Origin: Actinomadura terrae
Lineage (GTDB): Bacteria; Actinomycetota; Actinomycetes; Streptosporangiales; Streptosporangiaceae
Length of the DNA stretch: 64,000 nucleotides
Assembly (NCBI RefSeq): GCF_022751215.1
Contig: NZ_JAICDG010000001.1
Location: 682,001 to 746,000 of the forward strand
Direction of reading: 5' to 3'
Below are positions 1-64,000 of the stretch, piece after piece (the stretch's first letter is position 1; every line of letters starts with the position of its first letter). A model generated the notes under the pieces. It ran no database searches. It was not told where the DNA came from and saw only the letters and a list, made by a program, of their open reading frames with translations. A program made the position numbers and the translations under genes.

Positions 1-129
1 CAGCATGACCGGCGCGACCCGCGCGTAGTAGTCGATCACCTCGCCCTTGGTGAACTCCGGATAGAGATCCTTGTCCAGGTTGGACAGCTTGAGCCGCCGC
101 CCCTCGACCTCCACCTGCTCACTGCTCAA
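1..129 (-). CDS. ligD: LigD-type NHEJ polymerase domain protein (5' end only)
   Basis: Only the first ~43 codons lie in the window; the gene runs off the left edge. The translated start, with KLSNLDKDLYPEFTKGEVID around residues 13-32, matches the N-terminus of the LigD primase/polymerase (POL) domain that fills and extends ends in bacterial non-homologous end joining. The best start is TTG at 127-129, which gives MSSEQVEVEG and overlaps the stop region of the upstream ligase gene by 11 bases. A GTG at 112-114 is the alternative. The overlap implies translational coupling with the ligase (119-1093). POL and ligase are therefore separate polypeptides here, not one LigD chain as in mycobacteria. 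The catalytic residues lie outside the window, so activity cannot be judged. Confidence 0.8.
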   Translation of the reverse strand, partial: MSSEQVEVEGRRLKLSNLDKDLYPEFTKGEVIDYYARVAPVML

Positions 130-1093
130 GGCTGACCTCCAGGGGGTCCTTGTCGTCGCGCAGCCCGCGCCAGGACGGGTGCCGGAGCCGCCCGTCCCTG
201 GTGCGCGAGCCGTAGGCGACCTCCCCGACGAGGCGGGGTTCAACCCACTGGACGTCGCGGGTGAACTCGCGCGGCACGGCCTCGTCGTAGGGGCTCTCCG
301 CGCGGCGCAGCGGCCACAGCGTGCCGTACAGCTCGTCCAGCGCCCGCTCGGTGAAGCCGGTGCCGACGTGCCCGACGAAGCACAGCCGGCCCTTCCCGTC
401 GTACTCGCCGAGCAGCAGCGAGCCGACGCCGCCCTCGCGCCGCCCCCGGCCGGGCTTCCAGCCGCAGACGACGACCTCGCGGGTCATGAAGTTCTTGACC
501 TTGCGCCAGAAGTCGACGCGGCGGCCGGGCCGGTAGGGGGAGTCGAGCCGCTTGGCGAGCAGCCCTTCGAGGCGCTGCTCCACCGTGAAGTCGAGCAGCT
601 CCTTGACCTGGCCGGTGTCGCCGCCGTGCAGGTACGGGGGGACCTCCACGGGCCCGGCGCCGGCGAGGTCCAGCTCGGCGAGCAGCGCGCGGCGCTCGGC
701 GTAGGGGACGTCGTACAGCGTGCCTCCGTCCAGCCGCAGCAGGTCGAACGCCACGTACCGGACGGGCACCTCGCGGATCAGCCGCGGATCGGGGCGGCCC
801 ACGTGCATGCGGCGCTGGAGGCGCTCGAAGCTCGGGCGCCCCTCCTCGAAGGCGACGACCTCCCCGTCCAGGACGACGTCGCGGTCGGGGAGGAGGTCGG
901 CCAGGCCGGACAGCTCGGGGTAGCGTCCGGCGACGTCGCCGCCGCGCCGCCCGCAGGCGCGCACGCCGCCCGCGGCGACGTGGGCCAGCACGCGGACGCC
1001 GTCCCACTTGAGCTCCAGGCCCCAGCGTTCGCCGTCGACCGGAAGGTCCCCGGTGACGGCCATCATCGGTTCGACGGGCCAAGGCGTGGTCAT
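119..1093 (-). CDS. ATP-dependent DNA ligase (NHEJ, LigD ligase-domain type)
   Basis: A 324-aa ATP-dependent ligase that seals double-strand breaks in the Ku/LigD end-joining pathway. The nucleotidyltransferase motif I is LELKWDGVRV, with the adenylated lysine at residue 29. A motif III-like VLDGEVVAF follows near residue 75, LLAKRLDSPYRPGRR is motif IV-like, and WRKVKNF is motif V. The C-terminal part (about residues 205-324, GRREGGVGSLLLGEYDG onward) is the OB-fold. Length fits a stand-alone ligase of LigC/LigD-lig type. It lies directly upstream of the POL gene, which it overlaps, and divergently from ku (1207). No phosphoesterase domain is visible on this chain. The ATG at 1091-1093 has only a weak GGCGG-like upstream signal. 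Confidence 0.9.
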   Translation of the reverse strand: MTTPWPVEPMMAVTGDLPVDGERWGLELKWDGVRVLAHVAAGGVRACGRRGGDVAGRYPELSGLADLLPDRDVVLDGEVVAFEEGRPSFERLQRRMHVGRPDPRLIREVPVRYVAFDLLRLDGGTLYDVPYAERRALLAELDLAGAGPVEVPPYLHGGDTGQVKELLDFTVEQRLEGLLAKRLDSPYRPGRRVDFWRKVKNFMTREVVVCGWKPGRGRREGGVGSLLLGEYDGKGRLCFVGHVGTGFTERALDELYGTLWPLRRAESPYDEAVPREFTRDVQWVEPRLVGEVAYGSRTRDGRLRHPSWRGLRDDKDPLEVSLEQ

Positions 1094-1206
1094 ACCGCCG
1101 TCCTACCCGTTGCCCGAGCCGGAGAAAAGGATCAAGAGGCCGTTATGGAGCAAATCGAACGAGGTTGCGACGCTAGGGGGAGGAACGCGCTGGGTAAGGA
1201 GAGATC

Positions 1207-2094
1207 ATGCGCAGTATCTGGAAGGGCGCGATCTCGTTCGGGCTGGTGACGATACCGGTGAAGCTCTATTCGGCGACCGAGCAGCGGGACGTCGCCTTCC
1301 ACCAGGTACACCGCGAGGACGGGGGCCGGATCAAGTACAAGCGGGTCTGCACGGTCGACGGCGAGGAGGTCGCCTACTCCGACATCGCCAAGGGTTACGA
1401 GCTGCCGAGCGGCGAGATGGTGATCCTCACCGACGAGGACTTCGCCGACCTGCCGCTGTCCTCCAGCCGCAGGATCGACGTCCTCCAGTTCGTGGAGCGC
1501 GAGGAGGTCGACCCGATCTACTTCGCGAAGTCCTACTACCTGGAGCCGGACGCGCAGGGCGCCAAGCCCTACGTGCTGCTGCGCGACGCGCTGGAGGAGT
1601 CGGGGCAGGTCGCGATCGTCAAGGTGGCGCTGCGGCAGCGCGAGTCGCTGGCGACGCTGCGGGTGCGCGGCGGGGTGTTCGTGCTGGAGACCATGCTGTG
1701 GCCGGACGAGGTCCGCGCGCCGGACTTCCCGTTCCTCGACGAGGACGTGGAGGTCCGCAAGCAGGAGCTGACGATGGCGACGTCGCTGATCGAGTCGATG
1801 GAGGGGGACTTCGACCCGGGGGAGTACAAGGACGCCTACCGGGAGGCGCTCCAGCAGGTGATCGATGCGAAGATCGAGGGGCGGGAGGTCACGCGCCCGG
1901 CCGAGGAGGAGGCCGAGGAGCCCGCCGCCGACCTGCTCAGCGCGTTGCGCGCGAGCGTCGAGGCGGCGAAGAAGGGGCGCGGCGAGCGGAAGGCCTCCGG
2001 GGGCAAGGCGTCGTCGGCCAAGTCGGGCGGGAAGAAGGAGCCGGCGAAGAAGGAGCCGGCGAAGGGGCGGAGCCGGAGCCGCAAGTCGGCCTGA
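1207..2094 (+). CDS. ku: Non-homologous end joining protein Ku
   Basis: A 295-aa bacterial Ku. It starts with the family hallmark MRSIWKGAISFGLVTIPVKL and contains the Ku70/80 beta-barrel region (to about residue 255). It forms a homodimeric ring on DNA ends and recruits the ligase and polymerase encoded divergently at 1-1093. The C-terminal 45 residues are Lys/Ser/Gly-rich, with short repeats (KKEPAKKEPAK); such basic tails are known in actinobacterial Ku and bind DNA. The start ATG is preceded by AAGGAG about 7 bases upstream, a clear ribosome-binding site. The 113-bp gap to the ligase gene is the shared divergent promoter region. Confidence 0.96.
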   Translation: MRSIWKGAISFGLVTIPVKLYSATEQRDVAFHQVHREDGGRIKYKRVCTVDGEEVAYSDIAKGYELPSGEMVILTDEDFADLPLSSSRRIDVLQFVEREEVDPIYFAKSYYLEPDAQGAKPYVLLRDALEESGQVAIVKVALRQRESLATLRVRGGVFVLETMLWPDEVRAPDFPFLDEDVEVRKQELTMATSLIESMEGDFDPGEYKDAYREALQQVIDAKIEGREVTRPAEEEAEEPAADLLSALRASVEAAKKGRGERKASGGKASSAKSGGKKEPAKKEPAKGRSRSRKSA

Positions 2095-2140
2095 GCCCGC
2101 CGCCGACGGGACGGCGACGGGCGGCTGTGCCGGTTCAGAC

Positions 2141-2198
2141 CCGTGCTCGTTCGGAACCGTGCTCGTTCGGAACCGTGCTCGTTCGGAACCGTGCTCGT
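2141..2198. repeat. 16-bp tandem repeat, about 3.6 copies
   Basis: The unit CCGTGCTCGTTCGGAA occurs three times perfectly (2141-2156, 2157-2172, 2173-2188), then as a partial fourth copy. It lies in the 117-bp gap between ku and the convergent SOD-like gene. There are no spacers, so it is not CRISPR. The unit length equals that of the larger array at 8565-8735, but the sequences differ. Confidence 0.9.
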
Positions 2199-2211
2199 CA
2201 GGCCCCGGGGG

Positions 2212-2742
2212 TCAGAACGGGACGTTGGTGCAGAGGAGCCGCGCGCCCGCGTCGCCGGTGCGCTCGTTGGTCGGCTGCGCGTGGATGACGACCGAGCCCG
2301 CCGCTCCGTCGGCGATGAGGCCGTGGTGGACGGTCCGCGCACTGGCGGAGCCGCCCCGCTCGACCTTGAGGTCGAGCCAGATCTCCTTCTCGCGGAGCGG
2401 GGCCTTCGCCGCGACCTTCGGGTCGCGGTAGTGGTCGCCGGAGTCGGCGGGGTTCCGGCCGCACACCCTCCGGTGGACGTGGGCGCCGAACGTGTGGCCG
2501 GCGGCCTTGGCGGGGAACCCGGTGGCCCTGAGGGTCACGATCGTGCGGTGTCCCTGCTCGGTGACGATGACCTCCGTCCGGACGCCGGAGTAGGCCGGGT
2601 CGTAGACGTTGGTCGGCCCCACCGAGATTATCTGTCGCTCGTCCTGGGCGGGGGCGCTGCGGGCCAGGGCGGGGGCCGGGAGTGACGCCAGCGCGACGCC
2701 GGCCGTGACCAGCGTGGCGGTGGCGCGGACGGTCAAGGGCAT
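2212..2742 (-). CDS. Secreted Cu/Zn superoxide dismutase-family protein (Cu-only-like)
   Basis: A 176-aa exported protein. Residues 1-28 form a signal peptide (MPLTVRATATLV..., hydrophobic core, ALA-R cleavage site). The rest resembles periplasmic SodC. GAHVHRRVCG gives two copper-ligand histidines and the first disulfide cysteine, GDHYRDP supplies a third histidine, and VVIHAQPTNERTGDAGARLL supplies the fourth copper histidine, the conserved active-site arginine and (next residue) the second cysteine. The zinc-loop histidines seem to be missing: the stretch after GDHYRDP has only one Asp (LDL) at the expected place. Known Cu-only SODs, such as mycobacterial SodC, show this pattern. It probably detoxifies extracellular superoxide, though a non-enzymatic SOD-fold protein is possible. 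Confidence 0.72.
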   Translation of the reverse strand: MPLTVRATATLVTAGVALASLPAPALARSAPAQDERQIISVGPTNVYDPAYSGVRTEVIVTEQGHRTIVTLRATGFPAKAAGHTFGAHVHRRVCGRNPADSGDHYRDPKVAAKAPLREKEIWLDLKVERGGSASARTVHHGLIADGAAGSVVIHAQPTNERTGDAGARLLCTNVPF

Positions 2743-2928
2743 GATCTTCCTCTCCGTGGGACCGGTGCCGGCGACCGGTGGCTCACGATCATGCCCACGC
2801 AGCGTCGTCGGACGGGCGCGCGGAGTTCCCGTGTCGGGTCAAGAAGAAGGCCGGGCGGTGCGGAAGTCCGCCTGGCCGGAACCTCGGAGCAGGACGCGGG
2901 TCGCGACGAGGCTGAGGTGCGGGACGGA

Positions 2929-3231
2929 TCAGGCGTCGCGGCGCGCCGACAGCACGCGCGCGAGCGCGGCCGCGGCGGCCTCCGGCTCGGCGCACGGGCA
3001 GATCCGCTCGCCCCAGCCGTAGAAGTAGGCCCACGACCCGGCGGGCTGCTCCAGGACGGCGATCACGTTCTCGTTCAGCCCCCGCATCTCGGGGTTGGCG
3101 ACCAGAGCGGACGGCCACCGGTCGGCGTGCGCGGCGACCTCGACGATCCAGCCCCCCGCGCGCAGGACCTCGGTGAGCCGTTCCAAGTGCGCGAGCGCCG
3201 CCTCGGCCTCGCTGATGGCTTGCACGGACAT
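2929..3231 (-). CDS. Hypothetical protein, 100 aa
   Basis: A 100-aa acidic protein of unknown function (start MSVQAISEAEAALAHLERL). The first 60 residues look like an alpha/beta fold: a helix, then AGGWIVEVAAHADRWPSALV. The centre has GSWAYFYGWGERICPC, with a C-x-C pair, followed by an Ala-rich helix. There are no signal peptide, membrane segments or recognised motif. The ATG is about 7 bases from a weak purine-rich sequence. It stands alone between the SOD-like gene and the end of the MMPL gene, all on the minus strand. Coding is supported by strong third-position GC and a stable frame; the function is not recognised. Confidence 0.6.
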   Translation of the reverse strand: MSVQAISEAEAALAHLERLTEVLRAGGWIVEVAAHADRWPSALVANPEMRGLNENVIAVLEQPAGSWAYFYGWGERICPCAEPEAAAAALARVLSARRDA

Positions 3232-3325
3232 CGTGCTCTCCCCCCAACAAGAATCCCGTTCAGTCTGGCGCCGCTGAGAGGGAGATCACAAGCGGTTTGG
3301 GCGATGTGGCCGGGGTGGGCGGCGG

Positions 3326-3362
3326 CGAGGTGGGGCGAAACCCCCCAGTTCGTCCCACCTCG
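3326..3362. terminator. Hairpin in the gap between two minus-strand genes
   Basis: CGAGGTGGGGCGAA pairs with TTCGTCCCACCTCG (14 positions, one mismatch) around a 9-base loop. It sits downstream of the MMPL gene on the minus strand. There is no T-tract, so it may terminate weakly or protect the 3' end. Confidence 0.45.
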
Positions 3363-3372
3363 CCGCGTAGAT

Positions 3373-3412
3373 GGCGGCCGGTGCCGCGTGGGAGGGACCG
3401 GCACCGGCCGCC
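3373..3412 (-). terminator. Hairpin directly after the MMPL gene
   Basis: A perfect 14-bp stem, GGCGGCCGGTGCCG / CGGCACCGGCCGCC, with a 12-base loop. It begins 2 bases beyond the MMPL stop codon on the minus strand. No U-tract follows; such hairpins are common transcript ends in high-GC actinomycetes. Confidence 0.6.
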
Positions 3413-3414
3413 GG

Positions 3415-5598
3415 TCAGGGGACGGGCTCCAGCGTGGCCGAGGACGGGCGGTCGTCCTCCCGGATGCCGTACCGCCCGTACAGGCGGCCCAGCGGGCCGG
3501 GGGCCCACCAGTTCGCGCGTCCGAGCAGCCGCATCGTGGCGGGCACGAGCAGTGCCCGCACGACGGTCGCGTCCAGCACGATCGCGAGCGCCATCCCGAC
3601 CCCGACCATTTTGATGAACGTGACCCCGGACGTCGCGAACGCGCCGATCACGACGATGAACAGCAGCGCCGCGCTGGTGATGATCCCGCCGGTGCGCTGC
3701 ACGCCGGTGCCGACGGCGGCGGTGGTCGAACCGGTCAGGTCGTACTGCTCGCGCACCCGCGACAGCAGGAACACCTCGTAGTCCATCGAGATCCCGAACA
3801 GGATCGCCAGCATCAGGATCGGCATCGCGGGGGACACCGACCCGGTCGCGGTGAAGTCCAGCGGGCCGGACAGGTGGCCCTCCTGGAAGACCAGCACCAG
3901 CGCGCCGAACGTGGCGCCCAGCGTCAGCATGTTCATCACGATCGCCTTCAGCGGCAGGACGATCGACCCGAACGCCAGGAACAGCAGCACGAACGTCGCG
4001 CCGCCGATGAGCAGCGCGAGCCACGGGAGTGTCGAACCGATGCTGGACAGCTGGTCGACGATCTCGGCGGTCGAGCCGCCGACCCGCACCCGCGCGCCCG
4101 GCGGCGCCGGGACGTCCCGGACGCGCTCGACCAGCGCCCGCGCCTCGCTGGAGTTCGGGTCGGCGTCATAGCGCAGCGCGATACGGGTGGTGGACCCGCC
4201 GCTCGCGGTGTTGGTGCCGGTGACGGCCGCGCCGGTCACACCGGGCAGCGCGTCCAGGCGGTCCCCGTACGCCTGGATCGCCGCCCGGTCGGCCGTGCCG
4301 GTCACGACGGCCTCGATGGGGTCGGTGATGTTGCGGGGGAACTGCGTCTCCATCGTCTCGGCGACGACGCGGGCGTCGGCCCCCTCGGGCAGGGCCTTGG
4401 CGTCGACGCCGCCCCAGTTGATCCGCAGGGCGGGGGCGCCGAGGACGCCCAGCAGCACGACGGTGGCCGCGACGTAGACGACGGGACGGCGCATGACGCT
4501 GTGCGCGACGCGTCCCCACCAGCCGTCCGCGCGTCCCGCGGCCGGGGTCGTGGCCGCCTTCTTCCGCCGCCGGATCGACAGCGCGTTCACCCGGGGCCCG
4601 AGCACGGCCAGCAGCGCGGGCAGGACGGTCAGCGCGCCGACCATGCAGACGAACACGGTCGCGATGCCGCCGTAGCCCATCGAGCGCAGGAAGTTCTGCT
4701 CGAACAGCAGCAGCCCGGACAGCGACACCGCGACCGTGACCCCCGACACCGCGACCGTGCGTCCGGCGGTGGCCATGGTGGTGGCCAGCGCGTCCTCGAC
4801 GGACTCGCCGCGGGCGATCTCCTCGCGGAACCGGCTCACCATGAACAGGCCGTAGTCGATGGCGAGCCCGAGGCCGAGGAACGTGGTGATGTTCACCGCG
4901 AAGATCGAGATGTCGGTGACATAGGTGAGCAGGTGCAACGCGGTGAACGCGCCGAGGATCGCGACGCCGCCGACCACCAGCGGCAGGCTCGCCGCCACCA
5001 GCCCGCCGAAGATCAGCACGAGCAGCACCAGCAGGATCGGCATCGCCATGCCCTCGGCCCGGCCGATGTCGGAGGCCACCCGCGAGTTGATCTCGGTGCC
5101 GGTGCCGACGAGCCCGCCGACCTTGGCGGTGAGCCCGCCGCCGACCTCGGTCAGCCGGTCCTTGATCTCCTTGTAGGAGTCGTCGCGGGCGCCGTCGTCG
5201 GCACCGGCGAGCCGCAGGACGGCGTAGGTGGAGGTCCTGTCCTTGCTGACGAACTGCGGCGACTTCGTCGTCCAGTACGTGGAGGCGGCGGCGACCTCGG
5301 TGCGCGGCAGCGCGGCGAGCGCCCGCTCGACCGAGGCGCGGTAGGCCGGGTCGTCGACGGTCATGCCGGGACGGCCCTGGTAGAGGATCACGACGTCGGC
5401 CGCGTCGCGGCCGAGGTCGCGCTCGGCGATCTGCGCCGCGCGGGCGCTCTCGCTGCTCGGGGTGTTGAAGCCGCCGCCGGAGGACAGGGCGCCGAACAGC
5501 CCCGTGCCCCAGACGGCGGCGACGACGAGCACGGCGCCCGCGACCGCGAGCACGGCGCGGCGGCGCCGGTGGACCCATCGGCCCCAGTTATCGAACAT
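3415..5598 (-). CDS. MMPL-family RND-type membrane transporter
   Basis: A 727-aa integral membrane protein of the MMPL/RND family, which exports lipids or drugs using the proton-motive force. It has the family duplication: TM1 (residues about 14-35), an extracytoplasmic loop (about 40-175), a five-helix bundle (about 180-340), TM7 (about 370-390), a second loop, and a final bundle (about 510-690). The conserved GLGLAIDYGLFMVSRFREE segment and its second-half counterpart ILFGISMDYEVFLLSRVREQ carry the TM4 and TM10 acidic/tyrosine residues of the proton relay. Length is typical for short actinomycete MMPLs. It is transcribed divergently from a TetR regulator (5712), the usual arrangement for a drug- or lipid-responsive exporter, so it is probably repressed by that neighbour. 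The substrate cannot be deduced. Confidence 0.93.
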   Translation of the reverse strand: MFDNWGRWVHRRRRAVLAVAGAVLVVAAVWGTGLFGALSSGGGFNTPSSESARAAQIAERDLGRDAADVVILYQGRPGMTVDDPAYRASVERALAALPRTEVAAASTYWTTKSPQFVSKDRTSTYAVLRLAGADDGARDDSYKEIKDRLTEVGGGLTAKVGGLVGTGTEINSRVASDIGRAEGMAMPILLVLLVLIFGGLVAASLPLVVGGVAILGAFTALHLLTYVTDISIFAVNITTFLGLGLAIDYGLFMVSRFREEIARGESVEDALATTMATAGRTVAVSGVTVAVSLSGLLLFEQNFLRSMGYGGIATVFVCMVGALTVLPALLAVLGPRVNALSIRRRKKAATTPAAGRADGWWGRVAHSVMRRPVVYVAATVVLLGVLGAPALRINWGGVDAKALPEGADARVVAETMETQFPRNITDPIEAVVTGTADRAAIQAYGDRLDALPGVTGAAVTGTNTASGGSTTRIALRYDADPNSSEARALVERVRDVPAPPGARVRVGGSTAEIVDQLSSIGSTLPWLALLIGGATFVLLFLAFGSIVLPLKAIVMNMLTLGATFGALVLVFQEGHLSGPLDFTATGSVSPAMPILMLAILFGISMDYEVFLLSRVREQYDLTGSTTAAVGTGVQRTGGIITSAALLFIVVIGAFATSGVTFIKMVGVGMALAIVLDATVVRALLVPATMRLLGRANWWAPGPLGRLYGRYGIREDDRPSSATLEPVP

Positions 5599-5634
5599 GG
5601 TCGTCCTTCCTAGGGGTGATCAGCACTCACGCTT

Positions 5635-5665
5635 GTTAACGCTGTTTAGGGTTAATGATGTTAAC
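5635..5665. promoter_or_regulatory. Candidate TetR operator between MMPL and tetR
   Basis: GTTAAC occurs at 5635-5640 and 5660-5665, with a further GTTAA at 5651-5655, in a strikingly AT-rich island in the divergent gap. The two palindromic hexamers are 25 bp apart centre to centre. The site could bind the adjacent TetR protein and control both promoters. This is inference from position and symmetry. Confidence 0.45.
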
Positions 5666-5711
5666 TTTGCATACGAGCTTCACTATCGTCAATGGTGTTT
5701 CTTGAGGGATC

Positions 5712-6515
5712 ATGCGTCGGGACCAGGAGGAGCAGAGGGGCGGCGGAACGGTGACGACACGGCGGGACCGGGTGCGTGCGGCGACGGTCAGGGAGATCTC
5801 CGAGACCGCCCGGCGGATCCTCGTCCAGGAGGGCGCCGAGGCGGTGACGCTGCGCGCCATCGCCCGCGCGATGGGGATGACCGCGCCGGCGCTGTACCGG
5901 TACTTCGGCAGTCACGGCGAGCTGCTTCGGTACCTCGTCGGCGACATCTTCACCGAGCTGACCGACGAGCTGCGCGCCGGAATGCACGAGGTGGGGCACG
6001 CCGACCTGAGCGGCAAGTTCCTCGTGGTGTCCCGGCGGTTCCGGCTGTGGGCGCTCGCCCATCCGCGCGAGTACGCGCTGCTGTTCGGCACGCCCGTGCG
6101 CGGCACCTCCTACGAGGAGGAGGACCCCGACTTCGCCGAGGAGTGCGCCCGCGAGTTCGGCTGGACGTTCATGTCGCTGTTCATGGAGCTGTGGCGGAAG
6201 CGGCCGTTCCCCGTCCCCGCCGACGACGAGATCGACCCGGCGCTGTACGCGCAGCTCGTCCGCTACCGCGAGGAGGTCCTCGACGTCGACCTGCCGATCG
6301 GCGTGATCCAGCAGTTCCTCGCGTGCTGGATCCGGCTCCAGGGAGGCGTCAGCCTGGAGGTCTTCGGGCACCTGGACTTCGCCCTCGACGACGCCGCGCC
6401 CATGTTCGAGCTGATGCTCTCGGAGATCGCGCCCGTCCTCGGCCTCACCTACACCCCGCCGAAGACCGAGGGGGCCGAGGGGGCCGACGAGGGGGTCGAG
6501 GGGGCCAAGGGGTAG
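5712..6515 (+). CDS. TetR/AcrR-family transcriptional regulator
   Basis: A 267-aa regulator. The N-terminal TetR DNA-binding domain spans residues about 20-75, with the helix-turn-helix in VTLRAIARAMGMTAPALYRY. The remaining ~190 residues are a helical ligand-binding domain of the WHG/TetR_C_13 type (motif FRLWALAHPREYALLFGTP). The C-terminal tail is Glu/Gly-rich with a short repeated EGA pattern. The ATG at 5712 has GAGGG five bases upstream. An in-frame GTG at 5751 (protein start TTRRDRVRAATVREI, which resembles family N-termini) is an alternative that would remove 13 residues. It is divergent from the MMPL exporter and probably represses it. Confidence 0.9.
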   Translation: MRRDQEEQRGGGTVTTRRDRVRAATVREISETARRILVQEGAEAVTLRAIARAMGMTAPALYRYFGSHGELLRYLVGDIFTELTDELRAGMHEVGHADLSGKFLVVSRRFRLWALAHPREYALLFGTPVRGTSYEEEDPDFAEECAREFGWTFMSLFMELWRKRPFPVPADDEIDPALYAQLVRYREEVLDVDLPIGVIQQFLACWIRLQGGVSLEVFGHLDFALDDAAPMFELMLSEIAPVLGLTYTPPKTEGAEGADEGVEGAKG

Positions 6516-6671
6516 CGGCGGCGCGGTCCGCGGGTGCTCCATGCAGATCACTCTCGGCGCCACGGCCGGGGCGGCGCGTCCGCCGCGAGGACGGCCGTGC
6601 GGCCACCCGGAGGAGGCGCCTCCTCCAGTCGCAGGAGCCGCGCCTGCGGGCCCGGCTCGTACGATCGGGAC

Positions 6672-7913
6672 GTGCTGATGCGATGGATGGAGCGGGCGTT
6701 CGACGGCGCCTCGGGTCCCGCGCGGCTGGTCGTCCTCGCCGTGCTCGGGCTGGGCGACCTGATCCTGCTGAACCGTCCGCAGGACGTCACGGACGGGGCG
6801 CTCGTGTCCGCCGCGTTCGCCGCCGCCTTCGCGGGCGCGCTGCTGCCGCCCGCCACCCGGGCCGCCCAGGCGGCGCCGGTCGCCGCCGCGGCGCTGCTCG
6901 TGCTCGGCGACACGCTCGACGCGGACGCCGCGGTCACGCTCAAGGGGATGATCGCGATCACGCTGTTCGAGCTGGCGCTGCGGCCCGGCCGGGGCCGGGT
7001 GCTCGCCGCCGTCGCGGGCCTGGTCGCCGCGCTGGTGTGCGTGCACGCCGTCGGCACGGCCGGCGACGTTCCGCCGACGCTGTTCCGGGTCGCGGTCCTG
7101 GTCGGGCTGCCGGTGCTGCTCGGCGCCTACATCCGGCTCCTCCGCGAGCGGATGGAGGAGCAGGAGCGCTCGCGCCGCTCGCAGACGGTCGCCGCGCGGG
7201 CGCACGAGCGCGCCGCCATAGCCCGCGAGCTGCACGACCTCGTCGCGCACCACGTGTCGTCGATGGTGCTGCGGGTGGGGGTGGCCCGGCACGTCCTGCC
7301 GTCCGCCGACCCGCGCGTCACCGAGGTCCTGGACGACCTGCACGCCTCCGGCGCGGCGGCGCTCGCCGACCTGCGCCACCTCGTGGCGGTGCTGCGCGAC
7401 CCGGGGCTCGCCGAGCCGGGCGTCCCGCTGGTCGAGCGCGCCGGGCTGCCCGCCGCGCTGGACGCGGCGGTGGAGCGCGGCCGGGGCGACGGGCTGGAGA
7501 TCGCCGCCGACATCGACCCCGGCGTCGCGGGGCTGGACGCCGTCCGGCGGCTGACCGTGCTGCGGATCGTCCAGGAGGGGCTGGCGAACGTCGTCCGGCA
7601 CGCGGGCCCCGGCGCGTCGGCGGCGGTGTCGGTGCGGGTCGGCGCGCGGGCCGTCCGGCTGGAGATCACCGACGACGGCGCCCGGGCCGCCCGGGCACCG
7701 CGGGCGTCCGCCGTCCCGGGGGCCTCGGGGCACGGGCTCGTCGGGATGACCGAGCGCGTCGAGCTGCTCGGCGGGACGCTCGCCGCCGGGCCGCGCGAGC
7801 GCGGCGGCTGGCGGCTGCTCGCCGAGTTCCCCGCCCCGGACCTCCCCCCGGGCGAGGGGCCGCCGGGCGAGGGGCCGCCCGTGGGGGCGGAGCCGTCGGG
7901 GCGGGCCGCGTGA
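6672..7913 (+). CDS. Two-component sensor histidine kinase (NarL/DesK class)
   Basis: A 413-aa membrane histidine kinase. Residues about 20-155 hold several hydrophobic helices forming the sensor domain. The HisKA_3 dimerisation region has the phospho-acceptor histidine in AIARELHDLVAHHVSSMV (about residue 192). The HATPase domain has an N-box-like VLRIVQEGLANVVRHAGPG and the G-box SGHGLVGMTERVELLGG. The GTG at 6672 is chosen because it precedes the first amphipathic segment (LMRWMERAF); an ATG two codons later is equally possible. The last four bases overlap the start of the response regulator (GTGA at 7910-7913), so the two are co-translated. The C-terminal tail has a small repeat (PPGEGPPGEGPP). 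The signal is unknown. Confidence 0.92.
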   Translation: MLMRWMERAFDGASGPARLVVLAVLGLGDLILLNRPQDVTDGALVSAAFAAAFAGALLPPATRAAQAAPVAAAALLVLGDTLDADAAVTLKGMIAITLFELALRPGRGRVLAAVAGLVAALVCVHAVGTAGDVPPTLFRVAVLVGLPVLLGAYIRLLRERMEEQERSRRSQTVAARAHERAAIARELHDLVAHHVSSMVLRVGVARHVLPSADPRVTEVLDDLHASGAAALADLRHLVAVLRDPGLAEPGVPLVERAGLPAALDAAVERGRGDGLEIAADIDPGVAGLDAVRRLTVLRIVQEGLANVVRHAGPGASAAVSVRVGARAVRLEITDDGARAARAPRASAVPGASGHGLVGMTERVELLGGTLAAGPRERGGWRLLAEFPAPDLPPGEGPPGEGPPVGAEPSGRAA

Positions 7914-8575
7914 TCCGGGTCCTGCTGGTGGACGACCAGCACCTCGTCCGGATGGGGCTGCGGATGCTCTGCGACTCCGCGCCCGACCTGGAGGTCGTCG
8001 GCGAGGCCGGGGACGGCCGGGACGCGCCGCGCCTGGTCGGGGAGCTGAGCCCGGACGTCGTCCTGATGGACCTGCGGATGCCCGGCGTGGACGGGATCGC
8101 CGCGACCCGCCGGATCACGGCGGCGTGGCCGGCGGTCCGGGTCGTGGTGCTGACCACGTTCGACGACGACGACCACCTCTACCCCGCGCTCGCCGCCGGG
8201 GCGTTCGGCTTCATGGTGAAGGACGCGCCGCCGCCCGAGCTGCTGCGCGCCGTCCGGATGGCGGCGGGCGGCGAGTCCCCCTACAGCGGCGACGTGCTGC
8301 GGCGGCTCGTCGACCAGGCGGTGCGGGCCCGCTCCGAGCCGCAGGAGGCGGACGGGACGGCAGGGCCGCGCCCCCCGGCCGGGCTGACCGCGCGCGAGGA
8401 GGAGGTGCTGGCGCTGGTCGGCGCGGGCCTGTCGAACCGGGAGATCGGCGACCGCCTGCACCTCGGCGTCACGACCGTGAAGACCCACGTCGCGAACCTG
8501 ATGCGCAAGACCGGCTGCCCCAACCGGATCCGGCTCGCCGTCCTCGCCGTCCGGACCGGCGTCACCCCGCACTGA
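7910..8575 (+). CDS. NarL/FixJ-family response regulator
   Basis: A 221-aa response regulator. The receiver domain (residues 1-120) starts IRVLLVDDQHLVRMGLR, with the phospho-acceptor aspartate in VVLMDLRMPGVDG (about residue 54), the switch Thr in VVLTTFDDDD and the Lys in GFMVKDAPP. The C-terminal LuxR-type helix-turn-helix is GLTAREEEVLALVGAGLSNR and following (about residues 155-215). The start GTG overlaps the kinase stop, so the pair forms a translationally coupled two-component system. The last codons (Pro-His-stop) form the first unit of the 16-bp tandem array at 8565-8735, so the repeat has grown out of the gene's own 3' end. Confidence 0.95.
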   Translation: MIRVLLVDDQHLVRMGLRMLCDSAPDLEVVGEAGDGRDAPRLVGELSPDVVLMDLRMPGVDGIAATRRITAAWPAVRVVVLTTFDDDDHLYPALAAGAFGFMVKDAPPPELLRAVRMAAGGESPYSGDVLRRLVDQAVRARSEPQEADGTAGPRPPAGLTAREEEVLALVGAGLSNREIGDRLHLGVTTVKTHVANLMRKTGCPNRIRLAVLAVRTGVTPH

Positions 8576-8735
8576 GGCAGAGCCGCACTGAGGCAGAGCC
8601 GCACTGAGGCAGAGCCGCACTGAGGCAGAGCCGCACTGAGGCAGAGCCGCACTGAGGCAGAGCCGCACTGAGACAGAGCCGCACTGAGGCAGAGCCGCAC
8701 TGAGGCAGAGCCGCACTGAGACAGAGCCGCACTGA
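8565..8735. repeat. 16-bp tandem array, about 10.7 copies, spanning a stop codon
   Basis: The unit AGCCGCACTGAGGCAG repeats in perfect 16-bp phase from 8565 to 8735. Copies at 8661 and 8709 carry AGACAG instead of AGGCAG, and the first copy (8565-8580) is the coding end of the response regulator (CCCGCACTGA...). Every unit therefore contains a TGA matching the authentic stop. There are no spacers. High identity points to recent slippage or unequal crossing-over. Confidence 0.97.
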
Positions 8736-8740
8736 CAGAA

Positions 8741-8776
8741 GAGGCCCCCGGAACCGTGAACGGCTCCGGGGGCCTC
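8741..8776. terminator. Bidirectional terminator hairpin between response regulator and moeZ
   Basis: GAGGCCCCCGGAACCG pairs with CGGCTCCGGGGGCCTC (near-perfect 16-position stem, tetraloop TGAA). It lies between convergent genes and can serve both directions. Confidence 0.8.
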
Positions 8777-8822
8777 GCACACCCGCCTGGTAGCGGATCA
8801 GCGGTGGGTCAGCCGGTGGTGA

Positions 8823-10004
8823 TCAGTACGAGGGGAGGCTCGGGTCGATCTGGTTCACCCAGGCCAGCACGCCGCCGCCGACGTGCACGGCGTCGCCGAA
8901 GCCGGCGTTCTTGACCACGGCCAGCGCCTCGGCCGACCGCGCGCCCGACTTGCAGTGCAGGACGATCTTGCGGTCCTGCGGGAGGCGCTCCAGCGCGGAG
9001 CCATTCAGGAACTCGCCCTTGGGGATCAGCGTCGCGCCCGGGATCGAGACGATCTCGTACTCGTTCTGCTCGCGGACGTCCACGAGGAAGATGTCCTCGC
9101 CGCGGTCCTGCATGGCCTTGAGGTCGTGGACGGAGATCGTGGACTGCGCGGCGGCCTCGGCGGCCTCCTCGGAGACCGCTCCGCAGAACGCCTCGTAGTC
9201 CTCCATCAGCTCGGTCTGCGTCGGGTTCTTCCCGCACAGCGGGCACTCCGGGTCCTTGCGGACCTTGACCGAGCGGTAGCTCATCTCCAGCGCGTCGTAG
9301 ATCATGAGGCGGCCGACGAGCGGCTCGCCGATGCCCGTGAGGAGCTTGATGGCCTCGTTCACCTGGATCGAGCCGATCGACGCGCACAGGACGCCGAGCA
9401 CCCCGCCCTCCGCGCAGGAGGGGACCATGCCGGGCGGCGGCGGCTCGGGGTAGAGGCAGCGGTAGCACGGGCCGTGCTCGGCCCAGAACACCGACGCCTG
9501 GCCGTCGAACCGGTAGATCGAGCCCCACACGTACGGCTTGCCGAGCAGCACGGCCGCGTCGTTCACCATGTACCGGGTGGCGAAGTTGTCGGTGCCGTCC
9601 AGGATCAGGTCGTACTGGGCGAAGACGTCCATGATGTTGTCGCGGTCGAGCGCGGTGTTGTGCACCACGACCTCGATCAGCGGGTTGATCTCGCGGACGG
9701 TCGCGGCGGCGGACTCGACCTTCGGCTTGCCGAGGGAGGACTGCCGGTGGATGACCTGGCGCTGGAGGTTCGACTCGTCCACGACGTCGAAGTCGACGAC
9801 GCCGAGCGTCCCGACACCGGCGGCGGCCAGGTACATCAGGGCCGGCGAGCCGAGGCCGCCCGCGCCGACGACCAGGACCTTGGCGTTCTTCAGACGCTTC
9901 TGCCCGGCCATCCCCACGTCGGGAATGATGAGGTGCCGCGAGTAGCGGTTGACCTCGTCGCGGGTGAGCTCGGCTGCGGGCTCGACCAGAGGTGGCAACG
10001 ACAC
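8823..10004 (-). CDS. moeZ: Adenylyltransferase/sulfurtransferase MoeZ
   Basis: A 393-aa two-domain protein that activates ubiquitin-like sulfur carriers (MoaD, ThiS, CysO types) by adenylation and then transfers sulfur. The N-terminal ThiF/MoeB domain starts at YSRHLIIPDVG and has the nucleotide loop VVGAGGLGSPALMYLAAAG. A CPLCG zinc-site pair lies near residue 245. The C-terminal rhodanese domain (about 290-390) carries the catalytic cysteine in IVLHCKSGARS. The GTG at 10002-10004 is chosen because AGGAG lies about 7 bases upstream and the protein then begins MSLPPLVEPAAELTRDEV, as in other actinomycetes; a longer frame to 10073 lacks support. MoaE, a partner in molybdopterin synthesis, is encoded at 48472. 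Confidence 0.95.
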   Translation of the reverse strand: MSLPPLVEPAAELTRDEVNRYSRHLIIPDVGMAGQKRLKNAKVLVVGAGGLGSPALMYLAAAGVGTLGVVDFDVVDESNLQRQVIHRQSSLGKPKVESAAATVREINPLIEVVVHNTALDRDNIMDVFAQYDLILDGTDNFATRYMVNDAAVLLGKPYVWGSIYRFDGQASVFWAEHGPCYRCLYPEPPPPGMVPSCAEGGVLGVLCASIGSIQVNEAIKLLTGIGEPLVGRLMIYDALEMSYRSVKVRKDPECPLCGKNPTQTELMEDYEAFCGAVSEEAAEAAAQSTISVHDLKAMQDRGEDIFLVDVREQNEYEIVSIPGATLIPKGEFLNGSALERLPQDRKIVLHCKSGARSAEALAVVKNAGFGDAVHVGGGVLAWVNQIDPSLPSY

Positions 10005-10215
10005 GGTGATGCTCCTGTGCTGACGCTCGGCTGGTACGGGGGACGTCATGTCCTTACGGCACAACCTTGCCATGTCCAGCGGAATTCCCCGAGCGCGGTG
10101 TCCACCTCCGGCGTGCCCTCCTCCGGGAGTCAGGCGCGGAGCCCGTGCCTGGGTGAAGCGCCCTTACGCGGATGTCAGGGCGCAATGTCGTGAAGCACAG
10201 TTAATCTTGGCTGTT

Positions 10216-11118
10216 GTGGCATTCCTGCCCCCCTCCCCCCAGCAGCCGCCCAGGCCGCCCGCGCCGCCCGCCGGTCCCGCCGGTCCCGCCGGTCCCTACG
10301 GCGCCGTGCCGCCGGGCCGTCCCGTGGGCCCACCGCCCGCCCCGCTCATGGGCCCGCCGGCGATCCGTCCGCCGACCGTGCTCGGCCTGCGCGCCCGGCA
10401 GTGGATGCTCGTGGCCGTCGTCGTCGGCTCCTGCTACCTCGCGCTGACCGTCGTCGGCGTCGCGGGGGCCTGGACGACCCTGCACCGCGACCCCACCAAC
10501 GCCGAGCTGCAACGCGCCGCGAACGCCGAGGTCGCGCGGCGCTGGGAGGCGTGGCCCGCGGACCGGGTCTTCCCCGCGCGGCTCAGCTACGCCCCCGACG
10601 AGGGCCACAGCGAGTACGCGACGCGGATGGGCATCGTCCCCGACACCGGCTGCGAGCAGGGCGTCGACCCCGGCCTGATGGCGACGCTGCGCAAGCACGG
10701 CTGCAAGGCGGTGCTGCGCGCCACCTACACCGACCAGCTCGAAGGGGTCGTCGTCACCGTCGGCGTCGCCGTCTTCCCCGACCCCTGGCAGGCCGACAAG
10801 GCGTTCAAGGAGCTGCCCGACTCGCACGGCCCGGACGGCACCGGCACCGTCCAGCCCGCGCTGAAGGCCGCCGCGTTCCCCGGGACGGCCGCCGCGCGCT
10901 TCACCGACGCCGCCCGGCAGGACCGGACGTTCGACCGCGGCGGCCCCTACGTCGTGCTGACCACGTCCGGCCAGACCGACGGACGCCCCGCCGCCGCCGT
11001 CAAGAAGGCGCGCCCGGGCGAGCCGTTCATCGTGGCGCCGCAGCTCGGCCGCGCGGTGGCGCGGTCGCTGTCGGTCCGGTCCCTGCCGGACTGCGACGGC
11101 AGCGAGTGGCGGTGCTGA
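10216..11118 (+). CDS. Proline-rich single-pass membrane protein, function unknown
   Basis: A protein of about 300 aa. Residues 1-55 are extremely Pro/Gly/Ala-rich (cytoplasmic side), followed by one transmembrane helix (WMLVAVVVGSCYLALTVVGV, about 63-82) and an extracytoplasmic domain of about 210 residues with four cysteines (DTGCEQG, KHGCKAVLRATY, and the C-terminal DCDGSEWRC). The start is uncertain: GTG 10216 is chosen because upstream sequence enters the moeZ promoter region, but TTG 10207 is possible and no good ribosome-binding site is seen. It overlaps or abuts the mycosin gene and is probably co-transcribed. Function is not recognised; the pairing suggests a cell-envelope partner of the protease. 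Confidence 0.7.
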   Translation: MAFLPPSPQQPPRPPAPPAGPAGPAGPYGAVPPGRPVGPPPAPLMGPPAIRPPTVLGLRARQWMLVAVVVGSCYLALTVVGVAGAWTTLHRDPTNAELQRAANAEVARRWEAWPADRVFPARLSYAPDEGHSEYATRMGIVPDTGCEQGVDPGLMATLRKHGCKAVLRATYTDQLEGVVVTVGVAVFPDPWQADKAFKELPDSHGPDGTGTVQPALKAAAFPGTAAARFTDAARQDRTFDRGGPYVVLTTSGQTDGRPAAAVKKARPGEPFIVAPQLGRAVARSLSVRSLPDCDGSEWRC

Positions 11119-11123
11119 CCGCG

Positions 11124-12659
11124 ATGCTCGCCCGAGCCCGCAGGGCCGCGGCGGTGCTCGCGGCGGCGGCCGTCGCCGCGCCGGTCTGCGGGGCGTGGCT
11201 GCCGGTCGCGCCCGCCGCGTCCGCGCGCGCCGACCAGGTCCGCGACGCGCAGCGGCCGATCCTGGACGACCTCGACGTCCCGGCCGCGTGGAAGATCACG
11301 CGGGGCCGGGGCGTGACGGTCGCGGTGGTCGACGCCGGCGTCGTGGGGAGCAATCCCGACCTCGCCGGGTCGGTCACGATCGGCCCGAACATGCTCGCCG
11401 CGATCGACGCGGGGACCAGGCCGCAGCAGATGCACGGCACCACCATGGCCTCGCTGATCGCCGGGCACGGCCACGGGCCCGGCGGCAACGCGGGCGTCAT
11501 CGGGATCGCGCCCGAGGCGAAGCTGCTGTCGGTCCGCGTCATCGGCGAGAAGGGCGATCCCAGCTACCGGAGGTTCCGCACCGACGAGCGCTCCGAGACC
11601 GCGGTCGCGCGCGGCATCCGCTACGCCGCCGACCACGGCGCCGACGTGATCAACCTCTCGCTCGGCGAGAGCCGGGAGTCGGCGGAGGAGCGGGAGGCCG
11701 TCGGCTACGCGATCGGCAAGGGCGTCGTGGTCGTCGCGGCGGCCGGGAACGAGGGCGAGAAGCGCGAGCTCCTCGACGGGGACGGCTTCGCGCCCTACTC
11801 CTACCCCGCGTCCTACCCGGGCGTGATCGCGGTCGCCGCGACCGACGGCGCGCACGCCCGCGCCCCGTTCTCCAACCGCAACTACTCGGTGCTGCTGGGG
11901 GCGCCCGGCGTCGACCTCCCCGTCTCCGGGTCGGACGGCAACTACTACCGCAGCTCCGGCACCAGCGACGCCTGCGCGCTCGTGTCCGGCATCGCCGCGC
12001 TGATCCGCGCCCGGCACCCGAAGCTGCCGCCCGCGCTGGTCTCCCAGGCGCTCGTCGCGGGCACCCGCTCCGGGCCGGCCGGCAAGTACGGCCCCGAGAC
12101 CGGGTTCGGCCAGGTCAACGCCCAGCGCGCGCTCGCGGCGGCGGACACGCTGACCTCCGCCCGCCCCGGCGCCGCCGCGGGCAAGCCCGCCCGCGACCGG
12201 TTCGGCGCCGCCGAGCCGGGCCCGGTGGCGATCATCGACCGGCCCGGCTGGGTGCAGCCGCTGATCGTCACGATCATCGTCGTGGGCGTCGGCGGAACGC
12301 TGGCCGCGGCGGCGATCTCGGTCGCCTTCCACCGCCGCCACCCCCGCCCCGCCCTGTCGCCCGCCCTGTCGCCCGGTCAGGTCGGCGCCTTCGGGCCCCC
12401 GTCCTTCGGACGGCCGGGGCCCGGGGCGCCTCCGTACCGGCCGCCCTCGTACATGCGGCAGCACGGGCCCGCGTACCCGTCGCCGCCCCCGTCGGGCACG
12501 CCGTCGTTCGCACCGCCGGGCCAGGACGCGCCCCCCTCCTATGACGCGCCGTCGGGCTATGACATGCCGCCGCCCGTCCCGCCGAGGGAGGCGCGGCCGC
12601 CGGGCGAGCACGAGGAGTCGGGTGATGCGGGAGGATCGGACGGTGTGGTCGGAACCTGA
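11124..12659 (+). CDS. Mycosin-like S8 family serine protease, membrane anchored
   Basis: A subtilisin-type protease of about 511 aa resembling type VII secretion mycosins (MycP). A signal sequence (about 1-35) is followed by a mycosin-type DQVRDAQRPILDDLDVPAAW segment. The catalytic triad is visible: Asp in VAVVDAGVV, His in MHGTTMASLIAGHGHG and Ser in SSGTSDACALVSGIAALI. A C-terminal transmembrane helix (PLIVTIIVVGVGGTLAAAA, about 378-396) is followed by a cytoplasmic Pro-rich tail of about 100 residues. In-frame GTGs at 11106 and 11112 overlap the upstream stop and could also start translation; ATG 11124 is a compromise. No ESX core genes (EccB, EccC, EccD, EccE, WXG100) are in the window, so this mycosin looks orphan. 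Confidence 0.88.
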   Translation: MLARARRAAAVLAAAAVAAPVCGAWLPVAPAASARADQVRDAQRPILDDLDVPAAWKITRGRGVTVAVVDAGVVGSNPDLAGSVTIGPNMLAAIDAGTRPQQMHGTTMASLIAGHGHGPGGNAGVIGIAPEAKLLSVRVIGEKGDPSYRRFRTDERSETAVARGIRYAADHGADVINLSLGESRESAEEREAVGYAIGKGVVVVAAAGNEGEKRELLDGDGFAPYSYPASYPGVIAVAATDGAHARAPFSNRNYSVLLGAPGVDLPVSGSDGNYYRSSGTSDACALVSGIAALIRARHPKLPPALVSQALVAGTRSGPAGKYGPETGFGQVNAQRALAAADTLTSARPGAAAGKPARDRFGAAEPGPVAIIDRPGWVQPLIVTIIVVGVGGTLAAAAISVAFHRRHPRPALSPALSPGQVGAFGPPSFGRPGPGAPPYRPPSYMRQHGPAYPSPPPSGTPSFAPPGQDAPPSYDAPSGYDMPPPVPPREARPPGEHEESGDAGGSDGVVGT

Positions 12660-12960
12660 CGAGTACGCCGAGGCCGTTCTGGACGCGGTCGAGCGGATCC
12701 CGCCCGGTCGCGTCATGTCCTACGGGGACCTCGCCGAGCTCGTCGGGAAGGGCGGGCCCCGGCAGGTCGGGCGGGTGATGTCGCTCTACGGGGGCGCCGT
12801 CCCGTGGTGGCGGGTGACCCGGTCGGACGGCAGGCCCCCGAGCGGCCACGAGATCACCGCCCACGAGCACTACCGCGCCGAGGGCACGCCGCTGCGCCCG
12901 GACGGGAGCCGCGTCGACATGGCCCGCGCCCGCTGGGTGGACGTCGACGCATCGCCCTGA
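12625..12960 (+). CDS. Alkyltransferase-like (ATL) protein of the MGMT family
   Basis: A 111-aa single-domain protein of the O6-alkylguanine-DNA alkyltransferase fold. The N-terminal YAEAVLDAVERIPPGRVMSY and the DNA-binding GPRQVGRVMS match the family. At the active site the methyl-acceptor Cys of PCHR is replaced: the sequence reads PWWRVTRSDG. ATL proteins carry Trp there, bind O6-alkylguanine without repairing it, and flag it for nucleotide excision repair. The ATG follows GAGGAG by about 8 bases, and the gene overlaps the mycosin 3' end by 35 bp. Its place just before adnA recalls mycobacterial Rv3204. Confidence 0.85.
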   Translation: MREDRTVWSEPDEYAEAVLDAVERIPPGRVMSYGDLAELVGKGGPRQVGRVMSLYGGAVPWWRVTRSDGRPPSGHEITAHEHYRAEGTPLRPDGSRVDMARARWVDVDASP

Positions 12961-13099
12961 TCCCGTGACCCTCCTCACACCCTGATCGCCCGCGCCGCCC
13001 CGCGGCCGCCGCCGATCACTGCCGTGCGACCTCGTCACATGGGCGACATGCGTCCGATGTGGTCCGAACCGTCGCGGTGATCTGCTCCAATGAAATGTT

Positions 13100-16000
13100 G
13101 TGCCGCAAGCTTCCTACCGCCTCGTGCGTCGCGCGGGTCCCGCGCGCGCCGTCCCGCCCCCGCTCGACGAGCAGCAGCGGCGGGTGGTCGAGCACGCCGG
13201 CGGGCCGATGCTGGTGCTCGCGGGGCCCGGCACCGGCAAGACGACGACGATCGTCGAGGCGGTCGTCGACCGGATCGAGAACCGGGGCGTCGACCCCGAG
13301 CGCGTCCTCGTCCTGACGTTCAGCCGCAAGGCGGCGGGCGAGCTGCGGCAGCGGATCACCGGGCGGCTGCACCGGACGACGCGGACGCCGCTCGCGCTCA
13401 CCTTCCACGGCTACGCGTTCGCGCTGCTGCGGCGGGACGCCGTCCTGAACGAGGAGGACGCGCCGCGGCTGCTGTCGGGGCCCGAGCAGCTCCTGGAGGT
13501 CCGGCGGCTGCTGGAGGGCGAGCTGGCCGACGGCGCCCGCGACTGGCCGGAGCGGCTGCGCGCCGCGCTGGCCACCCGCGGCTTCGCCGAGGAGCTGCGC
13601 GACTTCACGCTGCGCGCCGTCGAGCGCCAGTACTACTCCGACGACCTCGCCGGGCTCGGACGGCTCCGGGGGCGCGACGACTGGCCCGCAATCGGCTCGT
13701 TCATGGACCGCTATGAGCAGCGCTTCGCGCTCGACCCCGTCCAGACCTACGACTACGGCGAGCTGATCCAGCGCGCCGCGGGGACGCTGGTGGACGAGGA
13801 CGCGCGGATCCGCGAGCAGGACGCCTACGACGCCGTGTTCGTGGATGAGTACCAGGACACCGACCCCGCGCAGGAGGCGCTGCTCCAGCACCTCGCGGGG
13901 GAGGGCCGCGACCTCGTCGTCGTCGGCGACCCCGACCAGTCGATCTACGGGTTCCGGGGCGCCGACGTGCGCGGCATCCAGGAGTTCCCGACCCGCTTCC
14001 CGACGCTGGACGGGCGGCCCGCGCCGGTGGTCGCGCTGCGGACGTGCCGCCGGATGGGCCCGGAGATCCTGGAGGCGTCCCGCCGGATCGCGCGGCGGCT
14101 CCCGGCCGGGTCGGCGGGCGCCGCCGAGCACCGCGCGCTGCTCTCCCCGGACGACCTCGAAGACGGCGAAGTGCGCGCTGTGATCGCCGACTCCGAGAGT
14201 CAGGAGTCCGCGCTCGTCGCCGACGAGCTGCGCCGCGCGCACCTGCTCGACGGCGTGCCGTGGTCGCGGATGGCGGTACTGGTGCGCAGCGCGGTCCGGC
14301 AGGTGCCCGTGCTGCGCCGCGCGCTCGCGCAGGCCGGGGTGCCGGTGGTGGTCGCGGGCGACGAGGTGCCGCTGGTCGCCGAGCCCGCCGTCCGGCCGTT
14401 CCTGGTGCTGCTGCGGGCGGCGCTGCAAAAGGGCTTCCTCGACGAGGTCGTCGCCGAGGACCTGCTCACCGGTCCGCTCGGCGGCGCCGACGCGCTCGCC
14501 ATGCGGCGCCTCAAGCGCGCCCTGCGCGACCTGGAGGAGCTGTCGGGCGGGCAGCGCCCGCTGGGCGACCTGCTCATCGCCGCCGTCAACGACCCGCGCG
14601 AGCTGGTCGCCGTGCACGAGCGGGTGCGGGCGCCCGCCGAGCGCGTCGCGCACCTGGTGGAGACGGCGCGCCGCACCGCCCACGACGGCGGCACCGCCGA
14701 GGAGGTGCTGTGGGAGGTGTGGCGGGAGAGCGGCCAGGCCGACGTCCTGCTGGAGCAGAGCGCCCGGGGCGGGACGCGCGGCGCCGCCGCCGACCGCGAC
14801 CTTGACGCCGTCGTGGCGCTGTTCGACCACGCGGCGCGGTTCGTCGACCGGCTCCCGCAGGCGGGCCCCGAGCTGTTCGTCGACACGATCGCCGCGCAGG
14901 AGATCGCCGGGGACACGCTCGCCGAGCACGCGCCCGAGGGCGAGGCCGTCCGCATCCTCACCGCGCACCGCGCGAAGGGTCTGGAGTGGGACGTCGTCGT
15001 GGTCGCGGGCGTGCAGGAGGGCGCGTGGCCCGACGTCCGGCTGCGCGGGTCGCTGCTCGGCATCGAGGAGCTCGTCGAGCACGCCGCCGGGGCCGAGCCC
15101 GACGGGAAGGACGCGGCGGGCGCGTCGATGGCCGCCAAGATGCTGGACGAGGAGCGCCGGCTGTTCTACGTCGCCGTCACCCGCGCCCGCAAACGGCTGG
15201 TGGTGACGGCCGTCGGCGGCGACGACACCGAGGAGCGCCCGTCCCGGTTCCTGAACGAGCTGCTGCCCGGCGCCATCGAGCAGTCGCAGCTGGACGAGAA
15301 GACCCGCTGGCTGTCGCTGTCGGCGCTGGTCGCGGACCTTCGCTCGGCGGTCGCCGACCCGTCCCGGCCCGAGCCGCTGCGCCGCGCCGCCGCCGGGCAC
15401 CTCGCGCGGCTCGCCCGCGCCGGGGTGCGCGGCGCCAAGCCCGAGAACTGGTACGCGATCACGGCGCTGTCGGACGCCGGGCCCGCCTTCGCCGAGGACG
15501 AGGGGATCACGATCTCCCCCTCCCAGGTCGAGGCGTTCACGACCTGCGGGCTGCGCTGGCTGCTCGCCTCCGCCGTCGGCGCGCAGGAGGGCGGGCCCAA
15601 CGAGTTCAGCACCATGGGCAAGGTCATCCACGCGGTCGCGGAGATGGCGGGCGCCGACGACGGGATCAACGAGGTCCATGTCGCGCAGCGGCTCGACGAG
15701 ATCTGGAAGGACCTCGACTTCCGCAGCGGCTGGTACTCGGAAAAGCAGCGCGAGCAGGCCGCGACGATGGTCGACAAGTTCCTCACCTGGCACCGCGACA
15801 ACCCCAACGAGGTCGTCGCGCTGGAGGAGTCGTTCAAGGTCGACCTCGGCCGCGTCGTCATCAAGGGGCGCATCGACCGGGCCGAGCGCGACGAGCACGG
15901 CCGCGCCGTCATCATCGACATCAAGACCTCCAGCGGCGCCGTCCCGAAGGAGGACCTCGCGCGGCACCCGCAGCTCGGCGTCTACCAGTACGCGGTGATG

Positions 16001-16273
16001 CTCGGCGCGTTCGAGCGGCACGGCCTGATCGAGCCCGGCGGCGCCAAGCTCGTGCAGGTCGGCAAGGCCGCCTTCGCCGCGAAGGCGCGCGAGCAGGAGC
16101 AGCCGCCGCCCGCGCAGGACGAGGACCCCGAATGGCCGAAGAAGCTCGTCGAGATCGTCGCGACCGGGATGGCGGGCGAGGTGTTCCAGGCGCGGGCGAA
16201 CGACAAGTGTCGGACGTGTCCCGTACGGTCCTGCTGTCCGGTGCACGAACAGGGCGGTCAGGTTGGCGACTGA
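13100..16273 (+). CDS. adnA: AdnA-type helicase-nuclease (UvrD-like ATPase plus RecB-family nuclease)
   Basis: A 1057-aa subunit of the mycobacterial-type AdnAB motor nuclease, which resects double-strand breaks. The UvrD-like helicase has Walker A LAGPGTGKTTT (about residue 41), Walker B VFVDEYQDTDPAQ, motif III VVGDPDQSIYGFRGA and later motifs LTAHRAKGLEWDVVVVAG and EERRLFYVAVTRARK. The C-terminal PD-(D/E)XK nuclease has GRIDRAERDEHGRAVIIDIK (about 915-935). Iron-sulfur-type cysteines flank it: TTCGLRW near residue 816 and NDKCRTCPVRSCCPVH near the end. The GTG start lacks a strong ribosome-binding site. adnB begins 33 bp downstream in the same operon. Genetic competition with the Ku/ligase end-joining set at 1-2094 is expected. 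Confidence 0.92.
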   Translation: MPQASYRLVRRAGPARAVPPPLDEQQRRVVEHAGGPMLVLAGPGTGKTTTIVEAVVDRIENRGVDPERVLVLTFSRKAAGELRQRITGRLHRTTRTPLALTFHGYAFALLRRDAVLNEEDAPRLLSGPEQLLEVRRLLEGELADGARDWPERLRAALATRGFAEELRDFTLRAVERQYYSDDLAGLGRLRGRDDWPAIGSFMDRYEQRFALDPVQTYDYGELIQRAAGTLVDEDARIREQDAYDAVFVDEYQDTDPAQEALLQHLAGEGRDLVVVGDPDQSIYGFRGADVRGIQEFPTRFPTLDGRPAPVVALRTCRRMGPEILEASRRIARRLPAGSAGAAEHRALLSPDDLEDGEVRAVIADSESQESALVADELRRAHLLDGVPWSRMAVLVRSAVRQVPVLRRALAQAGVPVVVAGDEVPLVAEPAVRPFLVLLRAALQKGFLDEVVAEDLLTGPLGGADALAMRRLKRALRDLEELSGGQRPLGDLLIAAVNDPRELVAVHERVRAPAERVAHLVETARRTAHDGGTAEEVLWEVWRESGQADVLLEQSARGGTRGAAADRDLDAVVALFDHAARFVDRLPQAGPELFVDTIAAQEIAGDTLAEHAPEGEAVRILTAHRAKGLEWDVVVVAGVQEGAWPDVRLRGSLLGIEELVEHAAGAEPDGKDAAGASMAAKMLDEERRLFYVAVTRARKRLVVTAVGGDDTEERPSRFLNELLPGAIEQSQLDEKTRWLSLSALVADLRSAVADPSRPEPLRRAAAGHLARLARAGVRGAKPENWYAITALSDAGPAFAEDEGITISPSQVEAFTTCGLRWLLASAVGAQEGGPNEFSTMGKVIHAVAEMAGADDGINEVHVAQRLDEIWKDLDFRSGWYSEKQREQAATMVDKFLTWHRDNPNEVVALEESFKVDLGRVVIKGRIDRAERDEHGRAVIIDIKTSSGAVPKEDLARHPQLGVYQYAVMLGAFERHGLIEPGGAKLVQVGKAAFAAKAREQEQPPPAQDEDPEWPKKLVEIVATGMAGEVFQARANDKCRTCPVRSCCPVHEQGGQVGD

Positions 16274-16306
16274 TCCTGACCCGGTCCACGCGGAGGAGGG
16301 GGCGAG

Positions 16307-19300
16307 GTGATCACGCCGGGGGAGCTGGCCGGGCTGCTGGAGATCCCGCCGCCCACCGACGAGCAGGCGCGGGTGATCCAGGCGCCGCTCGCGCCGATGG
16401 CCGTGATCGCGGGCGCCGGGTCGGGCAAGAGCGAGACGATGGCCGCGCGCGTGGTGTGGCTGGTCGCGAACGGGTTCGTGCGGCCCGAACGGGTCCTCGG
16501 GCTGACGTTCACCCGCAAGGCCGCCGCCGAGCTCGGCGTCCGCGTCCGCAAGCGGCTCGACACGCTGCGCGAGGCGCTGCCCGCCGACGAGCTGGAGCGG
16601 CTCGGCGGCGAGGCGCTGTTCGACGGCGAGCCCATGGTCTCGACCTACCACTCCTACGCGGCGCGGCTGTTCGGCGACCACGCGCTGCGCGAGGCGCTGG
16701 AGCCGACGATGCGGCTGATCTCGCCCGCCGTCGCCTGGCAGATCTGCTCCCGCGTCGTCGACACCTACAACGGCCCGATGGACCGCGTCGAGTGGCAGCC
16801 CGACACCGTCACCAAGGCCGTGATGGAGCTGTCGGGCGACCTGTCGGAGCACCTGCGCACGACCGCCGACATCCGCAAGGTCGGCTCCTGGCTCGACGAG
16901 CGGTTCGCGGCGCTGCGCAAGCCGCTCAAACCGCAGCGCGACATCCTCGCCAAGCACGCCGTCCGCGAGCAGCTCATGCCGCTCGTCGAGGCCTACGGGC
17001 GGGCCAAGGCCGACCGGGAGGTCATCGACCACGGCGACCAGATGGCGCTGTCCGCGCGGATCGCCTACCGGCACCCCGAGGTCGGGATGGTCGAGCGGTC
17101 CCGGTTCTCGGTCGTCCTGCTGGACGAGTACCAGGACACGAGCCAGGCGCAGCTCGTGCTGCTGACCTCGCTGTTCTCCGGCGGCCACCCGGTGACGGCG
17201 GTCGGCGACCCCTGCCAGTCGATCTACGGGTGGCGCGGCGCGAGCGCCGGGAACCTGCTGCGGTTCGCCCACGACTTCCCCGCCCAGCCCGCCGTGGCGG
17301 GGCGGCGGCCGGTGCCCGCGCCGGTCGTCCAGCTGAGCCGGTCGTTCCGCAACGGCGAGCGGATCCTGGAGGCCGCCGCCACGATCCAGGAGGAGCTGCG
17401 CGCCGAGACCGCCGCCGTGCCCCGGCTCGTCCCCGGCGCCGGACGCGAGGGCCGCGGCCGCGTCGAGTGCGCGCTGTTCCCGACCGTCGAGGACGAGGCC
17501 GACCGCATCGCCGCGCGGGTCGTCCGGCTGATGGCCGAGGGCGTCGAGACCGCCCCCGACGGCGGCGACCTCGCCGAGCCGCTCCGGTACTCCGACATCG
17601 CCGTGCTCGCGCGGAAGCGGTCGCAGTTCCCGCTGATCCGGCGCGCGCTGGAGGCGCGCGGCGTGCCGGTCGAGGTCGTCGGGCTCGGCGGGCTGCTGAC
17701 CGTCCCCGAGGTGCAGGACGTCGTCGCCACCCTGCGCGCCATGCACGACCCGACCGCCGGGGCGTCGCTCGCCCGCCTGCTCACCGGGCCCCGCTGGCGG
17801 CTCGGCCCGCGCGACCTCGTCGCGCTCGGCCGCCGCGCCCGCGCGCTCGCCCAGGACTCCGCCCGCGACGTCACCCCGCCGCCGTCCGCCGAGCCCCCGG
17901 CCCCCGAGGCCCCGGAGGAGCCTCGGGATTCGGGGGCCGAGGGAGAGGCGGAGGACCCGCTGCGGCAGCTCGTCAGCGAGCTCAACCAGGAGACCGGCAG
18001 CCTCGTGGACGCGCTCGACGACCTCGGCGACCCCGCCGCCTACTCCCCGGAGGGCTACGGGCGGCTGCGGCGGCTGCGCGACGAGATGCGCGTCCTGCGC
18101 GGGCAGGTCGGGCTGCCGCTGCCCGACCTCGTGAGCGAGGTGGAGCGGGCGCTCGGGCTCGACATCGAGGTCGCCGCGCGGTCCGGACTGGACCCGGTCA
18201 CCGCCCGCGCCGACCTGGACGCGTTCATCGACGCCGCCGCCACCTTCGCGGGCGACGCCGAGGACCCGACGCTCGGCGCGTTCCTCGCCTACCTCAAGGC
18301 CGCCGAGACCGAGGAGTTCGGGCTGGAGGCCGGGCGGGTCGGCGAGACCGACAGCGTGAAGCTGCTCACCGTCCACGCGTCCAAGGGGCTGGAGTGGCCG
18401 GTCGTCGTCGTGCCGGGGCTGTCGTACGTGCCGCAGAAGAACGGCGGGCCCGCCAAGGGGTCGATCTTCCCCTCGCCGCCGCAGAACGCCACCCGGTGGA
18501 CGGCGAACCCGCGCGTGCTGCCGTTCATGCTGCGCGGCGACCGCGCCGACCTGCCCGCGCTGCGCGGCCTCGACAAGGACGACCTCGCCGCGTTCGACCA
18601 GGCGTGCTCCGAGCGCGACCTGCGGGAGGAGCGGCGGCTCGCCTACGTCGCGGTGACCCGCGCGTCCAGCCTGCTCATCGCGACCGGGTACTGGTGGGGC
18701 TCGTCCGGGCGCCCGCTCGGCCCCTCGCCGTTCCTGGAGGAGGTGCGGGCGGTGTGCCTGGCGGGCGCCGGGGCGGTCGCGGTGTGGGCCGACCCGCCGG
18801 AGGAGGGCGCCGCCAACCCGCTGCTCGCCGACCCCGACGAGGCGCACTGGCCGGTCGCGCCCGGCGAGCGCGGCCGCGCCGACGTCACCGCCCGCGAACG
18901 GTACGAGGCGGTCGTCGCGGCCGCCCGCATGGTCGAGGACGCGATGAACGGCCGCACTCGCCACTGGGCCGGCAACGACGGCCTGTCGGACGCCGACCGG
19001 GGCCGCATGACCGCGTGGGCGCGCGACGTCGAGCTGCTGCTCGCCGAGCGCGACCGGGGCCGCGGCGGCGACGGGACGCTCGTCGAGCTGCCCGCGAACC
19101 TGTCGGTGTCGTCGCTGGTGTCGCTCGCGCGCGACCCGGCGGCGCTGGCCCGCCAGATCCGCCGCCCGATGCCCCGGCCGCCCGCCCCCTACGCGCGGCG
19201 CGGCACCGCGTTCCACGCCTGGCTGGAGAGCCGCTGGGGGCAGCAGCGCCTCCTGGACCCCGACGAGCTGCCCGGCGCGGCCGACGAGGGCGCCGCCGAC

Positions 19301-19684
19301 GACGCGCACCTGGCGCGGCTGCGGGAGCGGTTCGAGGAGTCGGAGTGGGCGGCGCGCGAGCCGCTCGACATCGAGGTCCCGTTCGAGACGATCATCGGCG
19401 ACCGGCTGGTCCGGGGCCGGATGGACGCCGTCTTCCGCTCGCCCGGCGGCGGCTACGAGGTCGTGGACTGGAAGACCGGGTCGCCGCCGTCCGGCGACGA
19501 GGCGGGGCCCGCCTCCGTCCAGCTCGCCGCGTACCGGCTGGCCTGGGCGGAGCTCACGGGCGTCGACGTCGAGCGGGTCAGCGCGGCCTTCCACTACGTC
19601 GCCGCGAACCGCACCGTGCGGCCCGCCGACCTCCTCGACGCGGACGGGCTGGCGGCGCTGCTGGAGTCCGTTCCGTCGGTCTGA
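16307..19684 (+). CDS. adnB: AdnB-type helicase-nuclease
   Basis: A 1125-aa partner of AdnA. The helicase core has Walker A VIAGAGSGKSETMAARVV (about residue 33), Walker B VVLLDEYQDTSQAQL, VGDPCQSIYGWRGAS, VKLLTVHASKGLEWPVVVVP and REERRLAYVAVTRASS. A Pro/Glu-rich linker (about 525-545) interrupts the 2B-like region. The C-terminal nuclease has RGTAFHAWLESRWGQQ, the GRMDAVFRSPGGGYEVVDWK metal-binding segment (about 1033-1052) and an ASVQLAAYRLAW helix. No cysteine cluster is evident in its nuclease, unlike AdnA. The GTG start has an AGGAGGGG-type ribosome-binding site. In mycobacteria AdnB is the main translocase; that role is inferred from homology. Confidence 0.92.
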   Translation: MITPGELAGLLEIPPPTDEQARVIQAPLAPMAVIAGAGSGKSETMAARVVWLVANGFVRPERVLGLTFTRKAAAELGVRVRKRLDTLREALPADELERLGGEALFDGEPMVSTYHSYAARLFGDHALREALEPTMRLISPAVAWQICSRVVDTYNGPMDRVEWQPDTVTKAVMELSGDLSEHLRTTADIRKVGSWLDERFAALRKPLKPQRDILAKHAVREQLMPLVEAYGRAKADREVIDHGDQMALSARIAYRHPEVGMVERSRFSVVLLDEYQDTSQAQLVLLTSLFSGGHPVTAVGDPCQSIYGWRGASAGNLLRFAHDFPAQPAVAGRRPVPAPVVQLSRSFRNGERILEAAATIQEELRAETAAVPRLVPGAGREGRGRVECALFPTVEDEADRIAARVVRLMAEGVETAPDGGDLAEPLRYSDIAVLARKRSQFPLIRRALEARGVPVEVVGLGGLLTVPEVQDVVATLRAMHDPTAGASLARLLTGPRWRLGPRDLVALGRRARALAQDSARDVTPPPSAEPPAPEAPEEPRDSGAEGEAEDPLRQLVSELNQETGSLVDALDDLGDPAAYSPEGYGRLRRLRDEMRVLRGQVGLPLPDLVSEVERALGLDIEVAARSGLDPVTARADLDAFIDAAATFAGDAEDPTLGAFLAYLKAAETEEFGLEAGRVGETDSVKLLTVHASKGLEWPVVVVPGLSYVPQKNGGPAKGSIFPSPPQNATRWTANPRVLPFMLRGDRADLPALRGLDKDDLAAFDQACSERDLREERRLAYVAVTRASSLLIATGYWWGSSGRPLGPSPFLEEVRAVCLAGAGAVAVWADPPEEGAANPLLADPDEAHWPVAPGERGRADVTARERYEAVVAAARMVEDAMNGRTRHWAGNDGLSDADRGRMTAWARDVELLLAERDRGRGGDGTLVELPANLSVSSLVSLARDPAALARQIRRPMPRPPAPYARRGTAFHAWLESRWGQQRLLDPDELPGAADEGAADDAHLARLRERFEESEWAAREPLDIEVPFETIIGDRLVRGRMDAVFRSPGGGYEVVDWKTGSPPSGDEAGPASVQLAAYRLAWAELTGVDVERVSAAFHYVAANRTVRPADLLDADGLAALLESVPSV

Positions 19685-19841
19685 CGCCCGCTCGGGTTTG
19701 GATCCGGCCGGTTCCAACGTTGTGAGCTTGCCTTTCGCCGTGACGTGGGACGCGTCACGCCGCCGGGTGATGACTCTCACTTACCTCTGTTCACCGTGCG
19801 TGCTTTCGGGGATGATCCGGGCACTACCTCAGGGAGGCGAC

Positions 19842-20621
19842 GTGACGGTGACGCATGGCGACAAGGTCGTACGGGAGTTCTCCGGGCAGGCGGCGGGGTT
19901 CGCCGATCCCCGGCTGAACGCCGCGTTCACCCGCCACCTGGACCGGCTCGTCCGGTTCATGGAGCCCGAGCTCGACCCGGAGGACGTGGTGCTGGAGGTC
20001 GCCGCCGGAACCGCGCTCGTCTCCCGCGCCGTCGCCCGCCGCGTCCGGCACGCCACCGCGCTCGACCTCACGCCCGCGATACTCGCCGAGGGCAAGCGCG
20101 AGGCCGACCGCGCGGGCCTCACCAACCTCACGTTCACGCACGGCGACGCCGCCGACCTCCCCTACGTCGACCGGTCGTTCACGCTCGTGCTGACGCGGTT
20201 CTCCCTCCACCAGGTCGCGGCCCCCGAGGCGGTCGTGCGGGAGATGGTCCGGGTCAGCCGTCCCGGCGCGGCGCTGTTCGTCGCCGACCTCGTCCGGCCC
20301 GAGGGCGTCGCCGGCGACGCGGACCGCATCGAGCGGCTGCGCGACCCGTCCCACGGCAGAGCGCTCACCACCGCCGAGGTCGCGGACCTCGTCACGGCGG
20401 CGGGCGCCGAGGTGAAGCGGCGCGACGAGTTCACCTTCACCCGCCCGCTGCGCCCGTGGCTGGAGCTGTCCCGGACGCCGGACGACGCCGCCGCGCAGAT
20501 CCGCGAGGAGCTGGAGGCCGAGCTGGCGGGCGGCCCCGCGACCGGCATGCGGCCCAGCCTGGTCGACGGGGAGCTGCACTTCACGCACTCCTACCTCCAC
20601 CTGCACGCGATCGTGGACTGA
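19842..20621 (+). CDS. Class I SAM-dependent methyltransferase
   Basis: A 259-aa UbiE/Methyltransf_11-type enzyme. The SAM-binding glycine motif is VVLEVAAGTALVSRAVARR (about residues 48-66). Motif II is in ALDLTPAILAEGKREADRAG, motif III-like HGDAADLPYVDRSFTLV, and a post-motif VVREMVRVSRPGAALFVADL follows. The C-terminal 80 residues are helical and charged. The GTG at 19842 is chosen because AGGGAGG lies 5-6 bases upstream; longer frames begin inside the promoter region. It is monocistronic between adnB and a small gene. The substrate is unknown. Confidence 0.87.
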   Translation: MTVTHGDKVVREFSGQAAGFADPRLNAAFTRHLDRLVRFMEPELDPEDVVLEVAAGTALVSRAVARRVRHATALDLTPAILAEGKREADRAGLTNLTFTHGDAADLPYVDRSFTLVLTRFSLHQVAAPEAVVREMVRVSRPGAALFVADLVRPEGVAGDADRIERLRDPSHGRALTTAEVADLVTAAGAEVKRRDEFTFTRPLRPWLELSRTPDDAAAQIREELEAELAGGPATGMRPSLVDGELHFTHSYLHLHAIVD

Positions 20622-20635
20622 CGCGCGTCGCGGCG

Positions 20636-20661
20636 GGGCACGTCGAGCGGGCACGTCGAGC
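20636..20661. repeat. Two tandem 13-bp copies upstream of a small gene
   Basis: GGGCACGTCGAGC occurs twice head-to-tail. It lies 58 bp before the start of the 20719 gene, and related CGTTCGACGTGGC follows at about 20679. It might be an operator or a chance slippage product. Confidence 0.45.
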
Positions 20662-20718
20662 GAAAGTTTTCGAGCAAACGTTCGACGTGGCTCGCTCGTA
20701 TGTTCTAGGTTGTCCGCC

Positions 20719-21027
20719 ATGGGTTCCAGCAACGTGCGCTCCCTCGACCGCGAGCCGGCCGCGCTGGCGATGCGCATCGGCGTCGTGGCGGCCGAGGCCG
20801 CCCTCGCCACCTTCGCCCGCAACCTCGACCTGGACGACCTCGCGGCCGGCGTCGACTTCCAGGGTGCCATCGGGCCCGCCGAGTGGCCCGTGTTCTCCCT
20901 GGTCATCGACACCCTCGCGGAGGCCGCCCCCGGCGATGGCCGGTCGGTGGACGAGCGCCGCGCCGACGCCCTCAACGACCTGGCCCGCATCTGCATGGCC
21001 GCGAAGCGGCGGGCCGGCGCCGCCTGA
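20719..21027 (+). CDS. Small conserved-looking protein, 102 aa, function unknown
   Basis: A 102-aa, mostly helical protein starting MGSSNVRSLDREPAALAMRI. Ala-rich helices run through residues 15-35 (IGVVAAEAALATFARNLDL), and PAEWPVFSLVIDTLAEAAPG fills the middle. It ends with a basic tail (MAAKRRAGAA). There are no signal peptide and no known motif. An upstream in-frame TTG (20710) could add three residues. Codon usage is typical of the genome. It is probably monocistronic, and its 3' side is occupied by a dispersed structured repeat. Confidence 0.6.
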   Translation: MGSSNVRSLDREPAALAMRIGVVAAEAALATFARNLDLDDLAAGVDFQGAIGPAEWPVFSLVIDTLAEAAPGDGRSVDERRADALNDLARICMAAKRRAGAA

Positions 21028-21106
21028 CGGCTCGTCCCCGCCGGGGCGGCGCCCGAACTCCCCGCGGCCCGGGTCCGGGCGCCGTTCTGTGTTTATTTCA
21101 ATCTCG

Positions 21107-21259
21107 GCCCAGCGTGCTCGCCTGGCGGCTCGCACGCTGACCGATCTTGTGCGGGCGCGGATCGCTTCGCGATCTTCGCGGTGGGGCCTCGCCTTCGGCG
21201 TCGGCCCCACCGCTCAGCTACGCGCCCGCGTGACGGCTGAGGTCGTTGCGCGACACGCT
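21107..21259. repeat. Dispersed structured intergenic repeat, copy A
   Basis: A block of about 150 bp also found at 48216-48372 and 56374-56545. It holds a chain of hairpins: AGCGTGC/GCACGCT around a 14-base loop (21111-21138), GATCGC-TTC-GCGATC, GTGGGGCC...GGCCCCAC with an inner CGCC/GGCG, and TCAGC...GCTGA. From GCGCGG to GCTGAGG (21155-21242) it differs from copy B at only three positions. It lies between the small gene and the 3' end of the acyl-CoA synthetase. Confidence 0.9.
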
Positions 21260-22864
21260 TTAACCGCCATGTTCGCGCGAGTCTTGTTCACGCAGGCCCC
21301 CCGGCTTGAACTTGCCCGTGCTCGTGCGCGGGAGGCGGTCGACGAAACGCACGTCCCTGGGCACCTTGTAGCGCGCGAGATGCTGCTTCACATACTCCTT
21401 GATGTCGTCCTCGCCGACGTCCGAGCCGGGGACGCGCACGATGTGGGCGGCCAGCCGCTGGCCGAACCGCTCGTCGTCCACCCCGGTCACGGCGACCTCG
21501 GCGACGTCCGGGTGGCCGTCCAGGAGGCGTTCGACCTCGCCGGGGAAGACGTTCTCGCCGCCAGAGACGATCATGTCGTCGGCGCGGCCGTCGACGAACA
21601 GCCGTCCCGCGCCGTCGAAGTGGCCGAGGTCGCCCGAGGCCGTCAGCCCGTCCCGGACCCGCCTGCGGCCACCCCCGGTGTAGCCCGCGAACCGCAGCCC
21701 GCCGCCGACGTGGATCTCGCCGGTCTCGCCCGGGGGCAGCTCCCGGCCGTCCTCGTCGAGGACCCTGACCGTGAGCCGGAACGAGGGCCGCCCTACGGTG
21801 CCCGGCGCCGCGCGCAGGTCGGCGGGCGTGGCGATCGTGGCCCAGCCGGTCTCGGTCGCCCCGTAGACGTTGACGAGCACGTCCCCGAACGCGTCCATGA
21901 ACGCCTCCGACAGGTGCGGGTGCAGCGCGGACCCGCCGCACACGACCGTGCGCAGGCGCGGGGTCGGCTCCGTACGGGCGTCCAGGACGCGCTGGAGCAT
22001 GGCGGGCACCGCGACCAGCGTCTCCGCGCGGTGGACGCGGATCGCCCGCAGCGTCTCGGACGCGTCGAACCGCCGCGACAGCACGAGCGGCATCCCCAGC
22101 CCCAGCCCGACCGACATGTAGGCGAGCCCCAGGATGTGGAACAGCGGCGGCGCGATCACGATCGGCGCCCCGGAGCGGACCGGGACGCGCATCAGGTGGC
22201 TCAACGCGACCGGGAGCAGCGCGGTCAGCGACACCTCGTGCCGGGCGCCTTTCGGCGTGCCGGTGGTGCCGGAGGTCATCACGACCACGCGACTCGTCCC
22301 TCCGGCTCGGTGCGGCCCGGTCGCGTCCGTCTCGATGGGCTCGCCCGTCCAGGCGGCCATCCGCTCACCGGCGAACCCGGACTGCTCCACCAGCGCGCCG
22401 AACTCCTCGTCGTGGACGAGCAGTCCGATGCCCTCGCGCTCGGCGACCTCCCCGAGCTGGGCGGCGGAGAAGTCGGTGTTGAGCAGCACCACGTCGGTGC
22501 CGAGCCGGGACGCCGCCAGCAGCGCCGCGACGAAGCCCCGGTGGTTGCGGCACAGGATCCCGACCCGGTCGCCGGCCTTCGCGTCGGCCAGGCGGCCCTG
22601 GAGCACCGTGGCGAGCGCGGCGGCGTGGCGCTCCAGCTCCTCGTGGGTGAGCGCGCCGTACTCGTCGATCAGCGCGGTCCGGCCGGGGAACCGCAGCGCC
22701 GACATCGCGCCGATCGTGGCGGGGACGGCTCCGAACCGCAGGTAGGGGAGCGGCAGCCGCACGGCCCGGTCGGGACGCACCGGCGTCAGCATGCCGGTGT
22801 CGCGGACGGCGTGTGCCGCGCGCGCTCCGAGGCTCGCGAGCGAACGGACCCGGTCTAGCACCAT
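21260..22864 (-). CDS. Acyl-CoA synthetase (AMP-dependent ligase, FadD-like)
   Basis: A 534-aa ANL-superfamily enzyme that activates a carboxylic acid (probably a fatty acid) to acyl-AMP and then acyl-CoA. The P-loop is VVMTSGTTGTPKGARHE (about residues 195-211). Further motifs are the A5 core VYGATETGWATIATP, the A7 ASGDLGHFD, the hinge GRADDMIVSGGENVFPGEVE and the A10 catalytic Lys in RTSTGKFKPGGL. The N-terminal 60 residues resemble the membrane-associated start of FadD2/FadD12-type proteins. The ATG at 22862-22864 has AAAGG about 9 bases upstream. It is divergent, across 57 bp, from the DinB-like gene at 22922. Confidence 0.92.
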   Translation of the reverse strand: MVLDRVRSLASLGARAAHAVRDTGMLTPVRPDRAVRLPLPYLRFGAVPATIGAMSALRFPGRTALIDEYGALTHEELERHAAALATVLQGRLADAKAGDRVGILCRNHRGFVAALLAASRLGTDVVLLNTDFSAAQLGEVAEREGIGLLVHDEEFGALVEQSGFAGERMAAWTGEPIETDATGPHRAGGTSRVVVMTSGTTGTPKGARHEVSLTALLPVALSHLMRVPVRSGAPIVIAPPLFHILGLAYMSVGLGLGMPLVLSRRFDASETLRAIRVHRAETLVAVPAMLQRVLDARTEPTPRLRTVVCGGSALHPHLSEAFMDAFGDVLVNVYGATETGWATIATPADLRAAPGTVGRPSFRLTVRVLDEDGRELPPGETGEIHVGGGLRFAGYTGGGRRRVRDGLTASGDLGHFDGAGRLFVDGRADDMIVSGGENVFPGEVERLLDGHPDVAEVAVTGVDDERFGQRLAAHIVRVPGSDVGEDDIKEYVKQHLARYKVPRDVRFVDRLPRTSTGKFKPGGLREQDSREHGG

Positions 22865-22894
22865 CGTCTGAACCTTTCTCGGGGACCCTGGACA

Positions 22895-22910
22895 TACCCG
22901 TTTCCGGGTA
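22895..22910. promoter_or_regulatory. Inverted repeat in a 57-bp divergent gap
   Basis: TACCCG-TTTC-CGGGTA is a perfect 6-bp dyad midway between the divergent acyl-CoA synthetase and DinB-like genes. It is a plausible operator for a shared regulator not encoded nearby. Confidence 0.4.
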
Positions 22911-22921
22911 CGGTCGCAGCC

Positions 22922-23548
22922 ATGATCACTGCGGACGACCTCGACCGGGCCCTGCGGCTGTCGCTGGACGTGCTCGAACAGGCATCCCCGGACGGCTGGG
23001 ACGCCAACGCCGGTTCGCTGGAGTGGACCTGCTGGGAGACCGTCGAGCACCTCGCCGACGACCTGTTCGCCTACGCCGCGCAGCTCGGCCCGCGCACGCC
23101 GCCGCGGGACCGCGAGGTGCCGTTCCTGTGGGAGCGCCGCCGCCCGGGCGGGCCCGCCAACGTCATCTACGCCGACCGCTCCGCAGGCCCCGCCGGGCTG
23201 CTCGAAGTGCTGGACTCCTGCGGGGCGCTGCTGGTCGCCATGGTGCGGTGCACGCCGCCGGACGTCCGGTCGCACCACGGCTTCGGCCTGTCCGACCCGG
23301 CGGGGTTCGCCGCCATGGGGGCCGTGGAGATCCTCGTCCACACCCATGACCTCGCGGCGGGGCTCGGCCTGGACTGGGAACCGCCGAGTGATCTGTGCGC
23401 GGGCGTTCTCACGCGCCTTTTCTCCGACGCGCCGGAAGGCGACCCCTGGAAGGTTCTGCTGTGGTGCACGGGACGCGGTGAACTGCCGGGCCGTCCGCGT
23501 CTCACCGAATGGCGCTGGGACGGCAGCGTGCGAAATCAGCGGATGTAG
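22922..23548 (+). CDS. DinB/maleylpyruvate isomerase-type metal-dependent protein
   Basis: A 208-aa protein with the four-helix DinB-like architecture common in mycothiol-producing actinomycetes. A metal-site histidine appears in TCWETVEHLADDLFAYA (about residue 42), and an H-x-H-D motif lies in AVEILVHTHDLAAGLGLDW (about residues 140-143). Such proteins include mycothiol-dependent maleylpyruvate isomerases and thiol S-transferases; the exact substrate is not readable. The ATG at 22922 follows the dyad at 22895-22910. Its 3' end overlaps the convergent decarboxylase gene by 13 bp. Confidence 0.78.
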   Translation: MITADDLDRALRLSLDVLEQASPDGWDANAGSLEWTCWETVEHLADDLFAYAAQLGPRTPPRDREVPFLWERRRPGGPANVIYADRSAGPAGLLEVLDSCGALLVAMVRCTPPDVRSHHGFGLSDPAGFAAMGAVEILVHTHDLAAGLGLDWEPPSDLCAGVLTRLFSDAPEGDPWKVLLWCTGRGELPGRPRLTEWRWDGSVRNQRM

Positions 23549-24612
23549 TGGAATTCCGGGTGCGGGTGCATGAGGAAGTCGTGGTGGGAGATGTTCCACG
23601 CGTAGGCACCGGCCATCGCGAAGGCGATGACGTCGCCCGGCGCGAGGGGCGGGACGGCGACATCCCGGGCGAAGACGTCCTTGGGGGTGCAGAGCTGCCC
23701 CACGAGCGTCGCCCTTCCCACCGGTTCGGATTTCCGGGTGAGGACCTCGAAGGGCTGGTCGTGGCCCTTGGCCGCCGGGGTCCGCAGATGATGGGTCCCG
23801 CCGCGCAGGACCACGTAGGTTTCGCCTCGGGTCGTCTTCACGTCCAGGACGTCGGTGACGTAGCGGCCGTGGTAGGCGGTCACGGCGCGGCCCGGCTCGA
23901 CGCGGAGCCTCGCTTCGGGGCGTCCGAGCCCGGCGCCGTAGGCGGCCCAGTCGAACAGCGCCCCCGGGTTCGTGTAGTCGACGGCCATTCCGCCGCCGAG
24001 ATTGATTTCGGGTTCGGTGACGCCGTGGTCGCGCAGCCAGGGCAGCGCCCACGCCGTTATTCGTTTCGAGAGGTCGAGCAGTGCCGGGGCGCCCAGGCCG
24101 GACGCGAGATGCGTGTGAATCCCTTTCAGGGTGATGCCGGGGGATTCGGCTATCCGGCGGGCGCATTCGTTCAGGGCGTCCTCGTCCATGCCGAAGGGGC
24201 CGCTCATCGTCAACGCGGCGCCCGGCGCGGCGAAGGGGAGATTGGCCCTGAGGAGAACGTCGGCTCTGCCTAGTTCCCGGAGCCGCGTCAGCTCGCGCGG
24301 GCTTTCTATGTGGATGCGGTCGACGTTGAACGCCACGGCCCGGGCCAGTTCCTCGTCGGTTTTCCCGGGACCGCCGAATGCGAGAGGTATGTCCGGGAGC
24401 GCCTTCCGGACGTGCGCCAGCTCGCCGCCCGAGGAGACCTCGATCCCGTCGAGGTGCGGGGCGAGCGTGCGCAAAATCTCCGGGTCCGGGTTCGCTTTGG
24501 CGGCGTAGAAGAGTTCGGTGCCGCGCAGCGCGGAGCGGATCGTCCGCGCGTGGTCGGCCAGTCCGGGAAGGTCGTACACATACGCCGGATAAGGCAGGTC
24601 ATCCACATTCAT
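23536..24612 (-). CDS. Type III PLP-dependent decarboxylase of NIS siderophore operon (PvsE-like)
   Basis: A 358-aa fold-III PLP decarboxylase of the ornithine/diaminopimelate decarboxylase family. The PLP lysine is in ELFYAAKANPDPEIL (about residue 39). SSGGELAHVRKA, the HTHLASGLG segment and the phosphate-binding Gly-rich EINLGGGMAVDY follow. The C-terminal barrel has the second-subunit Cys-containing VGQLCTPKDVFARDV. In vibrioferrin and staphyloferrin B pathways a homologue (PvsE, SbnH) decarboxylates an amino-acid-citrate intermediate. The start ATG overlaps the stop of the preceding NIS synthetase (ATGA, 24609-24612). It is the last gene of a four-gene operon under the iron box at 29030. 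Confidence 0.88.
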   Translation of the reverse strand: MNVDDLPYPAYVYDLPGLADHARTIRSALRGTELFYAAKANPDPEILRTLAPHLDGIEVSSGGELAHVRKALPDIPLAFGGPGKTDEELARAVAFNVDRIHIESPRELTRLRELGRADVLLRANLPFAAPGAALTMSGPFGMDEDALNECARRIAESPGITLKGIHTHLASGLGAPALLDLSKRITAWALPWLRDHGVTEPEINLGGGMAVDYTNPGALFDWAAYGAGLGRPEARLRVEPGRAVTAYHGRYVTDVLDVKTTRGETYVVLRGGTHHLRTPAAKGHDQPFEVLTRKSEPVGRATLVGQLCTPKDVFARDVAVPPLAPGDVIAFAMAGAYAWNISHHDFLMHPHPEFHYIR

Positions 24613-26210
24613 AGGGGCAGCGCCAGCGGGTTCGGGGCGGAAACGTAGGAGGCGACGCGGTCGGCGCTGCGGGCCCAGCGGGTGCGGAGATTGGCCTTCG
24701 CGGGTAGCGGGACGCCCGCCAGCAGCGCCCGGACCTGCGGGTGCGCGTCGTGGGCGGCGAAGTGGTCGCGGGCCGTCCGCCACAGCTCCAGGGACGGGTG
24801 CAGGTCGGCGACCGCCGCCGCCGTCTCGGCGAGGTGGTTGACGAGCAGGCAGTAGACGACGCGGTTCCAGCCCTGGTCGGGCGCGTAGGTGAGCGCCTCG
24901 GCGACGCGGGCGGGCAGGTGGGCGAGGTCCCAGCGGCCGGCGGTCAGCTTGGTTCCCTCGAGGTCGCGGAACGCGGCGTGGACGGGCATCCCCTCGGCGT
25001 CGACGCAGATCAGGACGTTCTGGAGGTGCGGCTCCAAAACGATGCCGTGGTCGAGGAAGGCGTGCAGGACGGGCGGCGCCACGTGGGCGACGTAGGCGTT
25101 CCACCAGGCGTGCGCCCCTTCCGGGGTGGCCATGGCCGGGAGCTTCGCCAGGAGCGTGCCGTAGGGGTCGGCCAGGGCCCCGGCCAGGAGCGGAGTGCCC
25201 GGAAGGGACTTCACGCCTTCGCGGAGGATGACGCCCAGGCCCTCGTAGAGGTGGAGGTCCGCGAGCGCGAGGGTGCGGTAGGCGGGTTCGGAGAGGAACG
25301 TGGCGTTCAGGAACGGACGCGGCAGCAGCCGGTTGAGCGCCATCGCACCGGAAAGCTCGTACCAGGCGTTCTTCCGTACGCAGTTGGTGATGCGGACGTC
25401 CAGGCTGAACTTGCAGAACACGTCCGCCTCCGGGAGGTACACCGTGCGCACGGAGGACGTGGGCACGGCCTCCACCCCGGACGGCCCGAGGTCCCTGACG
25501 GCACCCTCGGCCAAGGCCCGCCGCAGGACGGGACGGTGCGAGAGCAGCGAGAGCTGCCACGGATGGACGGGCAGCGTCTTGTGCCCCGGAGGAGGCGGAG
25601 GGCCGTACCCCTGGAGAGTCGTGAACGCGCTCGGGTCGCCCTCCTCGGCCACCAGCTCGTCCGGGACGGCCAGCCAGTGCGGACGAAACCGGGAGCGCGT
25701 CTCCGGCGCGTACCTGAGCCACTCGTCGGGCTCGCCCTGGCGCGCCTTGGGCGACGGATGAAAACGGTGGCCCGCCACCAAGGACTGCTCCGAGGCGATG
25801 TAGGGCTCGTCGGCAAGGTAGGGCTCGTCGGCGGGTTCTCCGCGCGCGGCGAGGATGGCGGTCAGCGCGCCGTGGCTGTCGCCGACCTGGGCGAGGAACT
25901 CGGGGTTCGGGCGTCCCGTCGCCAGTTCCAGTTCTCCCGCGACCAGATCGGCGAGGCGGTCCCAGGAGGCGGGGATCCAGGCGTCCTCGCGCTGCTCCTC
26001 GTAGGGCGCGGTGAGGCGGTAGGTGGGGCCGACCGGGGGACGGGCGAGGCCCGTGCGCAGGACGACGCCCGCCCAGGGCAGCCGCAGGACGAGGCGCCCC
26101 CCGTCCGCCCACACCTGCTGCTCGGGCCCGCAGACCTCGCGGACGAGGCAGTTCAGCAACGCGGTGGCGGTGGCGTCGTCGGCCGTCAGGACCGGTTCTG
26201 TCAGCAGCAC
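24609..26210 (-). CDS. NIS siderophore synthetase, IucA/IucC family (PvsD-like by position)
   Basis: A 533-aa NRPS-independent siderophore synthetase, which adenylates a carboxylate (usually citrate) and condenses it with an amine or alcohol. Family signatures are GHRFHPSPKARQG (about residue 140), LPVHPWQLSLLSHRP, the TSSVRTVYLP strand, the FCKFSLDVRITNCVRKNAWY segment and EPHLQNVLICVD followed by FRDLEGTKL in the ferric-transporter-like C-terminal part. The GTG at 26208-26210 overlaps the upstream synthetase stop by 10 bp. The second NIS gene of the operon corresponds by order to PvsD of vibrioferrin synthesis. Which substrate it uses cannot be read from sequence alone. Confidence 0.9.
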   Translation of the reverse strand: MLLTEPVLTADDATATALLNCLVREVCGPEQQVWADGGRLVLRLPWAGVVLRTGLARPPVGPTYRLTAPYEEQREDAWIPASWDRLADLVAGELELATGRPNPEFLAQVGDSHGALTAILAARGEPADEPYLADEPYIASEQSLVAGHRFHPSPKARQGEPDEWLRYAPETRSRFRPHWLAVPDELVAEEGDPSAFTTLQGYGPPPPPGHKTLPVHPWQLSLLSHRPVLRRALAEGAVRDLGPSGVEAVPTSSVRTVYLPEADVFCKFSLDVRITNCVRKNAWYELSGAMALNRLLPRPFLNATFLSEPAYRTLALADLHLYEGLGVILREGVKSLPGTPLLAGALADPYGTLLAKLPAMATPEGAHAWWNAYVAHVAPPVLHAFLDHGIVLEPHLQNVLICVDAEGMPVHAAFRDLEGTKLTAGRWDLAHLPARVAEALTYAPDQGWNRVVYCLLVNHLAETAAAVADLHPSLELWRTARDHFAAHDAHPQVRALLAGVPLPAKANLRTRWARSADRVASYVSAPNPLALPL

Positions 26211-27802
26211 GTGTCGTCCCGTAGGTAGTTCGGCTCGTCCCGTAGGTAGTTCGGCCCCGGCGGGCCGTAGTGCTTGTTGATGTCGGCGGCGCCGGTCCTG
26301 GCCTTGTCGACGAGGGTCCCGGCGGTGACCATGGCCTTGCCCGGCAGCGCCGCCGCGTCCAGCGTGCGGGAGCGCAGGAACGCCTCGTCCGGCCCGAGCG
26401 CGGCGTCGAGCCGGTCGCGGATCAGCGCGCGGCCCGCGCGCCAGGGGAGCAGGCCCCGCTCGGCGAGGCCGAGGGCGGGTGCGGCGGCGCACAGGTGCAG
26501 GGTGATCGTGGTGAAGACGCGGGCGAGCGCCTCGGGGTCGCGGGTCCGCATCCGCCGGTCGACGAGGTCGCGCGGGTCGGCGGCCGGGTCGACGCCCAGG
26601 CGCCCGTGCAGGACGTCCGGGTCGATGAGCGCGCCGTCGTTGTCCTTGACCAGGATGCGGGGCGGGCCGTCATCCGGGTCGCCCAGCACGAGCGCCACGT
26701 TCTGCTGGTGCGCCTCCAGGGCGATCCCGTAGCGGAAGAGGGTGACGTTCCAGGCGAACAACGCCGACAGGTAGGCGTCGAACAGGGACGCGACGTCCCA
26801 GCGTTCGATGACGTGCCCGCCGCCGGGGGCGTCCGCGAGTAAGGCCGCGACGGGCACGACGTGCGCGCGTGCCGTCTCGGCCGGGAAGCGCCGGACGAGA
26901 TACCCGAGATGGGGCGAGACCGCATGGCCGTAGGTCTGCTCGTCCGCCAGCAGGACGGGCAGCTCCTCGCGCGCCAGGACGCGGCGCAGGATGCGCTCGA
27001 CGAGCGCCCCGTCCGGCAGCGTGCCGGGGACGATGGTGCGGCGGTTGCGCAACCCCAGCGTGCTCGTCGGCAGCGGCATCTTCAGGTGGTCGAGCGGGGC
27101 GGCGGCCACCGTGCGCATGGACAGCGTGGGGGCGACCTGGAGGTAGCGGTCGGGAGCGACCGTCACCCCCGGCTCGCGCCGCACCTGGGGCACCGCCAGG
27201 GGATGGACGGGGAAGAGCTCGGCGGCCGTCTCGAACCCCACGTCGGCGGGTGTCGGCCACCAGGACGGGCGGTCGCCCGCGAGCGTCGCGCCCGGCACGG
27301 CGGCCCAGTACAGCGCGAACGACGGGTTGAACTCGGGCGCGTAGCGGCTGAGATCGGCTGTGCGGAGTCCGGTCCGCCCTTTGCCGGTCGGGTATACGGG
27401 GTGGTCGTTGTAGGCGGCGAGCGTCTCGTAGAACGTCCCGGGGCCGGTTCTCAGCTCGTCCGGTATGCGCGCCAGGCGCCGGTACACGGCCGGGCGCGCG
27501 TCCTCGTGCAGGCGGATCGCGGCGAGGGCGTCCCTGCACTCGCGCTCGAAGGCCGTGACGTCGTCCCGGGGATCGGCCAGCGCGCGGACGGCGGCGAACA
27601 CGTCCCGCAGGCGGAGGTCCTGCGCCGCGTCCACGACGAACGCGGACAGGAACGGCGGATCGGCCCGGACGAGCCCGACCGCGCGTCCCGGCAGCCGCAG
27701 CGTGTGCGTCTCCGGGTCGACGCGGCGGTGCAGTCCCGCGTAGTCCTCGCGCAGCAGGGCGTCCAGGACCCGGGCCGCCAGCGGGCCCTCGATGCCGGTC
27801 AC
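26201..27802 (-). CDS. NIS siderophore synthetase, IucA/IucC family (PvsB-like by position)
   Basis: A 533-aa NIS synthetase, the same length as its downstream partner but clearly divergent from it. Signatures are NDHPVYPTGKGRTGLR (about residue 110), LFPVHPLAVPQ, TLSMRTVAAAPLDHLKMPL then TSTLGLRNRRTI, and the C-terminal ALEAHQQNVALVLGD with RILVKDNDGALI. The GTG at 27800-27802 overlaps the ATP-grasp stop (GTGA). The last residues contain a short duplication (NYLRDEPNYLRDD), caused by a 20-bp tandem repeat around 26213-26252. By gene order it is the equivalent of PvsB. Two NIS enzymes in one operon imply two condensations on a citrate core. Confidence 0.9.
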   Translation of the reverse strand: MTGIEGPLAARVLDALLREDYAGLHRRVDPETHTLRLPGRAVGLVRADPPFLSAFVVDAAQDLRLRDVFAAVRALADPRDDVTAFERECRDALAAIRLHEDARPAVYRRLARIPDELRTGPGTFYETLAAYNDHPVYPTGKGRTGLRTADLSRYAPEFNPSFALYWAAVPGATLAGDRPSWWPTPADVGFETAAELFPVHPLAVPQVRREPGVTVAPDRYLQVAPTLSMRTVAAAPLDHLKMPLPTSTLGLRNRRTIVPGTLPDGALVERILRRVLAREELPVLLADEQTYGHAVSPHLGYLVRRFPAETARAHVVPVAALLADAPGGGHVIERWDVASLFDAYLSALFAWNVTLFRYGIALEAHQQNVALVLGDPDDGPPRILVKDNDGALIDPDVLHGRLGVDPAADPRDLVDRRMRTRDPEALARVFTTITLHLCAAAPALGLAERGLLPWRAGRALIRDRLDAALGPDEAFLRSRTLDAAALPGKAMVTAGTLVDKARTGAADINKHYGPPGPNYLRDEPNYLRDDTCC

Positions 27803-28947
27803 CTGATGACCCACCGGCGGGACGCGCGGAAGCGGGCCAGCGCGGCCTCCACCGCGTCCGGCGCCGGGCCGATCGCGCGCACGGTGCCGAGGTAGTCCCG
27901 GTTCGTCCGGGTGAGGGCGATGGTGTCGCCGACCTTCCGCTGCGGCCGGTAGGTCAGCCGCACCGCGCCGTCGTCCAGGTCGCAGGGCCCGGGCGCGGCG
28001 GTCAGCATCCCGGCGCGCTCGGCGATGACCGGCTCGGCGACCGCGTGCCCACCGGTCGGCGCCCCCTCGTCCGCGGGCAGGCGCTCGCCCAGGTGGACGC
28101 GCAGAATCCGCTCGTACAGCGGGACGCCCAGCAGGTCGGCGAGCAGCAGGTCGCAGTGGTCGCCGATCAGCCGGTAGTTCACTTCGATGATCCGCGCACG
28201 GCCCGCGTGGACGACGAACTCGGTGTGGCAGGCGCCGATCCCGACGCCGAGCGCCGTGAGCTGCGCGAGGATCTCCGGGGTCTGCGGGGGAGGCGGCGCC
28301 CATTCGAGGCGCTCCTCCACGAAGAACGGCGGCGGCGACATCCGCGTCCGGAACGAGCCGAGCACGCGCAGCCCGTGCCCGTCGCCCAGCGTCTCCAGCG
28401 TGTGCACATCGCCCGGCAGGTACTCCTCGGCCACCAGCGGGTCCGGCCGCCGCGCCGCGATCTCCGCGCGCCGCAGCGCCAGCTCCCGCGCGTCCCGGAC
28501 GAGGAACACGTCCTCGCTGGCCACCCCGTCCCGCGGCTTGAGGACGAGCGGGAACGGCGCGTCCGGCGGCACCGCGTCCGCCGGCGCCGTGAACACCGGG
28601 TCGAGCGCGGCGAGGTGGCCGCGCATGAGCGCCTTGTTCTTCGCCCGCGTCGCCGCCCGCCAGTCCTTGCCCGGCAGCCCGAAGTAGGCGGCGGCCAGCG
28701 CCGTCTGCGCCTGGAGGAAGTCGCTGTTGGAGAAGATCGCGGCGGGCGGCGCGGCCGCGCCGACCCGGGCGATGATCTCGCGGAAGTCGGAGACGTCGCA
28801 CTCGACGACCGGACCGTCGTGGGCGTGGACGGACGGCCGGTCGGTGAGCAGCACCACGTCCAGCCCCAGCCGGGCGGCGGCGGGCAGGAAGCCGTGCGTG
28901 ACCGAGGTGGTCGCCTTCCCGGCGACCAGGTAGAGAGTGGAGGCCAA
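27799..28947 (-). CDS. ATP-grasp ligase of NIS siderophore operon (PvsA-like)
   Basis: A 382-aa ATP-grasp amide ligase, first gene of the siderophore operon. The N-terminal domain (1-100) is Rossmann-like (FSNSDFLQAQTALAAAYFG). The ATP-grasp region has FPLVLKPRDGVASEDVFLV (about residue 134), VAEEYLPGDVHTLETLGDG, and the metal-binding ARIIEVNYRLIGDH (about residues 250-263). In vibrioferrin synthesis PvsA is an ATP-grasp enzyme that adds an amino acid; the same role is inferred here. The start is TTG at 28945-28947, with GGAAAGG 6 bases upstream. The IdeR/DmdR box centred near 29039 lies 82 bp upstream. Confidence 0.87.
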   Translation of the reverse strand: MASTLYLVAGKATTSVTHGFLPAAARLGLDVVLLTDRPSVHAHDGPVVECDVSDFREIIARVGAAAPPAAIFSNSDFLQAQTALAAAYFGLPGKDWRAATRAKNKALMRGHLAALDPVFTAPADAVPPDAPFPLVLKPRDGVASEDVFLVRDARELALRRAEIAARRPDPLVAEEYLPGDVHTLETLGDGHGLRVLGSFRTRMSPPPFFVEERLEWAPPPPQTPEILAQLTALGVGIGACHTEFVVHAGRARIIEVNYRLIGDHCDLLLADLLGVPLYERILRVHLGERLPADEGAPTGGHAVAEPVIAERAGMLTAAPGPCDLDDGAVRLTYRPQRKVGDTIALTRTNRDYLGTVRAIGPAPDAVEAALARFRASRRWVIR

Positions 28948-28970
28948 CGTCGGCCTTTCCAGTGAGACGG

Positions 28971-29015
28971 GTCAGCCAGTGCGTGAGGTCGGCCAGTGCG
29001 TGAGGTCGGCCAGTG
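28971..29015. repeat. 17-bp tandem repeat in the siderophore operon leader
   Basis: Three 17-bp units start GTCAGCCAGTGCGTGAG, GTCGGCCAGTGCGTGAG and GTCGGCCAGTGAATGAT (28971, 28988, 29005). They lie between the iron box and the TTG start, so they fall in the 5' untranslated leader of the siderophore mRNA. Confidence 0.85.
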
Positions 29016-29029
29016 AATGATGTGGAAAG

Positions 29030-29048
29030 TGAGGTTAGCCTTGCCTAA
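29030..29048 (-). promoter_or_regulatory. Iron box (IdeR/DmdR1 operator)
   Basis: On the minus strand this reads TTAGGCAAGGCTAACCTCA. It matches 16 of 19 positions of the actinobacterial iron-box consensus TTAGGTTAGGCTAACCTAA. It sits upstream of the ATP-grasp/NIS operon, and the divergent HD-domain gene begins 149 bp away. Known IdeR/DmdR1 represses siderophore genes when ferrous iron is plentiful, so iron starvation should induce this operon. Confidence 0.93.
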
Positions 29049-29196
29049 CTGAAAGCCCTCACCATACTGGCCGGGGTGCGCGCCGCGGGCAAGAACGGCG
29101 GCATCGCGTGTCTCCGCGTGCCGGTCGCCGCCCGCCGCCCGCCGTTCCCAGCCGCCGGCCGTTCCCCGCCGCCCCATGATCCGCCAGGATGAGGGC

Positions 29197-29805
29197 ATGG
29201 ACCTCGTCGAGCGGTGGGTCGCGCTGGCCGGCCCGCACACCCGGCACATCGGCGCCGAGCTGGAGGCGCGCTACGGCGAGCCGCACCGCCGCTACCACAC
29301 CCGCGACCACCTGGCCGCCGTCCTCGACCTCGTGGACGAGCTGGCCGCATACGCCGCCGACCTCGACGCCGTCCGGCTGGCGGCCTGGTTCCACGACGCC
29401 GTCTATGACCCCGAGCGCGCCGACAACGAGGAGCGCAGCGCCCGCCTCGCCGCCCGCATGCTCGCCGACACCGACCTCGCCGCCGGGACGCTCGACCGGG
29501 TCGTCGGGCTCGTCGAGCTGACCGCCACCCACGCCCCGGACGGCGACGACCGCGACGGCCAGGTGCTGTGCGACGCCGACCTCGCCGTCCTCGGCGCGGA
29601 CCCGGAACGATACGCCGCCTACGCCGCGTCCGTCCGGGAGGAGTACGCGTTCGTTCCCGAGGACGTCTACCGCGCCGGGCGCGCCGAGATCCTCACCGGG
29701 CTCCTCGCGCTGCCCGCGCTGTTCCACACCCCGCCCGCGCGCGAGCGCTTCGAGGACCGCGCCCGCCTCAATGTCCGGACCGAGCTGATGCTCCTGGGCG
29801 CCTGA
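29197..29805 (+). CDS. HD-domain metal-dependent phosphohydrolase-like protein
   Basis: A 202-aa predicted metal-dependent HD-superfamily protein (COG4339-like). Histidines occur in EPHRRYHTRDHLAAVLDLVD (about residues 30-38), the HD pair is in LAAWFHDAVYDP (about residue 68), and CDADLAVLGAD supplies a further Asp. The ATG at 29197 is preferred over ATG 29176 because AGGATGAGGG lies immediately upstream. It diverges from the siderophore operon and shares the intergenic region carrying the iron box, so iron control is possible but unproven. The substrate is unknown. Confidence 0.8.
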   Translation: MDLVERWVALAGPHTRHIGAELEARYGEPHRRYHTRDHLAAVLDLVDELAAYAADLDAVRLAAWFHDAVYDPERADNEERSARLAARMLADTDLAAGTLDRVVGLVELTATHAPDGDDRDGQVLCDADLAVLGADPERYAAYAASVREEYAFVPEDVYRAGRAEILTGLLALPALFHTPPARERFEDRARLNVRTELMLLGA

Positions 29806-30099
29806 GAAGTCCAAACCGGGGCGCTTGGCCGGATTGTTAGGTGAACCGGGCACCCACCGTTCGGGCGTACGGTCATACGGTCGCGCTCAAAAACGATACG
29901 AGGGACCATCCAATTTCGCCTCGAACGCGTGTCGCTCCCCATCCGACACATCGCTCACACGCGTGGTCGAACGCGTTCCCGCGCAGGTCGGCGGGGTGGA
30001 CCGATGTGGATCAAGGAACCTGCCCGGAAACGTGCGGCGAGAATCTCACTGAGAATCCCATACAGTGCCTTCCAGTACGACATGCAAAGGGGCATGCAC

Positions 30100-31485
30100 G
30101 TGAACGACGTAGTCGCCTACATCCAGGCGAACAGAGACCGGTTCATCACCGATCTCAAGGACTGGCTCGCGATCCCCTCCATCTCCGGGGACCCCGCGCA
30201 CGCCGGTGACGTACGACGCTCCGCCGAGTGGCTGGCCGCGCACCTGACCGGTGAGGGCTTCCCGACGGTGGAGATCTGGGAGACCCCCGGGCTCCCGGCC
30301 GTCTACGCCGAGTGGCCCGCCGCCGACCCGGACGCTCCCACCGTCCTCATCTACGGGCACCACGACGTCCAGCCCGTGGAACCGCTGTCGGAGTGGGCGA
30401 CCGACCCGTTCAAACCCGTGGAGCGCGGCGACCGGCTGATCGGGCGCGGCGCGTCCGACGACAAGGGCCAGGTGTTCTTCCACACGCTCGGCATCCGCGC
30501 GCTGCTCGCCGCGTCCGGCGCGACGGCCCCGCCCGTCACGATCAGGATGCTGGTCGAGGGCGAGGAGGAGTCGGGCTCGGTGCACTTCGCCGACCTGCTG
30601 CGCGAGCGCCGCGACCGGCTCGGCTGCGACGCGGTGGTCATCAGCGACACGACCATGTGGGCGGCGGACGTCCCGTCGATGTGCACCGGCATGCGCGGCC
30701 TCACCGAGGCCGAGATCACGCTGCGCGGGCCGGCGTCCGACCTGCACTCCGGGTCGTTCGGCGGAGCGGTCCCGAACCCGCTGCACGCGATGGCCACGCT
30801 GCTGGCAGGCCTGCACGACGCCGAGGGCCGGGTGAGCATCCCCGGGTTCTACGACGACGTCGTGCCGCTGACGGCGCAGGAGCGGGACGCCTTCGCGCGG
30901 CTGCCCTTCGACGAGGAGAAGTGGCTGCGGACGGCGGGCGAGAGCCGGGCCGCCTACGGCGAGGCCGGTTACAGCACCCTCGAACGGATCTGGGCGCGTC
31001 CGACCGCCGAGATCAACGGCATGTGGGGCGGGCACACCGGGCCCGGCGGCAAGACGATCGTCCCGCGCGAGGCGCACGCGAAGATCTCCTTCCGGCTCGT
31101 CGCCGGGCAGGACCCCGCCACCGTGCAGGACGCCTTCCGCTCCTGGGTCGCCGCGAACACCCCGCCGGGCATCGAGGCCGAGGTCGCGATTCCGGGCGGC
31201 GGCGTCCGGCCGTGCTTCTCGCCGATCGACTCCGCGGGCGTCCGCGCCGCGCGGCGCGCCATGGAGCGCGCCTTCGGCGGCGAGGTCCTGTTCACCCGGG
31301 AGGGCGGCAGCGGACCCGAGGCCGACCTCGCCGACGTCCTGGACGCGCCGCTGATCTTCGTCGCGGTCGGCCTGAACGACGACCACATCCACGCCCCGAA
31401 CGAGAAGGTGGAGGTCCCGCTGCTCCTCAAGGGCGCCGAGGCCGCCGCCTACCTGTGGGAAGAACTCGCCACGGCCCTACGCTGA
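30100..31485 (+). CDS. M20-family metallopeptidase (dipeptidase)
   Basis: A 461-aa M20/M25/M40 di-zinc peptidase related to carnosinase-like dipeptidases. Metal and catalytic residues are His and Asp in VLIYGHHDVQP, the bridging Asp in LIGRGASDDKGQVFFH, the base Glu pair in LVEGEEESGS, Asp in VVISDTTMWAAD and His in NDDHIHAPNEKVEVP. The central dimerisation domain spans about residues 185-345, starting GLTEAEITLRGPASDLHSGS. GTG 30100 is chosen because AAAGGGG ends 6 bases upstream; ATG 30094 and 30082 are in frame. It precedes nudC by 35 bp and may share its transcript. Confidence 0.9.
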   Translation: MNDVVAYIQANRDRFITDLKDWLAIPSISGDPAHAGDVRRSAEWLAAHLTGEGFPTVEIWETPGLPAVYAEWPAADPDAPTVLIYGHHDVQPVEPLSEWATDPFKPVERGDRLIGRGASDDKGQVFFHTLGIRALLAASGATAPPVTIRMLVEGEEESGSVHFADLLRERRDRLGCDAVVISDTTMWAADVPSMCTGMRGLTEAEITLRGPASDLHSGSFGGAVPNPLHAMATLLAGLHDAEGRVSIPGFYDDVVPLTAQERDAFARLPFDEEKWLRTAGESRAAYGEAGYSTLERIWARPTAEINGMWGGHTGPGGKTIVPREAHAKISFRLVAGQDPATVQDAFRSWVAANTPPGIEAEVAIPGGGVRPCFSPIDSAGVRAARRAMERAFGGEVLFTREGGSGPEADLADVLDAPLIFVAVGLNDDHIHAPNEKVEVPLLLKGAEAAAYLWEELATALR

Positions 31486-31520
31486 GGCCCACAAACGGTG
31501 TTTCGGCGGGGAGGCGCGAC

Positions 31521-32474
31521 GTGACGGTGACGGGCGGGCTCGAATGGCTGGCGCTCGCGCGCGGCACCCTGGACCGGGTCGCGCTCAGGCGCCGCGACGA
31601 CGACTGGCTCGCGGCTGCGTGGGCGGACCCGCGCACCCGCGTGCTCGTCGTCGACGACGGGCGCTCGCTCGTGACCGGCTCGTTCGGCGCGGCGGCGACT
31701 GGCTCACCGGCGACGGGCGGCCCTGACCCGGCGCTCGTCCTGCTCCCGCCCGCGCGGGCTCCGGAGGGTGACCGCTGGCTCCTCGGCGAGGACGATGACG
31801 GAACCGTCTACTTCGGCGTGTCCGCGCCGCTGCCCGCCGTCGAGGGCGCCGAGCCCGCGGGGCTGCGCCAGGTCGGCGCGCTGCTCGCCGACCGCGACTC
31901 CGGGCTGCTTACCCACCTGGTCGCGCTGGAGCAGTGGCACGCGACGCACCGGTTCTGCCCGCGCTGCGGCACCGAGACCGAGGTCGCCTCGGCCGGGCAC
32001 GTCCGGGTCTGCCCGGCGGACGGCTCGCAGCACTTCCCGCGTGTCGACCCCGCCGTGATCATGCTGGTGACCGACGCGTCCGACCGGATCCTGCTGGCGC
32101 GCGGCACCCGCTGGGCCGCCGACCGCCGCTCCATCCTCGCCGGGTTCGTCGAGCCGGGCGAGTCGCTGGAGCAGGCCGTGGCGCGGGAGGTGGAGGAGGA
32201 GGTCGGGCTCGCCGTCCGCGACGTCCGGTACGCGGGCAGCCAGCCGTGGCCGCTGCCGCGCAGCCTCATGCTGGGCTTCACCGCCACCGCCGACGGGACC
32301 GTTCCGCTGCGTCCCGACCCGGAGGAGATCCTGGACGCCGCCTGGTACACCCGCGACGAGCTGCGCGCCGCGATTTCCGCGGGCGAGATCGTCGCGCCGG
32401 GCCCGCTGTCCATCGCCGCCCAGCTCATCATGCGCTGGTACGGCGGCGAACTCCCCTCGATGCCGCACTTCTGA
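31521..32474 (+). CDS. nudC: NAD(+) diphosphatase / RNA deNADding Nudix enzyme
   Basis: A 317-aa NudC-type hydrolase that cleaves NADH to NMNH and AMP and in other bacteria decaps NAD-RNA. The zinc-ribbon region has RFCPRCGTETEVASAGH and then VCPADGSQHFPRVDPAVIML. Only three of the usual four cysteines are present: the place of the fourth is Asp/Gly in CPADG. The Nudix box is GFVEPGESLEQAVAREVEEE plus VGL, and the NAD-specific downstream motif is SQPWPLPRSLMLGF. The GTG start has GGGGAGG 6-7 bases upstream. It is convergent with mycoredoxin across a strong hairpin. Confidence 0.92.
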   Translation: MTVTGGLEWLALARGTLDRVALRRRDDDWLAAAWADPRTRVLVVDDGRSLVTGSFGAAATGSPATGGPDPALVLLPPARAPEGDRWLLGEDDDGTVYFGVSAPLPAVEGAEPAGLRQVGALLADRDSGLLTHLVALEQWHATHRFCPRCGTETEVASAGHVRVCPADGSQHFPRVDPAVIMLVTDASDRILLARGTRWAADRRSILAGFVEPGESLEQAVAREVEEEVGLAVRDVRYAGSQPWPLPRSLMLGFTATADGTVPLRPDPEEILDAAWYTRDELRAAISAGEIVAPGPLSIAAQLIMRWYGGELPSMPHF

Positions 32475-32489
32475 TGCCCCGGTGAACAC

Positions 32490-32519
32490 GTCGGCCCCCG
32501 GAAGAGTCCGGGGGCCGAC
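32490..32519. terminator. Bidirectional terminator between nudC and mycoredoxin
   Basis: A perfect 13-bp stem, GTCGGCCCCCGGA / TCCGGGGGCCGAC, with tetraloop AGAG. It is located 15 bp beyond the nudC stop and 14 bp beyond the stop of the convergent glutaredoxin-type gene. Confidence 0.85.
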
Positions 32520-32533
32520 GGGGTCGAGCGCGC

Positions 32534-32824
32534 TCAGCCCTTCGCGGCGAGTTCCGCGAGGTGGCGCTTGACCTCTTTGGCACTGGGGTTGGTCAGGACG
32601 ACCTCGTCGCCGATCGTGACGGTCGGGACCGTCTGGTTCCCGCCGTTGACGCTCATGACGAAGTCGGCGGCGGCCGGGTCGCGCTCGATGTCGACCTCGA
32701 CCATCTCGATGCCCTCGCGGGCGAGCTGGCTCTTGAGCCTGCGGCAGAAACCGCACCAGGACGTGGTGTACATGGTGAGCTGCCCGGTCGGGCCCTTGGC
32801 CCGCTCGGTGGTGGGCGTCGCCAT
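32534..32824 (-). CDS. Mycoredoxin / glutaredoxin-family protein
   Basis: A 96-aa thioredoxin-fold protein with active site TSWCGFCRRLKSQL (Cys24-x-x-Cys27), the cis-Pro loop NQTVPTVTIGDE and the Gly/Asn-rich end GDEVVLTNPSAKEVKRHLAE. It resembles Mrx1, which uses mycothiol to reduce mixed disulfides in actinobacteria. The N-terminal 15 residues (MATPTTERAKGPTG) are disordered. It sits divergently beside uvrD2 and convergent with nudC, as I recall for Rv3198A in M. tuberculosis. Confidence 0.9.
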   Translation of the reverse strand: MATPTTERAKGPTGQLTMYTTSWCGFCRRLKSQLAREGIEMVEVDIERDPAAADFVMSVNGGNQTVPTVTIGDEVVLTNPSAKEVKRHLAELAAKG

Positions 32825-32971
32825 CGGCGCGTCTTCTCCCTCACTCGTCAGGACGTTCCGTTTCGATCACGCCTATCAGAGAACAGCGGAGGCCCGCTTC
32901 CCATTCCTGCCCGTTCCTGCCCGCGTGCCGGGCCGTGCCCCCGCCGGCGCCGGTGCTGCAAGGATGGGGGG

Positions 32972-35041
32972 ATGTCTGCTGAGTCGGTGCTGGCGGGGCT
33001 CGACCCCGAACAGCGGGCGGTCGCCGAGGCGGTGCAGGGTCCGGTGTGCGTGCTCGCGGGTGCGGGCACGGGCAAGACGCGGGCCATCACGCACCGCATC
33101 GCCTACGCCACGCTCACCGGTGTGGTGACCCCGCAGCGGGTGCTCGCGGTGACGTTCACCACACGCGCGGCGGGCGAGCTGCGCAGCCGCCTGCGCGCGC
33201 TCGGCGCGCCCGGCGTCCAGGCGCGCACGTTCCACGCGGCGGCGCTGCGCCAGCTCACCTACTTCTGGCCGCGCGTCGTCGGCGGCGAGCCACCGAAGAT
33301 CATCGACTCGAAGATCGGCCTGGTCGCGGACGCGGCGCGCGCCTGCCGGCTGTCGTTCGGGCGCACGGAGCTGCGCGACGTCGCGGGCGAGATCGAGTGG
33401 GCGAAGGTCACCCAGCACCGCCCCGAGGACTACGCCGCCGCGATCGCGCGGGCCGGGCGCAGGCCGTCCGCCGACGTGGTGGACGTCGCCCGCGTCTACG
33501 CGATGTACGAGCAGCTCAGGCGCGAGCGCAACCTGCTCGACTTCGAGGGCATGCTGGAGCTGACGGCGGCCGTGCTCACCGAGCACCGGGAGGTCGCGAA
33601 CCAGGTCCGCGAGCAGTACCGGTACTTCGTCGTGGACGAGTTCCAGGACGTCAACCCGCTCCAGAAGATGCTGCTCGACACCTGGGTCGGCGACCGCGAC
33701 GACCTGTGCGTCGTCGGCGACCCCAACCAGACGATCTACTCCTTCACCGGCGCCAGCCCGTCCCACCTGCTCGACTTCACCCGCGAGCACCCGGACGCGA
33801 CGGTCGTGCGGCTCGTCCGCGACTACCGTTCGACACCGCAGGTCGTGCGGCTCGCCAACGGCGTGATCGGCGCCGCGCGCGGCGGCACCCGGCACAAGCT
33901 GGAGCTGGTCGCCCAGCGTCCCGACGGCCCCGACCCGGTGTTCAACGAGTACGACGACGAGGTCGCCGAGGCCGACGACGCCGCGCGCCGGGCCCGCAAG
34001 CTCGTCGACGAGGGCGTTCCCGCGCGGGAGATCGCGATCCTGTTCCGGATCAACGCCCAGTCGCAGACCTACGAGGCGGCGCTCGCGGCGGCGGGCGTCC
34101 CCTACGTCCTGCGCGGCGCCGAGCGGTTCTTCGAGCGGCCGGAGGTGCGCGAGGCCGTGGTGCGGCTGCGCGGCGCGGCGCGCGCTGGCGCCGACGCCGA
34201 GACCGACGGGACGGGGTTGATACTGACCGTCCGGCACGTCCTGTCCGGGGCGGGCTTCTCCGACCGGCCGCCCGAGGGGGCGGGCGCGGCGCGCGCCCGC
34301 TGGGAGTCGCTCGCCGCGCTCGCGCAGCTCGCCGAGGACATGGCCGCCGACGACCCGAAGGCCGGGCTGGCCGAGTTCGTCGCTGAGCTGGAGGAGCGCG
34401 CCGCCGCCCAGCACGCGCCGCCGCTGGAGGGCGTCACGCTGGCCTCGCTGCACGCCGCCAAGGGCCTGGAGTGGGACGCGGTGTTCCTCGTCGGGCTCGC
34501 CGAGGGCACGCTGCCGATCGTCTACGCCGAGACGCCCGAGCAGATCGAGGAGGAGCGCCGCCTGCTGTACGTGGGCGTCACGCGGGCGCGCGTCCACCTG
34601 ACGCTGTCGTGGGCGCTGTCGCGCTCGCCCGGCGGGGCGCGCCGCCGCCGCCCGTCCCGGTTCCTGGACGGCCTCACCGGCAAGACCGCCACCCACACCC
34701 CCGACCGCCTCGACCGCACCAAGCGCCGCGCCGCCAAGGGACCGCAGCCGTGCCGGGTGTGCGGGCGCCCGCTGACCGCCGCCGTCGAACGCAAGCTCGG
34801 CCGCTGCGAGGACTGCCCGTCCGAGATCAACGAGGAGCTGCTGCTCGCGCTGCGGGAGTGGCGCGCCGGGGTCGCCGCCGACCAGAAGATCCCCGCCTAC
34901 GTCGTGTTCACGGACGCCACGCTCCAGGCGATCGCCGAGCACGCGCCCGAGTCGATGGAGGAGCTGGCCCGCATCCCCGGCGTCGGCAAGGTCAAGCTCG
35001 ACCGCTACGGCGAGACCGTCCTGTCCCTGTGCGGCGCGTGA
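32972..35041 (+). CDS. uvrD2: ATP-dependent DNA helicase UvrD2
   Basis: A 689-aa superfamily 1 helicase. Walker A is LAGAGTGKTRAITHR (about residue 29), Walker B FVVDEFQDVNPLQ, motif III VVGDPNQTIYSFTGASP, then TLASLHAAKGLEWDAVFLVG and EEERRLLYVGVTRAR. After the helicase core comes the UvrD2-specific tetracysteine zinc module (PCRVCGRPL... then RCEDCPSE, about residues 593-614). A C-terminal HRDC domain follows (about 620-689, MEELARIPGVGKVKLDRYGE). In mycobacteria the tetracysteine module, not HRDC, is needed for unwinding. ATG 32972 has AAGGA upstream. The mycoredoxin gene diverges from it. Confidence 0.95.
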   Translation: MSAESVLAGLDPEQRAVAEAVQGPVCVLAGAGTGKTRAITHRIAYATLTGVVTPQRVLAVTFTTRAAGELRSRLRALGAPGVQARTFHAAALRQLTYFWPRVVGGEPPKIIDSKIGLVADAARACRLSFGRTELRDVAGEIEWAKVTQHRPEDYAAAIARAGRRPSADVVDVARVYAMYEQLRRERNLLDFEGMLELTAAVLTEHREVANQVREQYRYFVVDEFQDVNPLQKMLLDTWVGDRDDLCVVGDPNQTIYSFTGASPSHLLDFTREHPDATVVRLVRDYRSTPQVVRLANGVIGAARGGTRHKLELVAQRPDGPDPVFNEYDDEVAEADDAARRARKLVDEGVPAREIAILFRINAQSQTYEAALAAAGVPYVLRGAERFFERPEVREAVVRLRGAARAGADAETDGTGLILTVRHVLSGAGFSDRPPEGAGAARARWESLAALAQLAEDMAADDPKAGLAEFVAELEERAAAQHAPPLEGVTLASLHAAKGLEWDAVFLVGLAEGTLPIVYAETPEQIEEERRLLYVGVTRARVHLTLSWALSRSPGGARRRRPSRFLDGLTGKTATHTPDRLDRTKRRAAKGPQPCRVCGRPLTAAVERKLGRCEDCPSEINEELLLALREWRAGVAADQKIPAYVVFTDATLQAIAEHAPESMEELARIPGVGKVKLDRYGETVLSLCGA

Positions 35042-35115
35042 CCTACCGCTCGGCGCGTGACGCTTCCGGGGGGTGAGACCCCGATCACATGGGGCGATGT
35101 GCGAGATTGGCCCGT

Positions 35116-35979
35116 GTGAAGGAGTCACTGAAGGCACTGCTGGACCTGCTCGACCTCGAACAGATAGAGAACGACATCTTCCGGGGGCGCAGCCCCGAGG
35201 ACCGCCAGCAGCGGGTCTTCGGCGGCCAGGTCGCCGGGCAGGCGCTGGTCGCCGCCGGACGCACGGTCCCGGTGAACCGGCCCGTCCACTCGCTGCACGC
35301 CTACTTCATCCGGCCGGGCGACCCGCTGGTCCCGATCGTCTACACGGTCGACCGCGTCCGCGACGGCCGGTCCTTCACCACCCGCCGGGTCACCGCGATC
35401 CAGCACGGCAAGGCCATCTTCACGCTGTCGGCGTCGTTCCAGATCGTCGAGGGCGGCCCCGAGCACCACGCGCCGATCCCGGACGCGCCCGCCCCCGAGA
35501 CGCTGCCGACCGCCCGCGAGCGCCTCACCCCCCTGTTCGGGGAGGCCCGCGCCCGCGAGTTCACCGAGGGGCGCCCGTTCGACCTGCGGCACGCGACGCC
35601 GCTCACCTGGGAGGCCGCCAAGGACGCCGCACTCGCCACTCCCGAGTCGAGGGTGTGGCTGCGGGTGGACGGCGAGCTGCCCGACGAGCCGCTGCTGCAC
35701 GTCTGCCTGATGACCTACGCCTCCGACATGACCCTGCTCGACACCGTCCTGCTCAACCACGGCCTGGCCTGGGGTGACAAGCGCACGATGGGCGCCAGCC
35801 TCGACCACGCCATGTGGTTCCACCGCCCGTTCCGCGCCGACGACTGGCTGCTGTACGCGCAGGACACGCCGTTCGCCGGCGGCGCCCGCGGCCTCGCGCG
35901 CGGCCAGGTGTTCACCCGCTCGGGCGAACTCGTCGTGTCGGTGATGCAGGAAGGGCTCATCCGCGTCTCGGACGCGTGA
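35116..35979 (+). CDS. tesB: Acyl-CoA thioesterase II (TesB-like)
   Basis: A 287-aa double hot-dog thioesterase that hydrolyses medium- or long-chain acyl-CoA. The first hot-dog has RVFGGQVAGQALVAAGRTV and HSLHAYFIRPGDPLVPI; the second has SDMTLLDTVLLNHGL and ASLDHAMWFHRPFRADDWLL. The TesB catalytic Asp/Thr/Gln-type triad is compatible with SDMTLL (Asp, Thr) and GGARGLARGQVFTRSG (Gln). GTG 35116 gives the usual N-terminus KESLKALLDLLDLEQIE; an ATG at 35089 would add nine residues. It lies 74 bp downstream of uvrD2. Confidence 0.92.
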   Translation: MKESLKALLDLLDLEQIENDIFRGRSPEDRQQRVFGGQVAGQALVAAGRTVPVNRPVHSLHAYFIRPGDPLVPIVYTVDRVRDGRSFTTRRVTAIQHGKAIFTLSASFQIVEGGPEHHAPIPDAPAPETLPTARERLTPLFGEARAREFTEGRPFDLRHATPLTWEAAKDAALATPESRVWLRVDGELPDEPLLHVCLMTYASDMTLLDTVLLNHGLAWGDKRTMGASLDHAMWFHRPFRADDWLLYAQDTPFAGGARGLARGQVFTRSGELVVSVMQEGLIRVSDA

Positions 35980-36078
35980 GAAGATCGTTACGGTCGGGAC
36001 GCCGGGGGCGCACGACGCGCCTCGGGGGGGGCCTGGTTCCTTGATCAGCGAGTGAAGTGACCCACAAACTCGCAGGTC

Positions 36079-36117
36079 AAAAATACCTTGATTGATTTGC
36101 CGAAGTGCCCGTACGCT
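36079..36117 (+). promoter_or_regulatory. Putative WhiB7-dependent whiB7 promoter
   Basis: An AAAAATA tract at 36079-36085 lies just upstream of a -35 TTGATT (36088-36093). An 18-bp spacer leads to a -10 TACGCT (36112-36117). WhiB7 activates sigma-A promoters that carry an AT-rich motif a few bases upstream of the -35 box, and it autoregulates. This is the most AT-rich stretch of the locus. The predicted transcript would have a leader of almost 600 bases. Confidence 0.65.
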
Positions 36118-36194
36118 CGTTGCGAGCAAACAGCCGGCCGGTCCGGGTGGATCTTGAATCCGCCGGGCGCGGCCCGATCAGCCAGGAAGGTGGT

Positions 36195-36260
36195 GTGACG
36201 TCCGGTGATGAGAATGTTGATCAAATCGACGCCGAACTGGACTCCCGCCTGCCCTGGTGA
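36195..36260 (+). CDS. Short leader ORF (uORF) upstream of whiB7, 21 aa
   Basis: A GTG start at 36195 with AGGAAGG four bases upstream opens a 21-codon frame: MTSGDENVDQ, then IDAELDSRLPW, then TGA at 36258. Its codons look more typical of the genome than the overlapping frame. It begins about 70 bp after the predicted whiB7 transcription start. whiB7 leaders in mycobacteria and Streptomyces use short upstream ORFs whose stalled translation relieves attenuation; this could play that role. It could equally be the true N-terminus of the ORF at 36208-36588 read through a +1 frameshift near CCC-TGG-TGA. Confidence 0.5.
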   Translation: MTSGDENVDQIDAELDSRLPW

Positions 36261-36588
36261 CGCCGTCGCCTATTCCGCCATGCCCGTGTGGTCCGAGCCG
36301 GGTGCCAAGCCCGGTGGCCCACTGGCCTCTGACGGACTGAATGCGCGGTTCGGCGAGCCGACCCCGGCGAGCGCGCGGATCGACGTTCCGAGCACAGGTG
36401 TCTTCGGCACCAGTGTGCTCGGCATGCGACTGCGTGATCTGCGCATCGAGCAGCGAGTCCAGGAAGAGCAGGGGCGCGACGTCTTCGAACTGCTCGAAGA
36501 CGAGTCCCAGGCTCCGGCCACGGCCCACATGGCCGCCACCGCCAAGGGTGGCGTGTCGGGTCCGTACCCCTGGAGGCGACCGGTCTAG
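36208..36588 (+). CDS. Leader-region ORF of up to 126 aa, unknown function
   Basis: This frame stays open to TAG at 36588. From about 36258 on it has genome-like codon use, with a plausible protein: AVAYSAMPVWSEPGAKPG, then FGEPTPASARIDVPSTGV, then an amphipathic charged helix MRLRDLRIEQRVQEEQ... and a GPYPWRRPV end. The beginning (MRMLIKSTPNWTPAC) has atypical codons and no well-spaced ribosome-binding site. The real N-terminus may be ATG 36280, or the 36195 uORF joined by a +1 shift. It ends 21 bp before the attenuator hairpin, so ribosomes finishing this ORF would reach the terminator region. The function is not recognised. Confidence 0.5.
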   Translation: MRMLIKSTPNWTPACPGDAVAYSAMPVWSEPGAKPGGPLASDGLNARFGEPTPASARIDVPSTGVFGTSVLGMRLRDLRIEQRVQEEQGRDVFELLEDESQAPATAHMAATAKGGVSGPYPWRRPV

Positions 36589-36609
36589 CACCACACCGGC
36601 AAGCCCCCA

Positions 36610-36649
36610 GGCCGCGGATCCCGACACCGGATCCGCGGCCTTCTTATTT
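36610..36649 (+). terminator. Intrinsic terminator / attenuator just upstream of whiB7
   Basis: A perfect 12-bp stem, GGCCGCGGATCC / GGATCCGCGGCC, with a 7-base loop is followed by TTCTTATTT. It lies between the leader ORFs and whiB7 (start 36701) and points toward whiB7. That makes it a premature terminator for the whiB7 transcript, as expected for antibiotic-responsive attenuation. Confidence 0.85.
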
Positions 36650-36700
36650 GCCCAGACAACCCACCGACACGCCCGTTGAGATCCAACGAGAGGAACAAGG

Positions 36701-36988
36701 GTGACTGTGATGCAGGGGGCTCTCGCAGTGAGCGAAGAGGACCTCACGCTTCCGTGCCGGACCGACCCGGAGCTGTTCTTCGCCGAGGCTCCCGCCGACG
36801 TCGAGCTCGCCAAGGCCCTGTGCCTGGAGTGCCCGCTTCGCAAGGAGTGCCTCGCCGGAGCGCTCGAGCGCAAGGAGCCCTGGGGCGTCTGGGGCGGCGA
36901 ACTGTTCGTCCGCGGCGTGATCGTTCCGCGCAAGCGGCCGCGGGGCCGTCCCCGGAAGCACCCGCTCCCGGACGAAGTGACCGTGTGA
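36701..36988 (+). CDS. whiB7: Transcriptional regulator WhiB7
   Basis: A 95-aa WhiB-family [4Fe-4S] regulator that, bound to the primary sigma factor, activates intrinsic antibiotic-resistance genes. The four cluster cysteines are Cys19, Cys41, Cys44 and Cys50 (LCLECPLRKEC). The turn GVWGGE is at residues 62-67. The WhiB7-specific C-terminal AT-hook RPRGRPRKH (about 79-87) contacts the AT-rich promoter element. The GTG start has GAGAGGAAC upstream. The long leader with uORFs and attenuator hairpin and the autoregulatory promoter agree with known whiB7 control by ribosome-targeting drugs. Its position next to uvrD2 and the ABC1 kinase recalls the mycobacterial order. Confidence 0.95.
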   Translation: MTVMQGALAVSEEDLTLPCRTDPELFFAEAPADVELAKALCLECPLRKECLAGALERKEPWGVWGGELFVRGVIVPRKRPRGRPRKHPLPDEVTV

Positions 36989-37028
36989 ACGCCTGATGCA
37001 GACGATGTCCGCATCCGGCCGAGTCGAC

Positions 37029-37068
37029 CCCGGAGGCGCGGTCCCCGCGCGGGGACCGCGCCTCCGGG
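37029..37068. terminator. Strong hairpin downstream of whiB7
   Basis: A perfect 18-bp stem, CCCGGAGGCGCGGTCCCC, with its complement around a GCGC loop. It has no T-tract. It probably ends or stabilises the whiB7 message and sits 17 bp before the small ORF at 37086. Confidence 0.75.
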
Positions 37069-37085
37069 CGGCCAAGGAGAACGAG

Positions 37086-37283
37086 ATGACCTTGCTCAGC
37101 CAGGACCTGTCCCGGGAGCGAATACCCGTCACGGTCCCGGACGAGCTCGCCGTCCGGGTGGTCGCGCTGCGGCGCGCCCGCCGGGACGCGCGGACCAGGG
37201 CGTCGCGCGTGCGCCGCGTCCTGCTCGCCCCGACCGCGAGCGGCGACCCGCACCCCCGCGGCCCCGAGAAGCACAGGAACTGA
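37086..37283 (+). CDS. Small basic protein, 65 aa, function unknown
   Basis: A 65-aa, strongly basic peptide, MTLLSQDLSRERIPVTVPDE followed by LAVRVVALRRARRDARTRAS. An AAGGAG ribosome-binding site lies 5-6 bases before the ATG. Small proteins starting M-S/T-L-L-x-x-D-L-A/S-R-x-R and ending in an Arg-rich helix are frequent in actinomycetes. It is not in the same frame as whiB7 and is separated from it by a strong hairpin, so its expression is uncertain. Confidence 0.55.
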   Translation: MTLLSQDLSRERIPVTVPDELAVRVVALRRARRDARTRASRVRRVLLAPTASGDPHPRGPEKHRN

Positions 37284-37378
37284 AAGACCGTCCCGGGCCT
37301 GAGAGACGTCCCGGAGCCCGGAGAACGATCCCGGAACCTGGGGGCAATCCCGGAACCGAAAGACCATCCCGGCCCGTC
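37280..37378. repeat. Degenerate ~20-bp repeats around TCCCGG
   Basis: Five imperfect units share the core A-N-N-(A/G)TCCCGG-N-CC, e.g. AGACGTCCCGGAGCCCGGAG and AACGATCCCGGAACCTGG. They lie between the small ORF and the ABC1-kinase terminator. The rest of this 263-bp gap holds the 37487-37527 hairpin and nothing else recognised. Confidence 0.5.
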
Positions 37379-37486
37379 CGGTCGAGGCCGCCGCCCGTCC
37401 TTCTTGGATGGTTTGGCGGGCCCGGCACCGCCTCCCGCGACGGGCACCCCGGCGCGCCGGTGGCCCACTTCACCGGCCGCGCCCTT

Positions 37487-37527
37487 ACGGGCCCCGCGCG
37501 TCCCACATCAGGACGCGCGGGGCCCGT
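37487..37527 (-). terminator. Terminator hairpin after the ABC1 kinase gene
   Basis: A perfect 17-bp stem, ACGGGCCCCGCGCGTCC / GGACGCGCGGGGCCCGT, with a 7-base loop. It lies 19 bp beyond the stop of the minus-strand ABC1 kinase. Confidence 0.8.
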
Positions 37528-37546
37528 CGACGTTCAAGGACACCGG

Positions 37547-38920
37547 TCAGCCGGTGACGAGTTCGGTGCCCTCGTCTTCGGCGTCTTGCTCCGTCCCGGC
37601 GGCCTCGGCCTCGGCGAAGCCCGGGACCCACTTCAGTGACTCCGCGCGGGCGGGGATCTCGCATTCGAGCTGGCACAGCACGCCGGTGCCCGCCGACAGG
37701 ACGCGGTGGATGATCACGTACTCGGGCGGCAGGTTCAGCTGCCGGACGACGTTGGTCGGGCGCAGGTCGGTGACGCGGGCGGCCATGTCGCGCAGCCACT
37801 CGCGGTTGAAGGCGAAGGTCTCGGTGACGAACGGCTCGGTGATCGGGGCGAGGAACGCCTGGAGGGACTCGGTGTCGATCTCGACGCCCGCGCGGATGAA
37901 GTCCTCGCGGCGCAGCGCCTCCTCGATCGCGCCGATGTCGGCCATCGTGCCGATGCGCAGGAGCAGGCCGAGCCGCTTCTGGAAGCCGCCGGGGATGCGG
38001 TCGACGGCGCCGAAGTCCAGCACGCCGAGCCGGCCGTCCTCCAGGAGGCGGAAGTTGCCGGGGTGCGGGTCGCCGTGCAGCATGCCCGAGCGCTTCGGGC
38101 CCGACAGCAGGAACCGGCAGTACAGCAGCGCCGCGTGGTCGCGGGTCTCCTGGTCGCCGGAGCTGATGATCTGCGAGAGCGGGGTGCCGTCCATCCACTC
38201 GGTGACGAGGACGTCGCCGGACTGGGCGATCACCGCGGGGATGGCGAAGTCGGGGTCGTCCGCGTAGGCGTCGTGGAAGATCGTCTGGGACTCGGCCTCG
38301 ATCGTGTAGTCCAGCTCCTCGACGACCCGCTGGCGCAGTTCGGCGAGCATCGACTTCACGTCCAGCCCCGGCATCAGGACGCCGAACAGCCGGCCGAGGC
38401 GGGAGAGCTGGTTGAAGTCGCTGACCAGGGCCTTCCCGGCGCCCGGGTACTGGACCTTGACGGCGACGGCGCGGCCGTCCGCCCAGACCGCGCGGTGCAC
38501 CTGGCCGATCGAGGCCGCGGCGGCGGGACGGTCGTCGAACGACTCGAAGCGGTCGCGCCAGTCCGGGCCGAGCGCCTGGGCCAGCACCGTGTGGACGGTG
38601 GCGGCGGGCAGCGGGGGAGCGGCCTCCTGCAACCGGGTGAGCGTGGCGCGGTAGGGGCCCGCGATCTCCGGCGGCAGCGCCGCCTCGAAGATCGACAGCA
38701 TCTGGCCGAGCTTCATCGCGCCGCCCTTGAGCTCGCCGAGCACCTTGAACAGCTGCTCGGCGGTACGGGCCTGGATCTCCATCGCGACCGCCTCGGCGGG
38801 CCGGCCGAACGTGCGCTTGCCGAGCCCGAGCGCGGTGCGCCCCGCGAAGCCGATGGGGAGGGACGCCAGCTTTGCTGACCGCGTCACCGCGCGGCGGGGA
38901 AGATCGCTCACGACGTCCAT
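37547..38920 (-). CDS. ABC1/AarF/UbiB-family atypical kinase
   Basis: A 457-aa ABC1 (ADCK/UbiB-like) protein. The family KxGQ motif is in GGAMKLGQMLSIF (about residue 69). The Ala-rich loop is AAAASIGQVHRAV, the ATP lysine is in VAVKVQYPGA, the ExD-type region is VVEELDYTIEAE, the catalytic loop is MLHGDPHPGNFRLLEDG and the metal motif is LGVLDFGAVDR. The C-terminal tail is acidic. In M. tuberculosis the gene at this place beside whiB7 (Rv3197, as I recall) has been linked to macrolide tolerance. The ATG at 38918-38920 faces the enoyl-CoA hydratase gene across a 133-bp divergent gap. Confidence 0.92.
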   Translation of the reverse strand: MDVVSDLPRRAVTRSAKLASLPIGFAGRTALGLGKRTFGRPAEAVAMEIQARTAEQLFKVLGELKGGAMKLGQMLSIFEAALPPEIAGPYRATLTRLQEAAPPLPAATVHTVLAQALGPDWRDRFESFDDRPAAAASIGQVHRAVWADGRAVAVKVQYPGAGKALVSDFNQLSRLGRLFGVLMPGLDVKSMLAELRQRVVEELDYTIEAESQTIFHDAYADDPDFAIPAVIAQSGDVLVTEWMDGTPLSQIISSGDQETRDHAALLYCRFLLSGPKRSGMLHGDPHPGNFRLLEDGRLGVLDFGAVDRIPGGFQKRLGLLLRIGTMADIGAIEEALRREDFIRAGVEIDTESLQAFLAPITEPFVTETFAFNREWLRDMAARVTDLRPTNVVRQLNLPPEYVIIHRVLSAGTGVLCQLECEIPARAESLKWVPGFAEAEAAGTEQDAEDEGTELVTG

Positions 38921-39053
38921 TGTCGGCGATCGGTTCTCGTTCGCGCTACGACAACCCTCCGCCGATGCCGGACAAGCGATGAGATACATCTCGTTGAGCT
39001 GCGACTATGGGGTAAGTGTGCGCTTTCTCACGCCACGCGGTAGGTTGCGGGCC

Positions 39054-39869
39054 ATGTCCGAGCAGCCGTCCGAGCCGTTGTTGGTCGAGCCGTTGTTGGT
39101 CGAGCGCCGCGACACGGGGGTCGTCGTTCTGACGTTGAACGACCCCGGGCGCCGCAACGCGATGTCCGGCGAGATGACCGCCGCGTGGAAGGCGGCGATC
39201 GCGGACCTGCGCGCCGACCGGGACGTCCGCTGCGTCGTCGTCACCGGGGCCGGGAGCGCGTTCACCTCGGGCGGCGACCTGTCCTGGCTCGCGGACACGG
39301 GCGCCGACGCGGTGCCCGCGCTGCGTGATCGGATGCTGGAGTTCTACCGGACGTGGCTGGCCGTCCGCGATCTCGAGGTGCCCACGATCGCCGCCGTCAA
39401 CGGGCCCGCCGTCGGTGCCGGGCTCTGCCTCGCGCTGGCCTGCGACCTGCGCTACGCGGCGGACGGCGCGAAGCTGCTCGCCCCCTTCACCGCGCTCGGC
39501 CTGCACCCCGGCATGGCCGCGACCTGGCTGCTGCCCGAGGTCGCGGGGCTGCCGCTGGCCCGCGAGATGCTGCTGACCGGACGCGTCCTCACCGGCACCG
39601 AGGCCGCGACGTACGGGCTGGTCAACCAGGCCGTCCCCGCCGACCGGGTGCTCGCGGCCGCGCTCGCGGCGGCCGATCGGGTCGCCGCGCACGCCCCGAT
39701 CGCGACCCGCCTCACCAAGGTCGCGCTGGCGGGCGGCGGGCACCCCGACATGGAGTCGGCGCTGCGGTGGGAGTCGCTCGCCCAGCCGGTCACGATGACG
39801 ACCGGGGACATGGCCGAGGGCATCGCGGCGCGCCGGGAGGGCCGGACCCCCCGCTTCACCGGATCGTGA
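39054..39869 (+). CDS. Enoyl-CoA hydratase/isomerase family protein
   Basis: A 271-aa crotonase-fold protein. The oxyanion-hole segments are SAFTSGGDLSWLAD (about residues 65-78) and NGPAVGAGLCLALACDLRYA (about 118-137). FTALGLHPGMAATWLLPEVA carries the family region with the catalytic Glu in hydratases; here the site is Gly-Met-Ala, so the hydratase glutamates are not obvious. The N-terminus has a 15-bp tandem duplication encoding EPLLVEPLLVE (from about 39074). ATG 39054 lacks a strong ribosome-binding site. It is an isolated gene, and its CoA substrate cannot be inferred. Confidence 0.85.
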   Translation: MSEQPSEPLLVEPLLVERRDTGVVVLTLNDPGRRNAMSGEMTAAWKAAIADLRADRDVRCVVVTGAGSAFTSGGDLSWLADTGADAVPALRDRMLEFYRTWLAVRDLEVPTIAAVNGPAVGAGLCLALACDLRYAADGAKLLAPFTALGLHPGMAATWLLPEVAGLPLAREMLLTGRVLTGTEAATYGLVNQAVPADRVLAAALAAADRVAAHAPIATRLTKVALAGGGHPDMESALRWESLAQPVTMTTGDMAEGIAARREGRTPRFTGS

Positions 39870-40007
39870 CAGCGCCCCCGAGGGCCTACGCCGATCTGTC
39901 CAAAGATTGTGGAAACCCTCCTGGGACGGCGAAAAACATGTGGGTTGACCTGGGATAACGTCAAACACCCCCTGTGGAGGACGCAAAATTTTGGGTACGG
40001 TTCTGGC

Positions 40008-40634
40008 GTGCCCCCTAACGTTGAGGTCCGCCGCAGCAGCCGACGGCGGCGAACCGTGTCCGCCTACCGCGACGGGGACAAGGTGGTGGTGATGGTTCCG
40101 TCCAGGCTCAGCAAGGCCGAAGAGGAACAGTGGATCGCGACCATCCTGGAACGGCTCGCGGAGCGGGAGCGCCGCCGGCGCCCCTCGGACGCCGACCTCC
40201 AGACCCGCGCCCGCGAGCTCTCCCGCCGCTACCTGGCCGGACGCGCCGACCCGGTCAGCGTCCGCTGGGTCGCCAACCAGCGCAGCCGCTGGGGATCGTG
40301 CACGCCCGACGACGGGACCATTCGGCTCTCCACCCGGCTCCGGGGCATGCCCGGCTGGGTCGTCGACTACGTGCTGGTGCACGAGCTGGCGCACCTGCTC
40401 ATCCCCGGGCACGGCGCCGACTTCTGGGAGCTGGTCGGCAACTACCCCAAGGCCGACCGGGCGCGCGGCTACCTTGAGGGCGTCGCCGCCGCCGCGCACC
40501 TGCCCATCGAGGCGGACGCGCCGGGCGGCGAACCCGCCGACGACCTGCACCGAGGCGACGGCATGCGCCGCGTCGACGGCATGCATCCGGGCAACGACGT
40601 CCCGGGGGGCTTCGCCCGCGAGGCCGCCGGGTGA
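40008..40634 (+). CDS. YgjP/DUF45-type zinc metallopeptidase
   Basis: A 208-aa metallopeptidase-like protein of the YgjP (M48-annotated, WLM/SprT-like) group. It contains [20 protein letters not shown] and the zinc motif [17 protein letters not shown] (H-E-x-x-H, then H about 10 residues on), typical of this family. The basic N-terminus ([20 protein letters not shown]) matches the family's DNA-like beta start. The C-terminal 45 residues are low complexity. The GTG at 40008 is preceded by TACGGT about 8 bases upstream and no ribosome-binding site, suggesting a leaderless mRNA. The stop overlaps the next start (GTGA). Confidence 0.85.
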
Positions 40635-41266
40635 CGCTCGCCGCGTCGCGCTACGCCGCGGTCCTGTCGCTTTCCGCCTCCCCACCGTACGTCCCGCCGG
40701 GAATCGACCCGGACGAGTTCCGGCTCGCCCTGCTGGAGGACACCTACGAGGTCGTCGCCGGGCTTGAGCTCGTCACGCCCGCGCTCGTCCTGGACCCGCC
40801 CGCGCAGCCGGACGCCGAGGCCGTGACCTGGCCCGGGACGGCGATCGTCCGGGAGCCGACGCTGCCCGGCGCGTTCGCGGCCCTGCACCGGCTCGGCGCC
40901 GCGGAGGCCGCGCTGGTCGCGCCGGACGCCCCCGACCTGCCACCGCTGCTGATCGGCAAGCTGTTCCGCGCGCTCGGCGACGCGCCCGCCGCCGCCTGCC
41001 AGGCCGCCGAGAGGAACGGGCTGGTCGCGCTCGCCGCCCGGCTGCCGCTGCCCGGCTGGCTCGCCGCGGCGCTGGCCGAGACCGGCCTGGACGCCCCGGA
41101 CGCGCTGGCCCGGCTCCGCGCCGCCGCGCCGCGTCCCGGCCTGGTGCCGCAGGGACCCGGCTGGCACCGCCTGCGCACCCCCGCCGACCTGCGCTATCTC
41201 GACCCCGGCCTGGAGGGCTGGGAGAACACCCGCGCGCTGCTGGAGGGCCACCCGCTCAGCTCCTAA
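40631..41266 (+). CDS. Hypothetical protein, possibly a degenerate nucleotidyltransferase-like fold
   Basis: A 211-aa protein, translationally coupled to the preceding metallopeptidase by a GTGA overlap. It alternates beta strands and helices ([55 protein letters not shown]), loosely like the GT-A/nucleotidyltransferase (DUF2064, MobA-like) fold with a PDAPDLPP loop. No metal-binding DxD and no signature Gly-rich loop are seen. The C-terminus ([20 protein letters not shown]) looks structured. I do not recognise its function; the fold suggestion is weak. Confidence 0.65.
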
Positions 41267-41286
41267 GGGGCTCGGCTACTGGGGGC

Positions 41287-41841
41287 TCACTTTCTGAGGG
41301 CACGGGCGACCAGGCGGCGGACGACGTCGTCGGTCGGCTCGGGCAGGGCGTCCACCGGGAACCAGCGGAGATCGTCGGACTCCTCGCTGAGCGTGTGGCG
41401 CGCGCCGTCCGGGGCGATCGCGACGTACTGGACGTCCAGATGCCACGTGCCCTCCGGGTGGCAGCGCACCGCGTGCCGATCGAGCTGAACAGGGTCCGGC
41501 AGCAGCCGCAGCCCCGCGATCCCCGACTCCTCGGCCGCCTCCCGCAGCGCGGCGGCCGCGAGCGTCGCGTCGCCGGGCTCGCAGTGCCCGCCGAGCTGGA
41601 GCCACGCCTTGATCTTGGCGTGCAGGGTCAGCAGGACGCGCGACCGCCCGGCGTCCAGGACGGCGGTGCTCGCGGTGATGTGCCCCGCCGCGCACTCCCG
41701 CCACATCCCGTCCGCCGGATGCAGCTCCAGATGCCGCAGGAACTCCAGCCGCGCCCGCTCCTGCTCCGGGTCGGGCGCCCGCCACGACTCCAGCACGCGT
41801 ACCGCGTCGTCGTACAGGGCGCCCGGGGAGCCGGAACTCAC
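41287..41841 (-). CDS. NUDIX hydrolase
   Basis: A 184-aa Nudix protein. The Nudix box is GGHCEPGDATLAAAALREAA followed by EESGI (about residues 88-112), with the full G-x5-E-x7-R-E-x2-E-E pattern. The upstream strands CAAGHITASTAVLDAGRSRV and the C-terminal HLDVQYVAIAPDG and SDDLRWFPVDALPE complete the fold. The GTG start at 41839-41841 overlaps the stop of a 58-aa ORF (GTGA), which in turn overlaps the zinc-protease stop, giving a three-gene coupled unit. The substrate is unknown. Confidence 0.9.
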   Translation of the reverse strand: MSSGSPGALYDDAVRVLESWRAPDPEQERARLEFLRHLELHPADGMWRECAAGHITASTAVLDAGRSRVLLTLHAKIKAWLQLGGHCEPGDATLAAAALREAAEESGIAGLRLLPDPVQLDRHAVRCHPEGTWHLDVQYVAIAPDGARHTLSEESDDLRWFPVDALPEPTDDVVRRLVARALRK

Positions 41842-42014
41842 GTGCGGCCGACGCGGGGGTAGCGGGAGTTGGCCGGGTGGCGGCGCCGCCGCTCCTGGTC
41901 GAGGGGGCGGTGCCAGCACAGCGTGGCCCGCGCGATCCGCCGCCTGATCACGTTGGTGGACGAGCCGGGCTCGTACCGGCAGCCGCTCGCCCACGTCCGG
42001 TGCGTCCCGCTCAC
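41838..42014 (-). CDS. 58-aa basic protein in a coupled operon, unknown function
   Basis: A short frame read as VSGTHRTWASGCRYEPGSST, NVIRRRIARATLCWHRPLDQ, ERRRRHPANSRYPRVGRT. The GTG overlaps the stop of the zinc-dependent protease (42011-42014), and its stop overlaps the NUDIX start (41838-41841). Both junctions are the four-base GTGA overlap used throughout this genome, which argues for a real translated gene. It is highly basic, with two cysteines and no membrane segment. No family is recognised. Confidence 0.6.
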   Translation of the reverse strand: MSGTHRTWASGCRYEPGSSTNVIRRRIARATLCWHRPLDQERRRRHPANSRYPRVGRT

Positions 42015-43435
42015 GGGCGCGGCCCCGCCTCGCCGCCGTCCCCGTCGCCATCGTCTCGGTTGCCGGCCTCGTCCCGGTTGCCGTCCTCGTCGCCGTTCGG
42101 CTTCTCGTCCGGCTTCTCCGGCGAGCCGGACTCGTCCTCGTGCGCCCGGGTCAGCTTGGAGATGTCGAGGTCGGTCAGGCCCTCGATCTCGTCGCGGCCG
42201 TGCACGAAGCCGTCGGGGTCGTCCAGGTCGGACGCGCTCGGCAGCAGGTCGGGGTGCCCCCAGATCGCGTCGCGGCCGTCGTTGCCGCGCACCTGCGTGA
42301 GCGTCCGCCACAGCGCCGCCGCCTCGCGCAGCCGCCGGGGCCGCAGCTCCAGGCCGACCAGCGTCGCGAACGTCCGCTCGGCCGGACCGCCGGTGGCGCG
42401 GCGCCGCCGCACCGCCTCGGCCAGCTTCACCGAACCGGGCAGCCGCCCCTCGGCCACCTGGTTGACGACCGTGTCGACCCAGCCCTCGACCAGCGCGAGC
42501 GTGGTCTCCAGCCGGGCCAGCGCCGCCTTCTGCCGGGGGGTCTCCTCGGGCTGGAGCGCGATCTCGCCGCCCAGCGCCTCCTGGAGCGCCTCCGGGTTGC
42601 TCAGGTCGAGCCCCTGGACGGCCTGCTCGATGCCCGACAGGTCGACGGTGATCCCGCGCGCGTACTCCTCGACCGCGCCCAGCAGGTGTGACCGAAGCCA
42701 CGGGACGTGCGCGAACAGCCGCTGGTGCGCGGCCTCGCGCAGCGCCAGGTACAGCCGGACCTCGTCCTCGGAGACCTCAAGGCCCGAGCCGAACGCCTCG
42801 ACCCCGGCGGGCAGCAGCGCGCCCACGCCGTCCGGCGCGAGCGGCAGGCCCACGTCGGCGGAGCCGGTCACCTCGCGGGCCAGCGCGCCGAGCGCCTGCC
42901 CCGCCTGGCCGCCGACCATCGCCCCGGCCATCTGCTTGACCATGCCGATCAGCGGGCCCGCCATCGCCTGCATGTCGGCGGGGATCTCGCCGGGGCCGCC
43001 GAGGGCGCCGCCCATCGACTCCACCATGCGCTCGGCGATCGGGTCGCACACCGTGGACCAGACGGGCAGCGTCTGCTCGATCCACTCCGACCGGCTCCAC
43101 GCCTTCGGCGTCCGGATGCCGGCGGGCAGCGTCGTGCCCTCGTCCAGCCACAGGTCGGCCAGCCGCAGCGCCTCCTCGACCTGGCGGCGCTCGGCGTCCA
43201 CGACCGAGGGGTCGCCCTGCTCGACCACCGCGTGCCGGGCGATGTTCTTGGCCAGATCCCAGTTCAGCGGGCCGCCGCCCCCGCCGCCCGCGCCCTGCCC
43301 GCCGATCATGTCGGCGAACCGGTGCAGCATGTCGGCGAACTGCGCCATGTCGCCGCCCATGCCCTTGAATGGATCCTGGGGCCGGTCGTCGTCGCCGTCC
43401 CCTGGACGGTTGAAGCCGAACGGAGTGTCGTTCAT
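42011..43435 (-). CDS. Zinc-dependent metalloprotease, DUF2342-type (Rv3195-like)
   Basis: A 474-aa actinobacterial protein of the family annotated as zinc-dependent metalloprotease / coenzyme F420 biosynthesis-associated. The motif LYLALREAAHQRLFAHVPWL (about residues 243-262) holds the EAAHxR zinc-type signature. The Gly-rich N-terminal part (GGQGAGGGGGGPLNWDLAK) and the Asp/Asn/Gly-rich C-terminal tail (about 430-474) are low complexity. The ATG at 43433-43435 (MNDTPFGFNRPGD) is preferred because AGGGG lies 8 bases upstream; an ATG 21 bases earlier is in frame. It is divergent from the epimerase gene and heads a coupled operon with the 58-aa protein and the NUDIX hydrolase. Confidence 0.85.
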   Translation of the reverse strand: MNDTPFGFNRPGDGDDDRPQDPFKGMGGDMAQFADMLHRFADMIGGQGAGGGGGGPLNWDLAKNIARHAVVEQGDPSVVDAERRQVEEALRLADLWLDEGTTLPAGIRTPKAWSRSEWIEQTLPVWSTVCDPIAERMVESMGGALGGPGEIPADMQAMAGPLIGMVKQMAGAMVGGQAGQALGALAREVTGSADVGLPLAPDGVGALLPAGVEAFGSGLEVSEDEVRLYLALREAAHQRLFAHVPWLRSHLLGAVEEYARGITVDLSGIEQAVQGLDLSNPEALQEALGGEIALQPEETPRQKAALARLETTLALVEGWVDTVVNQVAEGRLPGSVKLAEAVRRRRATGGPAERTFATLVGLELRPRRLREAAALWRTLTQVRGNDGRDAIWGHPDLLPSASDLDDPDGFVHGRDEIEGLTDLDISKLTRAHEDESGSPEKPDEKPNGDEDGNRDEAGNRDDGDGDGGEAGPRP

Positions 43436-43524
43436 CGGTTTGCCCCTGGGATGCATGATGGGCTCATATCCGCAACGTTAGCCGGTCCAGGCCAGGTCGC
43501 GTACACAAGGAAGGGGGCACCCCC

Positions 43525-44607
43525 GTGGCAACGGGCAAGGTTCGCCCTCGGCGTAGCAAGGGCCCGGTCGTCGCCGTCACCGGCGCGGCCTCCGGCGCGG
43601 GGCGGCTGCTGGCCGCCCGGCTCGCCGAACGGGAAGAGATCCGCAAGGTCGTCGCCATCGACGGGCACCGGGGCGACGTGCCCGGCGTCACCTGGCGCGT
43701 GGTCGACATCAGGGATCCGCTGCTGTCCAACCGGCTCTCGGACGTGGACGTGATCGTCAACCTGGACGTCGAGCACTCCCCGGAGGCGGGCGCCAAGGAG
43801 CGCCGCATCCACAACGTCCGGGGCGCGCAGACCGTGGTGACCGCCGCTGCCGCCGCCCGCGTCCGCCGGGTCGTGCTCGTCACCAGCGCCATGGTGTACG
43901 GGGCCGAGCCCGGCAACGAGGTGCCCCTGCACGAGGACGCGCCGCTCGGCGCCGAGGCCAACGAGTCGATCGCCGGGGACTTCCTGGAGATGGAGGAGCT
44001 GGCCGCGAACGCGCCGATCACCCACCCGGGCCTGGAGGTCACCGTCGTCCGCCCGGCCGCCCTCGTCGGGCCCGGCGTCGACACCGTCGTCACCCGGCAC
44101 TTCGAGGCGCCCCGGCTGCTGTCGGTCAAGGGCAGCACGCCCGGCTGGCAGTTCTGCCACATCGAGGACCTCGCGTCCGCGCTGGAGGTCGTGGTCGTCG
44201 AGAACATCGCGGGGCCCGTCGCGGTCGGCGGGGACGGCTGGCTCGGCCCCGAGGAGGTGAGCGAGATCACCGGGAAGCGCGGCTTCGAGCTGCCCGCCGC
44301 GCTCACGTTCGGGATGGCGCAGCGGCTGCACCGGCTCGGGATGACCCCGGCGCCCGCCACCGACCTGCACTACGTCGCCTACCCGTGGGTGGTCGACTGC
44401 GCGCGGCTGCGCGCCGCCGGGTGGAAGCCGCTCCACGACAACGCCTCCGCGCTGCGCACGGTGATGGAGGAGACCGCCGGACGGCACGCCGTCGTCGGGC
44501 GCCGCGTCGGCGGCAAGGAGGCCACGATGGCGACCGCCGCCGGTGCCACCGTCGCCGCGATCGGCGCGGCGGCCGCGATCCGCCGCGCCCGCAAGCGCCG
44601 CCGCTGA
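43525..44607 (+). CDS. NAD-dependent epimerase/dehydratase-family (extended SDR) protein
   Basis: A 360-aa Rossmann-fold protein. The dinucleotide loop is VVAVTGAASGAGRLLAARL (about residues 15-33), then DVDVIVNLDVEHSPEAG, VVLVTSAMVYGAEPG (Ser/Tyr catalytic region, with no YxxxK lysine in place) and VVRPAALVGPGVDTVV. The missing Lys suggests an atypical or non-catalytic SDR. The C-terminal ATMATAAGATVAAIGAAAAI helix followed by RRARKRRR looks like a tail anchor or amphipathic helix. The GTG has AAGGAAGGGGG about 8 bases upstream. It is convergent with the UPF0182 gene across 22 bp. Confidence 0.86.
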   Translation: MATGKVRPRRSKGPVVAVTGAASGAGRLLAARLAEREEIRKVVAIDGHRGDVPGVTWRVVDIRDPLLSNRLSDVDVIVNLDVEHSPEAGAKERRIHNVRGAQTVVTAAAAARVRRVVLVTSAMVYGAEPGNEVPLHEDAPLGAEANESIAGDFLEMEELAANAPITHPGLEVTVVRPAALVGPGVDTVVTRHFEAPRLLSVKGSTPGWQFCHIEDLASALEVVVVENIAGPVAVGGDGWLGPEEVSEITGKRGFELPAALTFGMAQRLHRLGMTPAPATDLHYVAYPWVVDCARLRAAGWKPLHDNASALRTVMEETAGRHAVVGRRVGGKEATMATAAGATVAAIGAAAAIRRARKRRR

Positions 44608-44629
44608 GTCCCGTCCCCGGGCCTCCCCC

Positions 44630-47566
44630 TCAGCCGGACGAGGTGGGCGTGGCCGACGGCGACGGCGACGTGGACGTCCCGGGCGCCGGTGACGGAGGCG
44701 CCCCCGAGGACGGGGTGGCGGCGGGCCCGCCCTTGGGTTTGGCCTGCCGCGCCCCCTCCAGCGCGTCCCGCGCCTTCTTGATCTGGTCCCACGCGCGGCC
44801 CATCGCCGGGTAGTCACCCGCCTTCTGCGCCTTCTCGTAGGCGTCCACGGCCTGCCGCAGCTCCGTGATCGCCTTCTGCGCCTCGGGGGTCAGCGCGCCG
44901 CCCGGCGGCCCGCCCGGGGACGACGGCGCCGCCGCACCGCCGAGGACCTGCTCCAGCGCCTCGTCGAGGGTGTCGGCCGCCGCGATCGTCCCGCCGAACC
45001 GCACCAGCACCTTCCCGAGGAAGGAGTACTGCTGCTCCTTGTCGCTGTTCGTGGCCTTGGCGGCGTACATCGGCTCGACGTACAGCAGCCCGCCCGCGAA
45101 CGGGATCGTCAGCAGGTTGCCCGGCACCGTCTTGGTGCCGCCCTGTCTCAGCGTGTACAGCTCGCCCTTGACCTGCGCGTCGGCCTCGAACGAGCCCTGC
45201 ACGAGGCTCGGCCCGTCCGGCTGGGCGTTGCGCGGCATCTCCAGGATCTTGATCTGCCCGTAGGTGCTGCCCGGCGTCGACCCGATCGACATGAACGACG
45301 CGAGCTGCTGGTTGCCGCGCGGGTTGAACACCGTGGTCAGCGCGAAGTTGCGGGACGGGTCGTCCGGCATGCGCAGGCTCTGGTAGTAGGGCGGCTGCCG
45401 CTTGCCCTTGGCGCCCGGGTCCTCCGGCACCTCCCAGAAGCCCTCGCCGCTGAAGAACGCCGCCGGGTCGGTCACGTGGTACTTCGAAAGGATCTTCCGC
45501 TGCACCTTGAACAGGTCCTGCGGGTAGCGGAAGTGGGCCTCCAGCTCCGGCGGGATCGACGAGCGCGGCTGGACGGTGCCCTTGAACACCTTCATCCACG
45601 TCTTGGTGATCGGGTCGTCCTCGTCCCACTGGTAGAGGTGGACGGTGCCGTCGTAGGCGTCCACCGTCGCCTTCACCGAGTTGCGGATGTAGTTGATGTG
45701 GTCGTTGGCCTGCCGCGCCACCGCCGAGCGCGTGTCGGTGATCGTGTCGCGGGTGGCCTCGCCGAGGCTCATCTGCTCCGAGTACGGGTAGCCGCTGGAC
45801 GAGGTGTAGCCGTCCACGATCCACACGATCCGGTTGTTCACCACCGCCGGGTAGGGGTCGCCGTCCAGCCGCAGCCAGGGCGCCGCGCGGTGCACCATCT
45901 CCCGCGGCTGCCGGTTGTAGAGGATCTTGGCGTCCTTCTTGATCGCGCCGGACAGCAGGAGGTTCTTGTCCTGGAACCGCGTCGCGAACAGCAGCTTGTG
46001 GAAGAGCGAGTCGATCTTGACGCCGCCCCCGCCGCCGTAGGTGTTGTTGCGCTGCCCGCTCTTGACCGACCCGTCGGGGTAGTCCAGCTCCTGCTGGCCC
46101 CGCCCGCCGACCACCGAGTAGCGCGCGGACCGCTCGCCGAAGTAGATCTCCGGCCGGTCCACCCTGATCTTCTGCTGCCCGGAGACCGGCATCGAGCCGG
46201 TGATGAACTCGGGGACCTTGCCCTGGGTGAACCGGTCGCCGTAGGCCGACACGAACCCGTAGCCGTGCGTGTAGACGAGGCGGTCCTTGACCCAGCTGTG
46301 CTCGCCGGACGGCGCCCCCGTCGTCTCGCGCAGCGCCACGATCGTGTCGATCGTCTTGCCGTCGATCGTGTAGCGGTCCACGTCGAGCGTGTCGGGGAAC
46401 CGGTAGAACGGGCGGATCTGCTGGAGCCGCAGGAACGTGTCGCCGAGGACGTTCGGGTCGAGCAGCCGCACCCCGTCCAGCCGCTCCCGCTCGGCCTTGA
46501 GCTTCCCGGCGTCGGTCACCGGCTGCGACCCGTACGGGACGACCTGCGCGCCGTCCACCCCGTAGGCCTTGCGGGTGAACTCGATGTTGCGCTGGATGTA
46601 CGCGCGCTCCTTGGCCAGCTCGTCGGGCTTCACCTGGAACTGCTGGATCAGCAGCGGATACACGCCGCCGAGCAGGATCGCCGACAGCACCAGCAGCGTG
46701 AAGCCCACGCCCGGCAGCATCATCCCGCGCCGCAGCAGGTTGCTGACGAACATCGCCGCGCAGATCAACGCGATGATCGCCAGGATCGTCTTGGCGGGAA
46801 GCAGCGCGTTCACGTCCGCGTAGGACGCGCCGGTCGTCACGCCCCGCTCCGAGTGCACCAGGCCGTACCGGTCGAACCAGTACGCGAACGCCTTCAGCAG
46901 GACGAACAGCCCCACCAGCACCGACAGGTGCGCGCGGGCGGGCGGGCTCGCCTTGTCGCCGGGGCCCTGCAAGCGCAGCCCGCCGTACAGGTAGTGCACC
47001 ATCACGGCGGCGAGGATCGACAGGATCACGGTCGCGAACACCACGCCCAGCACCAGCCGCAGGAACGGGTAGGTGAAGACGTAGAACGACACGTCCTTGT
47101 GGAACTGGGGGTCCTCGACGTCGAACGGCGTCCGGTTGAGGAAGGCCAGCCACACCGCCCACCGTCCGGCCACCGAGGAGCCCGTCAGCACCGCGAGCAG
47201 CGCCAGCAGCGTCAGCGAGATCAGGCGGCGGCGCGGGTCGATCACCGTCCGGTACCGTTCCAGCCCCTGCTGCTCCACCGACAGCGGACGGTAGGCGGGA
47301 CGCAGCCGGTACGCCGTCCACACGTTCGCGCCGACGATCAGGGCCATGAAAAGGCCCGCGCCGAAGAACAATTCGAGCTTGGCGCGCAGCTGCGTCGTGT
47401 ACACGGCCTCGAAGCCGACCGAGTCGTACCACAGCCAGTTGGTGTAGACCGAGGTGAACACCAGGTAGGCCACCAGCAGCGCGGCGAGCGCCACCAGCAC
47501 CGGTAGCACCAGCCGGGTCCGCCCGCTTCCGAGCCTGCGCCCGAAGCCGGGAGTCCGGAAGGTCAA
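44630..47566 (-). CDS. UPF0182 family large membrane protein
   Basis: A 978-aa member of the actinobacterial UPF0182 family (Rv3193c type). About seven transmembrane helices occupy residues 20-330 (e.g. LVLPVLVALAALLVAYLVFT, LFFGAGLFMALIVGANVWTA, VGLFVLLKAFAYWFDRYG, GVGFTLLVLSAILLGGVYPL). A long extracytoplasmic domain follows (about 335-885), with VEPMYAAKATNSDKEQQYSF near its end. The tail is low complexity (Pro/Ser/Gly, TSTSPSPSATPTSSG). The TTG start at 47564-47566 is supported by GGAGGGG 3-4 bases upstream. Function is unknown in the family. It is divergent from PPA1309. Confidence 0.93.
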   Translation of the reverse strand: MTFRTPGFGRRLGSGRTRLVLPVLVALAALLVAYLVFTSVYTNWLWYDSVGFEAVYTTQLRAKLELFFGAGLFMALIVGANVWTAYRLRPAYRPLSVEQQGLERYRTVIDPRRRLISLTLLALLAVLTGSSVAGRWAVWLAFLNRTPFDVEDPQFHKDVSFYVFTYPFLRLVLGVVFATVILSILAAVMVHYLYGGLRLQGPGDKASPPARAHLSVLVGLFVLLKAFAYWFDRYGLVHSERGVTTGASYADVNALLPAKTILAIIALICAAMFVSNLLRRGMMLPGVGFTLLVLSAILLGGVYPLLIQQFQVKPDELAKERAYIQRNIEFTRKAYGVDGAQVVPYGSQPVTDAGKLKAERERLDGVRLLDPNVLGDTFLRLQQIRPFYRFPDTLDVDRYTIDGKTIDTIVALRETTGAPSGEHSWVKDRLVYTHGYGFVSAYGDRFTQGKVPEFITGSMPVSGQQKIRVDRPEIYFGERSARYSVVGGRGQQELDYPDGSVKSGQRNNTYGGGGGVKIDSLFHKLLFATRFQDKNLLLSGAIKKDAKILYNRQPREMVHRAAPWLRLDGDPYPAVVNNRIVWIVDGYTSSSGYPYSEQMSLGEATRDTITDTRSAVARQANDHINYIRNSVKATVDAYDGTVHLYQWDEDDPITKTWMKVFKGTVQPRSSIPPELEAHFRYPQDLFKVQRKILSKYHVTDPAAFFSGEGFWEVPEDPGAKGKRQPPYYQSLRMPDDPSRNFALTTVFNPRGNQQLASFMSIGSTPGSTYGQIKILEMPRNAQPDGPSLVQGSFEADAQVKGELYTLRQGGTKTVPGNLLTIPFAGGLLYVEPMYAAKATNSDKEQQYSFLGKVLVRFGGTIAAADTLDEALEQVLGGAAAPSSPGGPPGGALTPEAQKAITELRQAVDAYEKAQKAGDYPAMGRAWDQIKKARDALEGARQAKPKGGPAATPSSGAPPSPAPGTSTSPSPSATPTSSG

Positions 47567-47683
47567 GGGCCCCTCCGATCGAGATCGTGCCCACCGGCCG
47601 CCCGCCGGTGCTGTCTAAGCAACTTACCGACTGGGACGGGGGTTCCCGCACTTCCCCAAGCTGATTAAGGGAAAGATGGCCCC

Positions 47684-48211
47684 GTGAGTCTCCTGGAAGA
47701 AGTCGTACTGGACCTCGAACGTCACTGGGCCGGAAAGGAGTGGGACGCGCCCCCGTGCCTTTACGCGCTGGTGCGCAGCACGGAACTGCGCAAGGCCGAA
47801 CCCGACCTCGCCGACCAGCTCGGCCTCGACCCCGCCGCCGACACCCTCGCCGCCCTCGAACAACCCGAGCTGCCCGACCAGGACGCCGTCGAGGACGCCC
47901 TCGCCTCCATCGCCTGGCCGGAGGCGGTCGAGGGCTGCGCGCTCGTCATCGAGCGGGTCGTGCTGCCGCCCGAGGCCGAGGACGAGATCCCCGAGGACGA
48001 GGCGGAGGCCGCCGCCTACGCCGCCTCCCACCCCGGGCGCGAGGACGTCCGCATGGTCGTCGGCGTCCTGCGCGACGGCGCCCGGCACGCCGCGGTCCGG
48101 CTGCGCCGCCACGAGGCCGACGACGAGGTGCTCACCGGGCCCGACCTCGTCCCGGGCCTGGCCGAGGCCCTCGCCGCCACGTTCGACCCGGACGAACCTG
48201 TATCTGTTTAA
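47684..48211 (+). CDS. PPA1309-family conserved actinobacterial protein
   Basis: A 175-aa acidic protein found across Actinobacteria as the PPA1309 family. The hallmark sequences are APPCLYALVRSTELRKAEPD, LASIAWPEAVEGCALVIERV, DVRMVVGVLRDGARHAAVRL and the C-terminal VPGLAEALAATFDPDE. Its function is unknown, and it is often next to UPF0182 or PDZ-protease genes as here. The GTG at 47684 has GGGAAAGATGG upstream. A structured intergenic repeat (copy B) follows immediately. Confidence 0.87.
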   Translation: MSLLEEVVLDLERHWAGKEWDAPPCLYALVRSTELRKAEPDLADQLGLDPAADTLAALEQPELPDQDAVEDALASIAWPEAVEGCALVIERVVLPPEAEDEIPEDEAEAAAYAASHPGREDVRMVVGVLRDGARHAAVRLRRHEADDEVLTGPDLVPGLAEALAATFDPDEPVSV

Positions 48212-48215
48212 GTCC

Positions 48216-48372
48216 CGGCCCACCGCCCTCGCCTGGCGGCTCGGGCAGTGACCGTGCCTTTGCGGCGCGGAATCGCTTCGCGATCTTCGCGGTGGGGCCT
48301 CGCCTCCGGCTTCGGCCCCACCGCTCAGCTACGCGCCCGCGTGACGGCTGAGGCCACTTTGCAACACGCCTT
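48216..48372. repeat. Dispersed structured intergenic repeat, copy B
   Basis: Same element as copies A and C. The 89-bp core 48265-48353 differs from copy A by one insertion and two substitutions. It holds the same hairpins (ATCGC-TTC-GCGAT, GTGGGGCC...GGCCCCAC, TCAGC...GCTGA), while the first hairpin (CGCCTGGCGGCTCGG region) is degraded. It lies in the 260-bp gap between PPA1309 and moaE; no gene is seen there. Confidence 0.9.
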
Positions 48373-48471
48373 AGGTCGGGTCACTCTGCGCTGGCGTCTC
48401 ATCCGGGGGAGGCGGATTTCAGGGCATCCCCCAATAAGAGGCACGGACGGAACGGAGGTAGCCTGCGGGAC

Positions 48472-48936
48472 GTGACCGAAGTCAGCGCCGCCACCGGCAT
48501 CGCCTCTGGAACCCCGGACGTGATCCGCCTGATCGGCGTCCGCGAGACGCCCCTCTCGGTGGACGAGGTGTACGCCGCCGTCGGCGACCCCGCCGCCGGC
48601 GGCACCGCCGTCTTCGTCGGGACCGTCCGCGACCACGACCACGCGCGGGCCGTCCGCCGCCTGTCCTACAGCGCCCACCCCAGCGTCGAACGCGAGCTGC
48701 GCGCCGTCATGGACAGGGTCGCCGCCGACCTCCCCGTCCGCGCCCTGGCCGCGGTCCATCGCGTCGGCGACCTGGAGATAGGCGACATCGCGGTCGTCGT
48801 CGCCGCCTCCTGCCCCCACCGCGGCGAGGCGTTCGATGCCTGCCGCAGGCTCATTGACGACCTCAAGGCGAACGTCCCGATCTGGAAGCACCAGACCTTC
48901 GCCGACGGCGGAGACGAGTGGGTCGGGGCCTGCTGA
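48472..48936 (+). CDS. moaE: Molybdopterin synthase catalytic subunit MoaE
   Basis: A 154-aa MoaE. It inserts two sulfurs, carried by thiocarboxylated MoaD, into precursor Z to make molybdopterin. Signatures are TAVFVGTVRDHDHARAVRRL, YSAHPSVERELRAV, HRVGDLEIGDIAVVVAASCP, HRGEAFDACRRLIDDLKANV and the catalytic-lysine region PIWKHQTFADGGDEWVG. The GTG start at 48472 is 28 bp upstream-coupled to the PDZ-protease gene. MoeZ (8823) may sulfurylate its partner MoaD; no moaD is in the window. Confidence 0.95.
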   Translation: MTEVSAATGIASGTPDVIRLIGVRETPLSVDEVYAAVGDPAAGGTAVFVGTVRDHDHARAVRRLSYSAHPSVERELRAVMDRVAADLPVRALAAVHRVGDLEIGDIAVVVAASCPHRGEAFDACRRLIDDLKANVPIWKHQTFADGGDEWVGAC

Positions 48937-48964
48937 GGCCCCCGCGCCGCATAGAGTTTCCGCC

Positions 48965-50014
48965 ATGTCTCGTCGTGCCGCCACGCTCACCGTCGCGAGC
49001 GTGCTCGTCCTCGCGCTGGCCCTCGTCGGCTCCCTCATGCCCGTGCCGTACGTCGCGCTGATGCCCGGCCCGACGAGCAACACCCTCGGCGTCAACGACA
49101 AGGGCCAGCCGCTGATCAGGATCGACGGCCGGCAGACCTACGACGACAACGGCCACCTGAACTTCGTGACCGTCACCTACCGGGGCGGGCCCGGCGGGCG
49201 CATCGACCTGTTCACCGCCCTGCGCGGCTGGCTCGACGGCGACACCGCGATCGTCCCCGAGGAGACCGTCTTCCCCAAGGACGAGTCGCAGAAGGAGGTG
49301 GACGAGGAGAACACCCGCCAGATGCAGGACTCCCAGGAGAGCGCCGAGGCCGCCGCCCTGCACGAGCTGAAGATCCCGATCACCACCCAGGTCGTCGTCG
49401 ACGGCGTCCAGAAGGGCAGGCCCGCCGCGGGCAAGCTCAACCCCGGCGACGAGGTCACCGCCCTGGACGGCGTCAAGATCACCAGCGTCGCGCAGGTCAC
49501 CGGCACGATGGCCAAGCACAAGATCGGCGACAGCGTCACGCTCACGATCGTCCGCGGCGGCAAGGAGCAGAAGCAGACGCTCACCACCGTCGCCGACCCC
49601 ACCGGCAAGCGCCCCGTCGTCGGCATCGTCCTCGGGGACCGCTACAAGTTCCCCTTCAAGATCGACATCAGCGTGGGCGACATCGGCGGACCCAGCGCCG
49701 GCCTCATGTTCTCCCTCGCCATCGTCGACAAGCTCACCCCCGGCCCCCTCACCGGCGGCAAGTTCATCGCCGGCACCGGCACCATCACCCCCGAGGGCGA
49801 GGTCGGCCCCATCGGCGGCATCCAGCAGAAGATGATCGCCGCCCGCCGCGCCGGCGCCACCATCTTCCTCACCCCCAAGGACAACTGCGCCGACGCCCTC
49901 GACGCCCGCCCCGACGGCCTCCGCCTCGTCCGCGCCGACACCCTGCACGGCGCCGTCCAATCCATCAACGCCCTCACCAGCGGAAACGGCCCCATCCCCG
50001 AGTGCAAGAAGTAA
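48965..50014 (+). CDS. PDZ and Lon-protease (S16) domain membrane protein
   Basis: A 349-aa protein (Rv3194c type). An N-terminal signal anchor (TLTVASVLVLALALVGSLMP, residues 7-26) is followed by a unique beta region, a PDZ domain (about 155-235, GRPAAGKLNPGDEVTALDGV) and a C-terminal Lon-type protease domain. The catalytic Ser is in DIGGPSAGLMFSLAI (about residue 247) and the Lys in GGIQQKMIAARRAGA (about residue 290), forming the Ser-Lys dyad. It presumably acts on the outer face of the membrane. ATG 48965 is separated from moaE by 28 bp. A tRNA gene follows after 46 bp. Confidence 0.93.
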   Translation: MSRRAATLTVASVLVLALALVGSLMPVPYVALMPGPTSNTLGVNDKGQPLIRIDGRQTYDDNGHLNFVTVTYRGGPGGRIDLFTALRGWLDGDTAIVPEETVFPKDESQKEVDEENTRQMQDSQESAEAAALHELKIPITTQVVVDGVQKGRPAAGKLNPGDEVTALDGVKITSVAQVTGTMAKHKIGDSVTLTIVRGGKEQKQTLTTVADPTGKRPVVGIVLGDRYKFPFKIDISVGDIGGPSAGLMFSLAIVDKLTPGPLTGGKFIAGTGTITPEGEVGPIGGIQQKMIAARRAGATIFLTPKDNCADALDARPDGLRLVRADTLHGAVQSINALTSGNGPIPECKK

Positions 50015-50060
50015 ACCCGTTCGATCCACCCCCCACCATGCAATAGAGTTAAGACATCAC

Positions 50061-50134
50061 CGCGGGGTGGAGCAGTTCGGTAGCTCGCTGGGCTCATAAC
50101 CCAGAGGTCGCAGGTTCAAATCCTGCCCCCGCTA
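50061..50134 (+). tRNA. Initiator tRNA-fMet (anticodon CAT)
   Basis: 74 bases with a full cloverleaf. The acceptor CGCGGGG pairs with CCCCGC with an unpaired 1-72 position (C and T), the initiator hallmark. The anticodon arm is CTGGG-CTCATAA-CCCAG (three G-C pairs, CAT anticodon), and the T-arm loop is GGTTCAAATCC. CCA is not encoded. A TAGAGT -10-like box lies 12 bp upstream. It is identical to the copy at 56622. Confidence 0.97.
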
Positions 50135-50250
50135 CGGGTCCTGGGGTCCGCTGGTCGTGCTTTGCACTTCCCAGCGGGCCCCTTCGCCGTTTCCCCGGGG
50201 GGGCGACCCCCCGGACCCCCCGATGTGGGGGCTCCGCCCCCACGCCCCCT

Positions 50251-50273
50251 GCGCGCGCTGCGCGCGCTTTTTT
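50251..50273 (+). terminator. Intrinsic terminator of tRNA-fMet copy 1
   Basis: Stem GCGCGCG / CGCGCGC with loop CTG, followed by six T. It is preceded by two more GC hairpins and followed by GGGGC-TTC-GCCCC. Confidence 0.85.
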
Positions 50274-50422
50274 GGGGCTTCGCCCCTTGCCCCCGGTGGG
50301 GGCTGGGATTTGTGGGTTCCTGGCGGTCTGCTGCGGAATGTGACTTTTGGTAACTCTGCATAGAAGGTTCCGGAGTGTTGTGGTCCGATGCTGGGGGTGG
50401 CAGCGTGTGAGGAAGTGATCAC

Positions 50423-51763
50423 TTGGACGTGTTCGCGATTCCTCTGGAGGATGGCGCCTACCTGGTGTACGCGCCTCTCCATGGGGTGGCCTTCGCCGCT
50501 TCTGAGGGGTTGGTGGCGGCTCTTCCCAGGGTTCTGGCGGGGGACGGCGGGGACGAGAGTGTCGGCGCGTTCGTTCGTGAGGCGGGGCTGTTGGGGGACG
50601 TTCGGCCTCCCGTCAGTCGGCGGAGTGGGGCGCCCTCGCCTACCGAGGTGACGTTGTTCCTGACCACGGCTTGCAATCTGCGCTGCACTTATTGCTATGC
50701 CTCTGCTGGGGACGCGCCCGCTACGTACATGACCATGGACGTGGCCAGGCGCGGCATCGACTTCGTCGTCGGGAACGCCAGGCGGGACGGGGCGCCGTTC
50801 GCCGGGGTGCACTTCCATGGGGGCGGGGAGCCTAGCGTCCACTGGAACCTCATGACCGGGGCGCTGGCGTACGCCCGGGAGGCCGCCGGTGATCTGGAGG
50901 TCATCGCGTCCTCGGCGGGGAACGGGGTGTTCACGGATCGCCAGATCGACTGGATGATCGCCAACCTCAACGGGGGCGTGAGCCTGTCGTTCGACGGGCT
51001 GCCCGAGGTGCATGACCGGCACCGGCCAACCGTGCGCGGCGACGGGTCCAGTGGTCGTGTCATGCACACGATGCGGCGGTTCAGCGACGCCGGTCACCCC
51101 TATGCGGTGCGGTTGACCGTCACCGCGGAGCAGATCCCCTTGCTGCCGGAGTCGGTGGATTTCGTGTTGGCGAACTTCACTCCGACGCGGGTTCAGGTGG
51201 AGCCCGCCTACCAGCTCGGACGGCACGAAGGGCAGCCGGACGCCGAGACCGAGGAGTTCATCGGCGCGTTTCGTGAGGCGCAGGCGCGTGCCGCACGTTA
51301 CGGGCACGAGCTCGTCTACAGTGCGGCGCGCGTCGGGACGCTCAGTAATCATTTTTGCGGGGTCACGCGAGACAATTTCTGTCTCAGCCCCGCCGGTGGC
51401 GTCTCGGCCTGCTTCGAGGCGTTCTCCGAGGACAACGAGTTCGCCGACGTGTTCTTCTACGGCTCGTCCACGCCGGACGGCTTCGCCTTCGACACGGATC
51501 GGCTCGACCGGCTGCGCGGAATGGGTGTCGAGAACCGGCCGTTCTGCGACGGGTGTTTCGCCAAGTGGAACTGTTCGGGGGACTGCTACCACCGGTCCCT
51601 GGCGGCGAACGGGCGCGGGGAGTTCGCCGGATCGCAGCGCTGTCACATCACCCGGGAACTGGTGAAGGACCAGCTTCTGACCCGCATCGCTGATTCGGGC
51701 GGGCTGGTCTGGCGTGATGGCCGTGACGCGTCCTGCGCCGTCCACGGGAGCGGGCATGAGTGA
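50423..51763 (+). CDS. Radical SAM/SPASM-domain maturase
   Basis: A 446-aa radical SAM enzyme. An N-terminal domain of about 70 residues (VFAIPLEDGAYLVYAPLHGV) could be a substrate-recognition domain. The radical SAM cluster motif is TTACNLRCTYCYA (Cys84, Cys88, Cys91), and GVHFHGGGEPSVHW is the SAM-binding region. A C-terminal SPASM-type region carries many cysteines: NHFCGVTRDNFCLSPAGG, SACFEAF, FCDGCFAKWNCSGDCYH and QRCHITRE. Such enzymes modify peptides or proteins (thioether, C-C crosslinks, epimerisation). The start is TTG 50423, with GAGGAAG 8 bases upstream. The stop overlaps the next gene's start region by 8 bp, so that gene's product is the likely substrate or partner. Confidence 0.92.
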   Translation: MDVFAIPLEDGAYLVYAPLHGVAFAASEGLVAALPRVLAGDGGDESVGAFVREAGLLGDVRPPVSRRSGAPSPTEVTLFLTTACNLRCTYCYASAGDAPATYMTMDVARRGIDFVVGNARRDGAPFAGVHFHGGGEPSVHWNLMTGALAYAREAAGDLEVIASSAGNGVFTDRQIDWMIANLNGGVSLSFDGLPEVHDRHRPTVRGDGSSGRVMHTMRRFSDAGHPYAVRLTVTAEQIPLLPESVDFVLANFTPTRVQVEPAYQLGRHEGQPDAETEEFIGAFREAQARAARYGHELVYSAARVGTLSNHFCGVTRDNFCLSPAGGVSACFEAFSEDNEFADVFFYGSSTPDGFAFDTDRLDRLRGMGVENRPFCDGCFAKWNCSGDCYHRSLAANGRGEFAGSQRCHITRELVKDQLLTRIADSGGLVWRDGRDASCAVHGSGHE

Positions 51764-52577
51764 TCTGCCCTGGCCACGGGTGCGGCGTTCGGAGGCTCCT
51801 GTGGAGCGGTCGGCCGCTCCGCATTACGAGATCCAGCGGGTGAACGTTGACGGGTCCTCCGGGCCGGTCGAGGTGCTGCCCATCGTCAGGCCGCCGTGGA
51901 ACGCGGCGTCCGGGCGGCGCGGGTTCCTCGGCGCGGGCATCGCGTCGTCGGTGGCGGCGGCGCTGCTGCTCGGCGGGTGCGGAACCGATGAGGAGCCGCA
52001 GGCCCCGCCGTCCTCGCCCACTCCGTCGTCAGAGGAGCCGACTTACGAGCCGACCGATGAACCTACTGACGAGCCCACCTACGAGCCCACTGAGCCTGAT
52101 CCTCCCACCTTTGGGGACGACGACGGCGGGGGTGGGGGTGGCGGGCAGATCTGCACCTGCAACAAGGTCTGCACCTGCATTCCGATCTGTCAGGCGCATC
52201 GGCTGCTGAGCCCTGATCCGGTCGTCCGGCGTATGGCCGAGGTCGTGGTGGTCGCGATGGGGGTTTCTGAGCTGGCGTATCTGCGGTGGGCGGCGTCGGG
52301 GGCGTCAGGTCCGCTGCGGGCGCGCATTGAGGGGTTGGTCGACGAGGTGTGTTGGGGGCGTCGGGTGCGACCTGACGATCTTGACGACGTCGGGTGCGAG
52401 CCCTACCTGGACTCCGGTGATCCTGTCGTCGCGCTGATGGCGGCGCAGGTCATTGTTCTGCGCGCGCTGTTGATCGGTACTGGAGTTACCGGTGCGGTGG
52501 CTGGACGTGTCGCGCGGGCTCTGGTCGTTGGGCACGCCCTTCATCGTGAGCGGGCGCCGGCCTGGCGGGAGTCCTGA
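51756..52577 (+). CDS. Tat-lipoprotein-like protein with Cys-rich motif; putative substrate of adjacent radical SAM enzyme
   Basis: A 273-aa protein of unusual layout. Residues 1-50 are a polar leader-like segment. A twin-arginine signal SGRRGFLGAGIASS (Arg54-Arg55) with hydrophobic core runs into a lipobox LLGGC (Cys75). A Pro/Thr/Glu repeat spacer follows (EEPTYEPTDEPTDEPTYEPT), then an acidic and Gly run. The Cys motif QICTCNKVCTCIPICQAH (Cys133, 135, 139, 141, 145, His148) comes next, then a helical domain of about 120 residues. The ATG lies inside the end of the radical SAM gene. The motif could be a modified core or a metal site, and the Tat/lipobox would export and anchor it. No characterised family is recognised. 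Its 3' end overlaps the convergent PucR gene by 37 bp. Confidence 0.8.
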   Translation: MSDLPWPRVRRSEAPVERSAAPHYEIQRVNVDGSSGPVEVLPIVRPPWNAASGRRGFLGAGIASSVAAALLLGGCGTDEEPQAPPSSPTPSSEEPTYEPTDEPTDEPTYEPTEPDPPTFGDDDGGGGGGGQICTCNKVCTCIPICQAHRLLSPDPVVRRMAEVVVVAMGVSELAYLRWAASGASGPLRARIEGLVDEVCWGRRVRPDDLDDVGCEPYLDSGDPVVALMAAQVIVLRALLIGTGVTGAVAGRVARALVVGHALHRERAPAWRES

Positions 52578-53659
52578 TCCAGGTGGGGGGTCAGGGTCAG
52601 GGCCAGGTGGAGGGTCAGGCGGGATTGGCCGTCGGTCAGGGGGAGGTCGGTCAGTTCTTCGATCCTCCGTAGGCGGTGGTAGAGGGTCTGGCGGTGGATG
52701 TTCAGGGTTTTGGCGGTCTGCTGGACGTTTCCGGCCAGGTCCAGGTAGGTGCAGGCCGTCTCGGTGAGGTCGGGGTGGTCCAGGAGGCGGTCGATGCCGG
52801 GGGTTCGGGTCGCCTGGGTCAGGGACGCGTCGCCCGCGTAGCGCAGGAGGCGGAGGACGCCCAGGGACGTCCAGTCGCGGATCTCGCCGGGGGCGGCGGT
52901 GCGGGCGGCCACCCGGGCGCGCAGCCAGCTCTCGTGGACGTGGTCCAGGGTGGGGCAGGGGGAGTGCAGGCCCGCCTGGACGGGGGTGTTGCGCTCCTCC
53001 AGGAGGCGGCGCGCGCGGTCCACGGCCGGGCGGGGGGACGCGGCGGGCAGCACGAGGATGTGGTCGCCCTGCCAGACCGTCGTCAGGACGGAGTGGGGGA
53101 GCAGCCACGGGTTCAGCGGCTCGGGGGTCTGCGTGCGCAGGACGGCGACGGCCAGGGGGGTGCCCAGGTCGGCCTCGGCCAGCTCGTTGGCCGCCTGGGC
53201 GCGGACGTCGGGCTGGGTCGACAGCAGGTCGGCGACCTTGTAGCCGAGGTCGTCGCGTTCGCGGGCCTGGCGGGCCATGAGGAGGCCGGCGCGTTCGCAG
53301 AGCGGCATGGCCTGCTTGGCCTGGGCGGCGGTGATGCGCTCCTGGTCGTCCAGCAGCCAGAGGTAGCCGTAGGTGACGTTGTTCCAGCGGGCCGGCAGGC
53401 ACAGGCGGGCCAGCTGGCCGAGCGAGGCGTCGGCGGGGATGCGGACCGGGCCCGTCGCGCGGGCGATGCCGTGCCGCTCGAAGCGGGTGCGGACGGCCTC
53501 GGTCGCGCGGCGGTGCAGGATCGAGTCCATCCGGACGGGGTCGATCGTGTCGCCGTGCGCCGCGTAGGCGACGAGGTGGAAGTCGCGGTCCTCCAGGGTC
53601 GCCGGGGCGCCCAGGAGGTCGGCCGCGAGCTCGGCGATCTCCTGAAGGTCGAAGGCCAT
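52541..53659 (-). CDS. PucR-family transcriptional regulator (proline-utilisation type)
   Basis: A 372-aa regulator. The N-terminal region (about 1-130) is a PucR-like sensory domain (MAFDLQEIAELAADLLGAPA, RIPADASLGQLARLCLPARW). The middle is a GGDEF-like CdaR region (LGTPLAVAVLRTQTPEP, HILVLPAASPRP). The C-terminal helix-turn-helix is TACTYLDLAGNVQQTAKTLN, HRQTLYHRLRRIEEL. It is divergent from the putB-pruA operon, an arrangement known for PruR-type activators that sense proline in actinobacteria, so control of that operon is likely. Its 3' end overlaps the RiPP-like gene by 37 bp. Confidence 0.9.
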   Translation of the reverse strand: MAFDLQEIAELAADLLGAPATLEDRDFHLVAYAAHGDTIDPVRMDSILHRRATEAVRTRFERHGIARATGPVRIPADASLGQLARLCLPARWNNVTYGYLWLLDDQERITAAQAKQAMPLCERAGLLMARQARERDDLGYKVADLLSTQPDVRAQAANELAEADLGTPLAVAVLRTQTPEPLNPWLLPHSVLTTVWQGDHILVLPAASPRPAVDRARRLLEERNTPVQAGLHSPCPTLDHVHESWLRARVAARTAAPGEIRDWTSLGVLRLLRYAGDASLTQATRTPGIDRLLDHPDLTETACTYLDLAGNVQQTAKTLNIHRQTLYHRLRRIEELTDLPLTDGQSRLTLHLALTLTPHLDQDSRQAGARSR

Positions 53660-53771
53660 GACCGTCCTACGTTTGTATGAAGGATTGGTTGGATGAAAGT
53701 GGCATTTGACTATACGTGAGGGGGGCCTGCCGCTCCTACCGTCAGGGTGTCGTCCCTGGTTGGAGGTCCCG

Positions 53772-54686
53772 ATGCCCAATCCTCTTCTGCTCGCCGCCGG
53801 GCGCAGTGCGCGCATGCGCGGCGTGGTGACGTCCGTGCCCCTGACCAGGGGTGTCGTCGACCGGTTCGTGGCCGGGGAGCAGCTGGACGAGGCGATCCGC
53901 GCCGTCCGGGAACTGCGCGAGTCCGGGCTCCGGGTCTCGCTCGACCACCTGGGCGAGGACACCACCGACCGCCGCCAGGCCGACAACACCCGGGACGCAT
54001 ATCTGGCGCTGTTCGCCGCGCTGGACGAGGGGGGCCTCACCGACGGGTCCGAGGCGTCGCTCAAGCTGTCGGCCCTCGGGCAGATGCTCGACGGCGGGCT
54101 GGCGCTCGACAACGCCCGGACCGTCTGCGCGGAGGCGGCGCGGCTCGGGATGACCGTCACGCTCGACATGGAGGACCACACGACGGTCGACTCCACGCTC
54201 GACATCCTCGGCAAGCTCCGCGCGGACTTCCCGTGGGTCGGCGTCGCCGTCCAGGCGATGCTGCGGCGCAGCGAGGGCGACCTGCGGGACCTCGCCTACG
54301 AGGGGTCGCGGGTCCGGCTGGTCAAGGGCGCCTACGCCGAACCCGCCTCGGTCGCGTTCCAGGGGAGGTCGGAGGTCGACCGCGCCTACGTGCGGGGCCT
54401 GCGCGTCCTCATGGACGGGGACGGATACCCGATGGTCGCCACCCACGACCCGAGGATGATCGAGATCGCCAAGGCGCTGGCCGTGCGCGCCGGGCGTCCG
54501 GTCGGGTCGTATGAGTTCCAGATGCTCTACGGAATCCGGACCGCCGAGCAGCGGCGCCTCGCGGAGCGGCATGGTATGCGTGTGTACGTCCCCTACGGCG
54601 TCGACTGGTACGGCTACTTCATGCGGCGGCTGGCCGAGCGTCCCGCCAACCTCGTCTTCTTTCTCCGTTCGTTCGTCTCTCGCTGA
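53772..54686 (+). CDS. putB: Proline dehydrogenase
   Basis: A 304-aa monofunctional FAD-dependent proline dehydrogenase, which oxidises proline to pyrroline-5-carboxylate. Family segments include VSLDHLGEDTTDRRQADNTR, SLKLSALGQMLDGGLA, VTLDMEDHTTVDSTLDIL, VAVQAMLRRSEGDL, VRLVKGAYAEP and the substrate-binding end YEFQMLYGIRTAEQRRLAER with YVPYGVDWYGYFMRRLAERP. It starts at ATG 53772 after TGGAGG. pruA follows after 17 bp, forming a two-step catabolic operon. The 112-bp gap to pucR holds the divergent promoters. Confidence 0.95.
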   Translation: MPNPLLLAAGRSARMRGVVTSVPLTRGVVDRFVAGEQLDEAIRAVRELRESGLRVSLDHLGEDTTDRRQADNTRDAYLALFAALDEGGLTDGSEASLKLSALGQMLDGGLALDNARTVCAEAARLGMTVTLDMEDHTTVDSTLDILGKLRADFPWVGVAVQAMLRRSEGDLRDLAYEGSRVRLVKGAYAEPASVAFQGRSEVDRAYVRGLRVLMDGDGYPMVATHDPRMIEIAKALAVRAGRPVGSYEFQMLYGIRTAEQRRLAERHGMRVYVPYGVDWYGYFMRRLAERPANLVFFLRSFVSR

Positions 54687-54703
54687 CCAGGAGGGTTCCT
54701 TAC

Positions 54704-56335
54704 ATGGACGCCGTGACCAACGTCCCGACACCGGTGAACGAGCCGGTGCGCGGCTACGCCCCGGGCAGCGCCGAGCGGGCCCGGCTCGAGGCCGAGCTCG
54801 CCGAGCTGACCGCGCAGGCGCCCATCGACCTGCCGATGACGATCGGCGGGGAGCGGCGGCTCGGCGCCGGGGCCAAGGTCGCCGTCGTGCAACCGCACCG
54901 GCACGCCTCCGTCCTCGGGACCTTCGGGACCGCCACCGAGGACGACGCCCGCGACGCCATCGCCGCCGCGCTGAAGGCCGCCCCGGCGTGGCGCGCGCTG
55001 TCGCTGGACGACCGCGCCGCGATCTTCCTGCGCGCCGCCGACCTGCTCGCCGGACCGTGGCGGAAGACGATACTGGCCGCGACGATGCTGGGGCAGTCCA
55101 AGACCGTCCAGCAGGCCGAGATCGACAGCCCGTGCGAGCTGGTCGACTTCTGGCGCTTCAACGTCCACTACGCGCGGCGGATCGCCGCCGAGCAGCCGAT
55201 CAGCAGCCCGGGCGTGTGGAACCGGTCCGACCACCGTCCGCTGGAGGGGTTCGTCTACGCGATCACCCCGTTCAACTTCACCGCCATCGCGGGGAACCTG
55301 CCGACCGCGCCCGCGCTCATGGGCAACGTCGTCGTGTGGAAGCCGTCCCCGACGCAGACCTACTCCGCCGTGCTGCTCATGCGCCTGCTGGAGGAGGCCG
55401 GGCTGCCGCCGGGCGTGATCAACCTGGTCACCGGTGACGGCCTCGCGGTATCGGACGTCGCGCTCACCCACCCCGACCTGGCCGGGATCCACTTCACCGG
55501 GTCGACGGCGACCTTCCAGCACCTGTGGAAGACCGTCGGCGCCAACATCGAGAAGTACCGCGGCTACCCGCGGCTCGTCGGCGAGACCGGCGGCAAGGAC
55601 TTCGTCGTCGCGCACCCCTCGGCCGACCCCGCGGTCCTGAAGACCGTCCTCGTCCGCGGCGCGTTCGAGTACCAGGGGCAGAAGTGCTCGGCGGCGTCCC
55701 GCGCCTACGTCCCCCGGTCGCTCTGGGACGGCGGGCTCCGCGACGCCCTCGTCGCCGAGGTCTCCGGGCTGACCGTGGGCGACGTGACCGACCTGTCCAA
55801 CTTCATGGGCGCGGTCATCGACGAGCGCGCGTTCGCCAAGAACAAGGCCGCGATCGACCGGGCGCAGGACGACCCGTCCGTCGAGGTCGTCGTCGGCGGC
55901 GCCTACGACGACTCCGTCGGCTACTTCGTCCGGCCGACGATTCTGGCCTCGGACGACCCGGCGAACGAGATCTTCCACACCGAGTACTTCGGGCCCATCC
56001 TCGGCGTCCACGTCTACGACGACGACCGGTACGAGGAGATGCTCGCCCAGATGGAGTCGGTGGCGCCCTACGCGCTCACCGGCGCGATCGTGGCCAACGA
56101 CCGCGCGGCCGTCGCGCACGCCGCCGAGGTCCTGCGCTACGCCGCCGGCAACTTCTACATCAACGACAAGCCGACCGGCGCCGTCGTCGGCCAGCAGCCC
56201 TTCGGCGGAGCCCGCGCGTCCGGCACCAACGACAAGGCCGGTTCGATCCTGAACCTGCTGCGCTGGACGTCGCCCCGCTCCATCAAGGAGACCTTCGTCC
56301 CGCCGACCGACTACCGCTACCCGCACATGTCCTGA
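54704..56335 (+). CDS. pruA: L-glutamate gamma-semialdehyde dehydrogenase (P5C dehydrogenase)
   Basis: A 543-aa aldehyde dehydrogenase that converts glutamate semialdehyde to glutamate with NAD. The N-terminal P5CDH extension (PVNEPVRGYAPGSAERARLE) precedes the ALDH fold. VYAITPFNFTAIAGNLPTAP and VVWKPSPTQTYSAVLLMRLL bind NAD, LVGETGGKDFVVAHPSADP holds the general-base Glu, and YQGQKCSAASRAYVPRSLWD holds the catalytic Cys. NEIFHTEYFGPILGVHVYDD and the C-terminal NFYINDKPTGAVVGQQPFGG are typical. It is the second gene of the putB-pruA operon. The structured repeat copy C follows. Confidence 0.96.
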   Translation: MDAVTNVPTPVNEPVRGYAPGSAERARLEAELAELTAQAPIDLPMTIGGERRLGAGAKVAVVQPHRHASVLGTFGTATEDDARDAIAAALKAAPAWRALSLDDRAAIFLRAADLLAGPWRKTILAATMLGQSKTVQQAEIDSPCELVDFWRFNVHYARRIAAEQPISSPGVWNRSDHRPLEGFVYAITPFNFTAIAGNLPTAPALMGNVVVWKPSPTQTYSAVLLMRLLEEAGLPPGVINLVTGDGLAVSDVALTHPDLAGIHFTGSTATFQHLWKTVGANIEKYRGYPRLVGETGGKDFVVAHPSADPAVLKTVLVRGAFEYQGQKCSAASRAYVPRSLWDGGLRDALVAEVSGLTVGDVTDLSNFMGAVIDERAFAKNKAAIDRAQDDPSVEVVVGGAYDDSVGYFVRPTILASDDPANEIFHTEYFGPILGVHVYDDDRYEEMLAQMESVAPYALTGAIVANDRAAVAHAAEVLRYAAGNFYINDKPTGAVVGQQPFGGARASGTNDKAGSILNLLRWTSPRSIKETFVPPTDYRYPHMS

Positions 56336-56373
56336 GTCCCCGCTCAAGGGGGCCCGCTGGCGGCTGTGTTCAT

Positions 56374-56545
56374 TACAAGATCGGTCAGCGTGCTTGCCTG
56401 GCGGCTCGCACGCTGACCGATCTTGTACGGGCGCGGATCGCTTCGCGAGCTACCCGGTAGGGCCCACGCCTTTGGCGTCGGCCCCACCGGTCAGCTACGC
56501 GTTCGCGCGGTGGCAGAGGCCGTCGCGAAGCACGTGCGCGCGCGG
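56374..56545. repeat. Dispersed structured intergenic repeat, copy C
   Basis: Third copy of the element. Its first hairpin is the longest: ACAAGATCGGTCAGCGTGC (56375-56393) pairs perfectly over 19 bp with 56408-56426 around a 14-base loop, TTGCCTGGCGGCTC, which copy A also has almost unchanged. The core 56431-56519 keeps the GATCGC-TTC-GCGA and GGGCC...GGCCC stems but is more diverged. It fills most of the gap between pruA and tRNA copy 2. Confidence 0.9.
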
Positions 56546-56621
56546 GTCTGGGCCCCGGTTCACGCCCGGTTCGCTATCGGTTTGCGCAAGCAACTCCATC
56601 CCCATAGAGTTAAGACATCAC

Positions 56622-56695
56622 CGCGGGGTGGAGCAGTTCGGTAGCTCGCTGGGCTCATAACCCAGAGGTCGCAGGTTCAAATCCTGCCCCCGCTA
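56622..56695 (+). tRNA. Initiator tRNA-fMet (anticodon CAT), second copy
   Basis: Identical over all 74 bases to the gene at 50061, including the unpaired 1-72 position and the three G-C pairs above the CAT anticodon loop. CCA is not encoded. Upstream are a TTGCGC -35-like box and TAGAGT -10-like box with 17-bp spacing. Confidence 0.97.
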
Positions 56696-56811
56696 CGGGT
56701 CCTGGGGTCCGCTGGTCGTGCTTTGCACTTCCCAGCGGGCCCCTTCGCCGTTTCCCCGGGGGGGCGACCCCCCGGACCCCCCGATGTGGGGGCTCCGCCC
56801 CCACGCCCCCT

Positions 56812-56833
56812 GCGCGCGCTGCGCGCGCTTTTT
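56812..56833 (+). terminator. Intrinsic terminator of tRNA-fMet copy 2
   Basis: The same GCGCGCG-CTG-CGCGCGC stem as copy 1, followed by five T. It also lies downstream of the convergent giant gene. Confidence 0.85.
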
Positions 56834-56888
56834 GGGGCTTCGCCCCTTGCCCCCGGGCTTCGCCCATTTGTGTGGGTTCGGCTTGGCT

Positions 56889-59800
56889 CTAGTCGGTCAG
56901 GGGGATGTGGGTGGAGCCGGTCTGGCTTAGTTTTTGGATGGTGTAGGTCTCCTGCTGGGTGGGGCGGGTCGAGTCGGTTAGGTGGAAGACCGCGCGGCGG
57001 CGTACTACCTCTGTGCGTAGGTCGGCCGGGTTCACCAGTTCCACTCGTTGTGCTTCTGGGCCCCAGGCGAAGCGGCGGCACTCGACCTGGGTGTGGTCGC
57101 CGGACGTCTGCTTGCGGAGCAGGGCGTAGGCCGCCTCCGTGGCGGGGATCACCGGGGCCTCGACGATGGTGATGTCCAGGCGCACCACGGTCGGTTTGAC
57201 CGGGCCTCCGTCGACGTGCAGGGCCAGGCGCAGGCGCTCGCCGGGGACGAAGGGGCCGTTCAGCTTCTGGAGCGCCGCCAGCGACAGTTCGTGCAGCTTG
57301 CCCGGGTCGAGTCTCGGGGGGCCTCCGGTGGCGTCCGGGTCCAGGAGGTCGCGCGGGGTCTGGTCCAGGTCGATCTTGTGGAGGGTCAGCGTGACCACAG
57401 GGTTGCCGGGGGGCGTCTCGTCCCAGTCGAAGCGGAGGGCGAGTGTGCTGGTCGGGTTGCACTCGCGGCGCTCGGCGGAGAGGGTGACGGCGCGCTGCGG
57501 GCTCGTGGTGTCCGTGGGTTGCTTGGGGAACTGCACGGAGACGCTGGCGTGGGCGGACGGCGAGGCGAGCCGGCGGTTGTACTCGGGGTCCTCGAAGTGG
57601 ACGTGGCGCGGGACGAGCGGCAGGTAGGACGCGTTCGGGTCGGCCACGCGGAGCGGGAAGCCCAGCACGTGGCTGTAGCCGTCGTGGTACGGCTCCGCGC
57701 CCGGGTGGTGCGGGACGAACCGCGCCGTGACGCGCGCTTGGAGCGGCGCGCCGGGGGGCAGGGCGGCGATCAGTACGCGGGCGCGGTCGGCGCGGGTCTT
57801 CGGGTCGCCGGGGAGGCCGAACCGGCGGATCGCGAACTTCGCCGTGTCGATGGTGTCGACGTTCGGGCCCGGGAGGGTGACGCCCGCCGCGGCCAGTTGG
57901 GCACGCAGGGCCGGGGTCAGCGCCAGGGTGGGCGTGGTGATGTCCACCAGGGGCGTGACCTGGGTGGCGTCCACGAGTTCGAGGGTCAGGGCCCAGTCGC
58001 GGATGCCGGTCTCCGGGGTCTCCGGCTTCTGGCCGTTGACGAGGGGGATGCTGCCGTCCGTCCGGTAGACGAAGGTCAGGACTCCGTCCCAGCCGACGTC
58101 CAGCGTCGCGCGTTCGACCGCTGCGAGGCGCAGGCGTAGGCGCTGGGACGTCTGGCGGTACTTCGGGTTCTCGGGCGGGTCGTCGAAGGCGGCGCGGAAG
58201 GCCTCGTCGGACGGGGACGGCGTGACCAGGGCCGGTGTCGCGGGGTCGAAGTGGCTCGCCCAGGTGCGCAGTGCGATTTCCTGGCCGCCGTCGGCGTTGG
58301 GCGGCAGCGGTACCGGACGCGGGGCGCGGTGCTCCACCGGGAGCCCGCCGGAGAGCAGGGCCAGGCCGCGCGGGCGCGGGTGGTCGCCGGTCAGGGTGAT
58401 GCCGCTCTGGCGCAGGACCTGGTTGCGCACCGTCAGGAAGACTCCGGGACGCGCGCCGGTCACCAGGTAGCGCAGGCCGCCGGGCAGGACGGGCTGCCAG
58501 CGGTCCAGGGCCGGGCCGTCCGCCGCGGGGAGGGCGGGCTGGTCGAACACCGGGCCCGTCAGCGCGGGCAGCGGCGGGTTGGGCGGCACGGGGAGCAGGG
58601 TGCTCACGGCGGGCGCGCGGAAGCGGCGGGGGAGGCCACCGGTCGGGCGGTCGGTGTGCAGCGCCGAGCGGAACTGCACCGTGTGCTGGACGGTCTGCCA
58701 CCACAGCGTCTGGCCCGCCGCGCCGGGGGTGGCCGCGCCGACGGCGCCCCGCTGGCCCTCGGTGTAGTGCACGCTCACGCGGAGCGCGCTGAGGCCCCAG
58801 GGCCAGGCGGGCAGGTCGCCGCGCACCGGGCGCTGGGTGAGGTAGAGCGGCTGCACGCCCACTGTTTGGGGCGGGGCTAGTTCGAAGTCGTGGGGGCCTG
58901 CCGGGATCGCCGCGATGTTGCACTGGCCTTCGCGGTAGCGCAGGCCGGTGAGTTCCGGGCGGATGCGGAACAGCCGCCTGGCCAGCGGGGACGTGGTCGT
59001 CACGCGGACGAGGGCGAAGGCGTAGCCCGTGGTCAGGGCCGCCTCTCCGAGGTTGTCGGGACGGGTGTTGTCGCTGATGATCCGGTAGCGCAGCACCGCG
59101 ATCGGCGACTCGGGGGCCAGGAGGCGCTGGGACTGGACGGCCCAGCTCTGTGCCTGGGCGCGCAGCTTGCCCTCGTCGGCCAGGTCGGGGGTGTCGGTCC
59201 GGACGCTCCACATGCGGCTCGCCACCGGCTCCAGCCGCATGGTGCTGGGCGCGAGGCAGAGCAGCTCGGCCAGCAGCAGGCGGGTTTGCAGCGGCGAGGG
59301 GGCGCCCTGCGGGATCGCCGGGGCCGGGCGCCACTGGATCCCCAGGTACGGGCTGACGACGAGGCTGAGCGGGCGCGGGTTGGCGGTTCCGTCGAGCGTC
59401 AGCGGCGCGGGGATGAGGGTGGCCGCGGGGTAGCGGCGGGGGCCCTGGCCGATGGGGGGCCGGGTGAGCAGTCCGCTGCTCGCGATGAGCGCGGCGGCCA
59501 GCGTCCAGCCGTAGGGGGGCTTGCTGGTCGGGGACAGCGTGCTCACGGCCTGGGTCAGCAGCAGCCCGTCCTCGCGCCAGACGGGGTCGGCGTAGGGCGA
59601 GGGTTCGGGCAGTGCCGGGCGGGTGTCCGGCTGGGGCGGGTAGAAGGGGCGGCGCGGGTCGAAGGCCTGGCGCAGCGCGGTCGGGCGGCTGAGCCGGGCC
59701 GGTGTCTCGGGGAGGGACGCGAGGACGCTCTGCGGCGACGCGCCCTCCGGTTCGGGCGCCGGGTTCTGGGCGCGGAACCAGCTCTCCTCCAGCGCGAGCG

Positions 59801-62800
59801 GGTCGAGCCGGGCGAAGGCGCGGCCGACCACGGTGTCGAAGCTGGCGAGGGTGATGTTCAGCGGGGCGCCGTCGGCCCAGCCGGAGAGGGCGAGCGCCAG
59901 GGCGGGCAGGGCCGTGCCGGGGGCCGAGGCGCGCAGCCGGGCGATCACCAGCAGCGGGTCGATCTGCAAGGGGCTGGGCTGCCCGGGCGGCGTGGCGAGG
60001 TCGCGGGCCGTGTCCTGGAGCCTGCCGAGGAAGGGCATGGTCAGCAGCAGCCAGCGCGGGTCGGTCGGGTCGGTCGGCGCGTAGTCCGCCGGGCTGCCGA
60101 GCAGGGCGCCCTGGCTGCCGGTCGGGAGGAACTGGAGCGTGGTGGCCGTGCCCTCCGCGACGGGCGTGAGCCCGACCATGTGGTGGGCGCTCGCCTCGAC
60201 GAGCAGCGTGTCCTGCGGGAGGGCGTCCAGCGCGGCGCCCGGGTCGGCCAGCAGGGCGGACAGGCCGGCGCCCAGGTAGCCGCCGCCCACGGTGCCGAGC
60301 GGGCCGACGTCGTCGGCCGGGTCGATGGCCTTCAGGGCGGCCAGGGAGCGCAGGAACCGCGCGGCGCGCCGGGGCGTGAGCAGGCGCACCTCCTGGAGCG
60401 TCGTCCAGCGGGCCTCCTCGCCGAGCGTCCCGCCGCCGTTGGCCGCCGGGGTCACCTCGACGAGCTGGTGCTCGACCACGGCCAGCGTCTGCCAGCTCTG
60501 GCCCTGCGCGAACGTGAACAGCAGCGGTCCGTCGGCGGCGGTCAGCGTGGAGCCGGGCAGTTCGTGCTGGTTCAGCAGCACCCGGATCGTGTGGCGCAGA
60601 TGGGTCAGGGGCGGGGGTCCGGCGACGCGGGCCGCCGGGAGCGTGATGCGCGCGTTGGCCGCGTCGTAGTTGAGCCGCTGCGGCCAGGAGACCAGGTTGG
60701 TCGCGGTCAGCATCCCGTTGAGCAGGAAGCTCTCCTGCCAGTCCTTGCCCTGGAGGCGCGAGGTGTAGCCGACCACGACGTCGCCGGACGAGGACCCGTA
60801 CAGCTCCGCCGCCTCGGCGGTCCGGGCCGGGCGGGGGTCCTGCAACGAGCGGCCCCAGTGGGCGATGAGCAGCGCCTCCACGAAGGCGCCGGTCAGCGGC
60901 AGGTCGGGGAGGTCGTCCGGACGGGCGGTCGCGCGGAAGGTGACGGTGGCGAAGCCCGGTGCGGCGCGGTCCCCCAGGCCGGGCGTCTGGGCGTCGGCCA
61001 GGCGCATGCCGGGCAGGAACTGGAGGCCGCCGGGCTGCGGGGCGCCGTAGCCGTTCCAGCCGAACTGGAGCGCCGTGTCACCGGCCAGGGCGGCGGGCGA
61101 GCCGTCGGGCAGCGTGACCGCGAGCGTGAGGTCGCCGAAGAGGTTCGCGGAGTCGAGCGTGAAGCGGTCCGCCCCCGCCGCCATCAGGTCGAAGGTCAGC
61201 GCGGCCGAGATCGCCTGCCCCCGGGCCGTGGTCGGCGCCGTCGCCGGGCCGGCGGCGAAGCGCGCGCCCACCTCCTCGGCGGAGAGGGCCCGGTCGTAGA
61301 GGGCGAGCATGCGGTAGGTGCCGAGCCACGCCCGGCTGCCGGTGATCTCGTCGCCGAGGGCCAGCTCGTAGCGGTCGTCCCAGGTGTCGAGGCTTCCGGG
61401 GACGGTCTGCTCGGCCGCGAGCCGCCCGTTGATGTAGATCCGGGTGCGGCCGTCGGCGGAGCGGGTGTAGGCCAGATGGGTCAGGGCGGTGCTGAGCGAG
61501 CCGGCCGGGGTGGCGAGGTCGGGGACGCCCTCGTCGGTCGTGGTGCTGGTGCGCAGCCACGCGTCCGCGGCGGACGAGGTCAGCAGCCCCTTGCGCTGCT
61601 GGAGGGTCAGGTTCCGGTGCTGGGCGTCGGCGGAGACGGTGAGCATGTTGTACTGCGCGTTCAGCAGGCCGCCGCTGACGGGGACGAGCCACGCCTCGAT
61701 GCTGATCTCGTCGCTCGCCTTCACCGCCGAGATCAGCTTCTTGGCCGGCGCACCCGAGCGGATGAGCCGCGCCTGGGTCAGGGTCAGGCCGTCGGCGCTC
61801 CAGCTCATGCCCTGCGACGAGGCGGCCTTCAGGTCCAGCGGCTCGCCCGTCCCGGAGGTGTCGTGGACGGTGACGCCGCTGCCCTCGTCGAACCGGTAGA
61901 GTGCCTGGAGGCCCGAGGGCGGTCTGCCGACCCGCACGGCGAGCGTGAGGTTCAGCGTGTGCTTGCCGCCGGCCATGTCGAGGCCGAGGGCGACCCGCTG
62001 CGGGACGATCGGGGCCGGGCCGTTCGCGCCGGGCAGCGTGAAGGGCGGCGTCGCCGGGTTGGGGAACCCGATCGGCGGCAGGCCGACCGCCCACTCCACC
62101 TGGAACAGGTGGAAGTACAGCCGCACCTGCTGGACGGTCAGGCCGGTGCCGCCGGAGTTCAGCGCGATCCCGCCGACTCGCAGGCGCGGTGCGTCCCCCG
62201 CCTCGCCGGCGGTGGTGGCCAGCGGCCACTCCAGCGGGGGGCCGTCGAGGGCAACGGCGCTGAGGCGCAGTTCGGTGCCGGTCCCGGTGAAGGTGAGCCG
62301 CGCGCAGTTGCTCAGCTCGGCCTGCTCGGCCTGCTCGCTCCCCGCGCCCGCCACCGGGAGTTGCAGCCGACCGATCACCTCGACCGTGGCGACGCCGTCG
62401 CCCGCGAAGACCACGCGGTCGAGCACCAGCGGGAAGAAGCGCAGCCCGAACAGGTCGAGGCCGGACGCGGGTTTGTCCGGATCGTCGGCGAGCGGGCGCA
62501 GCCGCCACTCGTATCCGGTGCGGTGCTCGTAGTCGCTGCTGCGCGCCTCGGGGTCGTTGCTGTCGAGATCGAGTTCGACGGCCTTGGGCGAGCGGGCGGA
62601 CGCCTTGCCGAACGTCGCGCCCTGGGCGGGCAGGTCGCGGAACCAGAGCCGCCAGGACGTCGTGCCGTGGCCGAGCGTGAGCGGCAGGCGGGTGGTCGTC
62701 AGCTGGACATCGCCCGCGGTGGGGTGGCTCAGCGGGGTCCTGATCAGGTTGGACGCGGGCACGCTCGCGCCGCGGACCAGGCCGCGCTGGTCGGTGTAGC

Positions 62801-64000
62801 CGCCGGTCCCGGCCGCGGCGGCCATGCTCCCGGCCGTCACCCGGTACCGGGCCGCGTCCGGGGGCGAGCCCGCGGGCAGGCGGCGCAGGGCGTTCGTTCC
62901 GTCGGCGAAGTCGCCGTCGACCCCCTGGAGGGCCGTCTCGCCCTTCAGCGTCAGGAGGGCGCTGGGGGCGGCGGGGTCGGCGTTGTCCAGGCGCACCTCG
63001 CCGGGGTAGCCGTCCAGGACGAAGGCGGCCTTGACCGGCCACGGGTGGACGGACGCCAGGTCGCTCAGCGTCGGCTGGCCGTCCCGGCGGCCGAAGGCGG
63101 CCACGTCGTCGGCGGCGGCGAGGTTGGCGCGCTCGGCGAGGCGCCGCCAGTGCGCGGCGTAGTCCACGCGGGTGAGCGGGCGCGGCGGCTCGGGCGCCGC
63201 CGTGTCGGGCAGCGGTGAGCTCTCGCGCGGGTCCGTGGGGATCTTGGGGAGCTGGGCCAGCGCCTGGATCTCGTCGGTGTAGGGCAGGTCGTAGCGGTAC
63301 TGGACGGGCAGCCCGAGCGAGGCGTCGTTCTGCGGAGGGTCGCCGTCGGGACGCGGGTCGAGCACCAGGCCGGGCAGCGAGAGTGCCAGCAGGGGCAGGT
63401 CGAACAGCTTCGCCGCGTCCGCGCCGAGCCATTCGCGGGCGGGCGTGAGGGCGCCGCCGCCGTAGCGCGGCCAGCCCGCCGCGCCGTCCGCCGCGAAGCG
63501 CCAGCCCACGGGCAGGTCCACGCCGTCCTGGCGGGTGACCGGCAGCTCGAACGGGACGAGCTGCCGCCCGCCGATCGGCACGTTGGGCGGGGTGAGGCTC
63601 TGGGTCAGCGCGAGCGCCTGCACCATCGGCAGCGTCGGGTGGCGGCGCCAGACGAGCGGCAGCGCGAAGCCGAGCAGGTCGGGCGGCAGGGCGCCGCGCT
63701 GCACCAGGGCCCGCAGCAGCACCGGGTCGACGCCGTACTGGAAGGCCCAGGCGGCGAGGCCGGCCGAGGGCGCCGGCTTGCTCCGCCACGCGAAGCTGAT
63801 CGCCTCGAACGCGAGCCGCACGAGGGGCGGGAACAGCTCGCGCCCGGTGACGGTGTGCAGCGGCAGGGTTTGCAGGCCGCCGATCCAGTCGTCCAGGCCG
63901 GGCAGGGCGTCGGCCGTGGTCGGCGATTCGGTGCTCAGCCAGAACATGCCGCCCAGCGCCACCTCGGGCGCCTCCAGCGTCAGCGCGGCCGACTGGAGCT
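56889..64000 (-). CDS. Giant protein with LamG-like domain (partial, N-terminus outside window)
   Basis: The frame is open from the right edge of the window to TAG at 56889, about 2,370 codons; the first codons are missing. Around residues 710-940 of the visible part is a LamG/concanavalin-type module: LQALYRFDEGSGVTVHDTSG, EISIEAWLVPVSGG, HLAYTRSADGRTRIYINGRL, WLGTYRMLALYDRALSAEEV. The rest is beta-rich, Pro/Leu-rich, low in cysteine and without visible membrane segments or recognised catalytic motifs. Such giant LamG-containing chains occur in large extracellular or particle-associated assemblies, but I cannot assign one. The gene ends convergently to tRNA-fMet copy 2. Confidence 0.85.
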   Translation of the reverse strand, partial: LQSAALTLEAPEVALGGMFWLSTESPTTADALPGLDDWIGGLQTLPLHTVTGRELFPPLVRLAFEAISFAWRSKPAPSAGLAAWAFQYGVDPVLLRALVQRGALPPDLLGFALPLVWRRHPTLPMVQALALTQSLTPPNVPIGGRQLVPFELPVTRQDGVDLPVGWRFAADGAAGWPRYGGGALTPAREWLGADAAKLFDLPLLALSLPGLVLDPRPDGDPPQNDASLGLPVQYRYDLPYTDEIQALAQLPKIPTDPRESSPLPDTAAPEPPRPLTRVDYAAHWRRLAERANLAAADDVAAFGRRDGQPTLSDLASVHPWPVKAAFVLDGYPGEVRLDNADPAAPSALLTLKGETALQGVDGDFADGTNALRRLPAGSPPDAARYRVTAGSMAAAAGTGGYTDQRGLVRGASVPASNLIRTPLSHPTAGDVQLTTTRLPLTLGHGTTSWRLWFRDLPAQGATFGKASARSPKAVELDLDSNDPEARSSDYEHRTGYEWRLRPLADDPDKPASGLDLFGLRFFPLVLDRVVFAGDGVATVEVIGRLQLPVAGAGSEQAEQAELSNCARLTFTGTGTELRLSAVALDGPPLEWPLATTAGEAGDAPRLRVGGIALNSGGTGLTVQQVRLYFHLFQVEWAVGLPPIGFPNPATPPFTLPGANGPAPIVPQRVALGLDMAGGKHTLNLTLAVRVGRPPSGLQALYRFDEGSGVTVHDTSGTGEPLDLKAASSQGMSWSADGLTLTQARLIRSGAPAKKLISAVKASDEISIEAWLVPVSGGLLNAQYNMLTVSADAQHRNLTLQQRKGLLTSSAADAWLRTSTTTDEGVPDLATPAGSLSTALTHLAYTRSADGRTRIYINGRLAAEQTVPGSLDTWDDRYELALGDEITGSRAWLGTYRMLALYDRALSAEEVGARFAAGPATAPTTARGQAISAALTFDLMAAGADRFTLDSANLFGDLTLAVTLPDGSPAALAGDTALQFGWNGYGAPQPGGLQFLPGMRLADAQTPGLGDRAAPGFATVTFRATARPDDLPDLPLTGAFVEALLIAHWGRSLQDPRPARTAEAAELYGSSSGDVVVGYTSRLQGKDWQESFLLNGMLTATNLVSWPQRLNYDAANARITLPAARVAGPPPLTHLRHTIRVLLNQHELPGSTLTAADGPLLFTFAQGQSWQTLAVVEHQLVEVTPAANGGGTLGEEARWTTLQEVRLLTPRRAARFLRSLAALKAIDPADDVGPLGTVGGGYLGAGLSALLADPGAALDALPQDTLLVEASAHHMVGLTPVAEGTATTLQFLPTGSQGALLGSPADYAPTDPTDPRWLLLTMPFLGRLQDTARDLATPPGQPSPLQIDPLLVIARLRASAPGTALPALALALSGWADGAPLNITLASFDTVVGRAFARLDPLALEESWFRAQNPAPEPEGASPQSVLASLPETPARLSRPTALRQAFDPRRPFYPPQPDTRPALPEPSPYADPVWREDGLLLTQAVSTLSPTSKPPYGWTLAAALIASSGLLTRPPIGQGPRRYPAATLIPAPLTLDGTANPRPLSLVVSPYLGIQWRPAPAIPQGAPSPLQTRLLLAELLCLAPSTMRLEPVASRMWSVRTDTPDLADEGKLRAQAQSWAVQSQRLLAPESPIAVLRYRIISDNTRPDNLGEAALTTGYAFALVRVTTTSPLARRLFRIRPELTGLRYREGQCNIAAIPAGPHDFELAPPQTVGVQPLYLTQRPVRGDLPAWPWGLSALRVSVHYTEGQRGAVGAATPGAAGQTLWWQTVQHTVQFRSALHTDRPTGGLPRRFRAPAVSTLLPVPPNPPLPALTGPVFDQPALPAADGPALDRWQPVLPGGLRYLVTGARPGVFLTVRNQVLRQSGITLTGDHPRPRGLALLSGGLPVEHRAPRPVPLPPNADGGQEIALRTWASHFDPATPALVTPSPSDEAFRAAFDDPPENPKYRQTSQRLRLRLAAVERATLDVGWDGVLTFVYRTDGSIPLVNGQKPETPETGIRDWALTLELVDATQVTPLVDITTPTLALTPALRAQLAAAGVTLPGPNVDTIDTAKFAIRRFGLPGDPKTRADRARVLIAALPPGAPLQARVTARFVPHHPGAEPYHDGYSHVLGFPLRVADPNASYLPLVPRHVHFEDPEYNRRLASPSAHASVSVQFPKQPTDTTSPQRAVTLSAERRECNPTSTLALRFDWDETPPGNPVVTLTLHKIDLDQTPRDLLDPDATGGPPRLDPGKLHELSLAALQKLNGPFVPGERLRLALHVDGGPVKPTVVRLDITIVEAPVIPATEAAYALLRKQTSGDHTQVECRRFAWGPEAQRVELVNPADLRTEVVRRRAVFHLTDSTRPTQQETYTIQKLSQTGSTHIPLTD

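Follow-up and report, generated by a model that had tools for sequence, protein, structure and literature searches.

A radical SAM/SPASM enzyme and a Tat-signal protein with a conserved Cys motif as a candidate maturase-substrate cassette in Actinomadura terrae

The maturation of Cys motifs by radical SAM enzymes is already known as a kind of reaction. The SPASM enzyme anSME turns a Cys or Ser into formylglycine in exported sulfatases, before their export, and the Tat pathway is the usual export route of cofactor-bearing proteins. QhpD crosslinks QhpC by means of a 28-residue leader, with QhpE trimming and QhpF exporting the product; a folded, exported, radical SAM-crosslinked protein has a precedent in QhpC of quinohemoprotein amine dehydrogenase (PMC7876137). 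For PapB (freyrasin, PapA), Cys-x3-Asp/Glu motifs have been described (PMC9413430). SCIFF carries a Cys-Thr thioether and its maturase CteB an N-terminal RiPP recognition element (RRE), while NxxcA has an Asn20-Cys23 link (PMC8326336).

Here, we compare with these systems a pair of overlapping genes found in a window of 64,000 nucleotides (the whole stretch of DNA analysed) from the 8.96 Mb genome of Actinomadura terrae. With a probability of roughly 60%, we consider the pair to be a self-contained maturase-substrate cassette that works by the full mechanism proposed below. In the reading that we prefer, the maturase belongs to a ranthipeptide-like lineage in which Tat-exported proteins have become the substrates.

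The two-gene locus and its putative substrate protein

The features of the locus are collected in Table 1. An earlier note on this DNA had described a SPASM-type radical SAM gene whose 3' end overlaps a 273-aa ORF, Cys84/88/91 and a Cys-rich C-terminus in the enzyme, and a partner composed of leader, twin-arginine signal, lipobox, P/T/E linker, Gly run, Cys motif and C-terminal domain; all of this was found in the sequence, the cluster motif reading CNLRCTYC. The maturase ORF opens with TTG, with AGGAAG just 5' of it (50410-50415). The substrate ATG at 51756 lies inside the maturase gene, whose stop codon is 51761-51763. An alternative GTG start at 51714, giving 287 aa, would be mechanically possible; the aligned homologues have a start codon at the position that corresponds to 51756. 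Downstream lie genes for a PucR-type regulator, a proline dehydrogenase and an aldehyde dehydrogenase. The claim that no protease is adjacent did not hold, since PDZ and Lon_C protease domains are encoded by the next upstream gene (48836-50014), on the far side of a tRNA-Met. In the flank comparison, this gene was not common to other cassette loci. In the defence library, the maturase gave only weak viperin matches and the substrate gave none.

Table 1. Features of the locus, in positions of the window.
Feature	Position	Strand	Basis
Radical SAM/SPASM maturase, 446 aa	50423..51763	+	PF04055 over cut-off, 3.3e-10
N-terminal beta-beta-beta-alpha-alpha domain, possible RRE	50423..50602	+	model and CteB alignment (inference)
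Radical SAM cluster motif C84-x3-C88-x2-C91	50672..50695	+	invariant in 13/13 maturases
SPASM region C312-x12-G325-x4-C330...C375-x2-C378-x5-C384-x3-C388...C407	51356..51643	+	invariant in 13/13 maturases
Maturase stop / substrate start overlap, 8 nt	51756..51763	+	sequence
Substrate protein, 273 aa	51756..52577	+	ORF and aligned homologues
Conserved segment of the leader (residues 22-48), PHYEIQRV...PPW, with the motif P-x(1,2)-[FY]-x-[LIV]	51819..51899	+	
Twin-arginine signal GRRGFLG to lipobox LGGC75	51912..51980	+	TIGR01409, sub-threshold
P/T/E-rich linker and Gly run	51981..52148	+	sequence; least conserved part
Cys motif ICTCNKVCTCIPICQAH, residues 132-148, proposed modification site	52149..52199	+	conservation
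All-helical domain	52200..52574	+	predicted structure

In the Cys motif, two C-x-C-x-x-V/I units are followed by Cys145 and His148. In an alignment of seven actinomycete substrates, 16 of its 17 columns (I132-H148) were invariant and its pairwise amino acid identity was 0.983, followed by the signal region (0.909), leader residues 21-48 (0.741), the helical domain (0.676) and the linker (0.429). Identical residues of the motif differed in their codon in 29% of the comparisons, which indicates that selection acts on the protein. The DNA pattern CxCx3CxC itself was not enriched genome-wide (35+34, that is 69 matches, versus 59+52, that is 111, for a control pattern), and an enrichment seen in the window alone (4 matches, 0.05 expected) was contradicted by the whole genome. 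Occurrence of the motif was therefore dropped as evidence, and its weight comes from conservation. The twin-arginine model TIGR01409 gave 11.4 bits against a cut-off of 16.7; the RR signal and lipobox pattern are present in all seven actinomycete substrates, one of which reads RRGLL. The C-terminal domain was predicted by AlphaFold2 to be all-helical (pLDDT 85.4, pTM 0.81), with no fold match in the PDB at E<=0.001 (Foldseek) and a best E of 0.78 in a sequence search of the PDB. Alone, such a domain says little.

The coupling of the enzyme to the 273-aa protein claimed by the earlier note was supported by reciprocal pairing. The full-length substrate was present in 3 of 149 relatives and the maturase (E<=1e-40) in the same three; both Streptomyces genomes with the maturase, out of 295, also carry the substrate. 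Together with the occurrence of the full-length substrate in 2 of 394 genomes of the class, these counts show that the cassette is rare among relatives, class genomes and Streptomyces. Partial matches to the signal and the low-complexity linker were discarded, both in the search of relatives (9 of 12 genomes; best E 4.7e-7 versus <=1.5e-94 for the true three) and class-wide (76 of 78; best E 3.8e-8 versus <=1.6e-120 for the true two). A scan of genome contigs gave 35 pattern matches and seven confirmed loci, six in actinomycetes (L013-L018) and one in a Verrucomicrobiaceae MAG (L019), and the maturase adjoins the substrate in all seven. When the flanks of the seven actinomycete loci and L019 were compared all against all (ORFs of at least 100 aa, about 6 kb per side), only the pair was common throughout; L015 and L018, from two close Streptomyces, have further flank genes in common. 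These comparisons support the view that the window genes form a dedicated enzyme-substrate pair.

Class of the maturase

The enzyme has the PF04055 domain, and three plus seven Cys, the latter of which we take to be the SPASM pattern, are conserved throughout the maturases compared. Among the 25 of 71 matched NCBIfam families listed, none reached its cut-off. The top match was PapB (NF047865; 115.9 bits, cut-off 340), which is also the best match of the L054, L055 and L056 maturases (25 families listed for each), and the scores for SCIFF (TIGR03974; 95.5, cut-off 425), QhpD (TIGR03906; 92.4, cut-off 453) and anSME (46.0, cut-off 349) were likewise below threshold. In a sequence search of the PDB, the SCIFF maturase CteB was the best match (1.6e-42). 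Judged from sequence, the maturase thus appears nearest to the thioether-forming enzymes PapB, SCIFF/CteB and QhpD.

The structure model is weak, with a mean pLDDT of 56.7 and less than 50 in the SPASM part; local values in the N-terminal domain are about 65-80. In the structure comparison, CteB came out on top, with 294 residues aligned at an rmsd of 5.8 (Z 16.4), but CteB (Z 16.4 and 16.2) and anSME (15.7) tie, being less than 1 apart. The alignments of CteB (5why/5wgg) begin at model residue 1 and those of anSME at 72-73; among the 50 rows listed, only those of CteB and TigE align from residue 1 and take in the N-terminal domain. The poor model of the SPASM part weakens the support that this gives to an RRE, and an RRE-bearing N-terminus is possible.

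The tie with anSME speaks for a rival explanation, namely that the maturase makes a change of the Cys motif other than a crosslink, such as oxidation, epimerisation or desaturation of a Cys or its neighbour. The substrates of anSME are, in addition, large enzymes modified before export, and C141-I-P-I/V resembles the start of what we take to be the sulfatase motif, C-x-P-x-R. However, the sequence lies nearer to PapB, SCIFF and QhpD, the position at +4 from C141 is Cys instead of Arg in all seven actinomycete proteins, and the repeated paired Cys units suit crosslinking better. We regard an anSME-like modification as unlikely and prefer crosslinking.

Related pairs in other phyla, repeat units and leader motif

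Beside the actinomycetes, related pairs were found in Verrucomicrobiota, Chloroflexota and Pseudomonadota, so that the family spans four phyla. The maturase was detected in 6 of the 288 genomes of a Verrucomicrobiota sample (E<=1e-60) and in 5 of 315 genomes from the class of G480 (E<=1e-50), three genomes being among the hits of both searches. Most Tat partners outside the actinomycetes are WD40 proteins with repeated C-x-C-x-x-V units at their end. Tat-signal partners with such C-terminal units occur in L019, L052 (two partners), L054 and L056, the latter about 0.5 kb from its maturase, and WD40 was found in those scanned (L019, the first of L052, L054 and L056). The Tat-signal partner of L053 combines one WD40 stretch over the cut-off with an endosialidase-chaperone domain and has a single tail unit, CVCIPV. 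In L066, which lies on a Candidatus Chlorohelix plasmid (Chloroflexota), the maturase gene lies 3' of those for two Tat-signal proteins, one with WD40 and the other without a Pfam match. In a Caballeronia plasmid (Pseudomonadota; L067), CSCNKESGCACVGHERCVCIG directly follows the Tat signal and precedes a PT linker. Other partners are short, precursor-like and CxC-rich (116 aa in L055, 96 aa in L079 and 73 aa in L080), and a Methylocystis plasmid (L068) encodes a 128-aa peptide with 19 Cys. A lipobox was recognised by regular expression in 10 of the 16 Tat-type partners and in 3 of the 9 from outside the actinomycetes.

A profile of 13 maturases returned 20 rows above 200 bits, 13 of which were in the profile, and 8 rows at 40-185 bits (L021, L022, L044, L085-L088 and the second radical SAM protein of L056). 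For 18 of the 20 maturases above 200 bits, an ORF with CxC units lies directly beside the maturase gene or, in L056, about 0.5 kb from it; as the loci were chosen by maturase similarity, this count is a description and not a random sample. The two exceptions, from Edwardsiella (L069) and Salmonella (L070), are accompanied by short LCCRGG peptides, ABC transporter genes and S8 peptidase genes, and since they outscore L068 and L080 the maturase score is no clean marker of the CxC type. The plasmid search matched 30 records, of which 9 were examined out of 15 listed. The plasmid maturases L086-L088 and the QhpD of L085 were rejected as members, with at most 121 bits: L085 and L086 have no ORF with two CxC, the only such ORF of L087 is an annotated halogenase, and the two of L088 lie apart from the radical SAM gene. 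Viral contigs gave seven loci at 22-25% identity.

In the Verrucomicrobiota sample, a profile search for the tail PCGxPxPxGAxCxCNCVxG found it in 3 of the 6 maturase genomes versus 0 of the 282 others; the profile was built from the three genomes that it found, so the informative figure is 0/282. The 288 genomes searched for the tail were, as far as their identifiers are listed, those of the maturase search. Proteins with this tail were not seen apart from the enzyme in the sample. In the remaining maturase genomes, G612, G665 and G714, the partners do not have this tail. A query with the Chlorohelix tail matched its own record alone.

The 14 maturases with Tat-type partners (16 partners) formed a single clade with support of 98/97 in an 18-row tree, which was rooted by hand on L080 and from which the most distant rows had been left out (L085-L088, L044, L069, L070, the second radical SAM protein of L056, L021 and L022; 10 of 28 rows above 20 bits). 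In a 26-row tree with L085-L088 as outgroup, the support was 90/76 and several long branches were flagged. In both trees, the four maturases that are paired with short CxC peptides fall outside this clade.

Across 20 partner proteins we counted 70 C-x-C-x-x-x windows, which include overlapping ones but none with Cys at position 4. Position 2 is T in 30, S in 12 and V in 8; position 4 is N in 24, V in 15, I in 10 and D in 8, so that Asn/Asp make up 32 of 70; and position 6 is V in 42 and I in 4. These counts give the repeating pattern C-[TS]-C-x-x-V. In a second rival explanation, C-x-C-x3-C-x-C-x3-C-x2-H would simply bind a metal or an Fe-S cluster on an exported lipoprotein, and the target of the enzyme would lie elsewhere in this protein or in another molecule. 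Metal sites typically have CxC pairs together with a His, and such a site would suit the Tat route. Nevertheless, the L019 partner is without the fifth Cys and the His (...CSCNKVCTCIPVAY, at the C-terminus) and yet keeps the CxCxxVCxC core, and the units are found beside related maturases on unrelated scaffolds: the helical domain, WD40, short peptides and a protein whose DUF1344-like match falls slightly below the cut-off. We give a plain metal site a low probability.

Of the 16 Tat-type partners, 15 carry the leader motif of Table 1 in their N-terminal region. Counted over 12 representatives, it was found in 8, whereas shuffled sequences gave 0.58 on average and at most 5 in 20000 shuffles; the expression was drawn by eye from the sequences and then counted, so the shuffle figure overstates the case. 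That the motif occurs both with and without a Tat signal suggests a recognition element and not a part of the signal, and the conserved segment ahead of the Tat signal resembles a RiPP-type leader. That this segment simply extends the Tat signal at its N-terminus, with the enzyme recognising the Cys motif directly, is very unlikely: although L067 has a Tat signal and CxC units without the motif, which is also missing in L055, L068 and L080, the motif is found in Tat partners from three phyla and also in the short L079 peptide, which has no Tat signal, and the maturase model aligns from its first residue with the RRE-holding part of CteB.

Proposed mechanism and comparison with known systems

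In the crosslinking mechanism that we favour, the RRE-like N-terminal domain of the maturase would bind the substrate leader PHYEIQRV in the cytoplasm, and the radical SAM/SPASM centre would install thioether crosslinks, of about -2 Da each, in ICTCNKVCTCIP[V/I]CQAH. A candidate register would link Asn136 to Cys139 (N-x-x-C) and Ile142 to Cys145, leaving the other Cys free; alternatively, SCIFF-like Cys-Thr links may be formed. No known acceptor pair fits all units, and PapB-type Cys-Asp/Glu chemistry cannot apply to ICTCNKVCTCIPICQAH, because it holds no acidic residue. The modified and folded substrate would, to judge from its signal, exit by Tat and be lipid-anchored at Cys75, where signal peptidase II, cutting before this residue, would remove leader and signal together. 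Since leader and Tat signal lie in line, the mature protein would lose both in this one cut, so that a leader protease and an ABC transporter would not be needed. The lipid anchor and the flexible linker would hold the motif off the membrane beside the helical domain, and the motif may serve as a protease-proof structural staple or as a thiol or metal site, both being possible.

More tentatively, and short of what we would call probable, the pairs may represent a cross-phylum class of crosslinked exported proteins, in which a leader-Tat fusion directs a dedicated maturase to C-x-C-x-x-V units on unrelated folds (WD40 propellers, helical domains), one signal-peptidase cut suffices, the export machinery takes the place of the protease and transporter known from RiPP systems, and the clade arose from short precursor peptides. 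If true, RiPP chemistry would reach beyond peptides, to tails and linkers of large proteins at the surface or in the periplasm, leader removal by an ordinary signal peptidase would be demonstrated, and a simple, self-targeting crosslinking module of two genes would be at hand, for which the family offers several natural variants with different unit numbers.

In the open-access literature, which was the scope of the search, no paper was found on the pairing of a radical SAM enzyme with a Tat-exported Cys-motif protein, and nothing on radical SAM together with a twin-arginine/Tat signal or on the string CTCNCV. Within this literature, the C-x-C-x-x-V units, the unrelated exported scaffolds, the leader ahead of the Tat signal and the spread over four phyla are new.

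By name, the CXXX-repeat and Cys-every-fifth families (TIGR04115, NF038107) are similar in combining a radical SAM/SPASM enzyme with periodic Cys targets, but the repeat here is C-x-C-x-x-V and the maturase scores 43.3 of 350 and 70.6 of 600 bits. Also by name, TIGR04133 (rSAM_w_lipo) pairs a radical SAM/SPASM protein with a lipoprotein; however, it is absent among the 25 of 71 families listed for the window maturase, and L054 and L055 reach 44.5 and 50.7 bits against a cut-off of 425. The system of anSME is alike in that a SPASM enzyme modifies a motif of a large protein ahead of its export, and differs in its low score and in the C-x-P-x-R motif, which the substrate does not have. The Asn20-Cys23 spacing of NxxcA equals that of N136-K-V-C139 in the substrate (PMC8326336), although NxxcA is a short streptococcal peptide and the likeness is drawn from substrate spacing, not from the enzymes. 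CteB is the closest solved structure by sequence and the top structural row, tied with anSME, whereas CteA is a short six-Cys peptide and the score on the SCIFF model is far below cut-off. With the ranthipeptide system PapB/PapA, the locus shares the best family match and repeated Cys units; the match is far below its cut-off and Asp/Glu are missing from the window motif. In QhpD/QhpC (PeaB), a radical SAM/SPASM enzyme likewise crosslinks Cys of a protein subunit in the cytoplasm by way of an N-terminal leader before export, while QhpC is small, has Cys-Asp/Glu links and depends on the protease QhpE and the ABC transporter QhpF (PMC7876137). Compared with the Qhp system, the window cassette has its leader ahead of a Tat signal, and the pair alone, with no third gene, is common to its loci.

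Surroundings of the cassette in the window

A tRNA-Met (CAT) gene lies inside each copy of the direct repeat (Table), and the 6.5 kb between the two copies hold the cassette of maturase and substrate genes together with genes for a PucR-type regulator, a proline dehydrogenase and an aldehyde dehydrogenase. No tRNA was found by ARAGORN at the six other actinomycete cassette loci (L013-L018). The gene for the PDZ/Lon_C protein was not shared with the other cassette loci compared.

Table. Coordinates of the features described
Feature	Location	Remark
PDZ + Lon_C protease-domain protein	window 48836-50014	upstream of tRNA-Met
Direct repeat, 254 bp	window 50043-50296 and 56604-56857	96% identical
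Caballeronia plasmid Tat-signal protein	L067:4670-5269	
Candidatus Chlorohelix plasmid, region with second radical SAM gene	L066:1-2131	
L053 (non-actinomycete locus) Tat-signal partner	L053:8489-10204	
L056 (Verrucomicrobiota sample) second, divergent radical SAM gene	L056:2537-3943	185 bits against the 13-row maturase profile
Methylocystis plasmid acidic peptide	L068:4892-5293	128 aa, 19 Cys

Tat-type and WD40 partners

In the Caballeronia protein, the Tat signal is followed by CSCNKESGCACVGHERCVCIG, immediately past the likely cleavage site, and then by a PT linker; a DUF1344-like match was slightly below the cut-off. The L053 partner ends in a Peptidase_S74 (endosialidase chaperone) domain, C-terminal to its lone CVCIPV unit. 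Second radical SAM genes were observed close to the WD40 partner in L056 and, on the Candidatus Chlorohelix plasmid, immediately preceding the first WD40 partner, the latter gene being additional to the maturase at 3501-4832.

Short peptides encoded on plasmids

The Methylocystis peptide gene is immediately downstream of a radical SAM maturase gene. Plasmids of Edwardsiella and Salmonella (L069 and L070) encode such a maturase with a short LCCRGG peptide with a Gly-rich end, as well as an ABC transporter and an S8 peptidase, with another hypothetical ORF upstream. This last arrangement looks like a separate RiPP type.
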